This document shows, in pieces, positions 1 through 64,000 of a stretch of DNA of 64,000 bases. The DNA comes from Halorubrum lacusprofundi ATCC 49239 (GTDB lineage Archaea > Halobacteriota > Halobacteria > Halobacteriales > Haloferacaceae). The stretch covers positions 2,294,001 to 2,358,000 of the forward strand of contig NC_012029.1 in the NCBI RefSeq assembly GCF_000022205.1. The letters are read 5' to 3'. Made by a program: the position numbers and the translations under genes. Each line of letters begins with the position of its first letter. Position 1 is the first letter of the stretch. The notes below the pieces were generated by a model. It made no database searches. It was not told the origin of the DNA and saw only the letters and a list, made by a program, of their open reading frames with translations.

Positions 1-109
1 GAGCGGGATCCAGTCAGTCGACCCGGTCAGACGATCCGAGGGCGGGACCCCGTCCGTCCCGCGCGAAACGGAACTTTAATGCGCGAATCCCTCGCACGTT
101 CAGACAAGA

Positions 110-361
110 ATGCTCTCGCCGCTGTTCATCGACACGTTCCTGCTCGATTACCACCTCGGGCACGTCATACTGCTCGGGTTCGTCGTCTCGCTTCTGGCGA
201 CCGTGCCCCTGAAGTCCCTGAAGGTGATCGCGTCCGTCTTCGCCGGCTTCGGGACGATCTTCCTGGTCGCCCCGTACACGACGATGCCGCAGACGTACGT
301 CCTCGCGGGCATTCCGATGATCCTGATCGGCGCGCTACTGTGGACGATGGCCGGCCGGTAA
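110..361 (+). CDS. Small three-helix membrane protein, unknown function
   Basis: 83 residues, nearly all hydrophobic. Three membrane helices are visible at about residues 14-34, 36-56 and 62-82, joined by very short loops, with only a handful of charged residues. The start ATG lies about 30 nt after a TATA-like ctttaat at 74-80, which fits a leaderless or near-leaderless haloarchaeal promoter. It stands alone upstream of homoserine kinase on the same strand. I do not recognise the family. It is most likely an uncharacterised conserved haloarchaeal membrane protein. Confidence 0.75.
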   Translation: MLSPLFIDTFLLDYHLGHVILLGFVVSLLATVPLKSLKVIASVFAGFGTIFLVAPYTTMPQTYVLAGIPMILIGALLWTMAGR

Positions 362-499
362 CGCGGTTCGCACCACAAATTCCCGGTTTTCTGCGGTTTC
401 CGTTTCGTTTTTGTCTGTTTCCGACAGCGTCGCCGTTTCGTCTCACCGCGCCGTTGTTCGATCCCGCCTCTTTTTGCACCCCGGGCGACACTCCCCGCC

Positions 500-1381
500 A
501 TGGTCACGGTACGGGCACCCGCCACGAGCGCGAACCTCGGCAGCGGGTTCGACGTGTTCGGAGCGGCCCTCACACGGCCGGCGGACGTCGTCACCGTCGA
601 GAAGGCGGCAGAGACGACGATCGAGGTCACCGGCGTCGGGGCGCAGTACATCCCCGAGGATCCCAAGAAGAACACGGTCGGCGCCGTCGTGGAGGCGCTC
701 GACGCGCCCGCGCGGATCCACATCGACAAGGGGGTCCGCCCGGCGTCCGGGCTCGGCTCCTCGGCCGCCAGTGCCGCCGGCGCCGCCGTCGCGCTCAACC
801 GACTGTACGACCGCGGGCTCTCGCGCTCGGAGCTGGTCCCGATCGCCGCCGAGGGCGAGGCGGTCGTCTCCGGCGTCGCGCACTCGGACAACGTCGCGCC
901 CTCGATCCTCGGCGGGTTCACGGTGACAACGAGCGAGGGGACCCACGCCGTCGACGCCTCGATTCCCCTCGTGGTCTGTCTCCCCGACGTCGCCGTCTCC
1001 ACTCGCGACGCGCGCCGGGTCGTCCCCGAGACCGCCTCGATGGACGACCTCGTCGAGACGGTCGGCAACGCCGCCACTCTCGCGATCGGGATGTGCCGCT
1101 CCGATCCCGACCTCGTGGGCGCCGGCATGAGCGACCCCGTCGTCACCCCCGAGCGCGCCCGCCTGATCACGGGGTACGACGAGGTGCGCGCCGCCGCCTT
1201 CGACGCCGGTGCAACCGGGGTCACCGTCAGCGGCGCCGGTCCCGCGATTCTCGCCGTCTGCCGCGACGGGCAGCGACGCGGGGTCGCCGCCGCGATGCTC
1301 GACGCTTTCTCCGACGCTGGCATCGACTCCCGCGCCTACCAGACGCGGATCGGGCGGGGGTCGACGGTGCTTGAGGAGTGA
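500..1381 (+). CDS. thrB: Homoserine kinase
   Basis: 293 residues, the usual length for a GHMP-family homoserine kinase, which phosphorylates L-homoserine with ATP in cytosolic threonine biosynthesis. The N-terminus has the family start RAPATSANLGSGFD (residues 5-18). The ATP-binding glycine-rich GHMP motif PASGLGSSAASA is at 81-92, and the C-terminal GHMP motif VSGAGPAILAV is near 240-252. Conserved motifs and reading frame are intact. No other threonine gene lies next to it in the window; the next thing downstream is a non-coding repeat. Related GHMP kinases (mevalonate, shikimate) are less likely because the SANLGSGFD start is typical of ThrB. Confidence 0.95.
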   Translation: MVTVRAPATSANLGSGFDVFGAALTRPADVVTVEKAAETTIEVTGVGAQYIPEDPKKNTVGAVVEALDAPARIHIDKGVRPASGLGSSAASAAGAAVALNRLYDRGLSRSELVPIAAEGEAVVSGVAHSDNVAPSILGGFTVTTSEGTHAVDASIPLVVCLPDVAVSTRDARRVVPETASMDDLVETVGNAATLAIGMCRSDPDLVGAGMSDPVVTPERARLITGYDEVRAAAFDAGATGVTVSGAGPAILAVCRDGQRRGVAAAMLDAFSDAGIDSRAYQTRIGRGSTVLEE

Positions 1382-1668
1382 GGCGATGACGTGGAGGTGG
1401 CTGAGGTTTCAGTCGATCGCTTATAAGTCGTTGATGACAGATAGGTAGCGAGAGTCTCCGACTCTCTAGTCACTCATTTATAAGTGATCAACTAACTCGC
1501 GGTGAGCACTTCCAAAGCCGATGAACACTTCCAAAGCCCCAGCCGGGAGGCGGGCGCACGCTCGCTGCGCTCCTTGCGGTGCTTGCGTCGCCCGCGCCCG
1601 CCTCCCGGCTGCCCCTTTGAGTCCCGCCCCGCACAGCGACCACACCTCACACCTCCCCAGCCTCACCG

Positions 1669-1692
1669 CGACGGCGTTTATAAACGCCGTCG
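1669..1692. repeat. 24-bp perfect palindrome centred on TTTATAAA
   Basis: Arms CGACGGCG and CGCCGTCG flank TTTATAAA with no mismatch. The equivalent position of repeat copy 2 (22461-22490) holds a different, 30-bp perfect palindrome around CTTATAAG. Confidence 0.9.
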
Positions 1693-1713
1693 TCTCCCTC
1701 GCGCGGGCTGCTC

Positions 1714-1735
1714 GCGGCCGCTTATAAGCGGCCGC
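1714..1735. repeat. 22-bp perfect palindrome centred on CTTATAAG
   Basis: Arms GCGGCCG and CGGCCGC flank CTTATAAG with no mismatch. In copy 2 the corresponding site has lost the core: only GGCC-TATC-GGCC remains near 22376-22389. Confidence 0.9.
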
Positions 1736-1825
1736 TCGCAGGCGCACGCCACCGCAGTTCACTTATAAATAAAGCCAAGGATACCTCGTCTCCTCCGACG
1801 AGTTCCGCTCGCACTTATAAGGCAC

Positions 1826-2398
1826 CTACGGCGCGCGGGCGACGACGGCGAACGTCTCGGTGCGCTCAGAGGCGGAGATCACGTCGAAGCCCGCCGCCTC
1901 CAGCGCCTCGACCGCGTCGTTCGCGGCGAACCGCTCGTCGGCCGGCGGGCCGTGGTCGCCGTCGCCCGCGGCCGACCAGTCGAAGAGCGCAAGCCGGCCG
2001 TCAGAGCGGATCACGCGAGCCAACTCCGCGATCGCGTCGTCGCTCGCGAACTCGTGGTACGTCATCGTCGAGAACGCGGCGTCGAGATCGCCGTCGTCGA
2101 ACGGGAGCACCGCCACGTCGCTCTCGACGAGGTCGACGTTCTCGGGGACGCCCTTCTCGCGGTAGAACGCGTGCATCTCGGCCTGCACGTCGACGCCGTA
2201 GACGGTCTCGACGTGAGATGCAACATCGTCGGTGTAGAAGCCGGTGCCGCTCCCGAGGTCGGCGACGGTCGCCGCCGCGCGGTCAGCGCGCTCGGCCGTC
2301 AGCGCGCCGATAATCTCCTCGGCGGACACCCAGCGGTACCGGGCCTCGGGACGCTCCAGTCGCTCCGCCTTGTCGGCGTCGAACGTGTGAAATCCCAT
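1826..2398 (-). CDS. Class I SAM-dependent methyltransferase
   Basis: 190 residues with a Rossmann-fold methyltransferase core. SAM-binding motif I (VADLGSGTGFYT) is at 45-56, an acidic strand-2 end GVDVQ follows, motif II-like LDAAFSTMTYHEF comes near 105-120, and a C-terminal strand ends FAVVARAP. The substrate cannot be read from sequence; this Methyltransf_11-type fold acts on small molecules or lipids. Its start is 45 nt after the aminotransferase stop on the same strand, so it may be the last gene of a thioredoxin-aminotransferase-methyltransferase transcript. The stop lies just beyond a TTATAA cluster. Confidence 0.85.
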   Translation of the reverse strand: MGFHTFDADKAERLERPEARYRWVSAEEIIGALTAERADRAAATVADLGSGTGFYTDDVASHVETVYGVDVQAEMHAFYREKGVPENVDLVESDVAVLPFDDGDLDAAFSTMTYHEFASDDAIAELARVIRSDGRLALFDWSAAGDGDHGPPADERFAANDAVEALEAAGFDVISASERTETFAVVARAP

Positions 2399-2443
2399 GG
2401 TCAGTCTTGTACACGAAGCACTAAAACGCGTCCGATCGAGCGC

Positions 2444-3583
2444 TCACCACTCGACGGCGAGCCGCTCGACGAGCCGGTCGATCTCGGCCTCGGTGGAGAC
2501 GGCGTGGACCGACGCCCGGACCCCGTCCGGGTGCGGGAGAGAACGAACGACGATCCCCTCGTCGGCGAGCCGGTCGACCGTCGCCTCGGGGTCGTCGACG
2601 TCGATCGTGACGAGCCCGGACTCGTACTCGCGGGGGCTCAGCAGACGGTCGTCGGGGACGCCGTCTTTGAGCCGGTCCGTGAGCGACGCGATCCGGTCTT
2701 CGATCGTCGCGATCCCGACCGCGTCGATCGCGTCGAGCGCCTCGATCAGCCCGACGTGGGCGGCCGGGGTCGTCGATCCGACCTCGAAGCGCTTCGCACC
2801 CTCCTTGAACACGATCTCGTCGGCGTTGGGATCCTCGACGCTCCGGTAGCCGACCGCGCGCGGCGCCAGCTCGGTCGCGGCCTCGCGGTCGACGTAGAGG
2901 AACCCGGCTCCCCACGGGCCGAGCACCCACTTGTGGCCCGCCGCCGCCACCGCGTCGGCGCCCCACGCCGACACGTCCATCGCGACCTGTCCGGGCGACT
3001 GGACCGCGTCGACGAGCGTGAACGCGCCCGCCTCGTCCGCGATCTCGACGAGGTCCGCGACCGGGAGCCGCGTCCCGTGGGTCCACGTGATCGCGCTGAA
3101 GCAGACGAGCCGCGCGTCCGCCACGGCCTCGGCGTACGCCTCGCGATCGATCCGGCCCTCTTCGGTCTCGACGACGCGCACCTCGACGCCCTCGCGTTCG
3201 AGCCGCTTCCACGGGAGGATGCCGGCTGGGTGTTCCAGGTCGGTCCGGACGACCACGTCGCCGGGCTCCCAGTCGATGGCACCCGCGATCCGGGTGATCC
3301 CGTCGGTCGTACTCTCGGTCAGGGCGATCTCGTCGGGCTCGGCGCCGACGAAGTCGGCGACGCGCTCGCGGACCGTCTCGTACGTCTCGAAGGCGCGACT
3401 GTACGGGTCCGTCGTCGCCGAGCCGTACTCGTGGTCGGCGAGGAACTCAGACGCCGCCTCGACGACGTACTCGGGGCTCGGCCCGTGCGCGCCGAAATTA
3501 AAGTACGCGGCCTCGCCGAGCGCCGGCACGTCCGCGCGCAGCTCGCGCGGGGTCATCCGGTCGTCGACTTCGAGTCCCGCCAT
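2444..3583 (-). CDS. Class V PLP-dependent aminotransferase (cysteine desulfurase-like)
   Basis: 379 residues, fold type I. Visible class V features are SAITWTHGTRLPV (cofactor-stacking His), LVDAVQSPGQ (Asp contacting the pyridine nitrogen) and AAGHKWVLGPWG with the Schiff-base lysine near residue 218. The family contains cysteine desulfurases, selenocysteine lyases and isopenicillin N epimerase-like enzymes. No catalytic-loop Cys of an IscS/SufS type is evident, so the exact reaction is open. The ATG directly abuts the TGA of the upstream thioredoxin (TGAATG), so the two are almost certainly co-transcribed and translationally coupled. Confidence 0.88.
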   Translation of the reverse strand: MAGLEVDDRMTPRELRADVPALGEAAYFNFGAHGPSPEYVVEAASEFLADHEYGSATTDPYSRAFETYETVRERVADFVGAEPDEIALTESTTDGITRIAGAIDWEPGDVVVRTDLEHPAGILPWKRLEREGVEVRVVETEEGRIDREAYAEAVADARLVCFSAITWTHGTRLPVADLVEIADEAGAFTLVDAVQSPGQVAMDVSAWGADAVAAAGHKWVLGPWGAGFLYVDREAATELAPRAVGYRSVEDPNADEIVFKEGAKRFEVGSTTPAAHVGLIEALDAIDAVGIATIEDRIASLTDRLKDGVPDDRLLSPREYESGLVTIDVDDPEATVDRLADEGIVVRSLPHPDGVRASVHAVSTEAEIDRLVERLAVEW

Positions 3584-3925
3584 TCAGGCGGTGTGCTCTG
3601 CGACCGCGTCGGTAAGCGCCGCCTCCGTCTGCGCGCCGACCATCCGCTCCGCGAGCTCGCCGTCGACGAACACGAGCAGCGTCGGGATACCCTGCACGCC
3701 ATACTCGCCGGCGAGCGCCTGGTGCTGGTCGACGTCGACCTTCAGGACGGCCGCGTCGGTGTCGTTCGCGATCGCCTCGACGGCCGGCTCCATCATCTGA
3801 CACGGACCGCACCAGTCCGCGTAGAAGTCGACGAGGACCACGTCGTGGTCGGCGACGTAGTCGTCGAACTCGTCGGGGTCGGCCAGCTGAATCGGTTCCG
3901 TGGGGACGGCATCAGTTGAACTCAT
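3584..3925 (-). CDS. trxA: Thioredoxin
   Basis: 113 residues, classic single-domain thioredoxin: FYADWCGPCQMMEP with the redox pair Cys39/Cys42, the cis-Pro segment VQGIPTLLVF, and C-terminal GAQTEAAL. It reduces protein disulfides in the cytosol. An open frame continues far upstream, but the ATG at 3925 gives the family's normal length; upstream codons have no homology to thioredoxins. It is first of a likely operon with the class V aminotransferase (zero spacing). Confidence 0.93.
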   Translation of the reverse strand: MSSTDAVPTEPIQLADPDEFDDYVADHDVVLVDFYADWCGPCQMMEPAVEAIANDTDAAVLKVDVDQHQALAGEYGVQGIPTLLVFVDGELAERMVGAQTEAALTDAVAEHTA

Positions 3926-4063
3926 CACCTCATCGTACTCGCTCCACTCGGATAATGGTTTTGGATGGAAGCCACAATACCGCACATCGAATTGGACTGT
4001 ATCCTGATCGATTCGGCGACGCAGGTCCGAGGGTTCAAATCCGGGGGCGACGAACCGCGCGGC

Positions 4064-4594
4064 ATGTATGCGGTGGTCGGCTGCAACGAGTGCGCGGCGA
4101 TGTGGCTCCTCATGGACCCGCAGACGAGCGACAGCGCGCGGTGTCCCCGCTGCGGGAAGACGCATCAGACGACGAAACTCAAGCGGTTCTTCGAGTCGGA
4201 GGACCGCGAGGCGGCCCGCGAGGCCCGGGCCGCGCTGCTCGCGAAGAAGCGTGACGAGAGCGCGGCGTTCGCCGAACTCGACCACGTCTCGGAGCTCGAG
4301 CGCGCCGTCGACGAGTCGGGAATCGACGACCGCGAGTACCTCGAAGCGTCGGGGATAGACGCCGACGCCGTCGACGAGGCGGGCGCCCGCGCCGAGGGGG
4401 GCGAGTCGGACTCGCGGAGTCGGAGTGAGATCGTCCGCGACGCGGTGGCGACCGTCGACGAGCCGACCGAGGAGAACGTCGTGGCGCACGCGAGCGACCA
4501 CGGTGTCCCCGCCGAGACGGCCCGAGAGATCCTGACGCGACTCGCGCGCCGCGGCGAACTCTCCGAGTCGGGTGGACGCTATCGGGCACTCTGA
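4064..4594 (+). CDS. Zinc-ribbon plus winged-helix protein (DUF5817-like)
   Basis: 176 residues from the ATG at 4064. The N-terminus carries a zinc ribbon, CNEC at 7-10 and CPRC at 27-30, followed by a charged linker. The last 60 residues (EIVRDAVATVDEPTEENVVAHASDHG..ILTRLARRGEL) form a winged-helix-like segment ending in a basic recognition wing. This domain order is common in haloarchaeal proteins annotated DUF5817; a nucleic-acid-binding role is inferred. The frame is open back to 3965, but the preceding 33 codons look non-coding and would begin only 40 nt from the divergent thioredoxin start. Confidence 0.75.
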   Translation: MYAVVGCNECAAMWLLMDPQTSDSARCPRCGKTHQTTKLKRFFESEDREAAREARAALLAKKRDESAAFAELDHVSELERAVDESGIDDREYLEASGIDADAVDEAGARAEGGESDSRSRSEIVRDAVATVDEPTEENVVAHASDHGVPAETAREILTRLARRGELSESGGRYRAL

Positions 4595-4669
4595 GGGGGT
4601 CGATCCACGGGGTGAATCTCCTCGCGATCCCTGACAAAGCACTTATGTTGTCGTTCAGACGTGTCGGGT

Positions 4670-5686
4670 ATGGACACGCGAACTGCCCTCCTGGCGGCCG
4701 CCGCCGCGCTCCTGCTCGCGGGCGCGGTCGGCGCCGTCGCCGCACCGGACGCGATCGTTGACCCGCGCGAGGCCGACGAGCGCCCCGGCGACGTACGCAT
4801 CGTCGACACGGTCGTCTCACCGGGTGAGGTACGCGGTGAGACCGCAGAGCTCCGGCTCGGAGTCGACCTCCGACACCGAGGTTCGGCCGTCGAGAACGTC
4901 ACGGTCCGCCACCGCGCGATCGGCGCCGACTCGGGACTGCTCGTCGACGAGACGACGGTCGATGTCGGCACCGTCGACGGCGGCGGCGAACGGACGATAA
5001 ACGGTTCCGTTGACGTGGAGCGCGAAGGCGGCTATCGGATCGAGACCGTCGTCTTCGCCGACGGCGAGCGGCGCGCGAGCCAGACGACTCGCGTCGGCGG
5101 CGTCGCAGCACTTACTCCCGACTACGCCGATTCGCGCGTCGGCTTCACCGAAAGCAACGTCTGGCCGACCGTCGCGGTCAGCGTCAGCGAGGCGGACAAC
5201 CAGACCGCCACACTATCGGTGTCGCTCTCGGTGACGAACCGCGGCGACGCCGTCTCGGAACCGCTCGATCTCCGCGTACTGCTCCGGCAGTCGGAGTCGA
5301 ACGTGATCGCCGACGAGGCGAGCGAGACCGTCGGTGAGGTCCGTCCCGGCCGGACCGACACCGTGACGACGACCGTCGAGGTGCCCGCCAACTACAACTA
5401 CTACGTCGACGCCGCGCTGTGGAGCGACGACGTGCTCATCGACGAGACGCAGGGCGTCGCCAACCTGAACCCCCGGGAGAGGATCACCGCGAACGAGACG
5501 GTCGAAGAAGTGGAGTTCGCCGTCGAGGACTTCACGCGAGGGAGCGACGACGCGGCGGACGTCGCCGACGCTCCCGATCGGGGTACGGACGGCGAGAGCG
5601 CCGGAGACTCGACGCCCGGCTTCGGGCCCCTCGCCGCGCTCGTCGCGCTCGTCGCCGCGATCCTCGTCGCACGGAGGAGACCATGA
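4670..5686 (+). CDS. PGF-CTERM surface protein
   Basis: 338 residues from ATG 4670. It has a Sec-type signal (about residues 5-25: alanine/leucine-rich, ending GAVAA) and tandem beta-rich domains of the CARDB/Ig-like kind with N-glycosylation sequons (for example ENVT, NQTA, NETV). The C-terminus is tripartite: STPGFGPLAALVALVAAI followed by RRRP. That is the PGF-CTERM signal recognised by archaeosortase A, which in this family replaces the tail with a lipid anchor. A TATA-like acttatgt at 4641 sits about 25 nt upstream of ATG 4670, supporting this start over the GTG at 4661. It overlaps the next gene by ATGA. Confidence 0.87.
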   Translation: MDTRTALLAAAAALLLAGAVGAVAAPDAIVDPREADERPGDVRIVDTVVSPGEVRGETAELRLGVDLRHRGSAVENVTVRHRAIGADSGLLVDETTVDVGTVDGGGERTINGSVDVEREGGYRIETVVFADGERRASQTTRVGGVAALTPDYADSRVGFTESNVWPTVAVSVSEADNQTATLSVSLSVTNRGDAVSEPLDLRVLLRQSESNVIADEASETVGEVRPGRTDTVTTTVEVPANYNYYVDAALWSDDVLIDETQGVANLNPRERITANETVEEVEFAVEDFTRGSDDAADVADAPDRGTDGESAGDSTPGFGPLAALVALVAAILVARRRP

Positions 5687-6186
5687 CCGACGAGCGCGGC
5701 CACGGCGACGCCGGCGACACTAGTGACGACCGCGGCGACTCAAACAGCGACCCCGACGGTACCGACCCCGACGACATCGCCCCAGACGACACATCCGACT
5801 CACTCACCGGACCCATGACCGACATCGCCACCGACGCCGACGACACACCTGACACGAATCGCGCAGCGCGCACGACCGACCCTGAGAGCGATGCGAAGGA
5901 GGACACACAGAGGGACTCGAACGGCGACGATGGCCGGTTCGGTCGACTCTCGACCGACGACCTCCGCGGGCTCATCGACCGGATTGGGCTGGCGGCGCTG
6001 ATCCTACTCGCGCTGATCGCCGGCTGGGGCTTCTACAGTCAGGCCGGCCGAGCGATCCGGACGTGGCTCGACCCGGCCTACCAGCCGATCGCCCTCGCCG
6101 TGTTCAACTTCGCAGTGCTACTCGTGGCGCTTGCCGGCGTCGCCCACCAGCTCTACCGGATCCGCCGGAGCGAGTCGGGCGTCTGA
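5683..6186 (+). CDS. Two-helix membrane protein with acidic N-terminal tail
   Basis: 167 residues. About 95 residues of Asp/Ser/Thr/Gly-rich disordered sequence precede two membrane helices (near 101-118 and 132-153) and a short basic end. The ATG overlaps the stop of the PGF-CTERM gene (ATGA), and ggagga lies 8 nt upstream, so the two are translationally coupled. The pairing suggests a membrane partner of the surface protein; function unknown. The frame is open further upstream but that part is antisense-like shadow. Confidence 0.7.
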   Translation: MTDERGHGDAGDTSDDRGDSNSDPDGTDPDDIAPDDTSDSLTGPMTDIATDADDTPDTNRAARTTDPESDAKEDTQRDSNGDDGRFGRLSTDDLRGLIDRIGLAALILLALIAGWGFYSQAGRAIRTWLDPAYQPIALAVFNFAVLLVALAGVAHQLYRIRRSESGV

Positions 6187-6225
6187 GAAAGGACAAATAA
6201 CGGTTAAGTCACTCTCGACGACCGC

Positions 6226-6564
6226 CTACTCCTCAGGGAGGTCGTCGGTGCTGGCCGGAATCCGCTCGACCTGTCCCGCGAGCGTCGCCGCGTCGCCCGC
6301 GACGGTGGAGGCCTCGACGCCTGCCTCGTTCGCGACCAGCCGGACGTGCGCGGCCAACAGTGCGAGCGCACGGAGCCCCTCGTTGTCCGAGTCACCGTCG
6401 CTCCGCTGGGCGAACGTGGTGTCGATCTCGCCGTCGCGGACGACCCCGACGTGGACCGCCTCGATCCCCTCGCCGTCGAGGAGGGCGCGGGCGCGATCGA
6501 TCTCCGCCGCGAACGCGTCGTCGCCGGCCGTCGATCCGTCTGCGGGACCCTCGTCGTCGCTCAT
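6226..6564 (-). CDS. Conserved haloarchaeal hypothetical protein
   Basis: 112 residues, soluble and acidic, with predicted alternating helices and strands and no cysteines or membrane segment. It lies 80 nt after the Rieske gene on the same strand and may be co-transcribed with it. The start chosen is the first ATG giving a compact acidic haloarchaeal N-terminus (MSDDEGP); an upstream extension would run through the 3' end of the Rieske gene. I do not recognise a named domain. Confidence 0.65.
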   Translation of the reverse strand: MSDDEGPADGSTAGDDAFAAEIDRARALLDGEGIEAVHVGVVRDGEIDTTFAQRSDGDSDNEGLRALALLAAHVRLVANEAGVEASTVAGDAATLAGQVERIPASTDDLPEE

Positions 6565-6644
6565 GGGAAATTGTACGCGAAGCGGGGAGAAAAGCGCGGC
6601 GCCCGTCGGGACGCGCAGTTTCGGGGGTTCCGCGGGTCTGCCGG

Positions 6645-7490
6645 CTACTCGTCCGGCCGCGGACGAGCGATGAACAGCGCCTCTTCGAGCGTGAACGGGT
6701 TGTACACTGACTGGTGACAGACGCAGTAGACCCCGTTCGCGGCGTCGTACCGAGCCGACTCCTCGAGCACCTTGTAGTCGGGGATACAGCAGAAGTGCGT
6801 ACAGACGTTGAGGTACGCGACGAACCCCTGGTCGGTGGACGCTTCGAGCCACTCGTCGCCCGAGTTCTCGACGGCTTCCTCGATCCGCGACGAGCGGATG
6901 ACGTTCACGTTGAGGGCGGTCTCGGCGTTTTGCGACCGCCACGTGACCGAGGCCGGCTTCCCCACGCCGTCGTCGCCGATCCCGTTGCCCCACTCGTCGT
7001 AGTCGTCGAAATCGTCGATGTGGATCCGCTCGCCTTCGTCGTACACCTCGTCCATCCAGTCGTACTTCCCGGGCGCGGCGCGGAACAGGTTGTCTTCCGC
7101 CTCGTAGTCCGGCTCAATGTTCTCCTGCGACTCGACGCCGCAGTACTGGTACCACGCGCCGGTGTAGGTCTTCCCGCCGAGCTGCTCCTGTGCGACCTGG
7201 ATCTCTTGGCCCTCCTGCGTGATGGTCTGCGTTTCGGGCCAGATCCCGCGGATATACCCGTCGTCGGTGACTTCCACGGGAACCTGCGGGAGGCCGCGTG
7301 GCGCCGGGCCGCCGGTCTTCTCGATCGTCATCGCGATGGTCGACCCCCCGCCGACGCCGCCGGAGGTCGTCAGGGTGTTCACCGTCGCCGACCCCATCGC
7401 ACCGACCCCCGAAAGGGCCGCGCCGCCGACGACGCCCTTGACGAAGCGGCGCCGGCCGGACTCGGCCGGATACTTGTCGGACTGACTCAT
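6645..7490 (-). CDS. Rieske [2Fe-2S] iron-sulfur protein, Tat-exported
   Basis: 281 residues. A twin-arginine motif RRRFVKGVVGG near the N-terminus precedes a hydrophobic stretch, typical for Rieske proteins anchored on the outer face of the membrane by an uncleaved Tat signal. The cluster ligands are CTH at 230-232 and CVCH at 256-259, with the disulfide cysteines of both boxes present; box I reads CTHFCC instead of CTHLGC. It would transfer electrons from quinol to a halocyanin or cytochrome in a bc1-like chain. No cytochrome b gene lies beside it, so the partner must be encoded elsewhere. It is divergent from ppc. Confidence 0.88.
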   Translation of the reverse strand: MSQSDKYPAESGRRRFVKGVVGGAALSGVGAMGSATVNTLTTSGGVGGGSTIAMTIEKTGGPAPRGLPQVPVEVTDDGYIRGIWPETQTITQEGQEIQVAQEQLGGKTYTGAWYQYCGVESQENIEPDYEAEDNLFRAAPGKYDWMDEVYDEGERIHIDDFDDYDEWGNGIGDDGVGKPASVTWRSQNAETALNVNVIRSSRIEEAVENSGDEWLEASTDQGFVAYLNVCTHFCCIPDYKVLEESARYDAANGVYCVCHQSVYNPFTLEEALFIARPRPDE

Positions 7491-7565
7491 ACGCGTTGCT
7501 CGGGTTGGACCGGTAAAAAGGGTGACGAACCCTCCACCCGAGCGGGAATGGCCATGAGTTGTCAG

Positions 7566-7598
7566 CGCGTCAGCGACCAAGCCGCTGACGCGTCAGCG
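7566..7598. promoter_or_regulatory. Palindrome cluster between Rieske and ppc
   Basis: GTCAGCG occurs three times (7561, 7569, 7592). The stretch contains a 16-bp perfect palindrome, CGCTGACGCGTCAGCG at 7583-7598, and a 10-bp inverted repeat, CGCGTCAGCG at 7566-7575 with 7583-7592. It sits 76 nt upstream of the Rieske start and 113 nt upstream of ppc, as expected for an operator shared by divergent genes. No regulator is identified. Confidence 0.5.
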
Positions 7599-7710
7599 GT
7601 CCGACCCGTCGGCGAACTGTTGAACGATCGATCGATATATTTACTCAAAACTGAGGCAAGCTTTCGTTCGGGCATCGCTTTTAACCCAGCCCGACGGATG
7701 TACCTGTGGT

Positions 7711-10413
7711 ATGGTGTTGCACAATCGAGACGTGCGGACAGACGTGCGCGAGCTCGGCGCGCTCGTGGGAGACGTCCTCTCCGCACAGACCTCCACCGAG
7801 GCGTACGAGACGGTCGAGGACCTCCGACACGCGGCGATCGACTACCGACGCGGTGACGCGGCGAGCCGGGATATCCTTCGCGAGTCCGTCGAGGAGCTGT
7901 CGACGACCCGAGAGGAGATCGTCGCTCGCGCGTTCACGACGTATTTCGAGCTTATCAACCTCGCCGAGGAACGCGAACGGGTCCGCGCAATCCGAAATGC
8001 GGACGAGAACGGATCCCTTCACGACTCCTTCGATGCCACAATCGCCGAGTTCGCGGAGGCCGACGTCGGGCCCGACGAGCTCCGGGAACTGTTAGCGGAC
8101 GTACTCATCGAGCCGACGTTCACCGCCCACCCCACCGAGGCCCGGCAAGCCACCGTGAAGGCGAAGCTCCGATCGATTGCCAACCACCTCGAAGCGCTCG
8201 ACGAGCGCAACCTCACCGAGCGCGAGCGGAACGCGATCTGGCGCGACATCACCGCCGAGGTGACCAGCCTCTGGAGCACCCGACAGGTGCGCCAGCGGAG
8301 CCCGGAGCCCGAAGACGAGGCACGAAACGTTCAGTGGTACCTCGAAAACACTCTCTTCGATGTCGTGGGCGACGCCTACGAGGAGTTCGAGGAGACCATC
8401 TCGAAGGAGTACGACGACGTGGACTGCCCCAAGCTCTTCGAGTTCCGCTCGTGGGCGGGCTCCGACCGCGACGGCAACCCGTTCGTCACGCCGGAGGTCA
8501 CCGACGAGACGCTGGCGCGCCAGCGCGAGGTCGCCGTCGAGAAGTACCGCGACCGCTGCAAGCGGCTCTCGGCCGTGTTGAGTCAGGACGGCGAGCGATA
8601 CGCGGTCGACGACCGGCTCGCCGAGTCGCTGGCGGCCGACGTCGAACGGTTCCCGACGGTCGTCGAGGAGGCGCGCGAGCGCTACCCCGACGAGCCGTAC
8701 CGTCAGAAGCTCCGCCTGATGCGCGAGCGGCTCGACCGCGTCGACGACGTGCGCCCCGGCGAGTACCCTGACGGCGACGCGTTTCTCGCGGATCTCGACG
8801 TTATCGCCGATTCGCTGGCGACCGACGGCCAAGACGCGGTCCGCGAGTCCTTCGTCGAGCCGCTCCGGCGGCAGGTCGACACGTTCGGGCTCACGCTCGC
8901 GTCGCTAGACCTCCGCGACCACCGCGAGAAACACACCGAAACGGTCGCCGAGACGGTCGCCGTCGAAGGCGTCGACTACCGAGAAATGGACGAGGACGCC
9001 CGTCAGGAGTTCCTCACCGAGGCGATCTTACAGGACGACCCGGTCGTCGACGCCGACGAGCCCGGCGACGTCTCCGAGACCACCGAGCGCGTGCTTCGCC
9101 GGTTCCAGGAGTTCGCCGAGTGGCAGGACGAGTACGGCCCGCAGGCGATCGACACCTACTGCATCTCGATGACGGAAGAGCCGAGCCACGTGCTCGAAGT
9201 GCTCTTCTTGGCCGATCAGGTCGGCGTCGTCTCGTTGCCGGACCACTGCGGGCTCGACGTCGTCCCCCTGTTAGAGACCGAATCCGCGCTCAACGGCGCC
9301 GAGCGCATCCTCGGGGAGCTGTTCGACAACGAGGCGTACGCGACCGCTCTGGAGGTCCGCGGCGAGATTCAGGAGGTGATGCTCGGCTATTCCGACTCCA
9401 ACAAGGAGAACGGGTTCCTCGCCGCGAACTGGGACCTCTACGAGAACCAGCGTCAGATCGCGCGGTTCTGCCGCGAGGAGGATGTCACCCTCCGGCTGTT
9501 CCACGGGCGCGGCGGCTCCATCTCGCGGGGCGGCGGCCCGATGAACGAGGCCCTGCTTGCGCTCCCCAACGAGACCGTCACGGGGCAGGTGAAGTTCACC
9601 GAACAGGGCGAAGCGATCGCCGAGAAGTACGCCAACCGCCGAATCGCCGAGCGCGAGCTCGAACAGATGCTCGACGCGCAGATCCGCGCGCGTCAGGAGG
9701 CCACTGAGGAGCCCACCGAGGACGTGCCCGACAGCTGGGTCGACGCGATGGAGACGATGGCGCCTGCCGCCCGCGAGACGTACCGCGATCTCTTAAACAC
9801 CGACGGGTTCGTCTCCTACTTCGGGCAGGCGACGCCCATCTCGGTCGTCGAGAACCTCAACCTCGGCTCGCGGCCCGCCTCGCGTTCCGGCGAGCGCACC
9901 GTCGAGGACCTGCGGGCGATTCCGTGGGTGTTCTCGTGGACGCAGACCCGGCTCATCCTCCCGGGCTGGTACTCGCTCGCATCCGGAATCGACGCCTACC
10001 TTGACGAGGTCGGCGAGGAGGAGGGCTTCGAGACGCTCCAAGAGATGTACGCGGAGTGGCCGTTCTTCCGCACGACGCTTAACAACGCGGCGCTCGCCCT
10101 CGCTCGCACCGAACCGGAGATTGCCGCCGAGTACGCCGACCTCGCGGACGACGACCTCCGCGAGCGCTTCTTCCCCGAACTGATCGGCGAGTACGAGCGT
10201 GGGCGCGAGCTCGTCTTGGAGATCAGCGGCCGCGACGAGTTGATCCGTCGCGAGTGGCTCGCCGAGAGCCTCGATCGGCGGAATCCCTACGTCGATCCGT
10301 TGAACCTGCTGCAGGCGAACCTGCTCGGGCGGACCCACCGCACCGAAGAGGAGGAGCGAACGCTCCGACTCACCGTCAACGGCATCGCCGCCGGGATGAA
10401 GAACACGGGGTAG
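7711..10413 (+). CDS. ppc: Phosphoenolpyruvate carboxylase
   Basis: 900 residues, bacterial-type PEPC, which makes oxaloacetate from PEP and bicarbonate to refill the citric acid cycle. All hallmark segments are intact: TFTAHPTEARQ with the catalytic His near 140, GSDRDGNPFVT, MLGYSDSNKENGFLAANW near 557, the mobile loop FHGRGGSISRGGGP near 597, ILPGWYSLA, and the C-terminal RNPYVDPLNLLQANLL followed by the usual short tail. TATA-like ttttaacc at 7679-7686 is about 27 nt from the ATG, indicating a leaderless start. Monocistronic, divergent from the Rieske gene. Confidence 0.97.
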   Translation: MVLHNRDVRTDVRELGALVGDVLSAQTSTEAYETVEDLRHAAIDYRRGDAASRDILRESVEELSTTREEIVARAFTTYFELINLAEERERVRAIRNADENGSLHDSFDATIAEFAEADVGPDELRELLADVLIEPTFTAHPTEARQATVKAKLRSIANHLEALDERNLTERERNAIWRDITAEVTSLWSTRQVRQRSPEPEDEARNVQWYLENTLFDVVGDAYEEFEETISKEYDDVDCPKLFEFRSWAGSDRDGNPFVTPEVTDETLARQREVAVEKYRDRCKRLSAVLSQDGERYAVDDRLAESLAADVERFPTVVEEARERYPDEPYRQKLRLMRERLDRVDDVRPGEYPDGDAFLADLDVIADSLATDGQDAVRESFVEPLRRQVDTFGLTLASLDLRDHREKHTETVAETVAVEGVDYREMDEDARQEFLTEAILQDDPVVDADEPGDVSETTERVLRRFQEFAEWQDEYGPQAIDTYCISMTEEPSHVLEVLFLADQVGVVSLPDHCGLDVVPLLETESALNGAERILGELFDNEAYATALEVRGEIQEVMLGYSDSNKENGFLAANWDLYENQRQIARFCREEDVTLRLFHGRGGSISRGGGPMNEALLALPNETVTGQVKFTEQGEAIAEKYANRRIAERELEQMLDAQIRARQEATEEPTEDVPDSWVDAMETMAPAARETYRDLLNTDGFVSYFGQATPISVVENLNLGSRPASRSGERTVEDLRAIPWVFSWTQTRLILPGWYSLASGIDAYLDEVGEEEGFETLQEMYAEWPFFRTTLNNAALALARTEPEIAAEYADLADDDLRERFFPELIGEYERGRELVLEISGRDELIRREWLAESLDRRNPYVDPLNLLQANLLGRTHRTEEEERTLRLTVNGIAAGMKNTG

Positions 10414-10788
10414 CTCGCCCAACGACCCGCTCGCCCACCGGCCCGCTCGCTGCCGGCCGCTCGACGCTGGTCCGAGCGACGTTCCGTCCCTCCATCATTT
10501 TTCTCGATTACACTCAGATAGCCGACGCGCCGGCGATCCGATCGCGCCGGCGCCGGCGGCCTGTCGCTCAACAGCGAGAGATCCAGAAGGTAGGCATGTG
10601 ACCAAATAATCGGTTGAACCGAGGTTTCTTTCGACTTGTTTATTCTCTACGAAAAGGTCCCATCGTGGTCGAACGGAAATTCAGTAGGCTGAGCGACTGT
10701 CACTACTCGATAGCACGAGAAATATCTTATATAATGGCATTTATTTTGATGGTAATTAGAGTGGAGGGTGACTGAGAAGTGCAGTCGG
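10414..10788. other. Intergenic region between convergent ppc and lipoprotein genes
   Basis: 375 nt without a credible gene. It holds a T-run (10498-10502) suitable as a ppc terminator and a GC-rich imperfect hairpin at about 10528-10553. After about 10600 the composition drops sharply to AT-rich, continuing into the lipoprotein gene. Confidence 0.5.
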
Positions 10789-11355
10789 TTACTCTTTAAC
10801 AGTGAATTGAACTGCAACCGCCTTGCCACTCTGTTCGTCACTCCCGTTCATCCAGAAATATACAAATCGGTACTTTCCCGGTACAATATCAGAGCAGATA
10901 TGGTGCCCTTCAGTAGACAGTCCTTCCCGTGTTACCGAAAATGACCATTTGAATCCTCCTCCCGGTTCATGCACGACGGCGTTTGCGTCGTACCCGTGAC
11001 TTTCGTCTACGTAGAAGAGGTGTTTCCACGCTCCATCAATCCTCTTCTGGATAGCAAAGAGTTCCTTGTTTGGGGTAGTTTGCACTTGATTCGTTGTATT
11101 TTCCAGCCGGAAAGTGAGTCTTCCCCCGAGAGAGACAGTCTCTGGGGAGGCGGTAAGTTCGAATCCGTGAGCGGTTCCATGCCGAACGTTATAGTCTTCC
11201 TCGAAATTAATCGCAAGTGGTTGGAGGTTATCACTACATCCCGAATCAGACGGCTCTTGTGTTGAGGGTGTAGTATTCGACTCACCAAGGGCAGTACAGC
11301 CTGCGAGTGCAGTGACGCTCGCTCCAATAGTACCAAGGTAGGTACGGCGATTCAT
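10789..11355 (-). CDS. Putative lipoprotein, AT-rich gene
   Basis: 188 residues. The N-terminus has an RR pair, a hydrophobic stretch and lipobox LAGC (Cys20), so it is likely a Tat- or Sec-exported lipid-anchored protein outside the cell. The mature part is a beta-rich domain of about 150 residues (SLGGRLTFRLEN..; GKYRFVYFW) that resembles immunoglobulin-like extracellular domains; no enzyme motif is seen. TATA-like catttatg at 11377-11384 is about 25 nt from the start. Codon use and base composition are clearly more AT-rich than every neighbouring gene, which suggests acquisition by transfer. Confidence 0.75.
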   Translation of the reverse strand: MNRRTYLGTIGASVTALAGCTALGESNTTPSTQEPSDSGCSDNLQPLAINFEEDYNVRHGTAHGFELTASPETVSLGGRLTFRLENTTNQVQTTPNKELFAIQKRIDGAWKHLFYVDESHGYDANAVVHEPGGGFKWSFSVTREGLSTEGHHICSDIVPGKYRFVYFWMNGSDEQSGKAVAVQFTVKE

Positions 11356-11644
11356 GTAAATAAATTGTTACTCGATGCATAAATGCTTTCAGTAAGAACA
11401 AAGGGCCGTTTGACTGATTCATCCCTCAGAGAATCAAGCGATTATTTCTGACGTGCCTGCCTTCAGGAGATAGGTTCTATATAGCATCATCCGGTATACG
11501 TCGGCGAACGCGGGACGATCGTCACCGAGCGCGACACAAGAGAAGAGCCGCTGGACAGGCGATTATCGGCGGAATTGGCGGAACGAAACTCCGAGAGCCG
11601 CGGCTCTGGAGCGAGCGATAACGTGGAAAAGACGAATCAGCGGT

Positions 11645-12100
11645 CTACGCGTAGCGTTCGAGTTCCGGCCGGTCGAGGTCCTCGAAGACGTCGGCGGCGA
11701 CCTCGGAGAGGAAGGCCTCGCCGTCGTCGGAAATCCGGCGACCCTCGCCGGCGGCGGTCGTCACGAGCCCGTCCTCTTCGAGGGCCTGCAGCGACGCGCG
11801 GATGAGCTTGCGGGAGCCGCCCTCGTGCTCGCCGGGGCGGACGGAGTAGCGGTTCGAACCGCGCTTCTTCGAGCCGTACTCGGTCGCGAGCCGCTCGATG
11901 CCGATCGGCTCGTTCTGGGCGACCTTTCGGAGGAGACTGGCGGAGCGCACGTACCAGAAGTCCTCCTGTTCCGGCGGGAGCTCCTTGCCGGCGCCGCTCT
12001 TGGCGAATTCGACCCAGTCGGGCTCGTCGATCCGGTCTTCGAGTCGTGCGGCGACTTCCTCGATGAGGGCGTCGGCCGGCACGTCGTAGATGGTTACCAT
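11645..12100 (-). CDS. rps19e: 30S ribosomal protein S19e
   Basis: 151 residues, normal for archaeal S19e. Recognisable stretches are MVTIYDVPADALI, the conserved WYVRSASLLRKV, the basic YGSKKRGSNRYSVRPGEH and SRKLIRASLQALEEDGLV. It is a component of the small ribosomal subunit head and has a winged-helix fold. The ATG at 12100 is the family start; a longer open frame upstream is not conserved. HMG-CoA synthase lies 133 nt upstream on the same strand. Confidence 0.96.
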   Translation of the reverse strand: MVTIYDVPADALIEEVAARLEDRIDEPDWVEFAKSGAGKELPPEQEDFWYVRSASLLRKVAQNEPIGIERLATEYGSKKRGSNRYSVRPGEHEGGSRKLIRASLQALEEDGLVTTAAGEGRRISDDGEAFLSEVAADVFEDLDRPELERYA

Positions 12101-12233
12101 TGAGGTGAATTTCAGCCTAACGTCGTTTAAACCCATCGTATTCGAGAAGCGTCGTGTGACCGGTTTTCACGGGTAGCGGAGCCACAGAAACAAGATCGCG
12201 AGGGCGATATCTCGCCGTCGACTCTCTGAGAAG

Positions 12234-13577
12234 CTACTCGACGTACTCGTACTTCCGCTCGTTCATCCGACCCCAGCCGGTGAAGACGAACTCCGCCTCC
12301 GGCTGCGTGAACTCCTCGATCTCGCGTTCCACGTCCATGTCGTACTCGTGCACGTCGTGGACATCCTCGTACTCCTCCCACGTGAGGTCGTAGCGGGCCG
12401 CGAGCCGGTCGTCGATGTCGAGCTCCTCGATCTCCTCGCGCCAGCCTTCACGGACCGTCTCCGCGTGTATCTCTGCCTGTGCGCCGGAGCCGTAGGAGGC
12501 GACGAGCAGCGTGTCGCCGACGAATGAGCGGTCGCGGGTTAGGGCGTCTCGCAGCGCGCTGATCCGCGCGATGTGGACCGAGCTGGTGTACCAGTTGCCG
12601 ACCTCTCGCGAGAGGCCAAGCGTCGGCTCCACGACGGTGTCGTACCACGTCTGGTACTGCTCGGTGGTTTTCAGCTTGTCCATGTAGTCGCGAATGGCCT
12701 CCTCGTAGGCCTCGCGGTCGACGAAGTCGGCCTCCCGTGGCTGCCGGCCGATCTCGCCGGCGAGCGCGTCTTCGTACTCCGTATCGCGGATGACGTGGCG
12801 GTACGCCAGAAGCGCCGCCTTTCGGACCATACCGGGGAACGGCGTGTGGAACGGGGCGTACACGAAGTCGTCGAGTTCAATGTCATCGGTGACCGACTCG
12901 TAGTCTTCTAAGGCCTCTCGCATCCGGGAGAGGTACACCTGCACCGAGCGTTTGCCGTCGACGCTGGGGAACTGCTGATTCGGCTTTAGAAAGTCCGTCT
13001 CGTCTTTCGAGCCGTATCCCTGTTCCGTCGAGAGCGCGACGATCGAGGGGTCCTCGTCGATCAGCATCGCGACGGCGCCGGCGCCCTGTGTCGCCTCGCC
13101 GGGGTCGCCGCGGGCGTACAGCGCGGTGTCGGTCGTGATGACGATCGCCGGGCGGTCGCGGTTCCGTCCGGCGCGGATCCAGTTGTAGGCGTCGTCGATC
13201 GCCTGCGTGCCGGCCAGACACGCGAACTTGCGCTCGCCCTTGTTGGCGTGGGTGAAGTCGCCGTCGTACACCTGTTCGAGACAGCCGGCGATGTACGTCG
13301 ACACCGGCTTGGAGTGGTCGAACGCCGACTCGGTGGCGACGTCGATCCGGCCGATGTCCTCCGGCTTCAACCCCTTCCGGTCCATCAGCCCCTTCGCCGC
13401 GTTCGCGCCCATCGTGACGATGTCCTCGTACACGTCCGGGAACGAGGAGTTGTTGAGTCCGAGCCCCTTCGTGTATTTCTCCGGGTCGTCGCCCTTCTCC
13501 GGCGCGAACGTGCCCGGCAAGTCGAGCTTGAGCTTTCCGGTCCAGATCTCGACGGCGTCGATGCCGACTTCAGTCAT
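12234..13577 (-). CDS. hmgB: Hydroxymethylglutaryl-CoA synthase
   Basis: 447 residues. It condenses acetyl-CoA and acetoacetyl-CoA to HMG-CoA, the second step of the mevalonate pathway feeding archaeal isoprenoid lipids and carotenoids. The thiolase-like fold shows the catalytic Cys120 in KFACLAGTQA, the catalytic acid in DVATESAFDHSK (Glu83), and the downstream FHTPFPGMVRKAA with the active-site His. The family architecture is closer to the eukaryotic/bacterial-type synthase than to the short archaeal type. Intact and monocistronic. Confidence 0.95.
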   Translation of the reverse strand: MTEVGIDAVEIWTGKLKLDLPGTFAPEKGDDPEKYTKGLGLNNSSFPDVYEDIVTMGANAAKGLMDRKGLKPEDIGRIDVATESAFDHSKPVSTYIAGCLEQVYDGDFTHANKGERKFACLAGTQAIDDAYNWIRAGRNRDRPAIVITTDTALYARGDPGEATQGAGAVAMLIDEDPSIVALSTEQGYGSKDETDFLKPNQQFPSVDGKRSVQVYLSRMREALEDYESVTDDIELDDFVYAPFHTPFPGMVRKAALLAYRHVIRDTEYEDALAGEIGRQPREADFVDREAYEEAIRDYMDKLKTTEQYQTWYDTVVEPTLGLSREVGNWYTSSVHIARISALRDALTRDRSFVGDTLLVASYGSGAQAEIHAETVREGWREEIEELDIDDRLAARYDLTWEEYEDVHDVHEYDMDVEREIEEFTQPEAEFVFTGWGRMNERKYEYVE

Positions 13578-13639
13578 GAACGGTTCTTCAGACGGCCAGC
13601 ATATGGCTTTGTCGATGGTCGGTTACGTCGATCGTGGAA

Positions 13640-15223
13640 CTATTCGCCGGCGGACTCGATCGTCGGATCCGGATCGAAGGCCGCACCGGTCGCGGTGACG
13701 GTCCCGCCGTCGCTCGCGATCCGGATCGTTCCGTCACCGGAGCCGAACAGCGCTTGGCCGGTCGCGTCGAAGGCCCCTTGGATCACGTCCACGTCGCCCT
13801 CGGCGGAAATGTCGATATCGCCGGCTGACGCCCCGAAGAGCGCCCGTGCGGCGGTCGTCACGCTGACACCCCGCGCGTCGATTCGACCGTCGGACCGGAC
13901 CGTCACGTCGCCCGTCGACGAGCCGAATAACCATTCGCTTGACGTGTCGAGCGTCGACCCTTCGCCGAGTGACACGCCGTCTTCGCCGACCAGTTCGATC
14001 GCGGTCGCGGAGAGGGTCACGTCCTCCTCGACTGCGATGCGGTCGGCGTCGACCGCCACCGATCCGGCGACTCTCGCGTCGTCGAACACGACGAATCGAC
14101 CGTTAAGGTCGTTCAAGAACGCCATCTCAGCCGCTGTGAACGTCTCGTCCGCCGAGCCGTCCCCGTCGCGATCGAGGTACGCGACCGCGTCGGTCTCGGC
14201 GTCCAGCACCCTGACGGTCGTCGTCGCCGTGTCGGTCTCGCTCGCGGCCGCGAGTTCGACCTCGCCGACATCGGTCGGAAGCGTCTGCCACGCCAGCGAT
14301 ATCTGACGGCTCTCGCCGCCAGCGAGGGTGATCGTCTCCTCGTCGACGACGGCGCCGGCCGCGGAGAGATCGATCGTTTGCGTCCCCCCCTCATCACCGA
14401 TGTTCTCGACGGTCGCATTCACGACGACCGGTTCTCCCGCGTCGACCCGAGTGTCGACATCGTCGATCGTCACCGCGAACTCGGCGGGTGCGAGGGGATC
14501 GAGTTCGAAGTTCTCGGTTACCGTCTTGTTGGCCTCGACGGTGACGGGTCTAGTCACCGAAATGAACCCGACGGCCATCACGGTGACCTCGTACTCTCCC
14601 GGTTTGAGGGCCTCGAACTGATAGGCCCCGTCCGCAGTTGTGGTCGCCTCAGCGACGCGGCCAGCTTCCTCGGCGGTGACGGTCGCACCGGTGACGGGTG
14701 TGACGGAGCGCCGGAGCCCGAACGTAGCGCCCGAGGCGGCCGAGGTGATCGGGTCTGCACCGACGACCGTCCCCTCGATGACACCCGTTTCGACGGTCGG
14801 AGCCGGTTCCGGCGCGAGCGAAGCCCGCTCGAGCACCGTGCCAGACGGTTGGTGGACGAGCAGGAGATCGTTCGAGGCGTTCGCGACGAGCGCGTCCGAG
14901 AAGGTGCGGCGGTCGCCGGGGGCGAACTCTCCCGAGGGCGGAGCGAACGCGATCCGAGTACGGTTCTCGCCGGCCTTGATGATCACCGTGAGATCGCTAT
15001 TCGAGACAGCGTCGCCGCCGAGGTGGCTGACATCGAGATCGGACCTATCAGCCGTCATATCGGCGGAAACGACGATCTCATCTCCGTCAGAAGCCACGTC
15101 ACTGACGAGGGCCGCCCCGACCGCGCCGGCGGCTATGACGAAGACGCCGAGTAGCAGCACCGTCCCGACCGTCTCCGACTGAGCGCGGGCGCTGGTGGGA
15201 CGAGACATGAGAGAATCAGTCAT
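13640..15223 (-). CDS. Pilin-like surface protein with CARDB-like domain and C-terminal repeats
   Basis: 527 residues. A short leader, then SARAQSETVGTVLLLGVFVI: the polar residue pair followed by a glutamate five residues into a hydrophobic helix, as in haloarchaeal type IV pilin-like proteins cleaved by PibD. Next come a carboxypeptidase-regulatory-like beta domain (YQFEALKPGEYEVTVMAVGF, about 195-245), a CARDB-like domain (VVVNATVENIGDEGGTQ, about 260-330) and a DRDGDGSADETF calcium-loop-like segment. The end is three imperfect repeats of about 29 residues beginning LFGS/LFGA (about 430-515), likely a small beta-solenoid. Probably a pilus- or surface-associated adhesin. TATA-like sequence near 15245 supports the first ATG. 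Confidence 0.75.
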   Translation of the reverse strand: MTDSLMSRPTSARAQSETVGTVLLLGVFVIAAGAVGAALVSDVASDGDEIVVSADMTADRSDLDVSHLGGDAVSNSDLTVIIKAGENRTRIAFAPPSGEFAPGDRRTFSDALVANASNDLLLVHQPSGTVLERASLAPEPAPTVETGVIEGTVVGADPITSAASGATFGLRRSVTPVTGATVTAEEAGRVAEATTTADGAYQFEALKPGEYEVTVMAVGFISVTRPVTVEANKTVTENFELDPLAPAEFAVTIDDVDTRVDAGEPVVVNATVENIGDEGGTQTIDLSAAGAVVDEETITLAGGESRQISLAWQTLPTDVGEVELAAASETDTATTTVRVLDAETDAVAYLDRDGDGSADETFTAAEMAFLNDLNGRFVVFDDARVAGSVAVDADRIAVEEDVTLSATAIELVGEDGVSLGEGSTLDTSSEWLFGSSTGDVTVRSDGRIDARGVSVTTAARALFGASAGDIDISAEGDVDVIQGAFDATGQALFGSGDGTIRIASDGGTVTATGAAFDPDPTIESAGE

Positions 15224-15312
15224 CTTGACGGAGAGCGACGCGGTATTTCAATACCCCGCTACGACTATCGAGGGCGATAATTCCGTGAGAGACTCAAACT
15301 GACCGTCAAAAG

Positions 15313-17034
15313 TTAGGGATATGGAACCGTCTGCCGGTCCTGCTCGACCCCCGCTCCGTCGTAGAGGATGACGCGGACCTCGACGGCCTGGTTACCGCCC
15401 CCGATGGTTACGGTTTGTTGGCCATCGGAGGCATCGATGAGTCCGGTCTCATCCCGCATGTCCCCGTTGCTCCGGATCGACTGAACGTTCACCTGCGCGT
15501 CGGGGTCGTTGGTGTCGATTTCGAATGTGACATCGATGTCGTTACCTCCCGCGGACTGTAGATCGACACTCACAACGTCGTATATGGTCATCAAGGGAAC
15601 AATGTCGACGACAATCCGGTCCACGTCGTCACCGGAAGACGCGTACAAGTCAAACGAGTCGCCTGCCTGAGCATCGTTGGTACCGAACGAAACCGTCGTC
15701 CGACCGTCCGAATCGGTCACCGGCGGATTCGAGATGCTTGGCGGCCCGTTAACGGTGCCTCGCGGCGCGAAGGAGACATCGACCGCGGCACCGTCGATTC
15801 GTTCGCCTGATGTGCTGTCCGAGACGAGAATGTCAAGCGATTCGCTCGTCCCTTCCTCGATGGTGGCTGGATCTGACTCGTCCCATTCGACATCGAACGT
15901 CCGGTTTGTGGGGGCTCCGCCGCCACTTTCGGACACGTCGAAGACGACCGACTCGTAGGCCGGCCCCACGGTCCCGTTGATTGTGGCGGTGAGCGACCCC
16001 GTCCCTGTCGGCTCAAAAGCGGCTTGTCCGTCATCGTCAGTCGTCCGGTTCACACCGTCGAACGAGACTGTCGCGTCTGGAACCGGGTTGTTGTACCGGT
16101 CTCGGACCTCAACGAGAACCTGCTCGCCGAGCACGGCACTTTCGGAGTCAACAGGAACAATGTATGCCGGTTCGGTCGTTCCGGTGGTGTCGAGCGATAT
16201 CTCAGAAAGCCCTAGGCGGTACGGGTTCGACGGGTCAGAGCCGTTGGCCAGCGTGATCCGCACCGTCCCGTTGGCTTCGTCGGCGGCGGCGGTCGCGCCC
16301 GCCGGGAGTCGTTCCGTCCACCGGGTCGCGAGCGTGGCGGGATCCTCAACTGCCGTCGGGAGTTCAAGCGTGATCGATCCGTTATTGGGGACGATCGGGA
16401 CGGTAGTGTCGCTCGCCGAGACGGCCCGGACATCGACGCTCCGGCGTTCGACGCTGTTCTCAGAGACTGTTCCGGTAAGCGCGGTCAGTGAAACGCTCCC
16501 GTCTTCCGACAAGACGGTCTGCCCCGATCGGAGGAGGAGCGCGTCGTCGAACTCGGCAGCGACCACCGAGTGCTCGTAGGTGAGACGCGGGGCATCGCGG
16601 AACTCGTTGTAACCGGCATCATACTGGAGTGATCGCGTCTCGAATGTCGGGGTCGTGTTCCAGAATAGACCGACGTTCTCGTGAGTGGCATCGCCCCCAA
16701 TCGTCGCGTTCCGCACACGGAGCTCACCGGTCTCCTGAGTCGTGAGCGAGCCGGAGACGGGCGGGGGATTCACGAAGAACGTCCGAGAAGGATACCGCGT
16801 TCCCAACCGGATCTGCGTCGACCGCGTCGAAGCCGTGGCAGCGGCGTCGAGAACACCGTTTCGGAGATCTCCGAAGTGGTCTTCGACCTCCTGACTGTGT
16901 TCGAACTCGACATCCGCGTTCTCGGTGGGGACGACCTGTACCTGATAGATGCCCAACGCCAAGATGAGGAAGCCGAACAGGACCACCGTCCCGACCACGA
17001 CCGACTGGCCCCGACGGTCGCGACTGAATCGCAT
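15313..17034 (-). CDS. Pilin-like secreted protein with Ig-like domains
   Basis: 573 residues. N-terminus DRRGQSVVVGTVVLFGFLIL is a pilin-like membrane helix with a PibD-type processing region. It is followed by a helical stretch (VEFEHSQEVEDHFGDLRNGV) and then a long beta-rich ectodomain. Big-1/Ig-like repeats are visible: VLVEVRDRYNNPVPDATVSFDG near 310-330, and a second filler-type domain with TDSDGRTTVSFGTNDAQAG. Numerous N-glycosylation sequons are present. It lies 89 nt upstream of the second pilin-like gene on the same strand, so the two are likely expressed together. TATA-like ttttatac about 28 nt before the ATG supports a leaderless start. Confidence 0.75.
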   Translation of the reverse strand: MRFSRDRRGQSVVVGTVVLFGFLILALGIYQVQVVPTENADVEFEHSQEVEDHFGDLRNGVLDAAATASTRSTQIRLGTRYPSRTFFVNPPPVSGSLTTQETGELRVRNATIGGDATHENVGLFWNTTPTFETRSLQYDAGYNEFRDAPRLTYEHSVVAAEFDDALLLRSGQTVLSEDGSVSLTALTGTVSENSVERRSVDVRAVSASDTTVPIVPNNGSITLELPTAVEDPATLATRWTERLPAGATAAADEANGTVRITLANGSDPSNPYRLGLSEISLDTTGTTEPAYIVPVDSESAVLGEQVLVEVRDRYNNPVPDATVSFDGVNRTTDDDGQAAFEPTGTGSLTATINGTVGPAYESVVFDVSESGGGAPTNRTFDVEWDESDPATIEEGTSESLDILVSDSTSGERIDGAAVDVSFAPRGTVNGPPSISNPPVTDSDGRTTVSFGTNDAQAGDSFDLYASSGDDVDRIVVDIVPLMTIYDVVSVDLQSAGGNDIDVTFEIDTNDPDAQVNVQSIRSNGDMRDETGLIDASDGQQTVTIGGGNQAVEVRVILYDGAGVEQDRQTVPYP

Positions 17035-17134
17035 TACGAGATGTCGATGCCGGACGGGTATAAAATCCTCCGTCCGGTCTCTCAGTCGCGATAACCGCTC
17101 GGACGGGTGAAGACGACGTCGCGATTACTGAAGC

Positions 17135-17332
17135 TCAGTCGCCGTCGGTCCGCCGCGCCGTCAGCCACGCCGACGCGACGGAGACGGAGCCGGCGAACCC
17201 GCCGATCAACACGGCCTGCGTCCAGTTGAACCCGAGCAGCGTCCCGGCGACCGGCGTGACGAGGAGAAACGTGACCGCGAGTGCGCCGATCGACGAGGCG
17301 AGAGAAACGGAGGGTTCGTCGGAGTCGCTCAT
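17135..17332 (-). CDS. Small two-helix membrane protein
   Basis: 65 residues from ATG 17332, with an acidic N-terminus and two hydrophobic helices (about 10-31 and 37-58) and a basic-acidic tail. Function unknown. The frame remains open to 17449 but the extra N-terminal codons have no membrane or conserved feature, so the shorter start is preferred. Confidence 0.6.
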   Translation of the reverse strand: MSDSDEPSVSLASSIGALAVTFLLVTPVAGTLLGFNWTQAVLIGGFAGSVSVASAWLTARRTDGD

Positions 17333-17510
17333 GTCCGGATCTGGCGCGCGGGAGCGATAAACCGGCCGATCGGATGGCATCAGTGTGGTCGTCGAGGCGA
17401 TCGGGCCAATCGAACCCACCCAGAAATAAAGCTCATTTCGCGATATCAAATTGTCTTCGCGGGTTTCCTCCTACCAGAAGGCGGCGCCCGAAGATACGGA
17501 AGGACGCGAC

Positions 17511-18305
17511 TCAAGCGTCGTTCTGTTCATAGGCATCGAACCAGCCAGTGACGGTCTGTTTGAGCGCCCCAGTCGTACTCCCGAGGTTCAGCATCTGGTA
17601 GCCGTTCCCCGCCTTTTCATTGACATCATCCATCCCGAACCCAAGGCCTCCGACGGGGACATCCGCGTCGACGGCCTTCGATCGAACCGTCTCGACGGCT
17701 TCCCGTACCTTCGGATGATCAATTTCACCGGGATAACCGAGTGATACCGAGAGGTCGAACGGGCCGATAAAGACGAATCCCAGCTCCGGGACAGCGAGAA
17801 TGTCGTCCAGGTTCTCGACGGACGCCTCGGTCTCGACGGTCACGCCGACGAGGGTCTCCCGGTCTTCGGTGGTGACGTACTCGTCGGCGAGCCCCCAGCG
17901 AGACGCCCGCGGCGAGGCCAGCCCCCGATCGCCGGGGCCATCGTCGTAGCGAAAGCGAGCGGATCGCACCGCGTCTCGGACTTCTTCGGCGGTTTCTACG
18001 CGCGGGAGGAACACGTTTCTCGCGCCGAGGTCCAGCGCTTTCCGGACGAGCGTCGGGTCGGTATCGGGAAGCCGGACGAGTAGCTCCACGTCCGTTCGTT
18101 CGCCGGCGCGGAGCAGGTCTTCCAACTGACCCCCGTCCCACGGGTCCGGGCCACCGTGTTCGAAGTCCAGCCAGACGAAATCGACGCCGAGTTCGCCGTA
18201 GAACTCCACGAGCGTCGGACTGTACGTGTTATCGAGGACGCCGAGTGCGACGTCGCCGTCATCGAGGATCGCGGCGAGGTCGTTAGCGGGTTGGGAAGCA
18301 GTCAC
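17511..18305 (-). CDS. HpcH/HpaI aldolase family protein
   Basis: 264 residues from a GTG start. It is a TIM-barrel class II aldolase of the HpcH/HpaI family, which cleaves or forms 2-keto-3-deoxy acids using a divalent metal. Family segments are DFVWLDFEHGGPDP, VRLPDTDPTLVRKALDLGARNVFLPRVET split over several turns, VTVETEASVENLDDI with the metal-binding Glu, and GFVFIGPFDLSVSLGYPG with the metal Asp. The true substrate (keto-deoxy sugar acid or aromatic catabolite) is not determinable. A TATA-like box (tctataac, 18334-18343 minus strand) lies about 28 nt before GTG 18305, which decides this start over the longer open frame. Confidence 0.85.
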   Translation of the reverse strand: MTASQPANDLAAILDDGDVALGVLDNTYSPTLVEFYGELGVDFVWLDFEHGGPDPWDGGQLEDLLRAGERTDVELLVRLPDTDPTLVRKALDLGARNVFLPRVETAEEVRDAVRSARFRYDDGPGDRGLASPRASRWGLADEYVTTEDRETLVGVTVETEASVENLDDILAVPELGFVFIGPFDLSVSLGYPGEIDHPKVREAVETVRSKAVDADVPVGGLGFGMDDVNEKAGNGYQMLNLGSTTGALKQTVTGWFDAYEQNDA

Positions 18306-18604
18306 AAGCAAGTGGACGGGTCTCGGGCGAATTGTTATAGAGGCCGTATTCGTGGCTGGACTCGGTAGTCGCTTGTTACCGGAGTGTCCGAGAACAACCC
18401 CCGGCGACCAGACGGGCGAGACGCGGTCCGAAGAAGAGGGTTTCAACAGGGCCGTTGCACCCCATTTGGAACAGGGGGTCCGGTCGATTGCGCGACTCTA
18501 TAACGCTGGACGGAAAGCACGCGTCGACGCTATCCTCCGAGGGTGCGGTTCGCTCCCGGCTCCCGACCGGTCCGTTTTTGCGCGCGGCGGGTGTCTCCGC
18601 GCAC

Positions 18605-19330
18605 ATGGCGAAACAGCCGCACCTACTGGTCGAAGAGGGCGACGTCCACGAGATCGCGATCATCCCCGGTGACCCGGGACGGGTCGATCGAATCGCGGAC
18701 CTCTGCGACGACAGCGAACTCGTCGCGCAGAACCGCGAGTACAAGATCGTCAACGCGAGCTACGACGGGACCGACCTCACGATCTGTTCGACCGGAATCG
18801 GCTGCCCGTCGGCCGCGATCGCGGTCGAGGAGCTCTCGCGAGTCGGCGTCGAGACGTTCCTCCGCTGTGGCACCTGCGGCGCCCTGCAGGCCGACATGGA
18901 GGTCGGCGACATGGTGGTCGCGACCGGCGCAGCCAAAGAGGAAGGGACGAGCAAGCGGTACGAGTCAGTCGAGTATCCCGCAGTTCCCGACTACGACGCG
19001 CTCACCGAGCTCGTCGGCGCCGCCGAGGACAACGACGAGGAGATCCACGTCGGGCCGATCGTCTCCGACGACGCCTTTTACAACGAGAGCGACGAATACG
19101 TCGACGACTGGAACGACGCGAACCTGCTCGCGATCGAGATGGAGGCGGCGACCGTCTTCGCGCTCGCACGCCGCAAGGGGCTCCGTGCCGGCGCGATCTG
19201 CACCGTCGACGGCAACCTCGTCGCGGGCAACCAGAAGGGCGCAGACTCTGACGACGAACTACCGGAAAAGGCTAAGGACAACGTCGAGCGCGCGATTCGG
19301 ATCACGCTGAACGCGGTCACGGCACTGTAG
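18605..19330 (+). CDS. udp: Uridine phosphorylase / nucleoside phosphorylase
   Basis: 241 residues of the PNP/UDP family. It splits a nucleoside with phosphate into base and ribose 1-phosphate for salvage. Seen are IIPGDPGRVDRIA (phosphate-binding Gly-Asp-Pro-Gly-Arg), ICSTGIGCPSAAIAVEEL, RCGTCGALQADMEVGDMVVA, and NLLAIEMEAATVFALA with the ribose-binding Met-Glu. Features fit uridine phosphorylase better than hexameric purine nucleoside phosphorylase, but specificity is not certain. It stands alone. Confidence 0.88.
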   Translation: MAKQPHLLVEEGDVHEIAIIPGDPGRVDRIADLCDDSELVAQNREYKIVNASYDGTDLTICSTGIGCPSAAIAVEELSRVGVETFLRCGTCGALQADMEVGDMVVATGAAKEEGTSKRYESVEYPAVPDYDALTELVGAAEDNDEEIHVGPIVSDDAFYNESDEYVDDWNDANLLAIEMEAATVFALARRKGLRAGAICTVDGNLVAGNQKGADSDDELPEKAKDNVERAIRITLNAVTAL

Positions 19331-19366
19331 AACCGACTGCCTGTATTCCGTCGTTCACCCGTCTTT

Positions 19367-19816
19367 CTATCCGTCTTCCGCTCTGAACTCCACCAGCGTC
19401 AGGTCTCGGTCGAGCGCGCACACGTCGTGGGGTGGCTCGCCGAGCACCTGATCGATCACGCGTTCGTCGTCGAAATCGGCGCCGTCGGGGACGCAGTACC
19501 CGTGGCTCGGACATTCGGTGTGCGGGCACGGGCCGGCGAGCGACACGCGTCCGCCGGCGTACGCCTGCTTCGACAGGACGTTCGCGGGGACGGGCGCGGG
19601 TTCGACCTCGACCGCGCGGACGCCCGCGTCGTGGACGGCGCAGTCGAGGGTCTGCGCGTTCTCGCGGATCCCGGTCACGCGGTACCGGGTCCCTTCGGAG
19701 AGGTTGAGACACTGGCTCCGGTAGGGGCACCCCTCGCAGTCGGGCGACTCCCCCTGATAGACGAATTCGCGGCCCGTATCTGCGAGCCGCGTGCCGATGA
19801 GCGTGACCGTAGTCAT
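19367..19816 (-). CDS. UPF0179 family cysteine-rich protein
   Basis: 149 residues. The archaeal UPF0179 pattern is clear: FVYQGESPDCEGCPYRSQC near the N-terminus and CPHTECPSHGYCVP near residue 100. These give seven closely spaced cysteines that could bind zinc or an iron-sulfur cluster. The family is widespread in Euryarchaeota and uncharacterised. It converges with uridine phosphorylase and lies divergently next to tmcA. ATG 19816 (MTTVTLIG) is the conserved start. Confidence 0.9.
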   Translation of the reverse strand: MTTVTLIGTRLADTGREFVYQGESPDCEGCPYRSQCLNLSEGTRYRVTGIRENAQTLDCAVHDAGVRAVEVEPAPVPANVLSKQAYAGGRVSLAGPCPHTECPSHGYCVPDGADFDDERVIDQVLGEPPHDVCALDRDLTLVEFRAEDG

Positions 19817-19944
19817 GTCCGAAGGGACGCGCCGAGAGTCCGTAAGCGTCCCGCCTCGCGAAGCGCGGGACAAGCGACCGCGAGAGACTCAGCGCGACCG
19901 GAGGGCAAGACACATCCGCGCCCCCCGGCAACGACGAGCGAACG

Positions 19945-22323
19945 ATGATCGCGGCGCTGGCACGGGACGCGAAGCGGGAGGCCGAGGCGGCGAACGAGCG
20001 GCGCGTTCTCGTGTTCGCCGGCGACCGCGACAGCGGGATCGACGCGGCCTACGACGCGATCGAGGCGGTCGATCCCACATCGACCGCTATCGTCTCCACG
20101 CGCGAGGGGTTCCGGTTCGAGGAACATCGCCCACGGAGCACCGATGAACTACTCGGCCGAACCCGCGAGGTCGTCGTCCTCGACTGCCACGAGCAGTTCG
20201 TCCCGAACGCCCTCGGCCGGAGCGTCGGCGCGGTCGACGGCGGCGGCCTCCTCGTCCTCCTGACTCCCGGCCTCGACGCGTGGCCCGCGATCCGCGACCG
20301 ATTCGACGACTCGCTCGCGGTCCCGCCCTACGGGATCGAGGACGTGACGGGCCGGTTTCGCGAGCGCTTCGTCGGGACGCTTCGGTCGCATCCGGGGATC
20401 GCGGTCGTCTCGCTCGGGACGGGCCCGGACGGGAACGACGCGATCGAGCGCGACGGGCTCGTCGGTTCTCGGGGCGACGCGGCCGCAGAACCGACCGTGC
20501 AGGCGACGGCGGAGAAACCGACTACGCCGCCAAACGCCCCGCCGAACGCGACGTTCCCGGCGGCGGCCTACGAGGCGTGTCTCACGGACGACCAGGTGCG
20601 AGCGGTGAGGGCATTCGAGTCGCTGGCGACGCCGGGACACGCGGTCGTCGCCGAGGCGGACCGCGGGCGCGGGAAGTCGAGCGCGGCGGGGATCGCGGCG
20701 GGCGCGCTCGCGCTCTCGGGCGCCGACGTGCTCGTCACGGCGCCGGCGTTCCGCAACGCGGCGGAGGTGTTCGCGCGAGCGAGCGAGCTGATCGAGGGGA
20801 GCGAGAGCGACGGCGAGGACGGAGACGGCGACGGCGGAAACGAGCGGAACAGCGAGGGCGACACCCACCGCATCGACGCGCCGGGCGGGGGGCGGGTGCG
20901 CTTCCTCGCGCCCGCCGAGGCGGCCGACCTCCCCGACGACCCGGACGCCGTGATCGTCGACGAGGCGGCCGCGCTCCCGGTTCGGCTGTTAGAGGGGTTC
21001 CTCGACGCGCCAGCGGTCGCGTTCTGCACGACGGTCCACGGCTACGAGGGCGCCGGTCGCGGGTTCGCGATCCGGTTTAAAGAGCGCCTGCGCGCGAGCC
21101 CGTTCGCGGTTCGAGATGTGCGACTCGACGAGCCGATCCGGTACGCGCGAAACGACCCGGTGGAGGCGTGGGCGTCGCGGGCGCTCCTGTTGGACGCGCG
21201 CCCGGCGGTCGACGAGGCGGTCGCGGGCTCGGCGGTCGGGGACGCGACGTACCGACGGCTGACCCCTGACGAGCTGCTCGCGGACGAGGCCCTACTCCGT
21301 GAAGCGTTCGGGCTGCTCGTCGCTGCCCACTACCGCACGGAGCCGAACGACCTCGCGCGACTACTCGACGCGCCGAACCTCGCCGCACGGGCGCTCGTCG
21401 CCGAGGGGCGGGTGGTCGCGGTCGCGCTGCTCGCGCGGGAGGGCAGGCTCGACGCGGAAACCCGCCGACGGATGTACGAGGGCGAGCGCGTCCGCGGCAA
21501 CATGGTTCCGGACGTGCTCACGAGCCAGCTCCGCGACGAGACCGCCGCCGAGCCGTGTGGCCTGCGGACGGTCCGGATCGCGACTCACCACGCACTCAGA
21601 GGCGAGGGGTTCGGTACTCGCCTGCTCGACGAGGTCCACGAGGAGTTCGGCGAGGGCGGCGGGAGGGGCACGGACGGCGACTGCGATGGCGACACCGTCG
21701 ACTACTTCTCGGTCGGCTACGGCGCGACCCCGCGCCTGCTCCGCTTCTGGCGGCGGGCGGGCTACCGGACGGTCCACCTCTCGACCTCCCGTAACGACGC
21801 CTCCGGGGAACACTCCGCGATCATGCTTCGGCCGACCGGCGAGGACGGACCGGGAAGTCGCCTCCTCGACCGCCACGCCGCCGCCTTCCGCGACCGCGAG
21901 CGCGACGGGCTCTCGGACGCCCACCGCGACGTGGACCCCGATGTGGTCGCCGGCGCGCTTCGAGCCTGTCCCGCGTCGATGCCGATCGACCTGACAGAGA
22001 TCGAGTGGCGTTCCGTCGTGGGCGCGTCGTACGGTCCCGGGATGTACGACAGCGCGCCCGGCGCGTTCCGGGACCTCGCGCTCGCGGCGCTGATCGAGGG
22101 TGACGACGGGAGCGAGACGGGCGACGCCCTCGACGACCGCGAGGAGCGCCTGCTCGTCCGAAAGGTCCTGCAGGGCCGCCCGTGGGAGTCGGTCGCCGAC
22201 GAACTCGGGTACGTCTCGACGGCCGCCTGCATGCGGGCGCTCGGCGACGCCTACGAGCCGCTCGTCGAGCGATACGGGACCGAGTTCGCGCTCGAAGAGC
22301 GGGAGCGATTTATAAGCGACTGA
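19945..22323 (+). CDS. tmcA: tRNA(Met) cytidine acetyltransferase
   Basis: 792 residues. TmcA/Nat10-type enzyme that makes N4-acetylcytidine using acetyl-CoA and ATP. Domain order: N-terminal TmcA domain (1-150), RNA helicase module with Walker A GRGKSS near 241-246 and a DEAA box VIVDEAAALP near 337-346, GNAT acetyltransferase domain about 430-640 (ALVAEGRVVAVALLAREG; TVRIATHHALRGEGFGTRLL), and a C-terminal tRNA-binding region. A hydrophilic Glu/Asp/Gly insert of about 25 residues lies between helicase motifs. The last codons encode a TTATAA motif (22310-22315) that belongs to the adjacent repeat region. Confidence 0.94.
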   Translation: MIAALARDAKREAEAANERRVLVFAGDRDSGIDAAYDAIEAVDPTSTAIVSTREGFRFEEHRPRSTDELLGRTREVVVLDCHEQFVPNALGRSVGAVDGGGLLVLLTPGLDAWPAIRDRFDDSLAVPPYGIEDVTGRFRERFVGTLRSHPGIAVVSLGTGPDGNDAIERDGLVGSRGDAAAEPTVQATAEKPTTPPNAPPNATFPAAAYEACLTDDQVRAVRAFESLATPGHAVVAEADRGRGKSSAAGIAAGALALSGADVLVTAPAFRNAAEVFARASELIEGSESDGEDGDGDGGNERNSEGDTHRIDAPGGGRVRFLAPAEAADLPDDPDAVIVDEAAALPVRLLEGFLDAPAVAFCTTVHGYEGAGRGFAIRFKERLRASPFAVRDVRLDEPIRYARNDPVEAWASRALLLDARPAVDEAVAGSAVGDATYRRLTPDELLADEALLREAFGLLVAAHYRTEPNDLARLLDAPNLAARALVAEGRVVAVALLAREGRLDAETRRRMYEGERVRGNMVPDVLTSQLRDETAAEPCGLRTVRIATHHALRGEGFGTRLLDEVHEEFGEGGGRGTDGDCDGDTVDYFSVGYGATPRLLRFWRRAGYRTVHLSTSRNDASGEHSAIMLRPTGEDGPGSRLLDRHAAAFRDRERDGLSDAHRDVDPDVVAGALRACPASMPIDLTEIEWRSVVGASYGPGMYDSAPGAFRDLALAALIEGDDGSETGDALDDREERLLVRKVLQGRPWESVADELGYVSTAACMRALGDAYEPLVERYGTEFALEERERFISD

Positions 22324-22353
22324 CGGATCGACGGCGGATGTTTATAAACGAGA

Positions 22354-22792
22354 TGCGGTGGCGTGCGCCTGCGAGCGGCCGATAGGCCGCGAGCAGCGAG
22401 GGACCTCCGGTCCCTCTGGCAGCCGGCGGCGGAGCCGCCGGCGACAGCCCGCACGAGGGAGTCGGTCGGCGCTTATAAGCGCCGACCGACGAGGCTGGGG
22501 AGGTGTGAGGCTGCGGTCCCGCGAGCAACGCGAGCGGGAGCATGGAAGTCGCAGCCCGCGCAGCGAAGCGAGCAGGATCGTCTTCCGGCGGTGCTGTGCG
22601 GGGTGGGACTCAAAGGGGCAGCCGGCGGGGGCGGAGCACGCTGCAGCAAGCACCGCAGCGAGGGAGCGGTAGCGACTGAGTGAGGAGCGCAGCAAAGCGC
22701 GCGAGTCCTCGCCGGCTGGGGCTTTGGAGGTGTTTGCTGTCGATCTGCCAGCAACCACTTATAAGCGAGCGGCTAGGTCTTTGGAGGTGTTC
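22354..22792 (-). repeat. Structured intergenic repeat, copy 2 (inverted, longer)
   Basis: Same element as 1504-1756 read on the minus strand, in the same order. Two tandem GAACACCTCCAAAG-type motifs come first (22779-22792 and about 22727-22740), then an 8-bp stem (22710-22717 with 22620-22627). The shared blocks GGCTGCCCCTTTGAGTCCC and CCTCACACCTCCCCAGCCTC follow, then a 30-bp palindrome, and finally the 27-bp terminal block at 22354-22380. It is about 190 bp longer than copy 1, with extra hairpin-forming sequence near 22401-22443. The intervening stem sequences differ from copy 1 but stay self-complementary. Confidence 0.85.
22461..22490. repeat. 30-bp perfect palindrome centred on CTTATAAG
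   Basis: Arms GTCGGTCGGCG and CGCCGACCGAC flank CTTATAAG with no mismatch. It replaces the different 24-bp palindrome at the matching position of copy 1. Confidence 0.92.
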
Positions 22793-22880
22793 ACCACAAA
22801 GTTACTGATCGCTTATAAACGACTGTTTGAGATTCTAGAAGTGGTTATCTCCAGAAACGACTTATAAAGGAAACTCCGAT

Positions 22881-23237
<357 letters not shown>

Positions 23238-23316
23238 TTAACCCCCGCGGCAAGAGACCGGTGAGGGAGCCTCGGGGACCACCCGAAACCGGCGACAGGT
23301 GGCCGCGAGACGCCGA

Positions 23317-25089
23317 CTACGGATGCGCGTAGTACGCGAGCAGGTCCTCCTCGCCGGTCGGCCCGTCGGGCTCGTCGGTCGCCTCGGGATCGAACGCGTC
23401 GATCCGGGCGAAGCCGACCCGCACGAACTGGACGACGGTGTCGGGATCGACCTCGGCGACTGCGGGCTCGGCGATCCCGCGAACGTCGCCGGAGACGGTA
23501 CGGAGGAGGGTGTCGAGCCCCTCGTCGGCCGGCGCCCAGTGGATCACGTCCACGTCGCCGTCGCGGACGACGTCGATACTGGCGCCGACAAAGGTCAGCT
23601 CGTCGCCCTCGTACCGGACGCAGCCGTACCCCTTGAGCCAGACGCGCTCGCCCTCGCTCGGGAGGTCGGAGGATTCGACGGCGATCCGGCCGGCTGGCAC
23701 CTCGCGCTCGCCGCGGTCCGGATAATCGGGGTGGAGCGGCGGGTGGCCGGTCTCAGGGGCGGACGCGTCGCCGTCGACGACCGGGAGTTCCACGGCGGGG
23801 TCGTCGTCGCGGTCGCGCACGAAGAAGTACCGGTTCGCCTCGTCGTCGACCAAGTCGCGGTTGTTCGCGTACACGGAGGACATCGCGAGGTCGACGTCGG
23901 AGGTGGACATCCCGAGCGCCGTCATCGAGTCGACAAGCGCCTGTCCCTGAATCCCGCGGCGTCGCATCGACTGGATCGTCGGGGCGCGCGGGTCGTCCCA
24001 GCCGGTGAGTTCGCCGGTCTCGATGAGCTCCTTGATCGTCGACGTGGAGAGCTTCACGTCGTACTCGTCGACCTGCACGTGGCCCCAGTGGAGCACCTCG
24101 GGGTACTCCCAGTCGAAGTAGTCGTAGACGAACCGCTGGCGCTTCGCGGAGTCCTGCAGGTCGATCCCGCGGATGATGTGCGTGACGCCGGTGAGGTGGT
24201 CGTCGACGCCGGACTGGAAGTCGAGCATGGGCCAACAGCGGTAGTCGGCCGCTTCCTCGCGCGGGTGCGGCGTGTCGATCATCCGGAACGCAACCCAGTC
24301 GCGGAGCGCGGGATTCTTGTGCTCGATGTCGGTCCGCACGCGGAGGACCATCTCGCCGGCGGAATACTCGCCGTCGACCATCGCCGAGAACTCCTCGTGA
24401 ACCGTCTCGGTGTCCTTGTCGCGGTGGGGGCACGCCTCGGCGTCGTTTTTGAGCGCCGAGAAGTCGTCGCCGGAACACGAGCAGGTGTAGGCGCCGCCGG
24501 CATCGATCAGGTCACGGGCGTGGTCGTAGTAGGTCTCCAGCCGGTCGGAGGCCTTCAGCACGCGGTCGGCCTCGAACCCGAGGTACGCGATGTCTTCGAG
24601 GATGGCGTCGTACGCGTCCATATCGGGGCGTTTCGTCTCCGGGTCGGTGTCGTCGAACCGGCAGATGAACTTGCCGTCATACCGCTCCTTGTACGTCCCG
24701 ATCACTGCGGGCATGCGCGCGTGGCCGACGTGCCACGGGCCGTTGGGGTTCGGCGCGGCGCGCATCACGACCTCGCCGTCCTCGGCGTTCGGGAGGTCAG
24801 GGAGGACGTGGTCGTCCTCCTCGTCTTCGGCCTCGAGCTCCGCGAGCTTGTCGGGCGCGAGCTCGCCGAGCCGGTCACGGCGCTCGGCCTCGTCCATGCC
24901 GGCGATCCGGTTTACGACGGGCGCGACGATCCCGGGTATCTCGTCGCCGTGCGGTCGAAAGTCGGGGTTCTCGCCCATGAGCGGGCCCATGATGGCACCC
25001 ACGTCCGGGTCGTTGCCGTGTTTGAGCGCGTTGAACAGCGCGGCGGCCTCGCTGGCCGCCTCGACGCGCTCGCGGAGTTCGTCGTCCAT
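23317..25089 (-). CDS. gltX: Glutamyl-tRNA synthetase (archaeal GluRS)
   Basis: 590 residues. Class I synthetase with the HIGH-type motif as HVGH in NPNGPWHVGHARM near residue 119, the GluRS glutamate-binding region FICRFDDTDPETKRP, and a KMSKS-type loop VKLSTSTIK near 343, followed by the beta-barrel anticodon-binding half. Archaeal GluRS is usually non-discriminating, charging tRNA-Gln with Glu for later amidation by GatDE/GatCAB. The helical N-terminal extension (first 100 residues) is normal for the archaeal/eukaryotic type. ATG 25089 gives the family length; an upstream open frame is not conserved. Confidence 0.95.
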   Translation of the reverse strand: MDDELRERVEAASEAAALFNALKHGNDPDVGAIMGPLMGENPDFRPHGDEIPGIVAPVVNRIAGMDEAERRDRLGELAPDKLAELEAEDEEDDHVLPDLPNAEDGEVVMRAAPNPNGPWHVGHARMPAVIGTYKERYDGKFICRFDDTDPETKRPDMDAYDAILEDIAYLGFEADRVLKASDRLETYYDHARDLIDAGGAYTCSCSGDDFSALKNDAEACPHRDKDTETVHEEFSAMVDGEYSAGEMVLRVRTDIEHKNPALRDWVAFRMIDTPHPREEAADYRCWPMLDFQSGVDDHLTGVTHIIRGIDLQDSAKRQRFVYDYFDWEYPEVLHWGHVQVDEYDVKLSTSTIKELIETGELTGWDDPRAPTIQSMRRRGIQGQALVDSMTALGMSTSDVDLAMSSVYANNRDLVDDEANRYFFVRDRDDDPAVELPVVDGDASAPETGHPPLHPDYPDRGEREVPAGRIAVESSDLPSEGERVWLKGYGCVRYEGDELTFVGASIDVVRDGDVDVIHWAPADEGLDTLLRTVSGDVRGIAEPAVAEVDPDTVVQFVRVGFARIDAFDPEATDEPDGPTGEEDLLAYYAHP

Positions 25090-25156
25090 GCACTCCGGTT
25101 GTCGGGGTCGGCCCAAAAACGCCGCGGAACGGCGGTGGAGGGGGCAACTCGCCGAG

Positions 25157-25194
25157 ACGCAGTCGGACCCGGCTCGACCCGCGTCCGACTGCGT
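25157..25194. other. Perfect 12-bp hairpin upstream of gltX
   Basis: ACGCAGTCGGAC (25157-25168) pairs perfectly with GTCCGACTGCGT (25183-25194) around a 14-nt loop. It lies 68 nt upstream of the gltX start, downstream of a TATA-like gtttaag (25245-25252, minus strand), so it could be in the gltX leader. Confidence 0.55.
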
Positions 25195-25258
25195 CGACGA
25201 AGCGGGGCCGCGGATAGGGGCACCTGTCACCTGCGCACGGACGGGCTTAAACTACCAA

Positions 25259-25301
25259 GACCGTTCACGGCGGTAGCCCGCCGCTACCGGGGTGAACGGT
25301 C
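25259..25301. other. Two-part hairpin in the gltX upstream region
   Basis: Outer stem GACCGTTCAC (25259-25268) with GTGAACGGTC (25292-25301), 10 bp perfect. Inner stem CGGTAGC (25271-25277) with GCTACCG (25283-25289), 7 bp around a CCGCC loop. A two-base internal loop separates them. The rest of the 398-nt gap between gltX and the next gene shows no coding potential. Confidence 0.55.
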
Positions 25302-25487
25302 GAGAGACTTATCAGGGGGCGACGCAGTAGGTGCGTAGATTGTTCTCAAACAGCGCGGGCGACCGATCGGGCCGGCGTTCGACCGGCTCCGCCGGGTTGA
25401 TATCCGGGCGAGCCGTGGGTGGCCCATGAACACGGGAGCGATCGGAGGCCGAGCGCGGACCGCGGAGGGGTCGGCGTGGTAGGACCC

Positions 25488-25715
25488 ATGTCGGAGGCGG
25501 AGCGCGACGCCGGAAACAGGCGGATAAAGGCCGTCATCGTCCTCATCGTGGCGGTGTCGCCGCCGCTCATCGCGCTCCAGTTCGACCCCTCGCCGATCGA
25601 ACTGCTCGCGGCGCTCGGTGGCGGTGTCGCGCTGGGGCTGGTCGTCGTGTGGTATCTCGGACGGTTAGGAAAGGAGTTCTCTGGGAGTTCGCATCGGCCG
25701 GGACGGCGGCGCTGA
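25488..25715 (+). CDS. Small two-helix membrane protein
   Basis: 75 residues from ATG 25488. A charged N-terminus (SEAERDAGNRRIKA), two hydrophobic helices (about 15-34 and 40-58), then a basic Ser/Arg tail. Function unknown. The stop is 31 nt from the convergent surE stop. The longer open frame from 25419 adds codons without conserved character. Confidence 0.6.
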   Translation: MSEAERDAGNRRIKAVIVLIVAVSPPLIALQFDPSPIELLAALGGGVALGLVVVWYLGRLGKEFSGSSHRPGRRR

Positions 25716-25746
25716 GACGGCGTCGGAAGCGGAAAGCGTCTCGCCG

Positions 25747-26637
25747 TCAGTCCTGTTCGATCCCCGCCGCCGAGTCGGCCGCCGGATCCTCGACGACCTC
25801 GCCCGCGCGGTCGCCGGCGATCGACCGCGACGACGACAGCGGCGAGATGCTCACTTCGCCCTCGACGGCCGCGAGCCGGTCGGATCCGGGGTCGTCGGCG
25901 ACGTCGCCGCGGAGGAACTCCCGCCAGAATCGGTCCCGGAGCTCCATCCCCATCTCTCCGCGTCGTTCGCTGAACTCCCACCCCTCGGGGACGTTTTCAT
26001 CTTCCGGCTCCGCCTCGCCCGGGTGGAACTCGATCACGTCGAAGCCACGCGCGGGCTCGGTTAGTCGGTAGGTCGGGTCCGCTGCTGCCTCGTCGTCGGC
26101 CGCGGGGACGTTGACGTTCAGCACGTCGGCACCGAACGGGAGGGACGGGCCCTCACTCCCGGTCTCGGCGCGATCGAGCAGGTCGACGACGACCTCGCCG
26201 GCGACCGCGAAGTCGCCGTTGTCGAGGGTCGGCGGAACGGGAAGGTTGCCGCGATCGTACAGCGACACCGCGATCGCCGGTGTTCCGAGGAACGACGCCT
26301 CCATCGCGGCGCCGACCGTGCCGGACTGCCCGAGAATGTGCGCACCGATGTTCGGTCCGTGGTTACAGCCGGAGACGACCACGTCGGGGTCGAGCCCGAG
26401 CGCCACATCCGCGACGGCAACGCAGTCGGCTGGAGTCCCCTCGACCGCGTAGCCGGCGTCGGTCTCGGTGTACTCCACCGTCGTGTCCCACCACGAGCGC
26501 GCGCCGCCGACGCCGGACTGGTTGCTCGCTGGCGCGACCACCGTCACGTCGTAGTCGCGTGAGAGCGCGTCGGCCAGCGCCCGGATCCCGACGGCGTCGA
26601 TGCCGTCGTCGTTGGTGAGGAGGATCTCCGTCGTCAT
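25747..26637 (-). CDS. surE: 5'/3'-nucleotidase SurE
   Basis: 296 residues. The SurE metal-binding N-terminus LLTNDDGIDAVGIRAL (acidic Asp-Asp pair) is at about 6-21, the phosphate-site APASNQSG near 40-47 and VSGCNHGPNIG near 98-108. It hydrolyses nucleoside monophosphates and other phosphoesters. The core is about 240 residues; the acidic C-terminal extension of about 50 residues (from roughly 245) is haloarchaeal elaboration. The start is the ATG directly before the conserved TTEILLTNDDG. Confidence 0.93.
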   Translation of the reverse strand: MTTEILLTNDDGIDAVGIRALADALSRDYDVTVVAPASNQSGVGGARSWWDTTVEYTETDAGYAVEGTPADCVAVADVALGLDPDVVVSGCNHGPNIGAHILGQSGTVGAAMEASFLGTPAIAVSLYDRGNLPVPPTLDNGDFAVAGEVVVDLLDRAETGSEGPSLPFGADVLNVNVPAADDEAAADPTYRLTEPARGFDVIEFHPGEAEPEDENVPEGWEFSERRGEMGMELRDRFWREFLRGDVADDPGSDRLAAVEGEVSISPLSSSRSIAGDRAGEVVEDPAADSAAGIEQD

Positions 26638-26791
26638 GGCCGTCACTGCGGGGGGACGGGGGAAAACGTCGCCGGTCACGGGCGAGAACAGAGTCGTGGG
26701 CGTCGCCTGGGTGATTTCTGGCAGTCAGCGGGAGCGCACGATCAGCGATGAATCGCAGAGAACGAGAATAGTTGAGGCGCGGGAAACGGGG

Positions 26792-27853
26792 TCAGTCGGC
26801 AGCGACGGGCGGTTCCGATCGTGCCAGCTCCAGCACCTCGTCGAAGAAGCCGAGCGAATCGTGCGGGCCGGGGTTCGCCTCGGGGTGGTACTGGCGGGTG
26901 ATAACGTCGAGTTCCTCGCTGTCGAGCCCCTCGACGGTGTCGTCGTTGACGTTCACCTGCGTCACCTCCAGCGGGCCCGTGTCCGCGACCGTGTAGCCGT
27001 GGTTCTGGGTGGTCATCACGACCTTCTCGGTGCGGAGGTCCTTGACGGGCTGGTTGACGCCGCGGTGGCCGAACGCCATCTTCTCGGTCGAGCCGCCGAG
27101 CGCGCTCGTGATCACCTGCTGACCGAGACAGATGCCGGCCATCGGCAGGTCACCGGCGAAGGCGTCGACGACCGCCTGAGCCGCGATGAAGTTCTCCGGG
27201 TCGCCCGGGCCGTTCGAGACGAACAGCACGTCGGGGTCCACGTCGGCCACGTCCTCGGGAGTCGAGTCGTACGGGAGGACGTGAACGTCCGCGCCGCGCT
27301 CGGTAAGCGAGGAGATGATCGAGCCCTTCGCGCCGCAGTCGAGCAGGGCCACGTCGGCGACGCCGTCGCCCTCGTAGACGGTCGTCTCCGTCACCGACAC
27401 CTGCGCACCGATGTCGACGTGGTCGCTCATCGGCTCGCACGCCTCCATCTCTTCGACCGCGTCCTCGGGGGTCGCGTCCGGGCCGGCGGCGATCCCGCAG
27501 GCCATCGCGCCCTCCTCGCGGACGGTGGTGACGATCTCGCGGGTGTCGACGTGGTCGACGGCGGGCACGTCCTCGTCGGCGAGCCACTCGGCGACGTCGT
27601 CGGTCAGCTCGCGGGCGATCGCCGCGCGGGGCTGGACTGACTCGGACTCGAATCGCTCGGATCGGACGCCGTAGTTCCCGATCAAGGGGTACGAGAAGGT
27701 GAGTATCTGTTCGGCGTAGGAGGGGTCGGTGAGCGACTCCTCGTAGCCAGTGTACGCGGTCGTGAACACCAGTTCGCCACGGGTGCGCCCCGGCGCACGA
27801 GCGCGCGCTTCAAGCACGCGTCCGTCAGCCAGCGCGATATAGGCGTCCGACAT
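26792..27853 (-). CDS. carA: Carbamoyl-phosphate synthase small subunit
   Basis: 353 residues. Glutamine amidotransferase subunit that supplies ammonia to CarB for arginine and pyrimidine synthesis. N-terminal CarA domain (TGYEESLTDPSYAEQILTF) is followed by a class I amidotransferase domain with nucleophile Cys in MAGICLGQQV near 240 and the His-x-Glu dyad in QYHPEANPGP near 337. carB is not in the window. A TATA-like tttatta (27878-27884, minus strand) lies about 28 nt from the ATG, giving a leaderless start. Divergent from an Lrp regulator with an operator-like palindrome in the shared promoter. Confidence 0.96.
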   Translation of the reverse strand: MSDAYIALADGRVLEARARAPGRTRGELVFTTAYTGYEESLTDPSYAEQILTFSYPLIGNYGVRSERFESESVQPRAAIARELTDDVAEWLADEDVPAVDHVDTREIVTTVREEGAMACGIAAGPDATPEDAVEEMEACEPMSDHVDIGAQVSVTETTVYEGDGVADVALLDCGAKGSIISSLTERGADVHVLPYDSTPEDVADVDPDVLFVSNGPGDPENFIAAQAVVDAFAGDLPMAGICLGQQVITSALGGSTEKMAFGHRGVNQPVKDLRTEKVVMTTQNHGYTVADTGPLEVTQVNVNDDTVEGLDSEELDVITRQYHPEANPGPHDSLGFFDEVLELARSEPPVAAD

Positions 27854-27877
27854 TACGAGATACGTACGCTCATAGGG

Positions 27878-27884
27878 TAATAAA
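27878..27884 (-). promoter_or_regulatory. carA TATA box
   Basis: TTTATTA on the minus strand, centred about 28 nt from the carA ATG, the normal distance for a leaderless haloarchaeal transcript. Confidence 0.65.
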
Positions 27885-27901
27885 TGCGTCGTTCGTAGCT
27901 A

Positions 27902-27920
27902 CGTTACGATATTCGTAACG
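27902..27920. promoter_or_regulatory. Probable Lrp operator between carA and lrp
   Basis: CGTTACGA-TAT-TCGTAACG, an 8-bp perfect inverted repeat with a 3-nt A/T spacer, typical of Lrp/AsnC dimer sites. A second palindrome CGTAGCTACG (27894-27903) overlaps its edge. It is 30-48 nt upstream of the lrp ATG, so binding would cover lrp's own promoter, and 49-67 nt upstream of the carA start, a position compatible with activation. Confidence 0.65.
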
Positions 27921-27949
27921 GGTAAGTCGGCGGACCGAGACGAACGGGT

Positions 27950-28363
27950 ATGGACGACCTCGATCGCCGGATTCTCTCGATACTGCGACGGGACGCGCGA
28001 ACCCCCTACACGGAGATCGCGGACCAGGTCGGCACCTCGGAGGGGACCGTACGCAATCGCGTCGATCGCATGACTGAGGAGGGTATCATCGAGCGGTTCA
28101 CCGTCACGACCCGCACTGGCAACGTGAAGGCGATGATCGAGATTTCGGTGGAGATGAACGTCGACACCGCCGCCGTCGGCGAGCGGATGGTCGACTGGGA
28201 GGAGGTGGACTTCGTCTGGCAGGTCTCCGGCGAGGACGACATCGTCCTCGTCGTCGACGCCGTCGACACGCGCGCGGTCAACGAGCTCATCTCGCAGGCC
28301 CGCGAGATGGACGAGGTCAAGTCGACGAAGACGCGGCTCATCCTCGACGAACGGCTGGGGTGA
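27950..28363 (+). CDS. lrp: Lrp/AsnC family transcriptional regulator
   Basis: 137 residues. N-terminal helix-turn-helix (LDRRILSILRRDARTPYTEIADQVGTS split across residues 4-30, recognition helix EGTVRNRVDRM about 31-41), then the ligand-binding RAM/alpha-beta domain. It begins with a 5-residue linker as in feast/famine regulators. It probably senses an amino acid and controls itself and the divergent carA through the palindrome at 27902-27920; glutamine/arginine metabolism is the natural guess from context. Full length, no anomalies. Confidence 0.92.
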   Translation: MDDLDRRILSILRRDARTPYTEIADQVGTSEGTVRNRVDRMTEEGIIERFTVTTRTGNVKAMIEISVEMNVDTAAVGERMVDWEEVDFVWQVSGEDDIVLVVDAVDTRAVNELISQAREMDEVKSTKTRLILDERLG

Positions 28364-28484
28364 GTTCGGCGGGGAACGAGGCTCCGACTCCGTTCACCCA
28401 GACACACTGACGGTGATAACTCGTCGTCGAAGAACGCAAACCCGAACTGCCTGTCAAAAATCCCGTTCGAACCGAGAGAGCCGC

Positions 28485-31343
28485 TCAGGACGAGTCGGAG
28501 GCGGCGACGGCCTCGGTCGATCCCGTTGTCGCGTCGGTCTCTCCCGCTCCGTCGCCCTCGCCGTCGAGCGTCCGTCGGTTCCGGAGCGCGAACAGCACGA
28601 ACAGGACGAACCCGACCGCGCGTAGGGTCAAATCAAGCAGGAGCGCGTTGACGGAGACACTCACGCCAACGAGCCCGAGCGTGTCGAAGACGCTCTCGGA
28701 GAGCAGCCCCGGCGCCATCAACAGCAGCGAGCTGAGGGCGAACACGGCCCGACTGAGCCGGCCGACACGCGTGTACAGTGTCCCGATGACGGTCGCGCCG
28801 AGCGCGATCACGCCGAGGAAGACCCCGGCGATGGGGATGAGAATCTCGGGGACCGAGTAGGACAGCTCGGCGAGGTCCGCGAACCCGACCACGCGGTACT
28901 GTTCGCGGATCGGCAGGTCGGCGGCGTTCGCCTTCTCGCGCAGCAGGACGATCCCCGGCGCGAGCACGAACGCGAAGGGGACGATCGCCTTGTTCAGCGA
29001 CAGCGAGAACGCCTTCACGCCGGTCTCGAAGGGATCGGACTTGGCGATCCCGCTGGCGGCGTACGCCGCCACGGCCACCGGCGGCGTGATGTCGGCGATC
29101 ACGCCGAAGTAGAGGATGAACAGGTGGGCGGCCAGAAGCGGGATACCGAACTCCACGAGCGGCGTCGCGAGCATCGAGATGAGGATGATGTAGGTGACCG
29201 TCGTGGGCATTCCCATCCCGAGGATGATGCTCGAGACGGCCGTCACGAGCAGCATGATCACGATCGACCCCCCAGAGAGCGCTAACAGCAGCGAGGTCAG
29301 GTTAGGGCCGAGCCCGGAGACGCTGATGACGCCGGGGATGATCCCCGCGGCCGCGACCGCGACCACGACCGGGACCGCGGTGCGCGCGCCCTGCTCCATC
29401 GACGTGACCACGAAGGTGCCGAGTTTGAACGGCTGGCTGTTCTCTAAGTCCCGGTCGGTCCGGTCGCCGATCGTCTCGGCCGTGTCTTGAACCGAGGGGT
29501 TGAGCTCGAGCAGCGACGCGTCGAGATCGGGCTTGGACAGCAGCGTGAGCACCCCGGCGAGCATTGCGTACCACTCGATCCCCGCAAGTATGGCGCTGAA
29601 CGCCTCGCCGGGCGGGAGCCCCGCACCGCCGGCTCCGGTGACGAGGCCGACGACGTTCACGCCGGCCAGCGCGTGGCTCGCGAACTCGACGCCGACGATC
29701 GCCGCGAAGACGGCGAAGAGGCGCAGCCGCGTCTCCTCGCTGTACGCCGAGACGAGCGCGACCAGCGCCACGAGCGCCACGATCGTGAACCACGCCGACC
29801 GGGAGACCGAGAGCCGCTCGATGATGAGGTAGTACAGGAGCAGTGCGATCGGCACGAGGTAGAACCAGCCGCGTTTGAAGTGGTCCCAGAAGTTAACCGT
29901 GTCCTCGCCGGAGACGCCGCCGATCCCCTCTTGGACCGCCTTGAGGTGGACCATCACCCAGACGCCGAAGAAGAAGACGATCGCCGGGATCGTCGCGATG
30001 ATGATGATGTCGGCGAACGGCGTCGACGTGTACTGGACCATCAGGAAGGCGGCCGCCCCCATCACGGGCGGGAGGATCTGCCCGCCGGACGACGCGGACG
30101 CCTCGACGGCGCCGGAGAACTCGGGATCGTAGCCCGACCGCTTCATCAGCGGGATCGTGAACGCGCCGGTCGTGACCGTGTTGGCGATCGACGACCCCGA
30201 GATCGTTCCCATGAACCCGCTGGCGAGGATGCTCGCCTTCGCCGGGCCGCCTTTACGATCCCCGGTGAGCCCGTACGCGAGGTCGATGAACCACTGGCCG
30301 GCCCCGCTCATCTCGAGGAACGAGCCGAACAGGATGAAGATGTAGATGAAGCTCATCGACACCGTCACCGGAATACCGAACACCCCGTTCTCGGTGTTGT
30401 ACCAGAGGTTCTGAACGATATCCGGCCAGGAGAGCGGCGGGATCGCGAGCAGGCCGAGGAACGGGGTGTCCCCACTGATGAGGTAGCCCCAGCGGGCGTA
30501 GACGATGAACGTGGCGACGATGAGCATCAGCGGGAGGCCGAGCGTCCGGCGGGTGGCCTCCAACACCAGCAGGATGCCGGCCACGCCCAGAATCATCGCG
30601 TAGGAGTACTCGCTCACGAACGGGACGCCGCCGAGCAGGGGCTGGAGGAACGCGTACACCTCGGTAACCGGCCGCCCCGAGTCGACCCCGAAGACGCGCA
30701 TGTTCTGGATCTCCGCGAACTCCGTCATGAAGTAGAACGCCGAGAGGAACGCCACGGCGATGAACAGTATGTCGACCGGAGTCACCCGCTCGCGGTCGGG
30801 GTCGAGGAACGCCCAGCGAAGCCCCGTCCGACCTCCTTCGAGCGCCCGCGTGACAGGACTCCGGTCGCCGAGGCGCTGCGACGCCGCCGGGGCGATCCGA
30901 CCGAAATTCCGCGTGACCATCCCGTCGCCGGTGCTCACCGGGAACAGTAGGAAGGTGAGCACGAGCGCGAAGGCGACGTGGATCGCGTTCGCCTGCAGGA
31001 GCTGGAGCGAGACCTGCCAGGGGGCGATCGAGATCCCCGCGATATCGACGGTCGGGAGCCAGATCGTGAACGTGTAGCTCCGGGCGGCGAGGAATAACTG
31101 GAAGACGGAAAACGCGATTCCGATGATCGCGACCGCTATCGCGGCTGGTCCCCGCAGCGAGCGGCGGCGCTCGATCTCCTCTATCAGATCGTCCGCCTCC
31201 TCGCGGGAGATCTCCTCGTCCGTCCTGTCGTCCGGCGGCTCGTCCGCGCCCGAACCGCTGCCGAGGTCGCCGGGGGGTGGCCCTCCGGAGCCGCCGTCGT
31301 TCGAGTCGTCGATACCGCCGTCGGTTCGATTGGTCGTGGTCAT
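28485..31343 (-). CDS. TRAP transporter fused permease (4TM-12TM, TAXI type)
   Basis: 952 residues, polytopic with about 20 membrane helices. It starts with a Gly/Asp/Glu-rich cytosolic tail of about 65 residues. A DctQ-like small-subunit region follows and then a DctM-like large subunit containing GLLAIPPLSWPDIVQNLWYNT, ASGFMGTISGSSIANTVTTG and ASSGGQILPPVMGAAAF, the signature of the fused DctMQ permease used with TAXI binding proteins. It imports an organic anion with Na+ or H+. It overlaps the upstream DUF1850 gene by 4 nt, and the binding protein lies further upstream on the same strand. Confidence 0.93.
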   Translation of the reverse strand: MTTTNRTDGGIDDSNDGGSGGPPPGDLGSGSGADEPPDDRTDEEISREEADDLIEEIERRRSLRGPAAIAVAIIGIAFSVFQLFLAARSYTFTIWLPTVDIAGISIAPWQVSLQLLQANAIHVAFALVLTFLLFPVSTGDGMVTRNFGRIAPAASQRLGDRSPVTRALEGGRTGLRWAFLDPDRERVTPVDILFIAVAFLSAFYFMTEFAEIQNMRVFGVDSGRPVTEVYAFLQPLLGGVPFVSEYSYAMILGVAGILLVLEATRRTLGLPLMLIVATFIVYARWGYLISGDTPFLGLLAIPPLSWPDIVQNLWYNTENGVFGIPVTVSMSFIYIFILFGSFLEMSGAGQWFIDLAYGLTGDRKGGPAKASILASGFMGTISGSSIANTVTTGAFTIPLMKRSGYDPEFSGAVEASASSGGQILPPVMGAAAFLMVQYTSTPFADIIIIATIPAIVFFFGVWVMVHLKAVQEGIGGVSGEDTVNFWDHFKRGWFYLVPIALLLYYLIIERLSVSRSAWFTIVALVALVALVSAYSEETRLRLFAVFAAIVGVEFASHALAGVNVVGLVTGAGGAGLPPGEAFSAILAGIEWYAMLAGVLTLLSKPDLDASLLELNPSVQDTAETIGDRTDRDLENSQPFKLGTFVVTSMEQGARTAVPVVVAVAAAGIIPGVISVSGLGPNLTSLLLALSGGSIVIMLLVTAVSSIILGMGMPTTVTYIILISMLATPLVEFGIPLLAAHLFILYFGVIADITPPVAVAAYAASGIAKSDPFETGVKAFSLSLNKAIVPFAFVLAPGIVLLREKANAADLPIREQYRVVGFADLAELSYSVPEILIPIAGVFLGVIALGATVIGTLYTRVGRLSRAVFALSSLLLMAPGLLSESVFDTLGLVGVSVSVNALLLDLTLRAVGFVLFVLFALRNRRTLDGEGDGAGETDATTGSTEAVAASDSS

Positions 31344-31837
31344 AAGATCCTCTCGAGAAGCGACCGTCGTTCAATATGTACTCTCACGTCGTTGCCCTCG
31401 GTTACCGCGACGAAGTCGTATTGCCGTTCATCGACGATCAGCGTGTGGTTTGCGATCCGACCCGGTGAAACGAAGAGCTCGTCGAGCTCGGTTATCGGCT
31501 CCGCGGGATCGTACACGAACGTCCCGTTCACGGTCGTGACGTTGACGCGCGCCGGGAGCCCCCAGCCGTAGGACTCGAACTCCATCCGAGTGTTCACGAG
31601 CGTGCGCCCATCGACGCGGTACTCGTCGTACACGCGGGATTTCTCGACGCTGTGGGTGTATTCCAGGGCAACTGTGCTTCCATCGTTCACCGGCTCCGCG
31701 ACGTACCGCTCGCCCGTCTCGGCGTTCTCGACGACGAGGACGGCTCCGATGGGGGCGGTCACTGCGACGACGACGAACGCGAGCACCGCGAGCGCGAGGA
31801 TCACGGCACCGGCGTTTGGCTGAGAAAGGCGGCCCAT
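31340..31837 (-). CDS. DUF1850 domain protein associated with TAXI-TRAP transporter
   Basis: 165 residues. One N-terminal membrane anchor (about 10-32), then an extracellular beta-rich DUF1850 domain with the family's VALEYTHSVEKSRVYDEYRV and WGLPA segments. DUF1850 genes commonly sit next to TAXI-type TRAP permease genes, as here; a role in transporter assembly or substrate delivery is inferred, not known. Its stop overlaps the permease ATG (ATGA), so the two are translationally coupled. Confidence 0.88.
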   Translation of the reverse strand: MGRLSQPNAGAVILALAVLAFVVVAVTAPIGAVLVVENAETGERYVAEPVNDGSTVALEYTHSVEKSRVYDEYRVDGRTLVNTRMEFESYGWGLPARVNVTTVNGTFVYDPAEPITELDELFVSPGRIANHTLIVDERQYDFVAVTEGNDVRVHIERRSLLERIL

Positions 31838-32020
31838 GTGTTTGGTAGTTCTTGTAACGTTGTGTTTGAACGGCTCGCGAGTTATTTTTAAACGGAGAGC
31901 GACTCCACACGGGGCCCGCCGTCCCCCGCGATCGATGGGAGCTGTCCCTCGACGAAGCCGATGCGACTCGACTCCGGATCAGTTCAACCGGACGGCCCAC
32001 GTCGGGCCGTCTTCGGGCGC

Positions 32021-33070
32021 CTACGCGTCGAAGTAGGCCGCGGCGCCGTCGTGGAGCTCGATGGACATCCCGTCCTGTGCGGTGTCGACGGTGATAAACT
32101 CGGTCTTGATCGAGAGCTCGTCGAGGTTATCGAAGATGGCCGCGGTGACCGTCCGGACGGTTTCGTCCGGCACCTCGGCGTTCGTGGCGATCATCGCCTG
32201 CACGGCGACCGTCTCGACGTCTTCATCGATTCCGCTATACGTGCCGCCGGGGATGGTGTCGTCCGCGAACCAGGAGGCGTCCTCCTTGACGGCCTCGCGG
32301 CTGTCGCCGCCGATCGGAACGATCTCGATGTCGTTCGTGTTCGCGAGCTCCTCGATCGCGCCGACCGGCCAGCCGCCGACGACGAATGCCGCGTCGATGT
32401 CGCCGTTGGCGAGCTGTTCGGACGCCTGCGAGAAGCCGGCGTTCTGCTCGTTGTAGTCGGTGACTCCGAGCGAGTCCAGGATCTGTACCGCGTTAACCTG
32501 CGTCCCCGACCCGAGGTCGCCGGTGTTGATCGTCGCGCCGCTGAGGTCGTCGACCGAGGAGATGTCGTTCTCCGCCAGCGTGACGAGCGTGATCGTCTCC
32601 GGGTACAGCGTCGCGACGCCCCGAAGGTTCTCGATCGGATTGTCGATGAAGGCGTCGATGCCCGTACCGTTCCTCGCGAACGAGGCGATGTCGTTCTGGA
32701 TCAGCGCGAAGTCGGCCGACCCGTCGGCGAGGCTGCCGACGTTCTCGACGCTCGCGCCCGTGGACTGGACGTTCAGCGTGAAGTCGGTGTTGGCGTCGAC
32801 GATGGTCTTGATCTCGTTCGAGAGGGGGAAGTAGGTCCCGCCGGTCCCGCCCGCGTGCCAGGTCAGGCGCGTCTCGCCGTCGCCGCCATCGCTTCCGTCG
32901 CTGCCATCGCTTCCGTCACTGCCATCGCTTCCGTCACTACCGTCGCTTCCGTCGCTTCCGTCGCTTCCGTCGCTGCCATCGCCGCCGTTTCCGCTACAGC
33001 CGGCAAGTGCGGCCACGCCAGCGACACCGGTCGCTTCGAGGAATCTACGTCGTGTTTGGTGTGAAGACAT
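32021..33070 (-). CDS. TAXI family TRAP transporter solute-binding lipoprotein
   Basis: 349 residues from ATG 33070. Tat-type RRRF motif and lipobox LAGC (about residues 7-22) predict a lipid-anchored protein outside the membrane. A flexible linker of about ten Gly-Ser-Asp repeats follows. The binding domain has the TAXI signatures WHAGGTGGTYFPLSNEI, VQSTGASVENV, GSADFALIQNDIA and LSGATINTGDLGSGTQ. It hands substrate (glutamate or another carboxylate in characterised relatives) to the fused permease. The ATG is preferred to the upstream TTG; TATA-like atttata is near 33097. 183 nt separate it from the DUF1850 gene. Confidence 0.93.
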   Translation of the reverse strand: MSSHQTRRRFLEATGVAGVAALAGCSGNGGDGSDGSDGSDGSDGSDGSDGSDGSDGSDGSDGGDGETRLTWHAGGTGGTYFPLSNEIKTIVDANTDFTLNVQSTGASVENVGSLADGSADFALIQNDIASFARNGTGIDAFIDNPIENLRGVATLYPETITLVTLAENDISSVDDLSGATINTGDLGSGTQVNAVQILDSLGVTDYNEQNAGFSQASEQLANGDIDAAFVVGGWPVGAIEELANTNDIEIVPIGGDSREAVKEDASWFADDTIPGGTYSGIDEDVETVAVQAMIATNAEVPDETVRTVTAAIFDNLDELSIKTEFITVDTAQDGMSIELHDGAAAYFDA

Positions 33071-33294
33071 ACGTTGCAATAAAGGAGTATGCAGGTATAA
33101 ATATCTAAGGACATCGTAGATTCATGTTCGCATCTACACACGAATAGTGTTCTAATTAGTAAGAATACTCGTTAGTAATGAATAGCTATTACGAACGCCT
33201 GTTCTCGACGATAGTTCCGTCAGTCGATACCGAGGCAGCACTCGACGAGAACGTCTCGACACCGGCAAAAATCTTCGATCTTCGCGTGGTTCGG

Positions 33295-33316
33295 AAACTC
33301 GCCGTTATGCGAGTTT
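33295..33316. terminator. Hairpin AAACTCGC/GCGAGTTT
   Basis: 8-bp perfect stem with a 6-nt loop (33303-33308), followed on the plus strand by T5 and preceded by A-rich sequence. It may be a second 3'-end structure for icd or an insulator; direction is uncertain. Confidence 0.4.
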
Positions 33317-33378
33317 TTCAATGCCTCCGGTCGGCGGCCGGAGACCAGAGAAACGGTCTACGACTGTTATTCGATGTT

Positions 33379-33401
33379 CCCGGAAATCTGCGATTTCCGG
33401 G
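33379..33401 (-). terminator. Hairpin 3' of icd
   Basis: CCCGGAAATC pairs perfectly with GATTTCCGGG around a 3-nt loop, 16 nt after the icd stop. The position argues for a transcript 3'-end or mRNA-stabilising structure. There is no strong T-run after it. Confidence 0.5.
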
Positions 33402-33416
33402 CGCACGAGCGTTCGC

Positions 33417-34679
33417 TTACGCCAGCTCGTCGATCTTGTCGACGACGGCGTCGGCGAACTCGCTCGTCGCGAGCTTCTCGCCGCCCTCGATCTGCCGGTG
33501 GAGGTCGTAGGTGACCTGACCGGACGAGATGGTCTCTTCGACCGCGTCGCGCACGAGGTCGGCGGCGTCGGACCAGCCGAGGTAGTCGAGCATCTCGCGG
33601 CCGGAGAGGATCATCGCGGTGGGGTTCACCTTGTCCTGGCCCGCGTACTTGGGTGCGGAGCCGTGGACGGGCTCGGCGAGACAGCGACCGTGGCCGCGGT
33701 TGATACCGGGCGCGATGCCGAGACCGCCGATCTGCGCGCCGGCGGCGTCGGACATGTAGTCGCCGTTGAGGTTCATCGTCGCGATGACGGAGTACTCGTC
33801 GGTGCGGGTGAGAAGCTGCTGGAGCATGTTGTCCGCGATGCGGTCCTTGACGACGAGGGTGCCCTCGGGCTGCTCGCCGTCGTGGGCCTCCCAGAGCTGG
33901 TCTTCGGTGATGACGTCGTCGCCGTACTCCTCCTCGGCAACCTCGTAGCCCCAGTCACGGAACGCGCCCTCGGTGAACTTCATGATGTTCCCCTTGTGGA
34001 CGAGCGTGACCGAGTCGCGGTCGTTCGCGAGCGCGTAGTCGATCGCCTCGCGGATGAGTCGTTTCGAGCCGAACTCGGAGATGGGCTTGACGCCGATGCC
34101 GACCGGGCCGTCGTGGATGACGTCGGCGATCTCCATGTCGTCTTCCAAGAAGTCGCGTACCTGCTCGACCTCGTCGGTGCCGGCCTCCCACTCGATGCCG
34201 GCGTACACGTCCTCCGTGTTCTCCCGGAAGGTTATCATGTCCATCTTCTCGGGGTTCTTGACGGGTGACGGGACGCCGTCGAGGTAGTACGTCGGGCGGA
34301 CATTCGCGTACAGGTCGAGCGTCTTGCGGAGCGCGACGTTCAGCGAGCGGAAGCCGGCGCCGACGGGCGTCGTCAGCGGGCCCTTGATCGCGACGCGGTG
34401 GTCGCGAATGGCCGAGACGGTGTCCTCGGGGAGGTTCTCGTCGTACATGTCTCGGGCGCTACCACCCGCGTAGACGCGCATCCACGCGATGGAGCGGCCC
34501 GTCGCCTCCGCGGCCGCGTCCAGTACCTTCTGGGCGGCCGGCCCGACGTCGGTGCCGATCCCGTCGCCGTGAATGATCGGGATGATCGGGTTCTCGGGGA
34601 CGTTCAGCTCGCCAGTCTCCTCGTCGGCGAGCGTGATCGCCTCGCCGTCGTCGGGGACATCGACCTTATCGTAGCTCAT
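33417..34679 (-). CDS. icd: Isocitrate dehydrogenase, NADP-type
   Basis: 420 residues. Oxidatively decarboxylates isocitrate to 2-oxoglutarate in the citric acid cycle. Substrate-phosphate loop GAGFRSLNVALRKTLDLYANVRP, signature MITFRENTEDVYAGIEW, catalytic-Lys stretch VTLVHKGNIMKFTEGAF and C-terminal GINRGHGRCLAEPVHGSAPKY are all present. Length and motifs match the homodimeric prokaryotic enzyme. ATG 34679 is the family start and has TATA-like ctttacg about 28 nt upstream. Monocistronic. Confidence 0.96.
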   Translation of the reverse strand: MSYDKVDVPDDGEAITLADEETGELNVPENPIIPIIHGDGIGTDVGPAAQKVLDAAAEATGRSIAWMRVYAGGSARDMYDENLPEDTVSAIRDHRVAIKGPLTTPVGAGFRSLNVALRKTLDLYANVRPTYYLDGVPSPVKNPEKMDMITFRENTEDVYAGIEWEAGTDEVEQVRDFLEDDMEIADVIHDGPVGIGVKPISEFGSKRLIREAIDYALANDRDSVTLVHKGNIMKFTEGAFRDWGYEVAEEEYGDDVITEDQLWEAHDGEQPEGTLVVKDRIADNMLQQLLTRTDEYSVIATMNLNGDYMSDAAGAQIGGLGIAPGINRGHGRCLAEPVHGSAPKYAGQDKVNPTAMILSGREMLDYLGWSDAADLVRDAVEETISSGQVTYDLHRQIEGGEKLATSEFADAVVDKIDELA

Positions 34680-34964
34680 GAACGTTCGTGCGTTGTTGGA
34701 CCCGCGTAAAGTGCCTGCCGCTTTGCCGCTGGCCGCCAAAGCCCCGGTATCGGCCGATTTTGCCGCCCTCACACGGTCAGTACTTCCACGTCGAACAGCG
34801 ACCGCCATCGGTAGCGCCGACCGCCCCAGACGAACGTCCGGCGCGAACAGACACGGCGCGGCGACCGCGACCGCGAACGCGACGTTGAACGCGGCCGCAC
34901 GGGAGACTGAGAAATGGTCAGTCGGGACCGATCGCTCGCGTTCACCATGCTCGCACGCTCTTTC

Positions 34965-36536
34965 TCACCGGCACTCACGCGTACCGGCTTCTCGGACCCA
35001 GATCTCCTCGCTCCCGACGACGTCGACTTCGACAGCGGAGACCGTCACCGCCTCCGTCTCCGCGCCGGAAAATCCCGCTGCGCGGTCACAGAGGTGCGCG
35101 AGCGTCGCGTCGATGCGATCGGTATCGTCGGCCGACAGCAGCGAGAAGTGCTTCCGCCAGCGGGCGGTGGGATATCCCCGCGCGTCGGACGGGGTGCGGT
35201 CGGTCGCGACCGGGTCGCCGTGCAACGCATCGGTCCGGTCGCCGTCGGCGGTCGTCGCCGTCGCGAGCACGAGCGCGTCGGTCGACGGCGGCTCCGGCGC
35301 GAACATATCCCAGTCGCTCTCGGCCGGATCTGACACCGCCACGACGGGCTCTGGCGCGTCGACGACTCCGACCCCCATGGCGGTCCACGCGAGCAGCGAG
35401 ACGAGCAGGAGCGCGGCGATGACGGCGACGAGACGTTCGCGGGTCGCTCTGTCGGGAACAATTTTGGAGGCCAGATCGACGAGGGTCGATCCGGGTCGCG
35501 TCGACCGGAGGGAACGGAGGAGGCGCTCTGCCATCGACCGGAACCGCCCGATCTCCGGAGCGGCCAGCGACTCGATCCGGTCCCAGACGAACGGCGGACA
35601 GAAGGGTAGCAGTGCGGTCGCCGACACCACCGGAAAGACGCCGATCTGGAGCGTGAACGCCATCGAGAGATGGGCAGCGACGAGGATGCCGGCGAGCGCA
35701 GCCCGGACTCGTCCGGCGGCCGCGACGAGTAACGGCGACGCGACGAGTAGCGCGAGCCAGCCGTAGGTGACGGCCGCGAGCAGCGCCGGGCTCTCGGGCA
35801 TCAGTCCCCCGAGCGGGCCGTGGAGGTACGTGAGGCGGAAGACGGTCCCGACCGCCTCGCCCGCGGGCCACGCCTCGCCGCGGAGCTTCACGACTGCGTT
35901 GGAGACGTAGACCGCGACGACGACGGTCAACAGGAGGGCTGATTGGGGGCCGGTAAATCGGCTGCTTTCGGGCAGGGATCGCCCTCCCAACGCGGCGCGC
36001 CTCCGGACAGCATCCACCGACCAGCGCGCGCCGAGGGGACACAGCAAGCCCGCCCCGAGCAGCTGCCAGAGGAGCGTGTCGCCGGCGTTGAGCACGAACG
36101 GGTTCCGCGCCTGCAGCGACGCGAGCAGGACCAGCGAGACCGCAGCCGCGATCCGTGTCCGGTAGCCGACCGCGAGCGCGACGGCGGCGACGGCGGCGAT
36201 GAGGAACAGCAGCCCGACGAACCACGCCTCACCGGAGACCGCGTACAGCGAGAATCGCGCGAGGGGGGACGACTCCGCGAGCAGCGATCGGGGGAGTACG
36301 CCGGCGTCGGTGTAAAAGGCCGTCAAGTTCCGGGCGCGCAGCGCGAGGTCAACGAGGAGGACGGCGCCGAGCGCGATCCGGAACGCCGCGAGCGCGCGCA
36401 CGTCGATCCCGATCCGGCGCCGGAGCGCGGCGGGGAGACGACCGCGGACCGAGGGCTCGGCGTCGTCGATCGTGGATCCGGCACCATCGGCCGCGGATCC
36501 GGAGGCGTCGACGGCAGCGTCTCGACGTTCGTCCAC
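34965..36536 (-). CDS. HTTM domain membrane protein (vitamin K-dependent carboxylase-like)
   Basis: 523 residues from a GTG. A 40-residue polar tail leads into RALAAFRIALGAVLLVDL, the start of the HTTM domain (horizontally transferred transmembrane domain, related to the gamma-glutamyl carboxylase membrane region). About ten helices follow, with LQARNPFVLNAGDTLLWQL and AVVKLRGEAWPAGEAV as family segments. The C-terminal 150 residues are soluble. Related haloarchaeal proteins are annotated HTTM; the reaction is unknown. It is divergent from the isoaspartyl peptidase gene. Confidence 0.87.
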   Translation of the reverse strand: MDERRDAAVDASGSAADGAGSTIDDAEPSVRGRLPAALRRRIGIDVRALAAFRIALGAVLLVDLALRARNLTAFYTDAGVLPRSLLAESSPLARFSLYAVSGEAWFVGLLFLIAAVAAVALAVGYRTRIAAAVSLVLLASLQARNPFVLNAGDTLLWQLLGAGLLCPLGARWSVDAVRRRAALGGRSLPESSRFTGPQSALLLTVVVAVYVSNAVVKLRGEAWPAGEAVGTVFRLTYLHGPLGGLMPESPALLAAVTYGWLALLVASPLLVAAAGRVRAALAGILVAAHLSMAFTLQIGVFPVVSATALLPFCPPFVWDRIESLAAPEIGRFRSMAERLLRSLRSTRPGSTLVDLASKIVPDRATRERLVAVIAALLLVSLLAWTAMGVGVVDAPEPVVAVSDPAESDWDMFAPEPPSTDALVLATATTADGDRTDALHGDPVATDRTPSDARGYPTARWRKHFSLLSADDTDRIDATLAHLCDRAAGFSGAETEAVTVSAVEVDVVGSEEIWVREAGTRECR

Positions 36537-36669
36537 GATGATGACGACTCCCCGAGCAGCGTGGATAGGTCTTACGGCGGCGGGAGACGGGAGGAGAGGT
36601 GAGGGGGCAAGGACGAACCGACCCCGTCGCTTTCCGGGCGCTTATCCGGGCGCCGCGAGACCCCCGCGT

Positions 36670-37590
36670 ATGCGCGTCATCGCTCACGGCGGCGCCGGGG
36701 GAGTCCCGGACGAGCCGGCTTCCAGACAGGCGACCCTCGACGAGGCAACCCGCCGCGGCGTCGACGCCGACACGCCCCTCGACGCGGTCGAGGCGGCGCT
36801 CGGCGTCCTCGAATCGAACCCGCGGTTCAACGCCGGCGTCGGCGGTGCGGTCCAGTCCGACGGGGTCGTCCGCACCGACGCGGGCGTGATGACCGCCGAC
36901 CGCGAGATCGGCGCGGCCTGCTCGATGCCCGGCGTCGAGCACGCGGCGAGCGTCGCCCGCGTCGTCCACTCGGAGACGCCGCATATCTTCATCTCCGGGG
37001 ATCACGCGGTCGATCTCGCAAGCGAGTTCGATATCGAGACTGGCGTCGACCTGCTCACCGACGAGACTCGCGAGCGGTACGAGGCGGAGGACCCACCGCA
37101 AGGCGGCCCCCGTGAGCACCTCGACTGGCTGGCGACGCGGTTCGGCTCGGGGGATGATCAGGCCGGCGGGGGCTCGGGAAGCGACGAGGAGAGCGAGGAC
37201 GATGCGGGCCGCGCCCCCGACCACGACACGGTCGGTGCGGTCGCGACCGACGGCGAGACGTTCGCGGCGGCGACCTCCACGGGCGGCCGGTCGTTCGCGC
37301 TCGCGGGACGCGTCGGCGACGTACCGCAGGTCGGATCGGGCTTCTTCTGTACCGAGGCCGGCGGCGCGAGCGCGACGGGCGCCGGTGAGGACATCGCGCG
37401 CGTGACGCTCTCGCGGCGGGCCGTCGATTTCCTCGACGACGGGTTCGGCGCGCAGGATGCAGCGGATCGGGCGATCGACGAGTTCGAAGATATCACCGGA
37501 TCGGGGGCGGGCGTCATCGTCCTCGGCGACGACGGCGCCGGCAGCGCGTTCAACACCGACGGGATGCAGACGAGTATCGCGTATCAGTAG
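36670..37590 (+). CDS. Isoaspartyl peptidase / plant-type L-asparaginase
   Basis: 306 residues, Ntn-hydrolase fold. N-terminal RVIAHGGAGG and NPRFNAGVGGAVQSDG are the plant-type asparaginase signatures. The autoprocessing nucleophile is Thr187 in HDTVGAVATD, with GRVGDVPQVGSGFFC downstream. The precursor is cleaved before Thr187 to alpha and beta chains and hydrolyses isoaspartyl dipeptides or asparagine. An acidic Gly/Ser/Glu linker (about 160-184) just before the nucleophile is the usual disordered alpha-chain tail. ATG 36670 is directly before the conserved start. Confidence 0.93.
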   Translation: MRVIAHGGAGGVPDEPASRQATLDEATRRGVDADTPLDAVEAALGVLESNPRFNAGVGGAVQSDGVVRTDAGVMTADREIGAACSMPGVEHAASVARVVHSETPHIFISGDHAVDLASEFDIETGVDLLTDETRERYEAEDPPQGGPREHLDWLATRFGSGDDQAGGGSGSDEESEDDAGRAPDHDTVGAVATDGETFAAATSTGGRSFALAGRVGDVPQVGSGFFCTEAGGASATGAGEDIARVTLSRRAVDFLDDGFGAQDAADRAIDEFEDITGSGAGVIVLGDDGAGSAFNTDGMQTSIAYQ

Positions 37591-37716
37591 CCGCTGGCGC
37601 CGTGATTGGCTCGGAAACTTCAGACATTTATAAAGGGGGCCGACAGCCATCGTTCGATGAAGGGTTCACAAAGTCGTTTCGCGAGTAGTTGGCCAATCAA
37701 GCACCAGTAGCCGTTG

Positions 37717-38427
37717 TCAGTTGGACTCTTTCCATTCTTGTGGATCCCCTTCCCTGAACTCTCCTTTCGCCTCCCTGCTCCGAGGCCAGAGTACAATCGC
37801 AATCATGGCGATGTAATACAGAGCAATGACAGCGATGACAAGCGGTCCGGGGACGACGGCGATACTGGCAGTCGTCAGTAAGCTCTCGTTTGGCGCGAAC
37901 GCCGTGATTCGGAACAGCCACGCGACGAGTAAAACGATCAACAGCGGGAGGTAAATTCGCCGAAGGCGGTTTGCTGTGGCTTCCCATGTCGACACTTTCA
38001 GTGTCGGTCTCCGATAATCCTGACTGAGTTTGCTCCGCCAATCCTCGTGTTCGAGCCCCTCTGACGGATCGAGCGCGTCCGCAAGCAGATTCTGTTGGAA
38101 GAGACGCACTCGCGAGCGATAGACGTCATAGTCACGATATCGCCGTGCTTCAATTAACAGGAAGAGAGAGACAGCGAGGATACCGACGAGGATGATGTAA
38201 TGTGGATTATCGGCACTGGAAAACGCGAACGTGAGAATCGCAGCCACAACCGTTACCCCCCACGTGGTCGTCTGATCAAGGCGTGATCGCCATGTGGTCT
38301 CCCGGTCCAATTCTCCGCGATAGGCGTCGCCCAATATTGAACTCATCTCCGCGCTGTGGCCGGCCATTTCGCTGCCAAGTTCGGTCTCCTCTGCCAGTTC
38401 GGAGTCGTTCTGCGTGTCATCTCCCAT
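37717..38427 (-). CDS. DUF2270 family membrane protein
   Basis: 236 residues. Acidic N-terminus, then four membrane helices in two pairs (about 55-70, 74-92, 160-178, 190-216). Family-like segments are WRSRLDQTTTWGVTVVAAIL and LLIEARRYRDYDVYRSRVR. The middle loop is basic and helical. Members are predicted integral membrane proteins of unknown function. The codon choice is slightly more AT-rich than nearby genes. It converges with the isoaspartyl peptidase gene. Confidence 0.75.
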   Translation of the reverse strand: MGDDTQNDSELAEETELGSEMAGHSAEMSSILGDAYRGELDRETTWRSRLDQTTTWGVTVVAAILTFAFSSADNPHYIILVGILAVSLFLLIEARRYRDYDVYRSRVRLFQQNLLADALDPSEGLEHEDWRSKLSQDYRRPTLKVSTWEATANRLRRIYLPLLIVLLVAWLFRITAFAPNESLLTTASIAVVPGPLVIAVIALYYIAMIAIVLWPRSREAKGEFREGDPQEWKESN

Positions 38428-38678
38428 ACAGAACGGTACGGTATCAGCGGTAAAAGCACTTCCACGGTCGGGCTCTCTGTCGTTCTAGGATATTCCTCGA
38501 GCGCGGCTCAACGTGGTTTCACCGGCTGAGCCTCGTGAACCACCGCAATCGGTGTTCCCACCAAAGCGAGCCCGACCGCGCGTCGTCGATCAGCTATAAA
38601 TAACTCCGTTACTCCACCCGAGCCGCCCCGTCGCCCGCGGAGGCGAGGATACAAATCCGCCCGCCGCCTTGCCCGCGT

Positions 38679-39713
38679 ATGGTCACGTTTCTCGCCGGCG
38701 GCACGGGGACGCCGAAGCTCCTCGACGGGGCGACCCGCGTGTGGCACCCCGACGAGATTGCGGTCGTCGCCAACACGGGCGACGATATCGAACTCGGCGG
38801 CCACCTCGTCTGCCCCGACGTCGACACCGTGCTGTTCGCGGGTGGCGGCGTCCTCGACCGCGAGACGTGGTGGGGGATCGCGGACGACACGACGACGACC
38901 CACGAGGAACTCCGCCGGCTCGCGACGCAGGTCGGACTCGGAACGTCCCCCAGATACCTCGACGATAAGGCGCAGACGGCCGGCCGCGAGATCGCCCGGT
39001 GGCGGCGCTTCTCGGGCGTCGGCGAGTTCATGGAGATCGGCGACCGCGACCGCGCGGTCCACCTCACGCGCACGAGCCTGCTCGACGAGGGGCACACGCT
39101 CACGGAGGCGATCCGAACCCTCGCGGACGCCTTCGACCTCGACGTCGACCTCCTCCCGATGTCCGACGATCCGGTCGCGACGCTGATCCACACCGAGGCG
39201 GGCGAGACGATCCACTTCCAGGAGTACTGGGTCGCGCGCCGCGCGGACCCCGCCGTCGCGGACGTGGAGTTCCGAGGGGCGGCAGACGCGGAGCCGACCG
39301 CCGTCGTCCGAGACGCCCTCGCAGAGCCCGTCGTGATCGGCCCCTCCAACCCCGTGACGAGCATCGGCCCGATGCTCGCGATCCCGGGCGTCGAGGCGGC
39401 GCTGTCCGCGACCCCCGTGGTCGCCGTCTCGCCGTTCATCGGCGACGAGGTCTTCTCGGGTCCGGCCGCCGACCTAATGGCGGGCGTCGGCCGCGACCCC
39501 TCGACCGCGGGCGTCGCCGACGCGTACCCGTTCGCGGACGCGTTCGTCCTCGACGACGACGATCCGACCGACCTCCCAGACCGTCACGTCGAGCGCACCG
39601 ATACCCGGATCGACGACGCGGACGACGCCGAGCGCGTCGCTCGGGTGTGCGACCGCGCGCTGGCGGCGGTGGAAGGAGCGGAGGCGGAAGCGGACGCGGA
39701 GGTGGCGGAGTGA
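38679..39713 (+). CDS. cofD: 2-phospho-L-lactate transferase
   Basis: 344 residues. CofD joins a phospholactyl-type group from its nucleotide-activated donor to the deazaflavin Fo, giving F420-0. The diagnostic N-terminus [15 protein letters not shown] is followed by [22 protein letters not shown] and later [21 protein letters not shown]. Full length. Its TGA overlaps the GTG of the next gene (GTGA), starting a four-gene run in which every junction is a GTGA overlap. TATA-like atacaaat about 28 nt upstream supports ATG 38679. Confidence 0.95.
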
Positions 39714-40540
39714 CGGCGAGCGGAGACGAGTCCCCGCCCCCGTTCCTCGTCGCGGCCAGCCTCAGCGGCGCGGCCGACGCCGACTGGGCGCGAGCGGCGG
39801 CCCCCCACGCCGACGCCGCGATTCTCGGAGGGATCGCGGTCGACCCGGCCAGTCGGGCCGCCGCGCGCGACCTCGTCGCCCGCGATCGCTCGGAGTTCCT
39901 CCCCGCGGACCCGCTCGCGTGGATCGATCGCGAACTCGACCAGCTCTCTGAGGCCCCCATCCGTCCCGGCGTCAACGTCCGAAGCGCGACCGTCGAGCCC
40001 GTTCGCGAGGCGGCGGCGGTCTGCGCCGAGCGCGACGCGGTCTGCGAGGTGAACGCGCACTGCCGGCAGTCCGAACTGCGCGCGGTCGGCTGCGGCGAGT
40101 CGCTTCTCCGGGACATCGATCGACTGGCCGAGTACGTCGCCGCCGTCGCCGAGACCGGCGCGACGACGAGCGTGAAGGTTCGCGCCGAGGTCCCCGGCGT
40201 CGACCTCGTCGCCGTCACGGACGCGGTCGCCGACGCGGGCGCCGACTGGCTCCACGTCGACGCGATGGACTCGGAGGGGATCGTCGACGAACTGACCGCC
40301 GGTCGGGCGACAGACGAGACAGGTTCTCCCCGCGACGATCTCACCGTGATCGCTAACAACGGCGTGCGGGGCCGAGAGACCGTCGCCGAGTACGCCGCGT
40401 ACGGCGCGGACGCCGTGAGCGTCGGGCGACCCAGCGAGCGCCCCGCGTCTCTCTCCCGGATCGCCGACGCGGTATCGGCGTGGCGGGAGGGAGAACTGCC
40501 CGAGGAGAGCGAGGCGTCCCTCCCGGAGGCGCAGCCGTGA
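39710..40540 (+). CDS. TIM-barrel protein, archaeal nifR3/Dus-related family
   Basis: 276 residues from GTG 39710. A flavin-type TIM barrel related to tRNA-dihydrouridine synthase, in the short archaeal NifR3-related group: [46 protein letters not shown], and [29 protein letters not shown]. The usual Dus tRNA-binding C-terminal helical domain is absent, so a tRNA substrate is doubtful. It overlaps cofD and the following CitG-like gene by 4 nt each, which points to a role in the same pathway. Confidence 0.82.
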
Positions 40541-41505
40541 GACCGGACCCCGTCGACGACGCCACCCTCGCGCTCCTGCTGGAGGTGGCCGGGACCCCGA
40601 AGCCCGGCAACGTCGACCGGCATCGCGACCTCGACGACCTGCGGTTCGAGGCGTTCCTCGGCGGGGCGGTCGGCGCCCGCGAGGGGCTCGAACTGGCCGC
40701 GGACGGGGAGACGGGGATCGGTCGCGCCTTCGAGCGCGGCGTCGCGGGGATGGCGGCGCGCTCCGGGACGAACACCCAGTTCGGCTGTCTCCTCCTGCTC
40801 GTCCCGCTGGTGCGGGCGAGCGTCGGGGATGATGGGGACGATGAAAATCTCTCCCCGGCGAGCGTCGACCGGGTGACCCGAGAGACGACCGTGGACGACG
40901 CGGTCGCGTTCTACCGCGCGTTCGAGCACGTCGACGTCGCGGTGGCGGATCCTCCCGCGGACGCCGACGACCTCGACGTGCGGCGCGGGGGCGACGCGGC
41001 CCCCGCACTCCGGGAGCGGGACGTGACCCTGCGGGACGTGATGGCCCTCTCGGCCGACCCCGGCAGTCTCACTGATTCCGACGATCCTGACGACTCCGAG
41101 GACTCCGACCGAGTCCCCGACCGCAACGCGCAGGAGTGGATCGAGGGATTCCCGCGGACGTTTCGCGCGGCGGAGTGGATCCAGAGCGACGGGGGTCCCC
41201 TGACCGACCGCGCGGCCCGAGCGTTCATCGGACTGCTCGCGGCCGAGCCCGACACGCTGGTCGCTGCGAACCACGGCCCGGAGACGGCTCGCGAGGCCAG
41301 CGAACGGGCGGCCGCGCTGCTGGGCGGGGACCGCTCGACTTCCGGGGACATCGATGCCACCGCGGTCCACGACGCCGACCTCGACGCCGCGGAGGAACTG
41401 GCGGCCGCGTTCGTCGACGAGGGGATCAACCCCGGGACGACCGCCGACCTCACCTGTGCGGCGCTGTACGTCGCCCTCCGGCATGGGGCTGAGGTGTCGC
41501 CGTGA
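40537..41505 (+). CDS. CitG-like triphosphoribosyl-dephospho-CoA synthase family protein
   Basis: 322 residues from GTG 40537. The CitG/MdcB hallmark is EVAGTPKPGNVDRHRDL near the N-terminus, followed by GTNTQFGCLLLLVPL and C-terminal DEGINPGTTADLTCAALYVAL. Bacterial homologues make the citrate-lyase prosthetic-group precursor. Haloarchaea have no such lyase here, and archaeal members are uncharacterised; I recall similar genes near C1-carrier or cofactor genes in methanogens and methylotrophs. An acidic Ser/Asp insert near 180-195 is a haloarchaeal loop. GTGA overlaps at both ends. Confidence 0.85.
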   Translation: MRPDPVDDATLALLLEVAGTPKPGNVDRHRDLDDLRFEAFLGGAVGAREGLELAADGETGIGRAFERGVAGMAARSGTNTQFGCLLLLVPLVRASVGDDGDDENLSPASVDRVTRETTVDDAVAFYRAFEHVDVAVADPPADADDLDVRRGGDAAPALRERDVTLRDVMALSADPGSLTDSDDPDDSEDSDRVPDRNAQEWIEGFPRTFRAAEWIQSDGGPLTDRAARAFIGLLAAEPDTLVAANHGPETAREASERAAALLGGDRSTSGDIDATAVHDADLDAAEELAAAFVDEGINPGTTADLTCAALYVALRHGAEVSP

Positions 41506-42149
41506 GCGACGACAGCACCGCTTCCGGCCCCGACGGCTGGCCGGTCGCCCTCCGGGGCGTCACCGAGTCGATCGTGACGACGCTCGGGCCGAACGACCGC
41601 TGGAACGTCGCGGCGCTCGGGCTCCACGCGCCGGACGATCCGAGCGACCCCGTCACCGCGCGGACGTACGGGCGCACCCGAACGTGGCGGAACTTCACCG
41701 AGCGCGGGGGCGGCGTCGTGCAGTTCACGAGCGACCCGCGGACGTTCGTCGACGCCGCGCTGACGGTCCGCGAGGTCGACGACCCGGTGCTGCCGACCGC
41801 CGACGCGTGGGTCGAGGTGACCGTCGAGGAGGTCGCGAGCGAGACCGAGGGCGACACGACGATCCGAACGTGGGCGCTCGATCCGGTCGAGCACGCGGTC
41901 GTGAGAGAGCGCGTTCCGACAATAAACCGGGGATTCAGCGCGGTCATCGACGCGACGGTGGCCGCCTCGCGGCTGGACGTGCCGGGGTTCGACACGGCGG
42001 AACTCCTCGACCGACTACGCTACTTCGCGGACGTTGTCGAGCGGTGCGGCGGCCCAGCCGAGCGCGAGGCGTTCGCCAGAATCGACGAGGCGACCGGGTG
42101 GCGGGAGCGGGCGGGGGGCGCAACGGGGGCGGGGGACGACGAGGAGTAA
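41502..42149 (+). CDS. DUF447 flavin-binding protein
   Basis: 215 residues from GTG 41502, which overlaps the CitG-like stop. DUF447 proteins are FMN-binding split barrels; here TLGPNDRWNVAALGLHAP, WRNFTERGGGVVQFTSDPRTFVDAAL and the C-terminal helical TINRGFSAVIDATVAASRL are visible. No substrate is established. As the last gene of the cofD operon it may bind or use the deazaflavin or a flavin, which is an inference from context only. Confidence 0.85.
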   Translation: MSDDSTASGPDGWPVALRGVTESIVTTLGPNDRWNVAALGLHAPDDPSDPVTARTYGRTRTWRNFTERGGGVVQFTSDPRTFVDAALTVREVDDPVLPTADAWVEVTVEEVASETEGDTTIRTWALDPVEHAVVRERVPTINRGFSAVIDATVAASRLDVPGFDTAELLDRLRYFADVVERCGGPAEREAFARIDEATGWRERAGGATGAGDDEE

Positions 42150-42239
42150 CGGATCGGGAACGCGATCGACGCGAGTGCGCCTGCGGCCCGCTCGCGGCGT
42201 AACGAACCCTTTTAGTTCGGGCCGGCGGTATCGCTCGAT

Positions 42240-42434
42240 ATGGCCATCAAACCCAAGTACATCAAGCAGCTCGGGAACGTCCTGCTGGAGCGGTACCCCG
42301 ACTCGTTCAATACGGACTTCGAGACGAACAAGGACAGCGTCACCACGCTGACGACCGTCGAGTCGAAGGGCGTCCGCAACCGGATCGCCGGCTACGTCAC
42401 CCAGAAGAAGGCGCAGGCGGCTCAGAAGGCGTAA
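42240..42434 (+). CDS. rps17e: 30S ribosomal protein S17e
   Basis: 64 residues, the usual archaeal length. MAIKPKYIKQLGNVLLERYP and NKDSVTTLTTVESKGVRNRIAGYV are characteristic of S17e. Basic, small-subunit protein. A TATA-like cttttag at 42210-42216 is about 27 nt before the ATG. Monocistronic. Confidence 0.97.
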   Translation: MAIKPKYIKQLGNVLLERYPDSFNTDFETNKDSVTTLTTVESKGVRNRIAGYVTQKKAQAAQKA

Positions 42435-42541
42435 GCGGGTTCGAGTTTCTGCCGGTTCGTTTCGTTTCCGTCGAGCCGTAGCGCCCGGTCTCATCGGCCG
42501 CTCCCGACGTTTATCCCGGAAGCCGCGGCCACCTCGTCGCG

Positions 42542-43777
42542 ATGGACGCGCTGGTCAGACCCGTCGTCGATCCGGGGTTCGCGGCGGCGGCGCTGGCGTT
42601 CCTGTGCGGGGGCGTCGCGCTCGGGACCGCGAGCGGGCTCGTGCCGGGGCTCCACGCCAACAACTTCGCGCTGCTTCTGGCCGGACTCGCTCCTTCGGTG
42701 TCGGCGGACCCACTTCTCGTCGGCGTCGCGATGCTCGGCGCCGGCGTGGTCCACTCCTTCCTCGACATCGTGCCCGCGCTCGCGCTCGGCGTCCCGGACG
42801 CGGCCACGGCCGTCGCCGCGCTACCGGGCCACCGGCTCGTCGTGGCGGGGCGCGGCCGCGAGGCGGTCCGGCTGTCCGCGGTCGGATCGGGGCTAGCGGT
42901 CGCGCTCGCGGTCCCGCTTGCGATTCCGATCACGTGGGTCATGATCCGCGGCTACCCCGTCGTGAGGAACCACCTCCCGCTGCTTTTGGGCGGTGTGGTC
43001 GCTTTTCTTGTGCTTACCGAGTCGTCGAAGCGGGCCGCGATCGGCGGGCTCGTCGCCTTCCTCGCGAGCGCCGCGCTCGGCTTTGCAACCCTCGATGTCG
43101 ACCCCGCGGCGCCGCTTGACGCCGGCGGGGTCCTCGCGCCCCTTTTCGCCGGGCTGTTCGGCGCTCCGGTGCTTATCGACGCGATGGGAGGCGGGGGCGT
43201 GCCGCCACAGGCCGACGCCCGGATCGCGATGAGCCGTCGCGGGCTCGGAATCAGCGCGGGCGGCGGGTCGCTCGCGGGCGCGGTCGTCGGGTACGTGCCG
43301 GGCATCTCCGCGGCTATCGCAGCGGTCGCGGCGCTGCCGGCGGTCCCGCGCGAAGAGTCGGACCGCGGCTTCGTCGTCGCCACCAGCGGCGCGAACACGG
43401 CGAACACGATCTTCGCGCTGTTCGCGCTCGTCGCGCTCGGGACGCCCCGAACGGGGGTGACCGTCGCGATCGACCGCGCCGAGGTCCCCTTCGCGCTCCC
43501 GATCTTGCTCGTCGCGGCCGCGACCGCCGCGGCGTGCGGGTTCGCGCTCGTGTTGCTCGTCGGCGACGCGTACCTCCGAGTCGTCGGGAACGCGGACTAC
43601 ACGCGGCTGTCGATCGGCGTGCTGGCGCTGCTCGTGGGGATATCCTACGCGTTCGCTGGCACAGTCGGGATCGGCGTGTTCGTCGTCGCCGGGGCGTTGG
43701 GGCTCGTCCCGCCGCGGGTCGGCGCGCGACGGGTGCACCTGATGGGAGTGTTGATCGGGCCGCTTATCGCCGGGTGA
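42542..43777 (+). CDS. TctA-family transporter permease (COG1784-like)
   Basis: 411 residues, about 11 membrane helices. The two inverted family motifs are present: GTASGLVPGLHANNFALLL near 28-46 and VVGYVPGISAAIAAVAALP near 250-268. Bacterial TctA works with TctB and a binding protein TctC to import tricarboxylates; neither partner is encoded nearby, so this archaeal member may act alone or with distant partners. The stop is 83 nt before the zinc-finger gene. Confidence 0.85.
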   Translation: MDALVRPVVDPGFAAAALAFLCGGVALGTASGLVPGLHANNFALLLAGLAPSVSADPLLVGVAMLGAGVVHSFLDIVPALALGVPDAATAVAALPGHRLVVAGRGREAVRLSAVGSGLAVALAVPLAIPITWVMIRGYPVVRNHLPLLLGGVVAFLVLTESSKRAAIGGLVAFLASAALGFATLDVDPAAPLDAGGVLAPLFAGLFGAPVLIDAMGGGGVPPQADARIAMSRRGLGISAGGGSLAGAVVGYVPGISAAIAAVAALPAVPREESDRGFVVATSGANTANTIFALFALVALGTPRTGVTVAIDRAEVPFALPILLVAAATAAACGFALVLLVGDAYLRVVGNADYTRLSIGVLALLVGISYAFAGTVGIGVFVVAGALGLVPPRVGARRVHLMGVLIGPLIAG

Positions 43778-43860
43778 ACCACGGTACCTCGTCGCAACCG
43801 GACGTACGGAGGGCGAAGGCAAAGAACAACGGTTAAAAGTCGCGCGGTGGTGGTTCATGT

Positions 43861-44040
43861 ATGAGCGAGAGTGAAACGCAGGGCACCCGACAGTGTGTCT
43901 CCTGTGGCATCCAGGTGGCCGGGATGAACGCCGCGCGGTTCTCCTGCCCCGACTGCGGGGAGACGATCCACCGGTGCGCAAAGTGCCGGAAGCAGAGCAA
44001 CCTCTACGAGTGTCCCGACTGCGGCTTCCGGGGGCCCTAA
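43861..44040 (+). CDS. HVO_2753-type zinc finger small protein
   Basis: 59 residues. Four CxxC-type knuckles: CVSC at 12-15, CPDC at 29-32, CAKC at 40-43 and CPDC at 51-54, enough for two zinc sites. The pattern and length match my memory of the haloarchaeal HVO_2753 family of zinc-finger small proteins, one of which has a solved structure with two zinc sites. It ends 2 nt before the EF-1beta ATG, so it is co-transcribed with a translation factor; a nucleic-acid or ribosome-associated role is inferred. Confidence 0.92.
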
Positions 44041-44042
44041 CA

Positions 44043-44309
44043 ATGGGAGACGTCGCCGCCAAGATCAAGGTCATGCCGAACAGCCCCGATATCGACCTCG
44101 ACGATCTGCAGGACCGGCTGGAGGAGTCGCTCCCGCAGGGCGCGAAGATCCGCGGCTTCCAGCGCGACGATGTCGCGTTCGGGCTCGTCGCCCTCCTCCC
44201 CACCGTCATCGTCCCTGACGGCGCGGGCGGCACCGAGGCCGTCGAGGAGGCGTTCAACGAGGTCGACGGCGTCGAATCCGTCGCCGTCGAGAACGTCGGT
44301 CGCCTCTAG
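44043..44309 (+). CDS. ef1b: Translation elongation factor 1-beta
   Basis: 88 residues, standard archaeal aEF-1beta, the nucleotide exchange factor for aEF-1alpha. [42 protein letters not shown] and [18 protein letters not shown] are typical. It directly follows the zinc-finger gene with 2 nt spacing. Confidence 0.96.
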
Positions 44310-44408
44310 GCGGCTTCGTTGTAGGCGACGCGAAAACGACTATTTCCGTTCCGACCGCAATCGGAGAGCGTTGGCTGTACGGTCCTTCGGGGAGTACAAT
44401 CCGTTGGG

Positions 44409-44804
44409 CTACGCGACGTGGTCCGTGATCCACGCGGTGAGATCGTCGCCGGGGATGAACCCCTCCGCGCGGCGTGCGACCGGCTCGCCGTCGACGAACA
44501 GCACGAACAGCGGGACGCTCCGCACGTCGAACCGCTCGACGAGCGGCGGGTCGTCCCGGGGATTCACCGTGGCGACGGCGAGGTCAAGCTCGCGGGCGAC
44601 GTTGCCGAGGACGGGCTCCATGCTTGCGCAGATCCCGCAGCCGTCCGTGTAGAACTCGATCACGGCGGCGTCCGCGTCGGCGACAAACGCATCAAGTGCG
44701 TCCTCGTCGGCGAGGGATACCGGTCGACGGACCTCTGTGGATGTGCTGCTTCCGGACACATCGTCCGCAGGTTCGGAGGCGCCCGATTCAGTATTGTTTT
44801 TCAT
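44409..44804 (-). CDS. Thioredoxin family protein
   Basis: 131 residues from ATG 44804. A Ser/Asp/Glu-rich tail of about 35 residues precedes a thioredoxin fold with FYTDGCGICASMEP (CGIC instead of CGPC) and VRSVPLFVLF for the cis-Pro loop. The altered central dipeptide usually means different redox tuning from the housekeeping thioredoxin at 3584-3925. It could also start at GTG 44810. Alone on the minus strand after the helicase operon, with 60 nt between them. Confidence 0.88.
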   Translation of the reverse strand: MKNNTESGASEPADDVSGSSTSTEVRRPVSLADEDALDAFVADADAAVIEFYTDGCGICASMEPVLGNVARELDLAVATVNPRDDPPLVERFDVRSVPLFVLFVDGEPVARRAEGFIPGDDLTAWITDHVA

Positions 44805-44864
44805 GCACACTATTGGTGTCGAGCGGTGATAAAGGCTTGCGTCCGGATCGCGACGGAGCCGACC

Positions 44865-47800
44865 TCATCGGCCAAGGAAGCGTTGCAGTCGCCGATGAAC
44901 GATATCGGGCGGCCACGAGGTCGCTGTCGTCTCGGTTGCGACGCCGAACGTCTCGACGGTCCGGTGGACGCGCACGTCGGACGCACCGCTCTGTCGCGCG
45001 AGGAACGCGTACGCAGCGATCTGGAGCTCGTATCGCCGTCGTGTCTCGGAGCTCGGCTCGGTCAGGGCGATCTTCACGTCTGTCACGAACCGGTCTCCGG
45101 TCGGATATTCCACGACGAAGTCCGCCCGTCCGTGGATCTCGACTCCGAGATCGCCGACCTCGGCCAGCCCGTCCAGCGGTCGTTCGGTGTCGACGACGGT
45201 CGCTGGATCTGCGATCCGGTCCCACAGGTCGGAGTCGAGGAAGTCGTCGAGGACTGTCTCGAAGAACGCGAACATTCCCTCGCGTTCGGCCTCGCCGACC
45301 GGTTCCGGGATCGCGTTCACGGCCTCGTCGAAGGCCGTGCGCACCTCCGGTCCCGTCGTTCGAATCGCCCGTTCGTCGACGCCGCGGGCGACCAGTTCCG
45401 TGAGCGCGTCGTGAAGACACGTCCCCACCGCCTCGGGGCCGAGCCGATCGAATCGGAGAGGGAGATCGCCGGAGACCTCGTTCGTCGTCGTGTGCAGCGG
45501 CTCGCCCAGCAGGTGGGCGAGCGCGTACCGATCCACATCCTCCGTCAGCGGGTACATTGTGCTGGGGCTCAGGAATCGAGGGACCCACGGGTCGAGCCGG
45601 TCTCGCCGTGGGGGGGATTCAGTGGCCTCGTCGCGCCCGGTCCGAGGAGCCGGACGAGCACGCCGAGCGAACAGATCCGCGTCGTTGACGCCGATCTCGA
45701 TCGCGTCCCGGTTCGGATCCGAGTCGAGCAGCAGCTCGTAGGAGTCGGTGCCGCCGCGTCGGAACGCCAGCCCGTCGCGAATCGCGTCGAGCCACCGGTC
45801 CCGGGTCCGGTCTTCCTCCAGATTCGAGCGGGGTAGCGGAACAACGAGGTGGTCCCGAGCCCGCGTCAGTGCCACGTACAGCAGCCGCCACGCCTCGGCA
45901 CGCTCGTTCCCCGCGACGCGGCGGAGCCGGTCCGGACCGACGAGCGCGTCGCGATCCGCGGAATCGTTTGCAGAGTCAGACCCAGAATCCTTCGCGGAGT
46001 CGGACCCAGAATCCTTCGCGGAGTCAGACGCAGAATCGGACACGGATGTGGACACGGTGTCCCGCCAGCGGGCCGTCGCCCAGCGGAGCCCGGCGTCGCG
46101 GTCCCAGTCGTCCCCGACGCCGTACAGCCCGCCGTCGAACGGCGGGATAGCGATGTCGTCGGGCACCTCCGTGTTCGTCGGCGGGGCCAGCCCCGCGAGC
46201 GGTCCCTGCGCGACGAACCACCGGGCGTGGGGACCGTGCGACCAGATGTCGAACCCGGGGTCAGCGACGACGACGACGTCGTCTTGGTCCCCCTTGGCTC
46301 GGTGAATCGTGCGGAACTCGACGTCGTAGGCGGCGCCGGCCGCGCTCGGCTGCGTCGGGCCGACGCCGGGGTCCTCGCGGAACGGCTCCGCGAGGTCGAC
46401 CAGCTCCGACGGCGAGTAGCTATTGTCTCCCTCCCACTCGGAGAGCGTCTCGACGAGCGCGTCCAGATTGGCGACCCGCTGATCCGGATCGGTGTCGCCG
46501 ACGCACCCGTTCGGATCGGCCCGCAGCGCGAGCGCCTCGATTACGTCCTCGACGTACTCGCTCGCCGGGAGCCGGCCGAAGGCGTCGCTCCGATCGCGGA
46601 GTCGGACGAGTCCGCGGAGGATCCCCCGCTGTTCCTCCCCGACGGCGGCCGGGTCGTCGTCGAGCACCCGATCGAGGTCCCACGACCGAGACTCGAACGG
46701 GGCCGCGTCAAACGCGGCGTTCAGGGGAGACTCGGTGAGGAGTTTGCTCGTGCGCTGCGGAGAGCCGGGCGCGGTCAGCCACTCGCAAGCGGCGAGCGCC
46801 GTCTCGACGGCGGGGCAGTCGAACAGCGCGTCGGTCGCAGTGCGGACCCGGAGGCCTTCCGCGGCGAACGCCGCCTCGTACTCGGGCATCCGCGTCCCGC
46901 GGCGGAACAGCACCGTGACGCCGAGCGGGTCGCCGTCGTCGTTGCAGAAGGTTCCGTCGGCGAGCCCCCGCGAGATGTGGGTCGCGAGCATGTTCGCCTC
47001 CCCGAGCTCCCCGTCGGGGTCCGCCCACATCGCGGAGCCGGGGTGACCGATGCCTGCGAACGACGAGACGTGGACCGCGGCTCCATCGCCGCCCTCGCCG
47101 CCGTCGCGAGCCGCGTCCAACCGCGGGTACGAGGCGTCGAGGTCGCCGAGGTTCCCGCGAGCTGGGTCGGAGAACACCGGCTCGGCGATAGCGTTGATCC
47201 CTGCGGCGATATCGGGCACGCACCGATAGGTGGTGGTCGCCGTCCGGTTCTCGTGGGTGTCCCAGTCCACACCGAGGTACGTCCCCTCGGTCGTCGCGGC
47301 GGCGAACCACCGCGGGTCGGCGTGTCGCCACAGGTAGATCCCTTGGAGGCCGTCGCCGCAGGCGAACACGCGCGACTCGCTCGTTACGACGTGCGAGAGC
47401 GCGGCGTGCTGGACGGCAGACACGTCCTGTGCCTCGTCGATGACCAGACTCCGGATCCGCGACCGGTACGTCCGGAGGACCCGATCACGGTGTGAGCCGT
47501 CGACGGAGCGGAGCGGCTCGGGGAGGTCCGATCGCTCGCCAGACCTGTCGAAGTACGCGTCCACGAGGGAGGCGACGTCCGTGTGCGAGACCGCACCGTA
47601 CTCCCGAACTGCGGCCCGGTAACGGGTCCGGTACGCCGAGAGGACGGTACAGAAGTCGTCGATGCGCGCGTCCCACGCGTCGTACAGCTCGCGGTCGGCG
47701 TCGAGCAGGCGCTCTCGGTCCGGGCCGATCACCGTCTCCCGGACTCGTTCGCCGGTTCCCTCGCTAGCGTTTTCGTCACCGTTGGCAAATCGCTCGACGG

Positions 47801-48527
47801 ATCGCACGATATCGTCGAACGAGTCCGGCTTCCCGCCGGGATACGCCGAATCGCGTGTCTGTTCCAGCTCCGACCGGAACGCCTCGGTCGAGAGGCGTCG
47901 ATCGCGGCAGTACGTCAGCGCGTCCGCCAGCATTTCGTCGACGCCCTCGTCGTACTCGCCGTCCGGATACGCGGCTTCGAGGTCGCGGAGCCGCCGGGCG
48001 TGCTCCGGGTCGTTTCGGAGCGACTCGTAGCAGTCGCGGTGGACCCGTTTCAAGAGCGCGTCGTTCCCGACCGACGGCATCTCGTCGAAACCGATATCGC
48101 GCGCGAATTCCCGGAATATCTCGCGCAGGAGTCCATCGATGGTGCCCGCGTAAGGGGCCTGTCGCACGCGCTGTCGGAGGTATCGTAGCTCTGCCCCAGA
48201 GATGTCGGCCGCGGTGGGGACGAGGTCGTGTTCGACGATCGCCTGCAACCGATCGCAGATCGCCGGGACGATGTCGGCCGCCTCGTCGCGGTTAAACGAG
48301 ACGACCGTGACGTGCTGTTCAGGTGTCGGGTCCCCGGCCGCGTATCGGCGGAGGATGTCCTCGGCGGCGACGTGGTGGGCGACGACCGATTTGCCGGCCC
48401 CCGGAACGCAGTCGAGGGTGAACAGCCCGGAATCGGACGCGAAGTACGCGTCCCTGATCTCCCGCTGTGCGCCCCGTAATCGGATGGGGTCAGCGTCGCC
48501 GTCGCCGTCACCACCATCGTCACTCAC
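44865..48527 (-). CDS. AddA/RecB-like UvrD helicase-nuclease
   Basis: 1220 residues from GTG 48527. Superfamily 1A helicase motifs in order: Walker A VPGAGKS at 41-47, VVSFNRDEA, motif II LVIDEAQDVSAVQ near 362, motif III VFACGDGLQGIYLW, TTYRCVPDIAAGI, motif V VEFRTIHRAKGDQDDVVVV and motif VI LLYVALTRARDHLVV near 882. A C-terminal PD-(D/E)XK RecB nuclease follows: GRADF near 1132, TDVKIAL near 1148, QIAAY. A Ser/Asp repeat linker (about 830-860) interrupts domain 2. It should process DNA ends for recombination. It is the last gene of a three-gene operon; GTGAGTGA overlap with the AddB-like gene. Start could also be ATG 48548. Confidence 0.85.
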   Translation of the reverse strand: MSDDGGDGDGDADPIRLRGAQREIRDAYFASDSGLFTLDCVPGAGKSVVAHHVAAEDILRRYAAGDPTPEQHVTVVSFNRDEAADIVPAICDRLQAIVEHDLVPTAADISGAELRYLRQRVRQAPYAGTIDGLLREIFREFARDIGFDEMPSVGNDALLKRVHRDCYESLRNDPEHARRLRDLEAAYPDGEYDEGVDEMLADALTYCRDRRLSTEAFRSELEQTRDSAYPGGKPDSFDDIVRSVERFANGDENASEGTGERVRETVIGPDRERLLDADRELYDAWDARIDDFCTVLSAYRTRYRAAVREYGAVSHTDVASLVDAYFDRSGERSDLPEPLRSVDGSHRDRVLRTYRSRIRSLVIDEAQDVSAVQHAALSHVVTSESRVFACGDGLQGIYLWRHADPRWFAAATTEGTYLGVDWDTHENRTATTTYRCVPDIAAGINAIAEPVFSDPARGNLGDLDASYPRLDAARDGGEGGDGAAVHVSSFAGIGHPGSAMWADPDGELGEANMLATHISRGLADGTFCNDDGDPLGVTVLFRRGTRMPEYEAAFAAEGLRVRTATDALFDCPAVETALAACEWLTAPGSPQRTSKLLTESPLNAAFDAAPFESRSWDLDRVLDDDPAAVGEEQRGILRGLVRLRDRSDAFGRLPASEYVEDVIEALALRADPNGCVGDTDPDQRVANLDALVETLSEWEGDNSYSPSELVDLAEPFREDPGVGPTQPSAAGAAYDVEFRTIHRAKGDQDDVVVVADPGFDIWSHGPHARWFVAQGPLAGLAPPTNTEVPDDIAIPPFDGGLYGVGDDWDRDAGLRWATARWRDTVSTSVSDSASDSAKDSGSDSAKDSGSDSANDSADRDALVGPDRLRRVAGNERAEAWRLLYVALTRARDHLVVPLPRSNLEEDRTRDRWLDAIRDGLAFRRGGTDSYELLLDSDPNRDAIEIGVNDADLFARRARPAPRTGRDEATESPPRRDRLDPWVPRFLSPSTMYPLTEDVDRYALAHLLGEPLHTTTNEVSGDLPLRFDRLGPEAVGTCLHDALTELVARGVDERAIRTTGPEVRTAFDEAVNAIPEPVGEAEREGMFAFFETVLDDFLDSDLWDRIADPATVVDTERPLDGLAEVGDLGVEIHGRADFVVEYPTGDRFVTDVKIALTEPSSETRRRYELQIAAYAFLARQSGASDVRVHRTVETFGVATETTATSWPPDIVHRRLQRFLGR

Positions 48528-49806
48528 GGTTTCCCTCCGACTCTCCATCGCCTCGCTCCGATCCGTCACCGACGACCGCCCGCAGTTCCGGCGGAAGCTC
48601 CCGCTCCGTCCCGATCAGCCGCCGCCGGGCATCTTCAGAGACCCGCCGCGTATCGAGGTGATCGAGCAGCGGGGAGCGGGCCACGTCGTCGCCGCCGGAC
48701 GTTCGGGTATGTCGGGTGAAGACGACGCACCGCCCCGCCGCCCGGAGCACGTCCCCGAACTGATCGCGGTCGCGGCCGCCGACCCACGCCGGCTGCGGCG
48801 CGAGCGTCCCCGTCGCTCCCTCCCCCCGGAGGATCGCCTCCTGGAACTCCGGAGGCAGCGGAGACCGCGACGGCTGTGGCCACTCTTCCGCCGTCATTCC
48901 GACACCGATCACGTACGGGACGTCAAGCGCCCAGATGTCGTTCGCCTCGAAAACGTCGAGCGCGCGGGCGTTCGAGTGCTCCCGACGACCGGGGCGCTGT
49001 GTAGCGATCACGCCGGCGAGATCGGCGACATCGGCCCACGAGCGCTCAATTGCGTCCTCTTCAAGACGGTCGGCAAACTTGTGTCGTAGCTGTCGGACGA
49101 GGGTACGAACCCGCACGATCGCCCGCGCGTCGGTCTCGGTGTCGAGCAACGCCGGCGAGTCCGCGACCTTCGTCTCTGGAAGCCCGCGTTCGGCGTACCC
49201 CTCCACCACCTCGCCGAGCAGCGAGGCGACCGAGACCGGCTCCAGCGGCGGAGCGGCGGCGATCCACTCGGCGAACCGCCGGATGCGGTCGTCGGCGCCG
49301 TCCGTCGAGTCGATCACCTCGATCCACTCGGGGATCGATCGTGGCCCGTTCGGGAGCATGATCCTTGCCCGGTGTACCGCCGCAGGCTCGATCGGCCATT
49401 CCGCCGGCGGGGGAGCTGAGCCCGACGAACCACCCGATCCCGGCGGCGACCACCGGAGTTCGAGCGGACGCAGCAGTGTCTCGCGGTCCACGGTGTCCCC
49501 GGCCAGCGCCCCGCACACTGATTCGACGAGGGCGTACGGGCGGGTCCGGGTCACGCGGAGCTGCGTCCAGAACACCGGTGCGATCCCGTACTGGAGCGCC
49601 GCCCGGAACAGCGGCTCCTCGTACGGATCGAGGTCGCGGACCGCGACAGCGATGTCCCGGACTGGAACGCCGCTGTCCCGGAGCGCGGCCGCCACCGCCA
49701 TCGCGCTGCGCGCCTCGTCCCGACGCGTCGGCGACGCGATCTCGATCGTCGGTACGTCGGGCGTGTCGATCGGTGCCGAGAGCGCGAGCCGGTCGGATCC
49801 CGTCAC
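48520..49806 (-). CDS. AddB-like protein, C-terminal half (no nuclease domain)
   Basis: 428 residues from GTG 49806. The segment IEIASPTRRDEARSAMAVAAALRDSGVP then IAVAVRDLDPYEEPLFRAALQYGIAPVF is the AddB/UvrD 2A-domain pattern, where an accessory helicase-like subunit lacks ATPase motifs. Later VFEANDIWALDVPYVIGVGMTAEEWPQ recalls the motif V/VI region. The protein stops at an acidic tail and has no C-terminal PD-(D/E)XK domain or iron-sulfur cysteines found in true AddB. GTGA overlaps with the preceding gene and GTGAGTGA with the helicase-nuclease gene. Confidence 0.7.
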   Translation of the reverse strand: MTGSDRLALSAPIDTPDVPTIEIASPTRRDEARSAMAVAAALRDSGVPVRDIAVAVRDLDPYEEPLFRAALQYGIAPVFWTQLRVTRTRPYALVESVCGALAGDTVDRETLLRPLELRWSPPGSGGSSGSAPPPAEWPIEPAAVHRARIMLPNGPRSIPEWIEVIDSTDGADDRIRRFAEWIAAAPPLEPVSVASLLGEVVEGYAERGLPETKVADSPALLDTETDARAIVRVRTLVRQLRHKFADRLEEDAIERSWADVADLAGVIATQRPGRREHSNARALDVFEANDIWALDVPYVIGVGMTAEEWPQPSRSPLPPEFQEAILRGEGATGTLAPQPAWVGGRDRDQFGDVLRAAGRCVVFTRHTRTSGGDDVARSPLLDHLDTRRVSEDARRRLIGTERELPPELRAVVGDGSERGDGESEGNRE

Positions 49807-50621
49807 TCGAACGCCTCCGTTCCGGGATCGGTGATAGCGAGGAGATCGGGGACTCGGCCCCGGAGGTACTCGCCGGTTCCCTCCCGAAAGTGAACGTGGA
49901 CCGTGAGGGACGTGGCAGCCAACAGCCCGTGGACGAGGTCGGTATGCGGCGCTGACAGGCTGCTGAGCCCGAGCAGCGTGAGCCGTTCGATCTCCGGGAA
50001 CGCCTCCGCCCACGCCGACCCGTTTGTCGCCGTGATCGACCGCGTCGCGCGGCGCAAGAGCGCCGTCTCCGAGACGGCTTTCGTGGTTCTCTCCCGCAGT
50101 TCGCGTTCGGCACCGAGGCCGGTTTCGAGGATCGTCTCCGCTTCGTCGTCGATCGGCTCGTCGATCTTGTCGGCCGTCTCACCCCAGGCCGCGAGCCGGT
50201 CCGGGTGGAAGTTGGTGATCGCTTCCACGTCGGTTCGGATCTGCTCGATCCGCTGCGGGTCCCCCGGCGCGGCTCCGGTCGGAAGAGAGAGTGTGGTCGG
50301 TTCGTCAGACCCTCCGGCTTCGAGGATCGACCGGATCAACGAGAGGCGATCGACGCGGTCGACGGCAGCGGTCGGACGGCCCGCCGTTTCCAAGACGCGG
50401 ACACAGATCCCGACCGGGTCCGCAAAGCGGAAGGCGTCCTTCGGCAGCCGCGCCTCGCGGAGCCGGCGCTGGATGTTCCGCTGGTGGAGTTCAACTGGGG
50501 AAACGACGAGTTCAGTCGGCTGCGAGCGTCGCCGAGCCCTGTCGAACAGCCGCTCTTCGTCACCAACGTGAAGCGTCAGTTGGTCCGGCGTCCAGTCGTG
50601 GTGTGTGTCCGTTGCATCCAT
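49803..50621 (-). CDS. AddB-like protein, N-terminal half
   Basis: 272 residues. Starts with LTLHVGDEERLFDRARR and VVSPVELHQRNIQRRLRE, followed by helical segments including RLSLIRSILEAG, and ends with LTVHVHFREGTGEYLRG. This is what would be expected for the 1A/1B part of an AddB-like subunit, ending where the next gene takes up the 2A-like part. No Walker A is visible. It is first in the operon and overlaps the second gene by GTGA. Assignment rests on layout and faint motif similarity. Confidence 0.6.
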   Translation of the reverse strand: MDATDTHHDWTPDQLTLHVGDEERLFDRARRRSQPTELVVSPVELHQRNIQRRLREARLPKDAFRFADPVGICVRVLETAGRPTAAVDRVDRLSLIRSILEAGGSDEPTTLSLPTGAAPGDPQRIEQIRTDVEAITNFHPDRLAAWGETADKIDEPIDDEAETILETGLGAERELRERTTKAVSETALLRRATRSITATNGSAWAEAFPEIERLTLLGLSSLSAPHTDLVHGLLAATSLTVHVHFREGTGEYLRGRVPDLLAITDPGTEAFE

Positions 50622-50801
50622 TGATCCGATGTGGTATCCGTCGTCGCCGCCCGTTCACCCTCCTTGCCTGAACCGTTGTCGGTCGCAGATCGGCTCGAGG
50701 TCGAGGCGGTCGAGGCGGTGACGGCGCTCGGCCCGTCCGTTTGCAGGCGTTCGGTCGGCGACGTGTTTTTATACGCTCGGAGAGGGTGATACGCTAACAC
50801 G

Positions 50802-51476
50802 ATGCCACGCGAACAGTACCAAACGAAACTGGAGGGGCTCCGGGACGACGTGCTCTACATGAGCGAGCTCGTCGCCGATCGGCTCCGCATGGGACTCGAC
50901 GCCTTGGAGCGTCAGGACGGCGAACTGGGCGAGAAAGTCATCACCGGCGACGCGGAGATCAACGATCTCTACCTCGAACTGGAGGGGCAGTGTACGGACC
51001 TCATCGCCCTCCAGCAGCCGGTCGCGGGCGATCTGCGTTTCATCGCCGCCTCGTTCAAGATCATCACCGATCTCGAACGGATCGCCGACCTCGCGACGAA
51101 CCTCGGCGAGTACGCCAAGCAGGCCGACCGAGAGGTGTTCCCCGACGTCGACGTGCAGCGCATCGGCGACGACACGCTGGCGATGCTCGACGACGCGATG
51201 GCCGCCTACGCCGAGTCGGACTCTGAGCGCTGTTTCGCGGTCGCCGAGGCGGACGACGACGTCGACGCCGCCTGTGAGGCCGCGAGCGAACTCGTCGTGC
51301 GCGACTTGATCGAACGCAACGAGCTCCGGGAGGAGACGGACCTCGAGGGAACGATGCGGAACGTCTCGCGACTCCTGCTGACAATCCGCGACCTCGAACG
51401 CGTCGGCGACCACGCGGTCAACATCGCGGCGCGCTCGCTGTACATGATCGAGAACGACGACGAGCTGCTGTACTGA
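50802..51476 (+). CDS. phoU: PhoU family phosphate-signalling protein
   Basis: 224 residues made of two three-helix PhoU repeats. Repeat 1 contains QQPVAGDLRFIAASFKIITDLERIADLATN; repeat 2 contains NVSRLLLTIRDLERVGDHAVNIA. The acidic helix faces bind metal clusters. PhoU restrains phosphate uptake by the Pst ABC transporter, but no pst genes are nearby. TATA-like ttttatac at 50767-50774 is about 30 nt upstream, so the transcript is nearly leaderless. The next gene follows after 5 nt. Confidence 0.94.
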   Translation: MPREQYQTKLEGLRDDVLYMSELVADRLRMGLDALERQDGELGEKVITGDAEINDLYLELEGQCTDLIALQQPVAGDLRFIAASFKIITDLERIADLATNLGEYAKQADREVFPDVDVQRIGDDTLAMLDDAMAAYAESDSERCFAVAEADDDVDAACEAASELVVRDLIERNELREETDLEGTMRNVSRLLLTIRDLERVGDHAVNIAARSLYMIENDDELLY

Positions 51477-51481
51477 CCGCC

Positions 51482-51880
51482 GTGAACACCTACACCACCG
51501 ATATCGACGTTCGATTTCGCGATATCGACGCGATGGGCCACGTCAACAACGCCGTGTATGCGACGTACATCGAGCAGGCGCGAACCGAGTACTTCCGCGA
51601 TGTGCTCGACGCCGACCTCTCCGCGCTGGCGACGGTGTTGGCGTCGCTGTCGATCGACTTCCGCCGCCCGGTCGAGCTGACTGACGGGACTGTCTCCGTC
51701 GAGATCGATATCGCAGAGATGGGCACCTCCAGCGTGACGATGACCCACGAGATCCGTACCGACGGCGAGGTCGTCGCCGAGGCGGAAGCGACGCTCGTGA
51801 GCCTCGATCCGGACTCCGGCAAGCCCGCCCCGATCCCCGACGAGCACCGGTCGGACATCGAGTCGTACCACGGGCTCTGA
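51482..51880 (+). CDS. Acyl-CoA thioesterase, 4HBT hotdog family
   Basis: 132 residues from GTG 51482. A single hotdog fold with the catalytic region VRFRDIDAMGHVNNAVYATY (Asp near 16) and downstream LSIDFRRPVELTD and VAEAEATLVSLD. It hydrolyses acyl-CoA or 4-hydroxybenzoyl-CoA-like thioesters in the cytosol; exact substrate unknown. It begins 5 nt after the phoU stop, so co-transcription is likely. Confidence 0.88.
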   Translation: MNTYTTDIDVRFRDIDAMGHVNNAVYATYIEQARTEYFRDVLDADLSALATVLASLSIDFRRPVELTDGTVSVEIDIAEMGTSSVTMTHEIRTDGEVVAEAEATLVSLDPDSGKPAPIPDEHRSDIESYHGL

Positions 51881-52020
51881 CGGCCGAAGAGTCCGCCCGT
51901 CTCCTCGCCGCTCACTGCTGTCCGCTCACCGCTGTCCGCTCACCGCCCGCCGCTATCTTCTCACCGCTCACCCGCCGGCGACACCCTACCTTCTTGCCGC
52001 CGCGTGCCGATCGGTCGGAC

Positions 52021-52260
52021 ATGGCGATTCAACTCTACGCGCTCGACGGGTGTCCGTGGTGCGAGAAGGTGTCCGACGCGCTCGACGAGGCCGGCGTCGC
52101 GTACGAGACCGAGTGGGTCGACGCGCTCCACTCCGACCGCAGTGAGGTGAAGCGAATCAGCGGTCAGCGCGGCGTCCCGGTCCTGATCGACGAGGAGCGC
52201 GGCGTGACGATGTCCGAGAGCGCGAACATCTTGGAGTACGTCGAGCGGAGCCTCGTATGA
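52021..52260 (+). CDS. Glutaredoxin-like protein (GST N-terminal type)
   Basis: 79 residues from ATG 52021. Thioredoxin-fold protein with active-site LDGCPWCEKV (CPWC) near 9-14, QRGVPVLIDEERG for the cis-Pro, and SESANILEYVE for the glutathione-type end. Haloarchaea use gamma-glutamylcysteine, so this may reduce disulfides with that thiol. It overlaps the next gene by ATGA, which ties it to cobalamin adenosylation. Confidence 0.88.
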   Translation: MAIQLYALDGCPWCEKVSDALDEAGVAYETEWVDALHSDRSEVKRISGQRGVPVLIDEERGVTMSESANILEYVERSLV

Positions 52261-52790
52261 CCATCTACACCGGCCGCGGCGACGAGGGCGACACCGATCT
52301 CCGGGACATGAGCCGGGTGTCGAAGGCGAGCCCCCGGATCGAGGGGTACGGGACGGTCGACGAGGCGAACGCGCTGATCGGAACGGTGCGCCCGACCGGC
52401 CACGACGACCTCGACGAGCTGCTGGAGACGGTCCAGAACCACCTCCACGTCGTGCAGGCCGACCTCGCGAACCCGGATCCTGACCCCGACGACCCCGCGA
52501 TCGAGGCCGCGCACGTCGAGACGCTCGAAGCACGCATCGACGCGCTCGACGAGGAGCTGGAGCCGCTGCGCTCGTTCATTCTCCCCGGCGGCGGCGAGGC
52601 GGGCGCCCGCCTCCATCACGCCCGCACGGTGACCCGCCGAGCGGAGCGTCGAGTCGTCGAACTGGCGCGCTCGGAACCGATCAACGAGATGACCGTCACC
52701 TACCTCAACCGACTCTCCGACCTGCTGTTCACGCTCGGTCGCGTCGCGAACGCGCGCGACGGCGAACCCGAGGAGTCGCCGACCTACTGA
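52257..52790 (+). CDS. pduO: Cob(I)alamin adenosyltransferase, PduO type
   Basis: 177 residues. Family motifs: TGRGDEGDTDL at the start, SPRIEGYGTVDEANALIGT near 25-43, GGEAGARLHHARTVTRRAER near 115-135 and TVTYLNRLSDLLFTLGR near 145-162. It attaches the adenosyl group from ATP to cob(I)alamin or cobyrinate. Full length and intact. ATGA overlap with the glutaredoxin-like gene suggests coupled production of a redox partner that could help reduce cobalt; that link is an inference. Confidence 0.94.
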   Translation: MTIYTGRGDEGDTDLRDMSRVSKASPRIEGYGTVDEANALIGTVRPTGHDDLDELLETVQNHLHVVQADLANPDPDPDDPAIEAAHVETLEARIDALDEELEPLRSFILPGGGEAGARLHHARTVTRRAERRVVELARSEPINEMTVTYLNRLSDLLFTLGRVANARDGEPEESPTY

Positions 52791-52955
52791 CCTCGCTCTC
52801 CTGCGCTTCTCCCGCGTTTCTCCCGCGTTTCTCTCCGATTTTTCGACGTACAGCCTCGCAAAGACGGATTCCGAACCAACGACGATGCGATCGCGTCAAT
52901 CTGACCTCGATGGACCGCCACAAAGAATATATCAGTCGCATGCGAAAGGACAGAT

Positions 52956-53234
52956 ATGAGCAAGCACTTCGAAGACGCACGGTACTACCTCGGTCGCGCG
53001 GCGGAACACGCGAAGGCGGGCGTGAAAGAGGAGCTAGAGCCGGTCGAGGCTCGGGTAAAGGATCTCGTCGGCATCGTCGACGACGGGGAGCCGGAGCCCT
53101 CGCGGCTCGACCGGCTTCAGGCCGACTTGAAGAAACTGGAGGAGCGCGCGGAGGGCGAGGCCCGCGAGGCGGTGGCGGCGGCACGCGAGCGCATCGTCGA
53201 GTATCGCGGCCGCAACGTCGCCAAAGCGGAGTAG
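52956..53234 (+). CDS. DUF7553-like coiled-coil protein
   Basis: 92 residues, almost entirely charged helix with Glu/Arg/Lys/Ala heptad-like stretches (residues 1-35 and 50-85) and a Pro-containing break at EPEPSRL. It resembles small haloarchaeal proteins annotated DUF7553; function unknown, probably soluble oligomer. TATA-like atatat at 52927-52932 is about 26 nt from the ATG, supporting this start. Confidence 0.75.
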   Translation: MSKHFEDARYYLGRAAEHAKAGVKEELEPVEARVKDLVGIVDDGEPEPSRLDRLQADLKKLEERAEGEAREAVAAARERIVEYRGRNVAKAE

Positions 53235-53264
53235 GGCAGCCGGGTCGGACACGATTTGCCGCTT

Positions 53265-53774
53265 TTAAACCGTGTCGTCCGTGACGGCGAGCCGCTCCGC
53301 CGCCGGCACCACGGTGTACTCGATGTCGGCGCGCTCGAACAGCCTTCTCGTCCGTGCGATCCCCGTCTCGGCGTCGACGTCGATCGCACGGTAGTGCCGG
53401 ATCGGGTGCCGGATCCACGAGGGCTCCCAATGTGCGTACACGTCGGTCGTCTCGCGGTCCGGGCCGACGAACAGCGCGAGGTGGAGTTGGCGGTTGCTTG
53501 CGAGCGCCCCGTCGGGGTAGCGGACCCAGCTCGCGACCGAGGTCTCGGGCGGCATAGCGTAGTCGCGGAACTTGAGCGACGAGACGAGATTGCGGACGAA
53601 TCCGAGCCGGTGGAGCCGCGCCTCGACGATCGGGTACGGCTCCCGGAGCGTGAGCGCGTACTGGTCGCGGGGCGTCTCCCGCTCCGCGTAGAGCCCGATC
53701 GCCGACAGCGGGAGGTGGAGCAGGCTCGTCGCGTGCTGACGGAGGCGTTCGAGGAACCGGAGTTCGTGAGTCAC
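53265..53774 (-). CDS. Conserved haloarchaeal hypothetical protein
   Basis: 169 residues, soluble, mixed alpha/beta, with no obvious catalytic motif. Distinct stretches are SVASWVRYPDGALASNRQLHLALF and YAHWEPSWIRHPIRHYR. Convergent with the DUF7553-like gene. I do not recognise the family. Confidence 0.7.
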   Translation of the reverse strand: MTHELRFLERLRQHATSLLHLPLSAIGLYAERETPRDQYALTLREPYPIVEARLHRLGFVRNLVSSLKFRDYAMPPETSVASWVRYPDGALASNRQLHLALFVGPDRETTDVYAHWEPSWIRHPIRHYRAIDVDAETGIARTRRLFERADIEYTVVPAAERLAVTDDTV

Positions 53775-53858
53775 GGCGGGTCGGTTCGCGCGCTCGGCGA
53801 AAGAATCTTCGCCGTAAGGTAACTCTTAAGTCCAGAGGTCGGATACGTCGACACGAGC

Positions 53859-53933
53859 GGGTTGGTGGTCTAGCCAGGTTATGACGGCTCCTTCACACGG
53901 AGCAGGTCGGCGGTTCGAATCCGCCCCAACCCA
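53859..53933 (+). tRNA. tRNA-Val (anticodon CAC)
   Basis: Complete cloverleaf. Acceptor stem GGGTTGG (53859-53865) with CCAACCC (53926-53932), anticodon stem GCTCC/GGAGC around loop TTCACAC with anticodon CAC, T-arm GGCGG-TTCGAAT-CCGCC, discriminator A. CCA is not encoded. TATA-like tcttaag at 53824-53830 is about 30 nt upstream. Confidence 0.96.
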
Positions 53934-53934
53934 T

Positions 53935-54058
53935 TTTTGTCGATACCGCAACGACGAGCGCAGCGAGGAGTCCGTGTCGACAAAATGGTGCTGCGGATTC
54001 GAACCAGGGAACGAAGCGAGCGCCAGCGAGCGGAGTGACTGGGGTTCGAATCCGCCCC
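53935..54058 (+). repeat. T-arm duplications and inverted repeats downstream of tRNA-Val
   Basis: The tRNA-Val T-arm end GGTTCGAATCCGCCCC (53912-53927) recurs exactly at 54043-54058. An inverted 13-bp copy lies at 53993-54005, forming a stem with 54043-54055. A second inverted repeat is TTTTGTCGA (53935-53943) with TCGACAAAA (53977-53985). No second tRNA body is present. It looks like the debris of an attachment site or repeated recombination at the tRNA. Confidence 0.7.
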
Positions 54059-54147
54059 CACGTTCGTTTTCTCGACGCCGTTGAATTCCTCGACTAGCGA
54101 CAGATTCCGCGTGCGTTACTACCACGATCGCGACGCTCACAACACGG

Positions 54148-54999
54148 TCACACCTCCCGTTCGAACTCCGGATCGAACAGCCGCGCCGACATCGGCGCCG
54201 GGTCGCTGTCGGTGAGGTTGTACGGCGAGAAGTCGGTGACGCCCGCCTCACGGAGCAGGTCCTCGTCGTAGAAGCTGTTGCCCGTACACGCTGACGGATC
54301 GCGCGAGAGGATTTCGAGCACCGCGTCGGAGACGATCTTCGGGGTGCGCCAGTCGTCCTCGGTCCCGAGCCCGAAGTAGCGGGTCGCACGGGTGTCGATG
54401 GTCGTCACCGGCCAGAACGTGTTACAGCCGACGTCGTCGCTAGCCAACTCCTCGGCGAGCGAGAGCGTAATGAACGACATTCCGAGCTTCGACCACGCGT
54501 ACGGCGCCTTCCCCGGAGAGCGGTCAGTCACGACCGGCGGCGAGTTCGACAGCAGCCACGCCTCGTCGAGCCCCGCGAGGTGGTCGGCGAACGCGTGTGC
54601 GACGAGGTGGGTCCCGCGGACGTTCACCTCGGTCAGGAGGTCGAACCGATTGGCCGGCAGGTCCGCGATGTTCGCCAACTGGATGGCGCTCGCGTTGTTG
54701 ATGACGATGTCCACCTCGCCGAAGTGGTCGATCGCCTCCTCGACGACCGCCTCGACGCGGGCTTCATCGCGGAGGTCGAGTTCGAGCGCGAGCGCCTCGG
54801 ACCCGCGGTCGCGCACCTCGCGGGCCGTCTGCTCGATCGATCCTTCAAGATCGGAGTCGTCGTCGTCGGTTGTCTTGCCCGTCGAGACGATGTTACAGCC
54901 GTGGTCGGCGAGCGCGAGCGCGAGCCGTTTGCCGATGCCGCGGGTCGTTCCGGTGATGAACGCCGTTGAGCCTGAGAGGTCAGGATCCGCAAGTGCCAT
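54148..54999 (-). CDS. Short-chain dehydrogenase/reductase
   Basis: 283 residues. Rossmann NAD(P)-binding start AFITGTTRGIGKRLALAL, NNASAIQLAN after strand 4, and the catalytic Tyr-x3-Lys in APYAWSKLGMSF. The TG-x3-GIG pattern and length fit classical SDRs; the C-terminal half with CNTFWPVTTIDTRATRY recalls the HSDL2-like subgroup. Substrate unknown. No operon partners. Confidence 0.9.
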   Translation of the reverse strand: MALADPDLSGSTAFITGTTRGIGKRLALALADHGCNIVSTGKTTDDDDSDLEGSIEQTAREVRDRGSEALALELDLRDEARVEAVVEEAIDHFGEVDIVINNASAIQLANIADLPANRFDLLTEVNVRGTHLVAHAFADHLAGLDEAWLLSNSPPVVTDRSPGKAPYAWSKLGMSFITLSLAEELASDDVGCNTFWPVTTIDTRATRYFGLGTEDDWRTPKIVSDAVLEILSRDPSACTGNSFYDEDLLREAGVTDFSPYNLTDSDPAPMSARLFDPEFEREV

Positions 55000-55158
55000 G
55001 CCCCCAGTTCGGCCGACCGAGGGATAATTCTCGGTGTCCGAGCCGCGAGGTCGGCGCTATCTGTATGGACTGTGAAGGAGAGAGCGGTTCGTCGGTGGAC
55101 GCTGCCCATGTCCGTGCGTTTTGTCGGGTCGCTGTTCGAGACCGTTCTGTTGTGAGAT

Positions 55159-55437
55159 CTACACCGTCGAGACGCGCCACGTCGTCGCGCCGGTGTACGA
55201 CCACTTCTCGATCTCGAGGTCCTGTACCGAATCCTGTAGCTGCACGATCAGCGCACCGATCTCTTTCGGCGAGAGCCCCACGTCGTCGGCGATGAACTTC
55301 GCTTTGAAGTACGTCTCGCCGTCGGCCGCTTCCTCGCGCAGGAACGCGGCGAGGCGATCGGCCTTCGAGGCGGGCGATTCGGCGGATTGCTCAGTGGACT
55401 GCTCGGTCGTCTGCGCGAGAGATTGGGTGGTGCTCAT
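55159..55437 (-). CDS. DUF7123 family protein
   Basis: 92 residues from ATG 55437. A Thr/Ser/Gln/Glu-rich N-terminus (about 25 residues), then a conserved helix-turn-helix-like core: KADRLAAFLREEAADGETYFK, FIADDVGLSPKEIGALIVQL and IEKWSYTGATTWRV. This is the DUF7123 pattern, likely a small DNA- or protein-binding wing-helix. Its ATG overlaps the stop of the membrane protein gene (ATGA), so the pair is coupled. Confidence 0.8.
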   Translation of the reverse strand: MSTTQSLAQTTEQSTEQSAESPASKADRLAAFLREEAADGETYFKAKFIADDVGLSPKEIGALIVQLQDSVQDLEIEKWSYTGATTWRVSTV

Positions 55438-55709
55438 GCGTTGGTGGAGGGGTTGTTGGAGGGGGTGTTGTGTTCGTGGCCGATCACGACGCACGCCATG
55501 TGGACGGCGATGAGCGCGATCGCGCTCCACGCGCCCTCGAAGCCCATCACGCCGTACGCCGCGGGGACGTACGCAAGCGGGAGGACGACCGCCGCCCAGA
55601 ACGCCGCGGCGCGAACGCCCGCGATCGCTTTGTTCCAACAGGCGGTCGACACGCTGGACCCGATCTGAATCGGCGCCCGGATAGATGAGGGGGACGTTTG
55701 GCTTGACAT
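55434..55709 (-). CDS. Small membrane protein coupled to DUF7123
   Basis: 91 residues from ATG 55709. A polar start, then two long hydrophobic helices (about 32-52 and 56-76) and a short Asn/Ser/Pro tail. TATA-like cttatatg on the minus strand (55749-55756) fits a promoter just upstream. No family recognised. Overlap of its stop with the DUF7123 start suggests that they function together. Confidence 0.65.
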   Translation of the reverse strand: MSSQTSPSSIRAPIQIGSSVSTACWNKAIAGVRAAAFWAAVVLPLAYVPAAYGVMGFEGAWSAIALIAVHMACVVIGHEHNTPSNNPSTNA

Positions 55710-56143
55710 GGGGAACACCGTCGTCGCTCGATGCATGGAGCGCCGATTGCATATAAGGGCCAGAGCGTTGGCGCGTCTTCAGCCGGATTAACGATTTTCC
55801 GCGGTGAGTTCCGAACCGTTCATCGCGTTTTTCGACCGTTTAAAACGCTTCCAGAGACCGTAATACACTTTACAAATTCTTTTCAGGCGCTTGTTTTCCA
55901 ACCGAAGTCGATTCGGCAGAACGTGGAATATCTGTCGTCGCGTCGCTGTGGCAGGTCCGCGTACCGATCTGTGGTGGGTCCGGGCGTGGTCGGGAGGCGA
56001 TCCGTCCTGAGCGATCCACCGTGGGTAAGCCATATTACCGTCTAGCGGGTGTGTTCTCGTATGGAATGTATGGGACGGCGCGCTCGCACGGCCCCCTGTG
56101 CGCGCGACGGCCGTCCGCCGATCGGACGGAGACGTGATCGGCC
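55710..56143. other. Intergenic region between divergent membrane-protein and Lrp genes
   Basis: 434 nt. It holds the minus-strand promoter near 55749-55756, an AT-rich central part (about 55840-55930) without visible gene, and on the plus strand a TATA-like atatta at 56032-56037 followed by a 28-codon open frame. Confidence 0.6.
56032..56037 (+). promoter_or_regulatory. TATA-like box upstream of the Lrp/TrkA-C operon
   Basis: ATATTA, 24-29 nt before the ATG at 56061, so the transcript would begin at or beside that codon. Confidence 0.45.
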
Positions 56144-56147
56144 ATGA
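56061..56147 (+). CDS. Possible 28-residue leader peptide overlapping the Lrp gene
   Basis: Open frame of 28 codons plus stop, Arg/Pro-rich (starts MECMGRRART, ends GRRRDRP). Its TGA overlaps the ATG of the regulator gene (ATGA), and it starts 24-29 nt after a TATA-like box. This spacing suits leaderless translation that hands ribosomes to the downstream gene. It may be chance in GC-rich sequence. Confidence 0.35.
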   Translation: MECMGRRARTAPCARDGRPPIGRRRDRP

Positions 56148-56911
56148 GCCATCACCTTGACGAGATCGACCGTCGGATACTGCACGCGCTGATGTCCGAC
56201 GCGCGGAATACGTCCGCGCCGATGATCGCGGAGGGCCTAAACGTGTCCGCGGCGACGGTCCGGAACCGCATCGAGCGGTTGGAGGAGGAGGGCGTGATCC
56301 GCGGGTACACTGCCATCGTCGACTTCGAGCAGGCCGACGGCCGCCTTACGTCGGTTTTCATGTGCACCGTTCCGGCGGACGAGCGGGAGCGGCTGGCGTT
56401 GGCGGCGCGGTCGATCCCCGGCGTGATCAACGTCCGCGTGTTGATGGCTGGGCGCCGCGATCTGCAGGTCGTCGCGGTCGGCGAGGAGACCAGCGATCTC
56501 CGGGAGATCGCCCGGGAGCTCTCGGGCCTCGACATCCGCATCGAGGACGAGGAGCTGCTCCAGACCGAACTGCACACACCGTATTCGCGATTTCTGTCAG
56601 ACGACGCCGCGCACCCCGTGGTCACCGATACTGTCACCCTCGCCGACGGGACCGCCGTGATCGAGGTCTGCGTGACCGACGAGGCACCGATCGTCGGACT
56701 CACACCGACAGCGGCCCGCGAAGAAGGAATCCTCTCTGCAAACACGGTCGTGACGTCGATCGAGCGCGAGGGGTCGATCATCCATCCCGCCGACGAGACA
56801 ACGATCCGTCCGAACGACGTGGTGACGGTGCTCCCGAAGGACGCGTCGGCGGAGGAGCACCTGACGGCGTTCGTCGCACCGGAGGAGGCCGCCGAGTCGT
56901 CGGCCTCCTAA
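56144..56911 (+). CDS. Lrp/AsnC-type regulator with C-terminal TrkA-C (RCK_C) domain
   Basis: 255 residues. HTH at about 5-50 (DEIDRRILHALMSDARN; SAATVRNRIERLEEEGVI), an Lrp-type middle domain (residues 60-150), and a TrkA-C/RCK_C module (about 165-245: VTDEAPIVGLTPTAAREEGILSANTVVTSIE; IRPNDVVTVLP). RCK_C domains bind ligands such as nucleotides at channels and transporters. This fusion is a haloarchaeal regulator type often beside transporter or stress genes; here a universal stress protein follows 38 nt downstream. Confidence 0.87.
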   Translation: MSHHLDEIDRRILHALMSDARNTSAPMIAEGLNVSAATVRNRIERLEEEGVIRGYTAIVDFEQADGRLTSVFMCTVPADERERLALAARSIPGVINVRVLMAGRRDLQVVAVGEETSDLREIARELSGLDIRIEDEELLQTELHTPYSRFLSDDAAHPVVTDTVTLADGTAVIEVCVTDEAPIVGLTPTAAREEGILSANTVVTSIEREGSIIHPADETTIRPNDVVTVLPKDASAEEHLTAFVAPEEAAESSAS

Positions 56912-56949
56912 GCCCTCCGTTTTTCAGCCTCGACGACCGAGTTCTCACC

Positions 56950-57657
56950 ATGGGAGACACAATTCTCGTTCCGATCGAACTGCCGGATCCGGATCCGCTG
57001 TCGCCGGTGTTGATCGACGACCTGTCGTCGCTCGACGTCGTGGTGCTCGGTCACTACGGCCTTCCTGAACAGACGCCGGTCCGATCCGCTCGCGAGCAGT
57101 TCGGCGACGAAGCGCAGGCGACGCTCGACGAGGTTGCAAATGCGTTCGCCGAGGCGGGAGCCACCGTCAGAACGCGGTTAGTGTTCGGGAAGGACCGAAC
57201 GACCGCGATTCAGCAGGTCGCCGCCGACGAGGAGTGCGCCGCGGAACTCGATCCCGCTCCGACCGACGGCATCGACCGAATTCTCGTTCCGCTTCCGGAC
57301 GTGGCGGAGTTCACCCGGCTTCCGACGTTCATTCGCCTCCTCGCCGAAGACACAACACAGCGGATCACGCTGTTCCACGTCGTCGAAGGAGAGGAGTCTC
57401 GCGAACGGGGCCAGCGGATCGTTGAGGAGACCCGCGAGAAACTGATCGAGTCGGGGTTCGACCCCGAATCGGTGGACACCCGCATCACGGAGGGCGACGA
57501 GCACGACGACGAGATCCTGCGCGTGGCCGACGAGTACGACGCGGTCGTGATGTACGAGGCGGAGTCGCGGCTCGGCGATCGGGTGTTCGGTACCCTCCCT
57601 GACCGAATCGCGAACGAGACCGGAGATCCGGTGATAGTCGTCAATCGTGATTACTGA
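56950..57657 (+). CDS. Universal stress protein, two-lobed
   Basis: 235 residues from ATG 56950. The first 95 residues are a degenerate UspA-like half (GDTILVPIELPDPDPLSPVL), and the second half is a fuller domain (DRILVPLPDV to DRIANETGDPVIVVNRDY, with the C-terminal beta strand). The usual G-x2-G-x9-GS/T nucleotide motif is weak, so ATP binding is uncertain. It follows the Lrp/TrkA-C gene on the same strand and is likely under its control. Confidence 0.83.
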   Translation: MGDTILVPIELPDPDPLSPVLIDDLSSLDVVVLGHYGLPEQTPVRSAREQFGDEAQATLDEVANAFAEAGATVRTRLVFGKDRTTAIQQVAADEECAAELDPAPTDGIDRILVPLPDVAEFTRLPTFIRLLAEDTTQRITLFHVVEGEESRERGQRIVEETREKLIESGFDPESVDTRITEGDEHDDEILRVADEYDAVVMYEAESRLGDRVFGTLPDRIANETGDPVIVVNRDY

Positions 57658-57800
57658 CCATCCCCGGTCTTCGCTTCTCCGGGAACCGTTTCTAGATCGC
57701 CACCGAGGCCGCAATCAGGTCTCTCTCGAAAATGTGAACAGCCTCGGAAACGAACCCCGCTAAAATCGGTCTGTTCCGCCTGCCGATCGTCCGTCCGTGA

Positions 57801-58541
57801 TTACGAGTCGTCGTCGGACTTCTTCTCGTCGACGGTCTTCTCGACCGTCTCTTCGACCTTTTTACCGACGGTTTCTTCGACCTTCTCGTCTACTGTCTCT
57901 TCGACGGTTTCCTCGACCTTCTCGCCCACCGTCTCTTCAACCGTCTTCTCAACCTTCTCGCCTACCGTCTCTTCGACCGTCTCCTCAACCTTCTCGCCTA
58001 CTGTCTCTTCGACCGTCTTCTCAACCGTCTCGCCCACCGTCTCTTCAACCGTCTTCTCAACCGTTTCCTCGACCTTCTCGCCCACCGTCTCTTCAACCGT
58101 CTTCCCAACTGTCTCCTCGACTTTCCCGGTGACCTCATCGCTGACAGTGTCGCTGACCTCGTCAGCAACCTCGCTGACCTCCTTGCTGACGGTCTCGCCC
58201 ACGCTCTTTTCAACCTCCTTGCTAACCGTGTCGCCAACCGTCTTTTCGACTTCCTTGTTGACGGTTTCACCCACGCTCTTCTCAACTTCCTTGTTGACGG
58301 TCTCACCCACGCTCTTCTCGACCTCCTTGCCAACCTGATCGGCGACCTCGCGGGTCATCCAGTCAGGGTCGAACCGGGCCATCTTCCAGACGACGTGGAT
58401 GACGTAAGAGGCGAACACCCCGATCCCGAACGCCACCCCGATGTCGTTCACGTTGAGCGTCGCAATGAGCACGATCGATAAGGCGATCAGCGCACCGTAG
58501 GCGATGTCGGTGAGCGCGTCCACGCGGGCGGGGCTTACCAT
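57801..58541 (-). CDS. Membrane-anchored protein with a four-residue valine repeat
   Basis: 246 residues from ATG 58541. Two membrane helices (about 12-30 and 32-52), then about 180 residues of an extraordinarily regular repeat: Val every fourth position (EEVxxxV style, units such as [12 protein letters not shown]), ending DEKKSDDDS. There is only one three-residue slip, near [12 protein letters not shown]. The repeat is highly charged, helical and predicted to be a non-heptad coiled rod. A GGAGG lies 7 nt before ATG 58541, which decides this start over the ATG at 58613. I know no family for it. Confidence 0.75.
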
Positions 58542-58748
58542 CGTCGGCCCTCCGCTGGGAATTCGACGCGTCCGTGTGTCGCTCCGCCGCCGATGCTCGC
58601 TCGTCGGCTCCATGTCGTAGTCATAAGTATACTCCTCTTTCCGCTCAGACGGGCTAAAGTTCCCGCTTCGCGGCCGCACCGGTCGCGTGATCGATCCGCA
58701 CGACACGCGGAGCGGGGTCCTTTTGTGGTGGATAGCCGAACGCGGGGT

Positions 58749-59894
58749 ATGGACATCGAGGAGGGCGGTCTCACCGTCTCCGTTCCGGAGGCCCGCGACG
58801 GGGCCAGCGAGGGCACCGGCGGCGGGGTCTTCTTCAACCCCACGCAGGAGCTGAACCGCGACGTGACTGTCGCGGTGCTTCGCGCGTACCGCGACCGCGA
58901 GCCGCGCGCGTCGTCGTACCTCGACGCGATGGCGGCCTCGGGGATTCGGGGCGTCCGCGCCGCCGCCGAGGGGTACGACACCACCTGCGCCGACGTGGAC
59001 CCGGACGCCGTCGAGCTGGCCGCCGAAAACCTCGCCGCCAACGACCTCGACGGGGAGACCGTCCACCGCGACGTCAACGCCCTGCTGTACGAGAACGTCT
59101 TCGACGTCGTCGATCTGGACCCGTACGGGACGCCGATCCCCTTCGCTGACGCCGCGCTCGCGAACGCGCGCAACCTCGTCTGCGTCACCGCGACCGACAC
59201 CGCGCCGCTGTGTGGCGCGCACCTGAACAGCGGGATCCGCAAGTACGGGGCGGTTCCGCGCAACACCGACTATCACCCCGAGATGGGGCTCCGGACGCTG
59301 ATATCCGCGCTGGTCCGGACCGCCGCGCGCTACGACAAGGCGGCCCGCCCGATCGTCTCGCATGTCTCGCGCCATTACGCGCGAACCTACCTCGAACTGG
59401 AGTCGGGCGCCCAAGTGGCCGACGACTGCATCGACGAGCTCGGGTACATCGACAACTGTGAGGACTGCCTCTGGCGCGATCCGACCCACGGGCTGATCGC
59501 GGACCCCGTCGACACCTGCCCCGTCTGCGGGAGCGACCGCGTGCTCACCGCCGGGCCACTCTGGCTCGGCCCCGTCGCGGACCCCGATTTCGCCCGCGCG
59601 GTCCGCGAGCGCGTCACCGACGACATGGGCGAGGCGAAGCGCGCGCGGAAACTGCTTGGAACCGTCGCGCGCGAACTCGACACCCCCACGCACTACGACC
59701 AGCACCGACTGTACAAAGCGTGGGGCGAGCCCGCCATCGGGATGGACGAGTTCGTCGACCGCCTGCGGGGGGCCGGCTACGAGGCCAGTCGCGCGCACTA
59801 CCGCGGCACGGCGGTCAAGAGCACGGCCTCGATCCCCGAGATGCGAGACGCGATCCTCGGTAACGAGGGCGACGCCGACGGCGACGCAGACTAA
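58749..59894 (+). CDS. trm1: tRNA (guanine26-N2)-dimethyltransferase
   Basis: 381 residues. Trm1 dimethylates G26 of many tRNAs with SAM. N-terminal [20 protein letters not shown] and [14 protein letters not shown] (SAM loop), then [14 protein letters not shown] as the DPPY-type motif, and a zinc-binding CEDCLW/CPVCGSD pair in the second half with [13 protein letters not shown]. All conserved blocks are intact. The start ATG 58749 matches [16 protein letters not shown]; an earlier open frame is not conserved. Confidence 0.95.
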
Positions 59895-60019
59895 TCCGCG
59901 GCGTTCGGTCGGGTGCCGACCCGGTCCCGTCGCCGTCGCGATCGGTTCGCGGCCGCGACTGGCCCGTACCTCCCCGCTCCACCCACCCGTTTTTGTTACT
60001 ATCGTCCGAATCGGGATGC

Positions 60020-61333
60020 GTGCCCACACACTCTCTCGCCTCGATCGACACGGTTCGGCGCGTCGTTGACGTCGCGATCGACCGACAGGTGACGTTCCTT
60101 GCCGCCGCAATCGCCTATTACGCGTTCGTCTCGCTGATCCCGGCGCTCCTGCTGCTCGTCGTCGTCGCGACCGCCGTCTTCGGGGAGGCGATCGCCGTCG
60201 AGCTCCTGGCGGCGGCCGGCGACTTCCTCACGCCCGCCGGCCAGGAGGCCGTCGCCGGCGCGATCTCCTCCGCGGGTGGCCGAACCGGCGCGAGCGTGAT
60301 CGGCGTCGCAGTGCTGCTCTGGTCGACGCTGAAGGTGTTCCGTGGGCTCGACACCGCGTTCGCCGAGCTGTACGGCGTCAAGGAGCCGCCAGACTTCGTG
60401 AAACAGCTCGCCGATGCCGCCTCGGTCGTCCTCGCCGTCAGCGTCGGTATCGGCGTGATGGTCGCCATCGGCGCGTTCGTCGCGGCCGCCGACGTAGTCC
60501 CGGCCGTGGAGGCGGCGAGTATCCTCGTGTTACCGGCGTTCCTCGCGGTCGTCTTCCTCCCGATGTACTACCTGCTCCCCGAGCCGGACATCGGTCTGCG
60601 AGAGGCCCTCCCCGGCGCGGCCATCGCCGCCGTCGGCTGGACGCTGCTGCAGGCCGGCTTTCAGGTGTACGCCGCGAGCGCCGGCCAGTTTCAGGTGTAC
60701 GGCGTTATCGGCGGTATCTTACTGCTCGTCACGTGGCTGTACCTCGCCGCCGTCGTCGTCGTGGTCGGCGGGGTCGTCAACGTCGTCTTGGCCGGCCGCG
60801 ACGAGACGGCCCCTGCAAGCGGCGCCGGCTTGGGTGGTGGGCCGGCGATCGCCGACGCCATGGACCGGCAGTTACAACACGACCGCGACCGATCCACGGG
60901 TATGAACGGTGAGTCGGACGGCGCGGGCGACGCCGGCGACGAGGAACGCCCAGCGGGGGCGCCTGACGTGGCGGCGCTACAGGAGGAGGTGAGCCGGCTA
61001 CGGACGGAGTTCGACGCGTTCGAGGACGACGTCGAACGGCGTACCGTCGACAAGCCGGCCGTCGAATCGGAGCTGAAGCGGTACGTCCGCTCGCGGATGC
61101 GGCGCGGCCACGCCCGCGGCTGGGGACCGTACCTCGTGCTCCTGTACGGCACGGTGCTGATACTCGGCGCATTCTCCTTCCTCGACGGGCTCTACGCCAT
61201 CGCCGCGATGCTCATCTTGGGGCTGTCGACGCTAGGACTGTACACCCTCTTTATCATCGTCGGCATCGGGCTCAACCTGCTCGAAACCCCCGGCAAAGCG
61301 CTCGATTACGCCCGCCATCGGAGCGATGACTGA
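60020..61333 (+). CDS. YihY/BrkB family membrane protein with coiled-coil tail
   Basis: 437 residues from GTG 60020. The YihY/virulence-factor-BrkB domain covers about residues 15-255 with six membrane helices: FLAAAIAYYAFVSLIPALLL, WSTLKVFRGLDTAFAELYGV, and YGVIGGILLLVTWLYLAAVV. Following are a Gly/Asp linker, a coiled-coil (VAALQEEVSRLRTEFDAF) and two more helices near the end. The family was once called ribonuclease BN, which is now considered wrong; function remains uncertain. TATA-like gttacta about 25 nt upstream supports the GTG start. The PAP2 gene follows after 15 nt. Confidence 0.87.
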   Translation: MPTHSLASIDTVRRVVDVAIDRQVTFLAAAIAYYAFVSLIPALLLLVVVATAVFGEAIAVELLAAAGDFLTPAGQEAVAGAISSAGGRTGASVIGVAVLLWSTLKVFRGLDTAFAELYGVKEPPDFVKQLADAASVVLAVSVGIGVMVAIGAFVAAADVVPAVEAASILVLPAFLAVVFLPMYYLLPEPDIGLREALPGAAIAAVGWTLLQAGFQVYAASAGQFQVYGVIGGILLLVTWLYLAAVVVVVGGVVNVVLAGRDETAPASGAGLGGGPAIADAMDRQLQHDRDRSTGMNGESDGAGDAGDEERPAGAPDVAALQEEVSRLRTEFDAFEDDVERRTVDKPAVESELKRYVRSRMRRGHARGWGPYLVLLYGTVLILGAFSFLDGLYAIAAMLILGLSTLGLYTLFIIVGIGLNLLETPGKALDYARHRSDD

Positions 61334-61348
61334 CTGGACGATCAGTTC

Positions 61349-62350
61349 GTGACCGGACTCGTCACTGCCGAGCGCGGGATCGGCGAAGTCACCCTCGTTG
61401 ACGCGCTCCCGGAGCTCGTCGTCGTCGCCTTCGCTGCCGTCACCCACCTCGCGGACCCGTGGTTCCTGTTCGGGCTGCTGGCGGTCGGCTACTGGTTCGC
61501 GAGCGATCGGCTTGCGGCGTCGCCGCGCCGCGCCGGGGCGACCGCGATCGCGGCCGTCACCTGCGCGTACGCCGCCACGGCGCTCGGAAAGGCGTGGTTC
61601 GCGCTCCCTCGTCCGCCCGGCGCGATCGGCCCCGCGGACGTGCCGGCGTGGCTCCCCAGCCTGTTGTCGGCGTGGTACGAGGCGCAGGTGCTCTCCGACG
61701 GCTTCGGCTTCCCCAGCGGCCACGCCACCGGCGGCGCGGCGGCATACCTCGCGCTAGCGCTCGTGTACGATCGGGCGTGGACCGGTCAGAGACGGCTCCT
61801 CGCCGCCGTCCTTGTCGCCGTCGCCGTCGCGGCCTCGCGGGTCGTCATCGAGGTTCACTACCTCGTCGACGTGTTGGCGGGGCTGGCCGTCGGTGGCGGC
61901 GTCGTGCTCGGTGCGCTGTGGCTCGCGGGCGACCCGCGGGTTCGGCGAGGCGGTTCTGCGGAGAGCGAAGGCGGTTTCGACTCTCGCGGCGCCACCGCCG
62001 CGCTCGATCCCACGCTACCGTTCCTGCTGGCGGCGGTCGTCTCGACCGGCGCGCTGGCCGTCACCGTCGCGGGCGGGCACACCGGCGAGGTGGTCGAGGC
62101 GGGAATCGGGATCGCCACCGGCGCCGGCGGCGCGGTCGGCTGGCGACTTGTCGACGGCGACGAACCCGCGGTCCCGGTCCGGATCGCGGTCCCCGCGCTG
62201 GCCGTCACCGGCGGGCTCTGGGTGGGCGCGTACGTGTTCGCGGGATCAGTTGCGGTCACGCTGGCCGCGACGACTGCCGCCGTGGTCGCCGTCGTCGCGC
62301 TGCCCGCGCTGCCGGAGCGGATCGAGAGAATGTCGGGCGCGTGGAACTGA
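61349..62350 (+). CDS. PAP2-type membrane phosphatase
   Basis: 333 residues from GTG 61349. The acid-phosphatase triad is visible: KAWFALPRPP (motif 1, K-x6-RP), GFPSGHATGG (PSGH, near 122-125) and SRVVIEVHYLVDVLAG (SR-x5-H-x3-D). These give a membrane lipid phosphatase whose active site faces outside; archaeal members may act on polyprenyl phosphates. About eight further helices follow the PAP2 core. It lies 15 nt after the YihY gene and probably shares its transcript. Confidence 0.9.
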   Translation: MTGLVTAERGIGEVTLVDALPELVVVAFAAVTHLADPWFLFGLLAVGYWFASDRLAASPRRAGATAIAAVTCAYAATALGKAWFALPRPPGAIGPADVPAWLPSLLSAWYEAQVLSDGFGFPSGHATGGAAAYLALALVYDRAWTGQRRLLAAVLVAVAVAASRVVIEVHYLVDVLAGLAVGGGVVLGALWLAGDPRVRRGGSAESEGGFDSRGATAALDPTLPFLLAAVVSTGALAVTVAGGHTGEVVEAGIGIATGAGGAVGWRLVDGDEPAVPVRIAVPALAVTGGLWVGAYVFAGSVAVTLAATTAAVVAVVALPALPERIERMSGAWN

Positions 62351-62585
62351 GCGGTTCTGCTGGGCGAGCGTCGTGGTCCCGTCTCGATCGACGGCGGGAG
62401 TGAATAGTGCAGTTCGTCGGCAGCGATACGAGATATAAATAGACGTGAGCGACAGCGACACCACTCGCTCAGTTATAAACAACCGATCTGCGTCACGCAC
62501 TCGCGCTCTCGATCGACGAACGAACGCAGCGCTCCCGGGCGTCAAAAAACGAGAAAAATCGCTGCCGCAGAGAACTGTCGCCGAA

Positions 62586-63056
62586 TCAGTCGTCTTCGAG
62601 CGCCTGCGCGATGCGCTGGAGCTGACGGGTGGCGTCGCGGACCTCATCGCGGAGCTGGCGCACCTCGCGGACGAGTTCCTCGTTGCCGGCCTGATCGCCG
62701 CGCTCCTCGCCGCGACCGCCCGCGCCGCCGGGACCGCCGCCGCCCATCCCGGGCGGGCCGCCCGCGCCGCCGGGACCGCCGCCGCCCATCATGCCGGACA
62801 TCATCTGCGCGAAGGGGTTGCCGCCGCCACCGCCACCCATCCCGGGCGGGCCGCCGCCGCCACCCATCATCTCTTCGGGGTCGGGCCGGTCGCCTTCCTC
62901 GCGCTCCTGCTCGCGTCGCTCGCGGATCTCCTCGACGCGCTCGCGGAAGGATTTCTCCTCGCCGTCGTCGCCTTCGGCGTCGCCGCCCTCGGCTCCGGCG
63001 GCGCTGTCGCCCTGTTCCTCGCCGTCGTCGGCGTTAGTGGGGTCGTCGTCTGCCAT
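62586..63056 (-). CDS. Gly/Met-rich low-complexity protein with charged helices
   Basis: 156 residues. An acidic start, a charged helix (SFRERVEEIRERREQEREEG, about 35-54), then about 60 residues of Gly/Pro/Met (MMGGGGGPPGMGGGG and NPFAQMMSGMMGG), and a final amphipathic helix (VRQLRDEVRDATRQLQRIAQAL). Resembles a flexible spacer between two coiled segments. No family is recognised. ATG 63056 follows naturally; the open frame upstream is not conserved. Confidence 0.7.
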   Translation of the reverse strand: MADDDPTNADDGEEQGDSAAGAEGGDAEGDDGEEKSFRERVEEIRERREQEREEGDRPDPEEMMGGGGGPPGMGGGGGGNPFAQMMSGMMGGGGPGGAGGPPGMGGGGPGGAGGRGEERGDQAGNEELVREVRQLRDEVRDATRQLQRIAQALEDD

Positions 63057-63212
63057 GGACTTCGGTTCGGTGGCCCGGCCGAAAAGGGTTGTCGTGCCGC
63101 CCACGACGGTGCGTTTATAAGTAGGAGACGAAGACGTCGGGCTCGCTCGCCTCGACTCGATCGTTTTGATCCGATCGTACCGGTCCGCTCGTACCGGCCC
63201 GCTCGCAACACC

Positions 63213-64000
63213 TCACTCGTGACCGGAGACGCGGACCGGCTCGTACGGCTCTTCGAGCCACTCCATGTCGGATTTCGAGAGATCGATATCGAGCGCCTCG
63301 ACCGCGTCTTCGAGGTGTTCGACGCTGGTCGTCCCGACGATGGGTGTGTCGACCCACTCTTTGTGGAACAGCCACGCCAACGCGATCTGGGCCATCTTCA
63401 CGCCCTTCTCGTCGGCCAGTTCGGCGACGCGCTCGTTGACCGCCAGCCCGCCGCCCTCGCGGTAGGGGTGTTCGTAGAGGTGCTCTTCGGTCTCTCCGCG
63501 GAGCGTGGCGTCCACGTCCTCGTGCGGGCGCGTGAGGTACCCGCGCGCCAGCGGACTCCACGGCATCACGCCGATCCCCTCCTTCTGACAGAGCGGGAGG
63601 GTCTCGCGCTCCTCCTCGCGGTAGGCGAGGTTGTAGTGGTTCTGCATGGTGGCGAACCGCTCGTACCCCTCGCGGTCGCTCGTGTGCAGCGCCTCGGCGA
63701 ACTGGTGGGCCCACATCGACGAGGCGCCGACGTGTCGGACCTTGCCGCGCCGCACGGCGTCGTCGAGCGCGGCCAGCGTCTCCTCGATCGGCGTGTCGTC
63801 GTCCCACCGGTGGAGCTGGTACAAGTCGATCGTCTCCATGCCCAGCCGATCGAGGCTGTGTTCGAGCTCCTGTTCGATCGCCTTCCGCGAGAGCCCGCCG
63901 GAGTTCGGGTTCGACTCGGCCATCTGGAAGTACGCCTTCGTGGCGACGACGCTCTCCTCGCGGTGGCCCTCCAGCGCCTCGCCGAGGACGCGCTCCGACT
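63213..64000 (-). CDS. Aldo/keto reductase, C-terminal part (N-terminus off the edge)
   Basis: At least 262 residues, running to the right end of the window, so the start is missing. (beta/alpha)8 NADPH-binding fold with SVVATKAYF near the start, IDLYQLHRWDDDTPIEETLAAL (substrate-pocket His), KVRHVGASSMW, MQNHYNLAYREEE and AQIALAWLF plus IVGTTSVEHL for the cofactor. Family members reduce aldehydes or act as potassium-channel beta subunits; substrate unknown. No odd features. Confidence 0.9.
   Translation of the reverse strand, partial: SERVLGEALEGHREESVVATKAYFQMAESNPNSGGLSRKAIEQELEHSLDRLGMETIDLYQLHRWDDDTPIEETLAALDDAVRRGKVRHVGASSMWAHQFAEALHTSDREGYERFATMQNHYNLAYREEERETLPLCQKEGIGVMPWSPLARGYLTRPHEDVDATLRGETEEHLYEHPYREGGGLAVNERVAELADEKGVKMAQIALAWLFHKEWVDTPIVGTTSVEHLEDAVEALDIDLSKSDMEWLEEPYEPVRVSGHE

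Follow-up and report, generated by a model that had tools for sequence, protein, structure and literature searches.

Machines of the AddAB/RecBCD type, which process DNA ends, are regarded as bacterial. In Bacillus AddAB (RexAB), an AddA motor with a C-terminal RecB nuclease is joined by AddB, which carries a C-terminal nuclease and Fe-S cysteines and, in B. subtilis, an N-terminal Walker A. E. coli RecBCD has one nuclease, located in the motor subunit RecB, and an inactivated helicase-like partner, RecC. Mycobacterial AdnAB is a heterodimer of UvrD-like folds in which helicase motifs and a nuclease are found in each subunit. AddB scans the 3' strand for Chi, the ionic latch of AddAB/RecBCD is a domain 2A insertion salt-bridged to domain 1B (PMC4824097), and in RecC a nuclease-like domain persists in inactivated form (PMC1185551). 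For archaea, the papers that we found describe resection by Mre11-Rad50 and HerA-NurA only (PMC7776575, PMC12977600), and we found no description of AddAB in haloarchaea in the open-access literature.

Here we analysed a stretch of 64,000 nucleotides from Halorubrum lacusprofundi ATCC 49239 (the window), in which the products of three consecutive genes (g1, g2 and g3; Table 1) probably form a one-motor, one-nuclease end machine, composed of an inactivated AddB/RecC-like subunit (g1+g2) and an AddA-like 3'-5' helicase-nuclease (g3); we put the probability of this reading at about 0.7. With Bacillus AddAB the unit shares an AddA-like motor with a C-terminal RecB nuclease and a partner of AddB fold, and AddAB chains are the best PDB matches for both subunits; it differs in an AddB-like subunit that has no Walker A, no C-terminal nuclease and no Fe-S cysteines and comes as two proteins in most members, and in being archaeal and mobile. 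Since the AddB nuclease, Fe-S cluster and Walker A are all missing, the trio belongs to the AddAB/RecBCD kind and is not AddAB itself. The single nuclease in the motor subunit and the inactivated helicase-like partner recall RecB and RecC, whereas there is no RecD (no further helicase gene is conserved beside the unit), the nuclease-like domain of RecC has no counterpart in g2, and sequence and fold scores place the pair nearer AddA/AddB than RecB/RecC. AdnAB is likewise a structural match to the fused form of the small subunit, yet g1 and g2 have neither the helicase motifs nor the nuclease of the Adn subunits. Gabija GajB and other defence UvrD helicases are related in that PADLOC assigns g3, weakly, mainly to generic GajB-type UvrD models; unlike in Gabija, there is no GajA/OLD-type nuclease here, and g3 combines its helicase with a RecB nuclease in one chain and has a partner of AddB type. 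With HerA-NurA and Mre11-Rad50 only the proposed role in archaeal DNA-end resection is shared, whereas their folds are unrelated and they are core genes in many archaea, not a mobile unit.

Gene layout and the AddA-like subunit

The ORFs and the sequence show three tightly packed minus-strand genes at 44865-50621 joined by GTGA and GTGAGTGA overlaps, in agreement with the three-gene operon of the first-pass annotation. Junctions of -8 and -4 are the commonest between g2 and g3 among the relatives, with 13 loci each, and because 13 relatives have the -8 junction we favour the GTG at 48527 as the g3 start; an upstream GTG at 48569, giving 1234 aa, is also possible.

Table 1 Features of the unit in the window and of its upstream operon in related loci (L numbers)
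Feature	Position	Strand	Size or remark	Basis
g1: N-terminal half of AddB-like subunit (predicted UvrD-like domains 1A/1B, without Walker A)	49803..50621	-	272 aa	ORF; co-linear with residues 1-270 of fused AddB-like proteins; HHalign 96.8 to N-terminus of haloarchaeal AddB homologues
g2: C-terminal half of AddB-like subunit (predicted domains 2A/2B)	48520..49806	-	428 aa, GTG start	ORF; co-linear with second half of fused proteins; tblastn 24% against the 1194-aa L056 AddB homologue
g3: AddA-like motor and nuclease subunit, UvrD/SF1A helicase and PD-(D/E)XK RecB nuclease	44865..48527	-	1220 aa	Pfam UvrD-helicase 7e-14, PDDEXK_1 2.5e-9; best PDB profile match AddA 3.4e-34; fold of homologue matches AddA
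GTGA stop/start overlap, g1/g2	49803..49806	-	4 bp	Sequence; identical 4-bp overlap in 41/43 split relatives
GTGAGTGA overlap, g2/g3	48520..48527	-	8 bp	Sequence; presumes g3 start at GTG 48527
RecB-type nuclease core of g3 (H, GRADF, TDVK, QIAAY)	45009..45420	-		H, E, D, K, Q and Y invariant in 30 aligned homologues
Inserted block between thioredoxin-like and PhoU-like genes	44811..50760	.	Ends placed to within about 50 bp only	Colinear empty site in genome G081
Thioredoxin-like flanking gene	44409-44810			
PhoU-like flanking gene	50802-51476			
Upstream wHTH/DUF7344/zinc-finger/HNH operon	L064:7148-9120, L066:7649-9127, L089:7175-9120, L069:1058-2518			

The first-pass annotation had also read g3 as a protein with UvrD helicase motifs and a RecB-type nuclease, and Pfam, the motifs and the alignment agree. 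All motifs of an SF1A helicase are present, by Pfam, motif alignment and profile and fold searches (including Walker A GAGKS, DEAQ, GDGLQGIYLWR and LYVALTRAR), followed by a C-terminal RecB-type PD-(D/E)XK nuclease with GRADF, TDVKIAL, QIAAY and an upstream H. Strict regular expressions caught the nuclease in 40 of 56 and Walker A in 50 of 56 g3 proteins, and the alignments show the residues to be conserved. After AddA, the g3 profile matched AdnB (2e-24) and RecB (1.6e-6) in the PDB, and the AlphaFold model of a g3 homologue, built from 30 rows (pLDDT 87.8), hit AddA chains in the top four places of a PDB fold search (E to 7e-34), with RecB next. Against the NCBIfam AddA equivalog, g3 scores 45.9 bits, under the cut-off of 707.65; the resemblance to AddA lies in the architecture and does not extend to orthology. 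The window's g3 further contains an acidic insert of SDSAKDSG-type repeats (~29 residues, 45954-46040), which the aligned homologues lack.

g1 and g2 as a probable AddB-like subunit

By HMMER, g1 and g2 (P0001 and P0002) had no significant match in Pfam, NCBIfam or PADLOC, the AddB equivalog models included, and a PDB profile search with the alignment of the fused family (A2) gave nothing significant. Weak NCBIfam, Pfam and PDB matches (e.g. PhpG, YflT, gp350) were taken as chance. With no match in the direct HMMER searches, g1+g2 are tied to AddB by a predicted fold and by way of intermediate homologues. The natural fusion of the two proteins in Haloferax elongans was modelled by AlphaFold at a mean pLDDT of 92.6 and a pTM of 0.89, from 41 aligned rows with P0001 and P0002 among them, the folded protein being the fused one and not the window's g1 and g2. 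Its five best PDB matches are B. subtilis AddB chains (4ceh_B at E 1.3e-18; 3u4q_B at TMq 0.67), and UvrD, RecC and AdnA/B rank behind them. In the profile comparison, HHalign aligned the fused family with full-size haloarchaeal AddB homologues at a probability of 99.8 (E 2e-29), and g1 alone with their N-terminus at 96.8. A profile of the three full-size sequences in turn reached AddB 3u44_B at 2.2e-7 and RecC weakly; phmmer with the single L056 AddB against the PDB gave nothing, so that AddB was reached only by the three-sequence profile. The comparison of the small proteins with AddB by HMMs, which the first-pass annotation had suggested, thus failed in direct family searches and succeeded with HHalign by way of the full-size homologues. 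Both lines, the fold search of the natural fusion and the profile chain, give g1+g2 an AddB-type UvrD-like fold, and because g1+g2 and g3 lead to AddAB independently of each other, we prefer it over RecBC or AdnAB as the nearest relative.

The alignment of the fused family reaches residue 699 of 1158 in the full-size homologues, which is where the Fe-S/nuclease module starts, and g2, whose motif is GRREHxNA...DxxxANDxW...GxxxxEWP, ends ahead of that domain. Walker A occurs in 0 of 58 AddB-like relatives, the nuclease motif was found in no g2 or fused protein among them, and the last 120 residues of the 58 homologues hold 0-2 Cys, short of a four-cysteine Fe-S cluster. The description of g1 and g2 as halves of a non-ATPase AddB-like subunit therefore stands on the fusion's predicted fold and the absent ATPase motif, and that of a subunit devoid of the AddB nuclease domain and Fe-S cysteines on the HHalign end, the Cys counts and the motif scan. 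Any functions that the Fe-S domain may have in AddAB cannot come from the g1, g2 and g3 proteins. By co-linear alignment, the inactivated fold would have its 1A/1B side in g1 and its 2A/2B side in g2; behind the GLxDGEWP motif of g2 comes a stretch of ~30 residues, at the place expected for an ionic-latch insertion. That g1 and g2 are instead unrelated small proteins upstream of a stand-alone UvrD-nuclease fusion, on the model of the described UvrD-Cas4 fusions (PMC5704561), accords with their lack of family matches, yet it is contradicted by fold, profile, natural fusion and covariation (see below) and is very improbable.

The full-size haloarchaeal AddB homologues are themselves rare (L056:8229-15520, L156:1480-4869, L157:1489-4986; three genomes only here). 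They are the closest sequence relatives of g1+g2 and, like them, have no Walker A; unlike them, they keep a C-terminal domain with four Fe-S-type cysteines, in which the nuclease D-x-K is apparently lost. The AddB partner in L056 is AddA-like with C-terminal cysteines of its own. From the three sequences, these homologues look like an intermediate state.

Distribution, co-inheritance and mobility

All relatives of the trio found are haloarchaeal. Among the genomes searched, homologues of g2 occur in 26 of 119 from the family and in 11 of 30 from the genus, while a profile search of the phylum found 17 of 393 genomes, every one within one order; the named collection comprises 58 loci, all Halobacteria. 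Conservation of gene order in haloarchaea, raised as a check by the first-pass annotation, was confirmed in that the trio or duo recurs as a unit in the 58 named loci. Neither of the two results that would have spoken against the first-pass reading, a predicted fold unlike AddB or the lack of a conserved trio, was thus obtained. g3 directly follows g1-g2 nearly everywhere, the exceptions being contig ends and two Halobaculum plasmids. On the H. marinum plasmid (L121), g1-g2 (11141-13140) and g3 (20170-23760) lie 7 kb of other genes apart, a natural experiment on whether the separated genes still cooperate, and on the H. litoreum plasmid no g3 was found within 10 kb of g1-g2. The split of AddB holds for the window and for 43 of the 58 loci, 41 of them with the exact 4-bp overlap, but not as a constant feature, since 15 of 58 have g1-g2 as one gene of 671-746 aa; it is the state of one clade only. 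On the g3 tree, whose root depends on one long outgroup, split and fused states need two changes only, which are most simply read as a single main split followed by a re-fusion (Natrialba/Salinadaptatus). A g2 remnant with internal stops, beside which no g1 or g3 was found (L055:9436-9802), is probably a decayed copy. dN/dS lies at 0.16-0.43 in g1, g2 and g3 alike, and by this measure the three proteins are under purifying selection; their distance matrices covary (Mantel r 0.94-0.975). With the order recurring in 58 named loci, the 41 of 43 identical overlaps, the dN/dS values and the covariation, the trio is far beyond chance.

Families are intermixed on the g3 tree, the copies in Halohasta and Halobacterium share 98% nucleotide identity across 7.3 kb, and in several genome pairs homology breaks off right at the g3 stop or a few bases from it, and ~0.5 kb before g1. 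In genome G081, which has its own more distant copy on another contig, the thioredoxin-like and PhoU-like genes lie 147 bp apart and colinear with the window, forming an empty site, so that the whole unit is gained or lost in one piece. The unit is thus accessory and horizontally mobile, exchanged between families, and not core. Since it is missing from most close relatives, a role in essential repair is excluded. The broader idea of an enzyme for chromosomal double-strand-break repair, in place of Mre11-Rad50/HerA-NurA or as their backup, draws on the precedent of AddAB/RecBCD in bacteria (PMC5030088) and on the window's own Halorubrum clade, where the flanks are conserved and the chromosomal site is fixed; we consider it unlikely, given that most genomes of the genus lack the trio and that its own genome already has NurA-domain genes. 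A Rad50 zinc-hook model gave no match, which carries no weight since it missed the Haloferax volcanii control as well.

Several genomes carry two copies of the unit, and it is found in 15 plasmid records, with g2 (or the fused form) annotated as hypothetical protein in 15 of 15. Some of these plasmid copies are near orc1/cdc6, ParA or primase-associated genes, as would fit a plasmid-borne aid to plasmid replication, partition or recombination, i.e., an element-encoded RecBC-like function; however, the neighbours are not conserved and many copies, the window's included, are chromosomal, which leaves this role rather improbable. Viral contigs held no relative, and the viral fold library returned generic UvrD-type helicases only.

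In part of the split clade, an operon of a small wHTH, a DUF7344 wHTH, a ~175-aa zinc-finger-like protein and an HNH endonuclease, with overlapping ends, lies 60 bp before g1, and subsets of it occur elsewhere. The HNH nuclease directly precedes g1 in four loci, and a fifth, more distant homologue is found in L092. This operon, together with the patchy presence, the between-family transfer, the double copies and the plasmid records, suggests, tentatively, an anti-virus or anti-plasmid defence in which the complex destroys linear foreign DNA, HNH makes entry breaks in some loci and winged-helix proteins regulate. Against it, HNH is present in few loci and the window's trio stands alone without it, and the 15 plasmid carriers suggest that the unit tolerates or serves plasmids. 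Nor is there a clear island signal: g1 and g2 have no PADLOC match to a known defence system, and among 143 neighbouring proteins no defence family recurred, the strong PADLOC matches belonging to families with one or two proteins each, mostly DISARM/BREX-type helicase models.

On the other side of the unit, a HINT/LAGLIDADG-like ORF directly follows g3 in three loci (L090:13543-14604, L041:4329-5315, L118:13965-14948), annotated as a LAGLIDADG homing endonuclease on Haloferax gibbonsii pHG3; it is as if an intein had turned into a free gene.

Proposed mechanism and significance

For the end machine proposed here, g1+g2 would pair with g3 in one complex, which would load on dsDNA ends. The g3 ATPase would then drive duplex unwinding, with a polarity that we infer, and the strand or strands passing the single g3 nuclease would be cut. 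The dead helicase folds of g1 and g2 would most likely direct the 3' strand, once displaced, to the nuclease, and they may read its sequence as AddB reads Chi.

The extra archaeal end-processing complex of the first-pass annotation is supported as an AddAB-like unit and was too broadly put, the genes being accessory, mobile and haloarchaeal only. Its role is likely that of an accessory, transferable DNA-end processor, acting in recombination and/or in the degradation of foreign linear DNA, alongside the core set of archaeal resection genes. A defence role gains slightly from the mobility, the carriage of several copies and the link with HNH, and loses from the absent island signal. The unit could possibly represent a mobile archaeal class of end-dependent helicase-nucleases, in which the AddB scanner shed its nuclease and Fe-S domain and was split between its RecA-like lobes, serving as a portable immunity or recombination module that would come, in some loci, with an HNH nuclease and regulators of its own and might even read a Chi-like signal of haloarchaea.

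The minimal, split and nuclease-less AddB provides a naturally occurring case in which the scanner is separate from the nuclease and its two lobes are separate from each other. If the proposed reading is true, many haloarchaeal strains carry an unrecognised end-processing machine, and the unit can alter transformation, the fate of plasmids and viruses, and the results of recombination in archaeal genetic model organisms.
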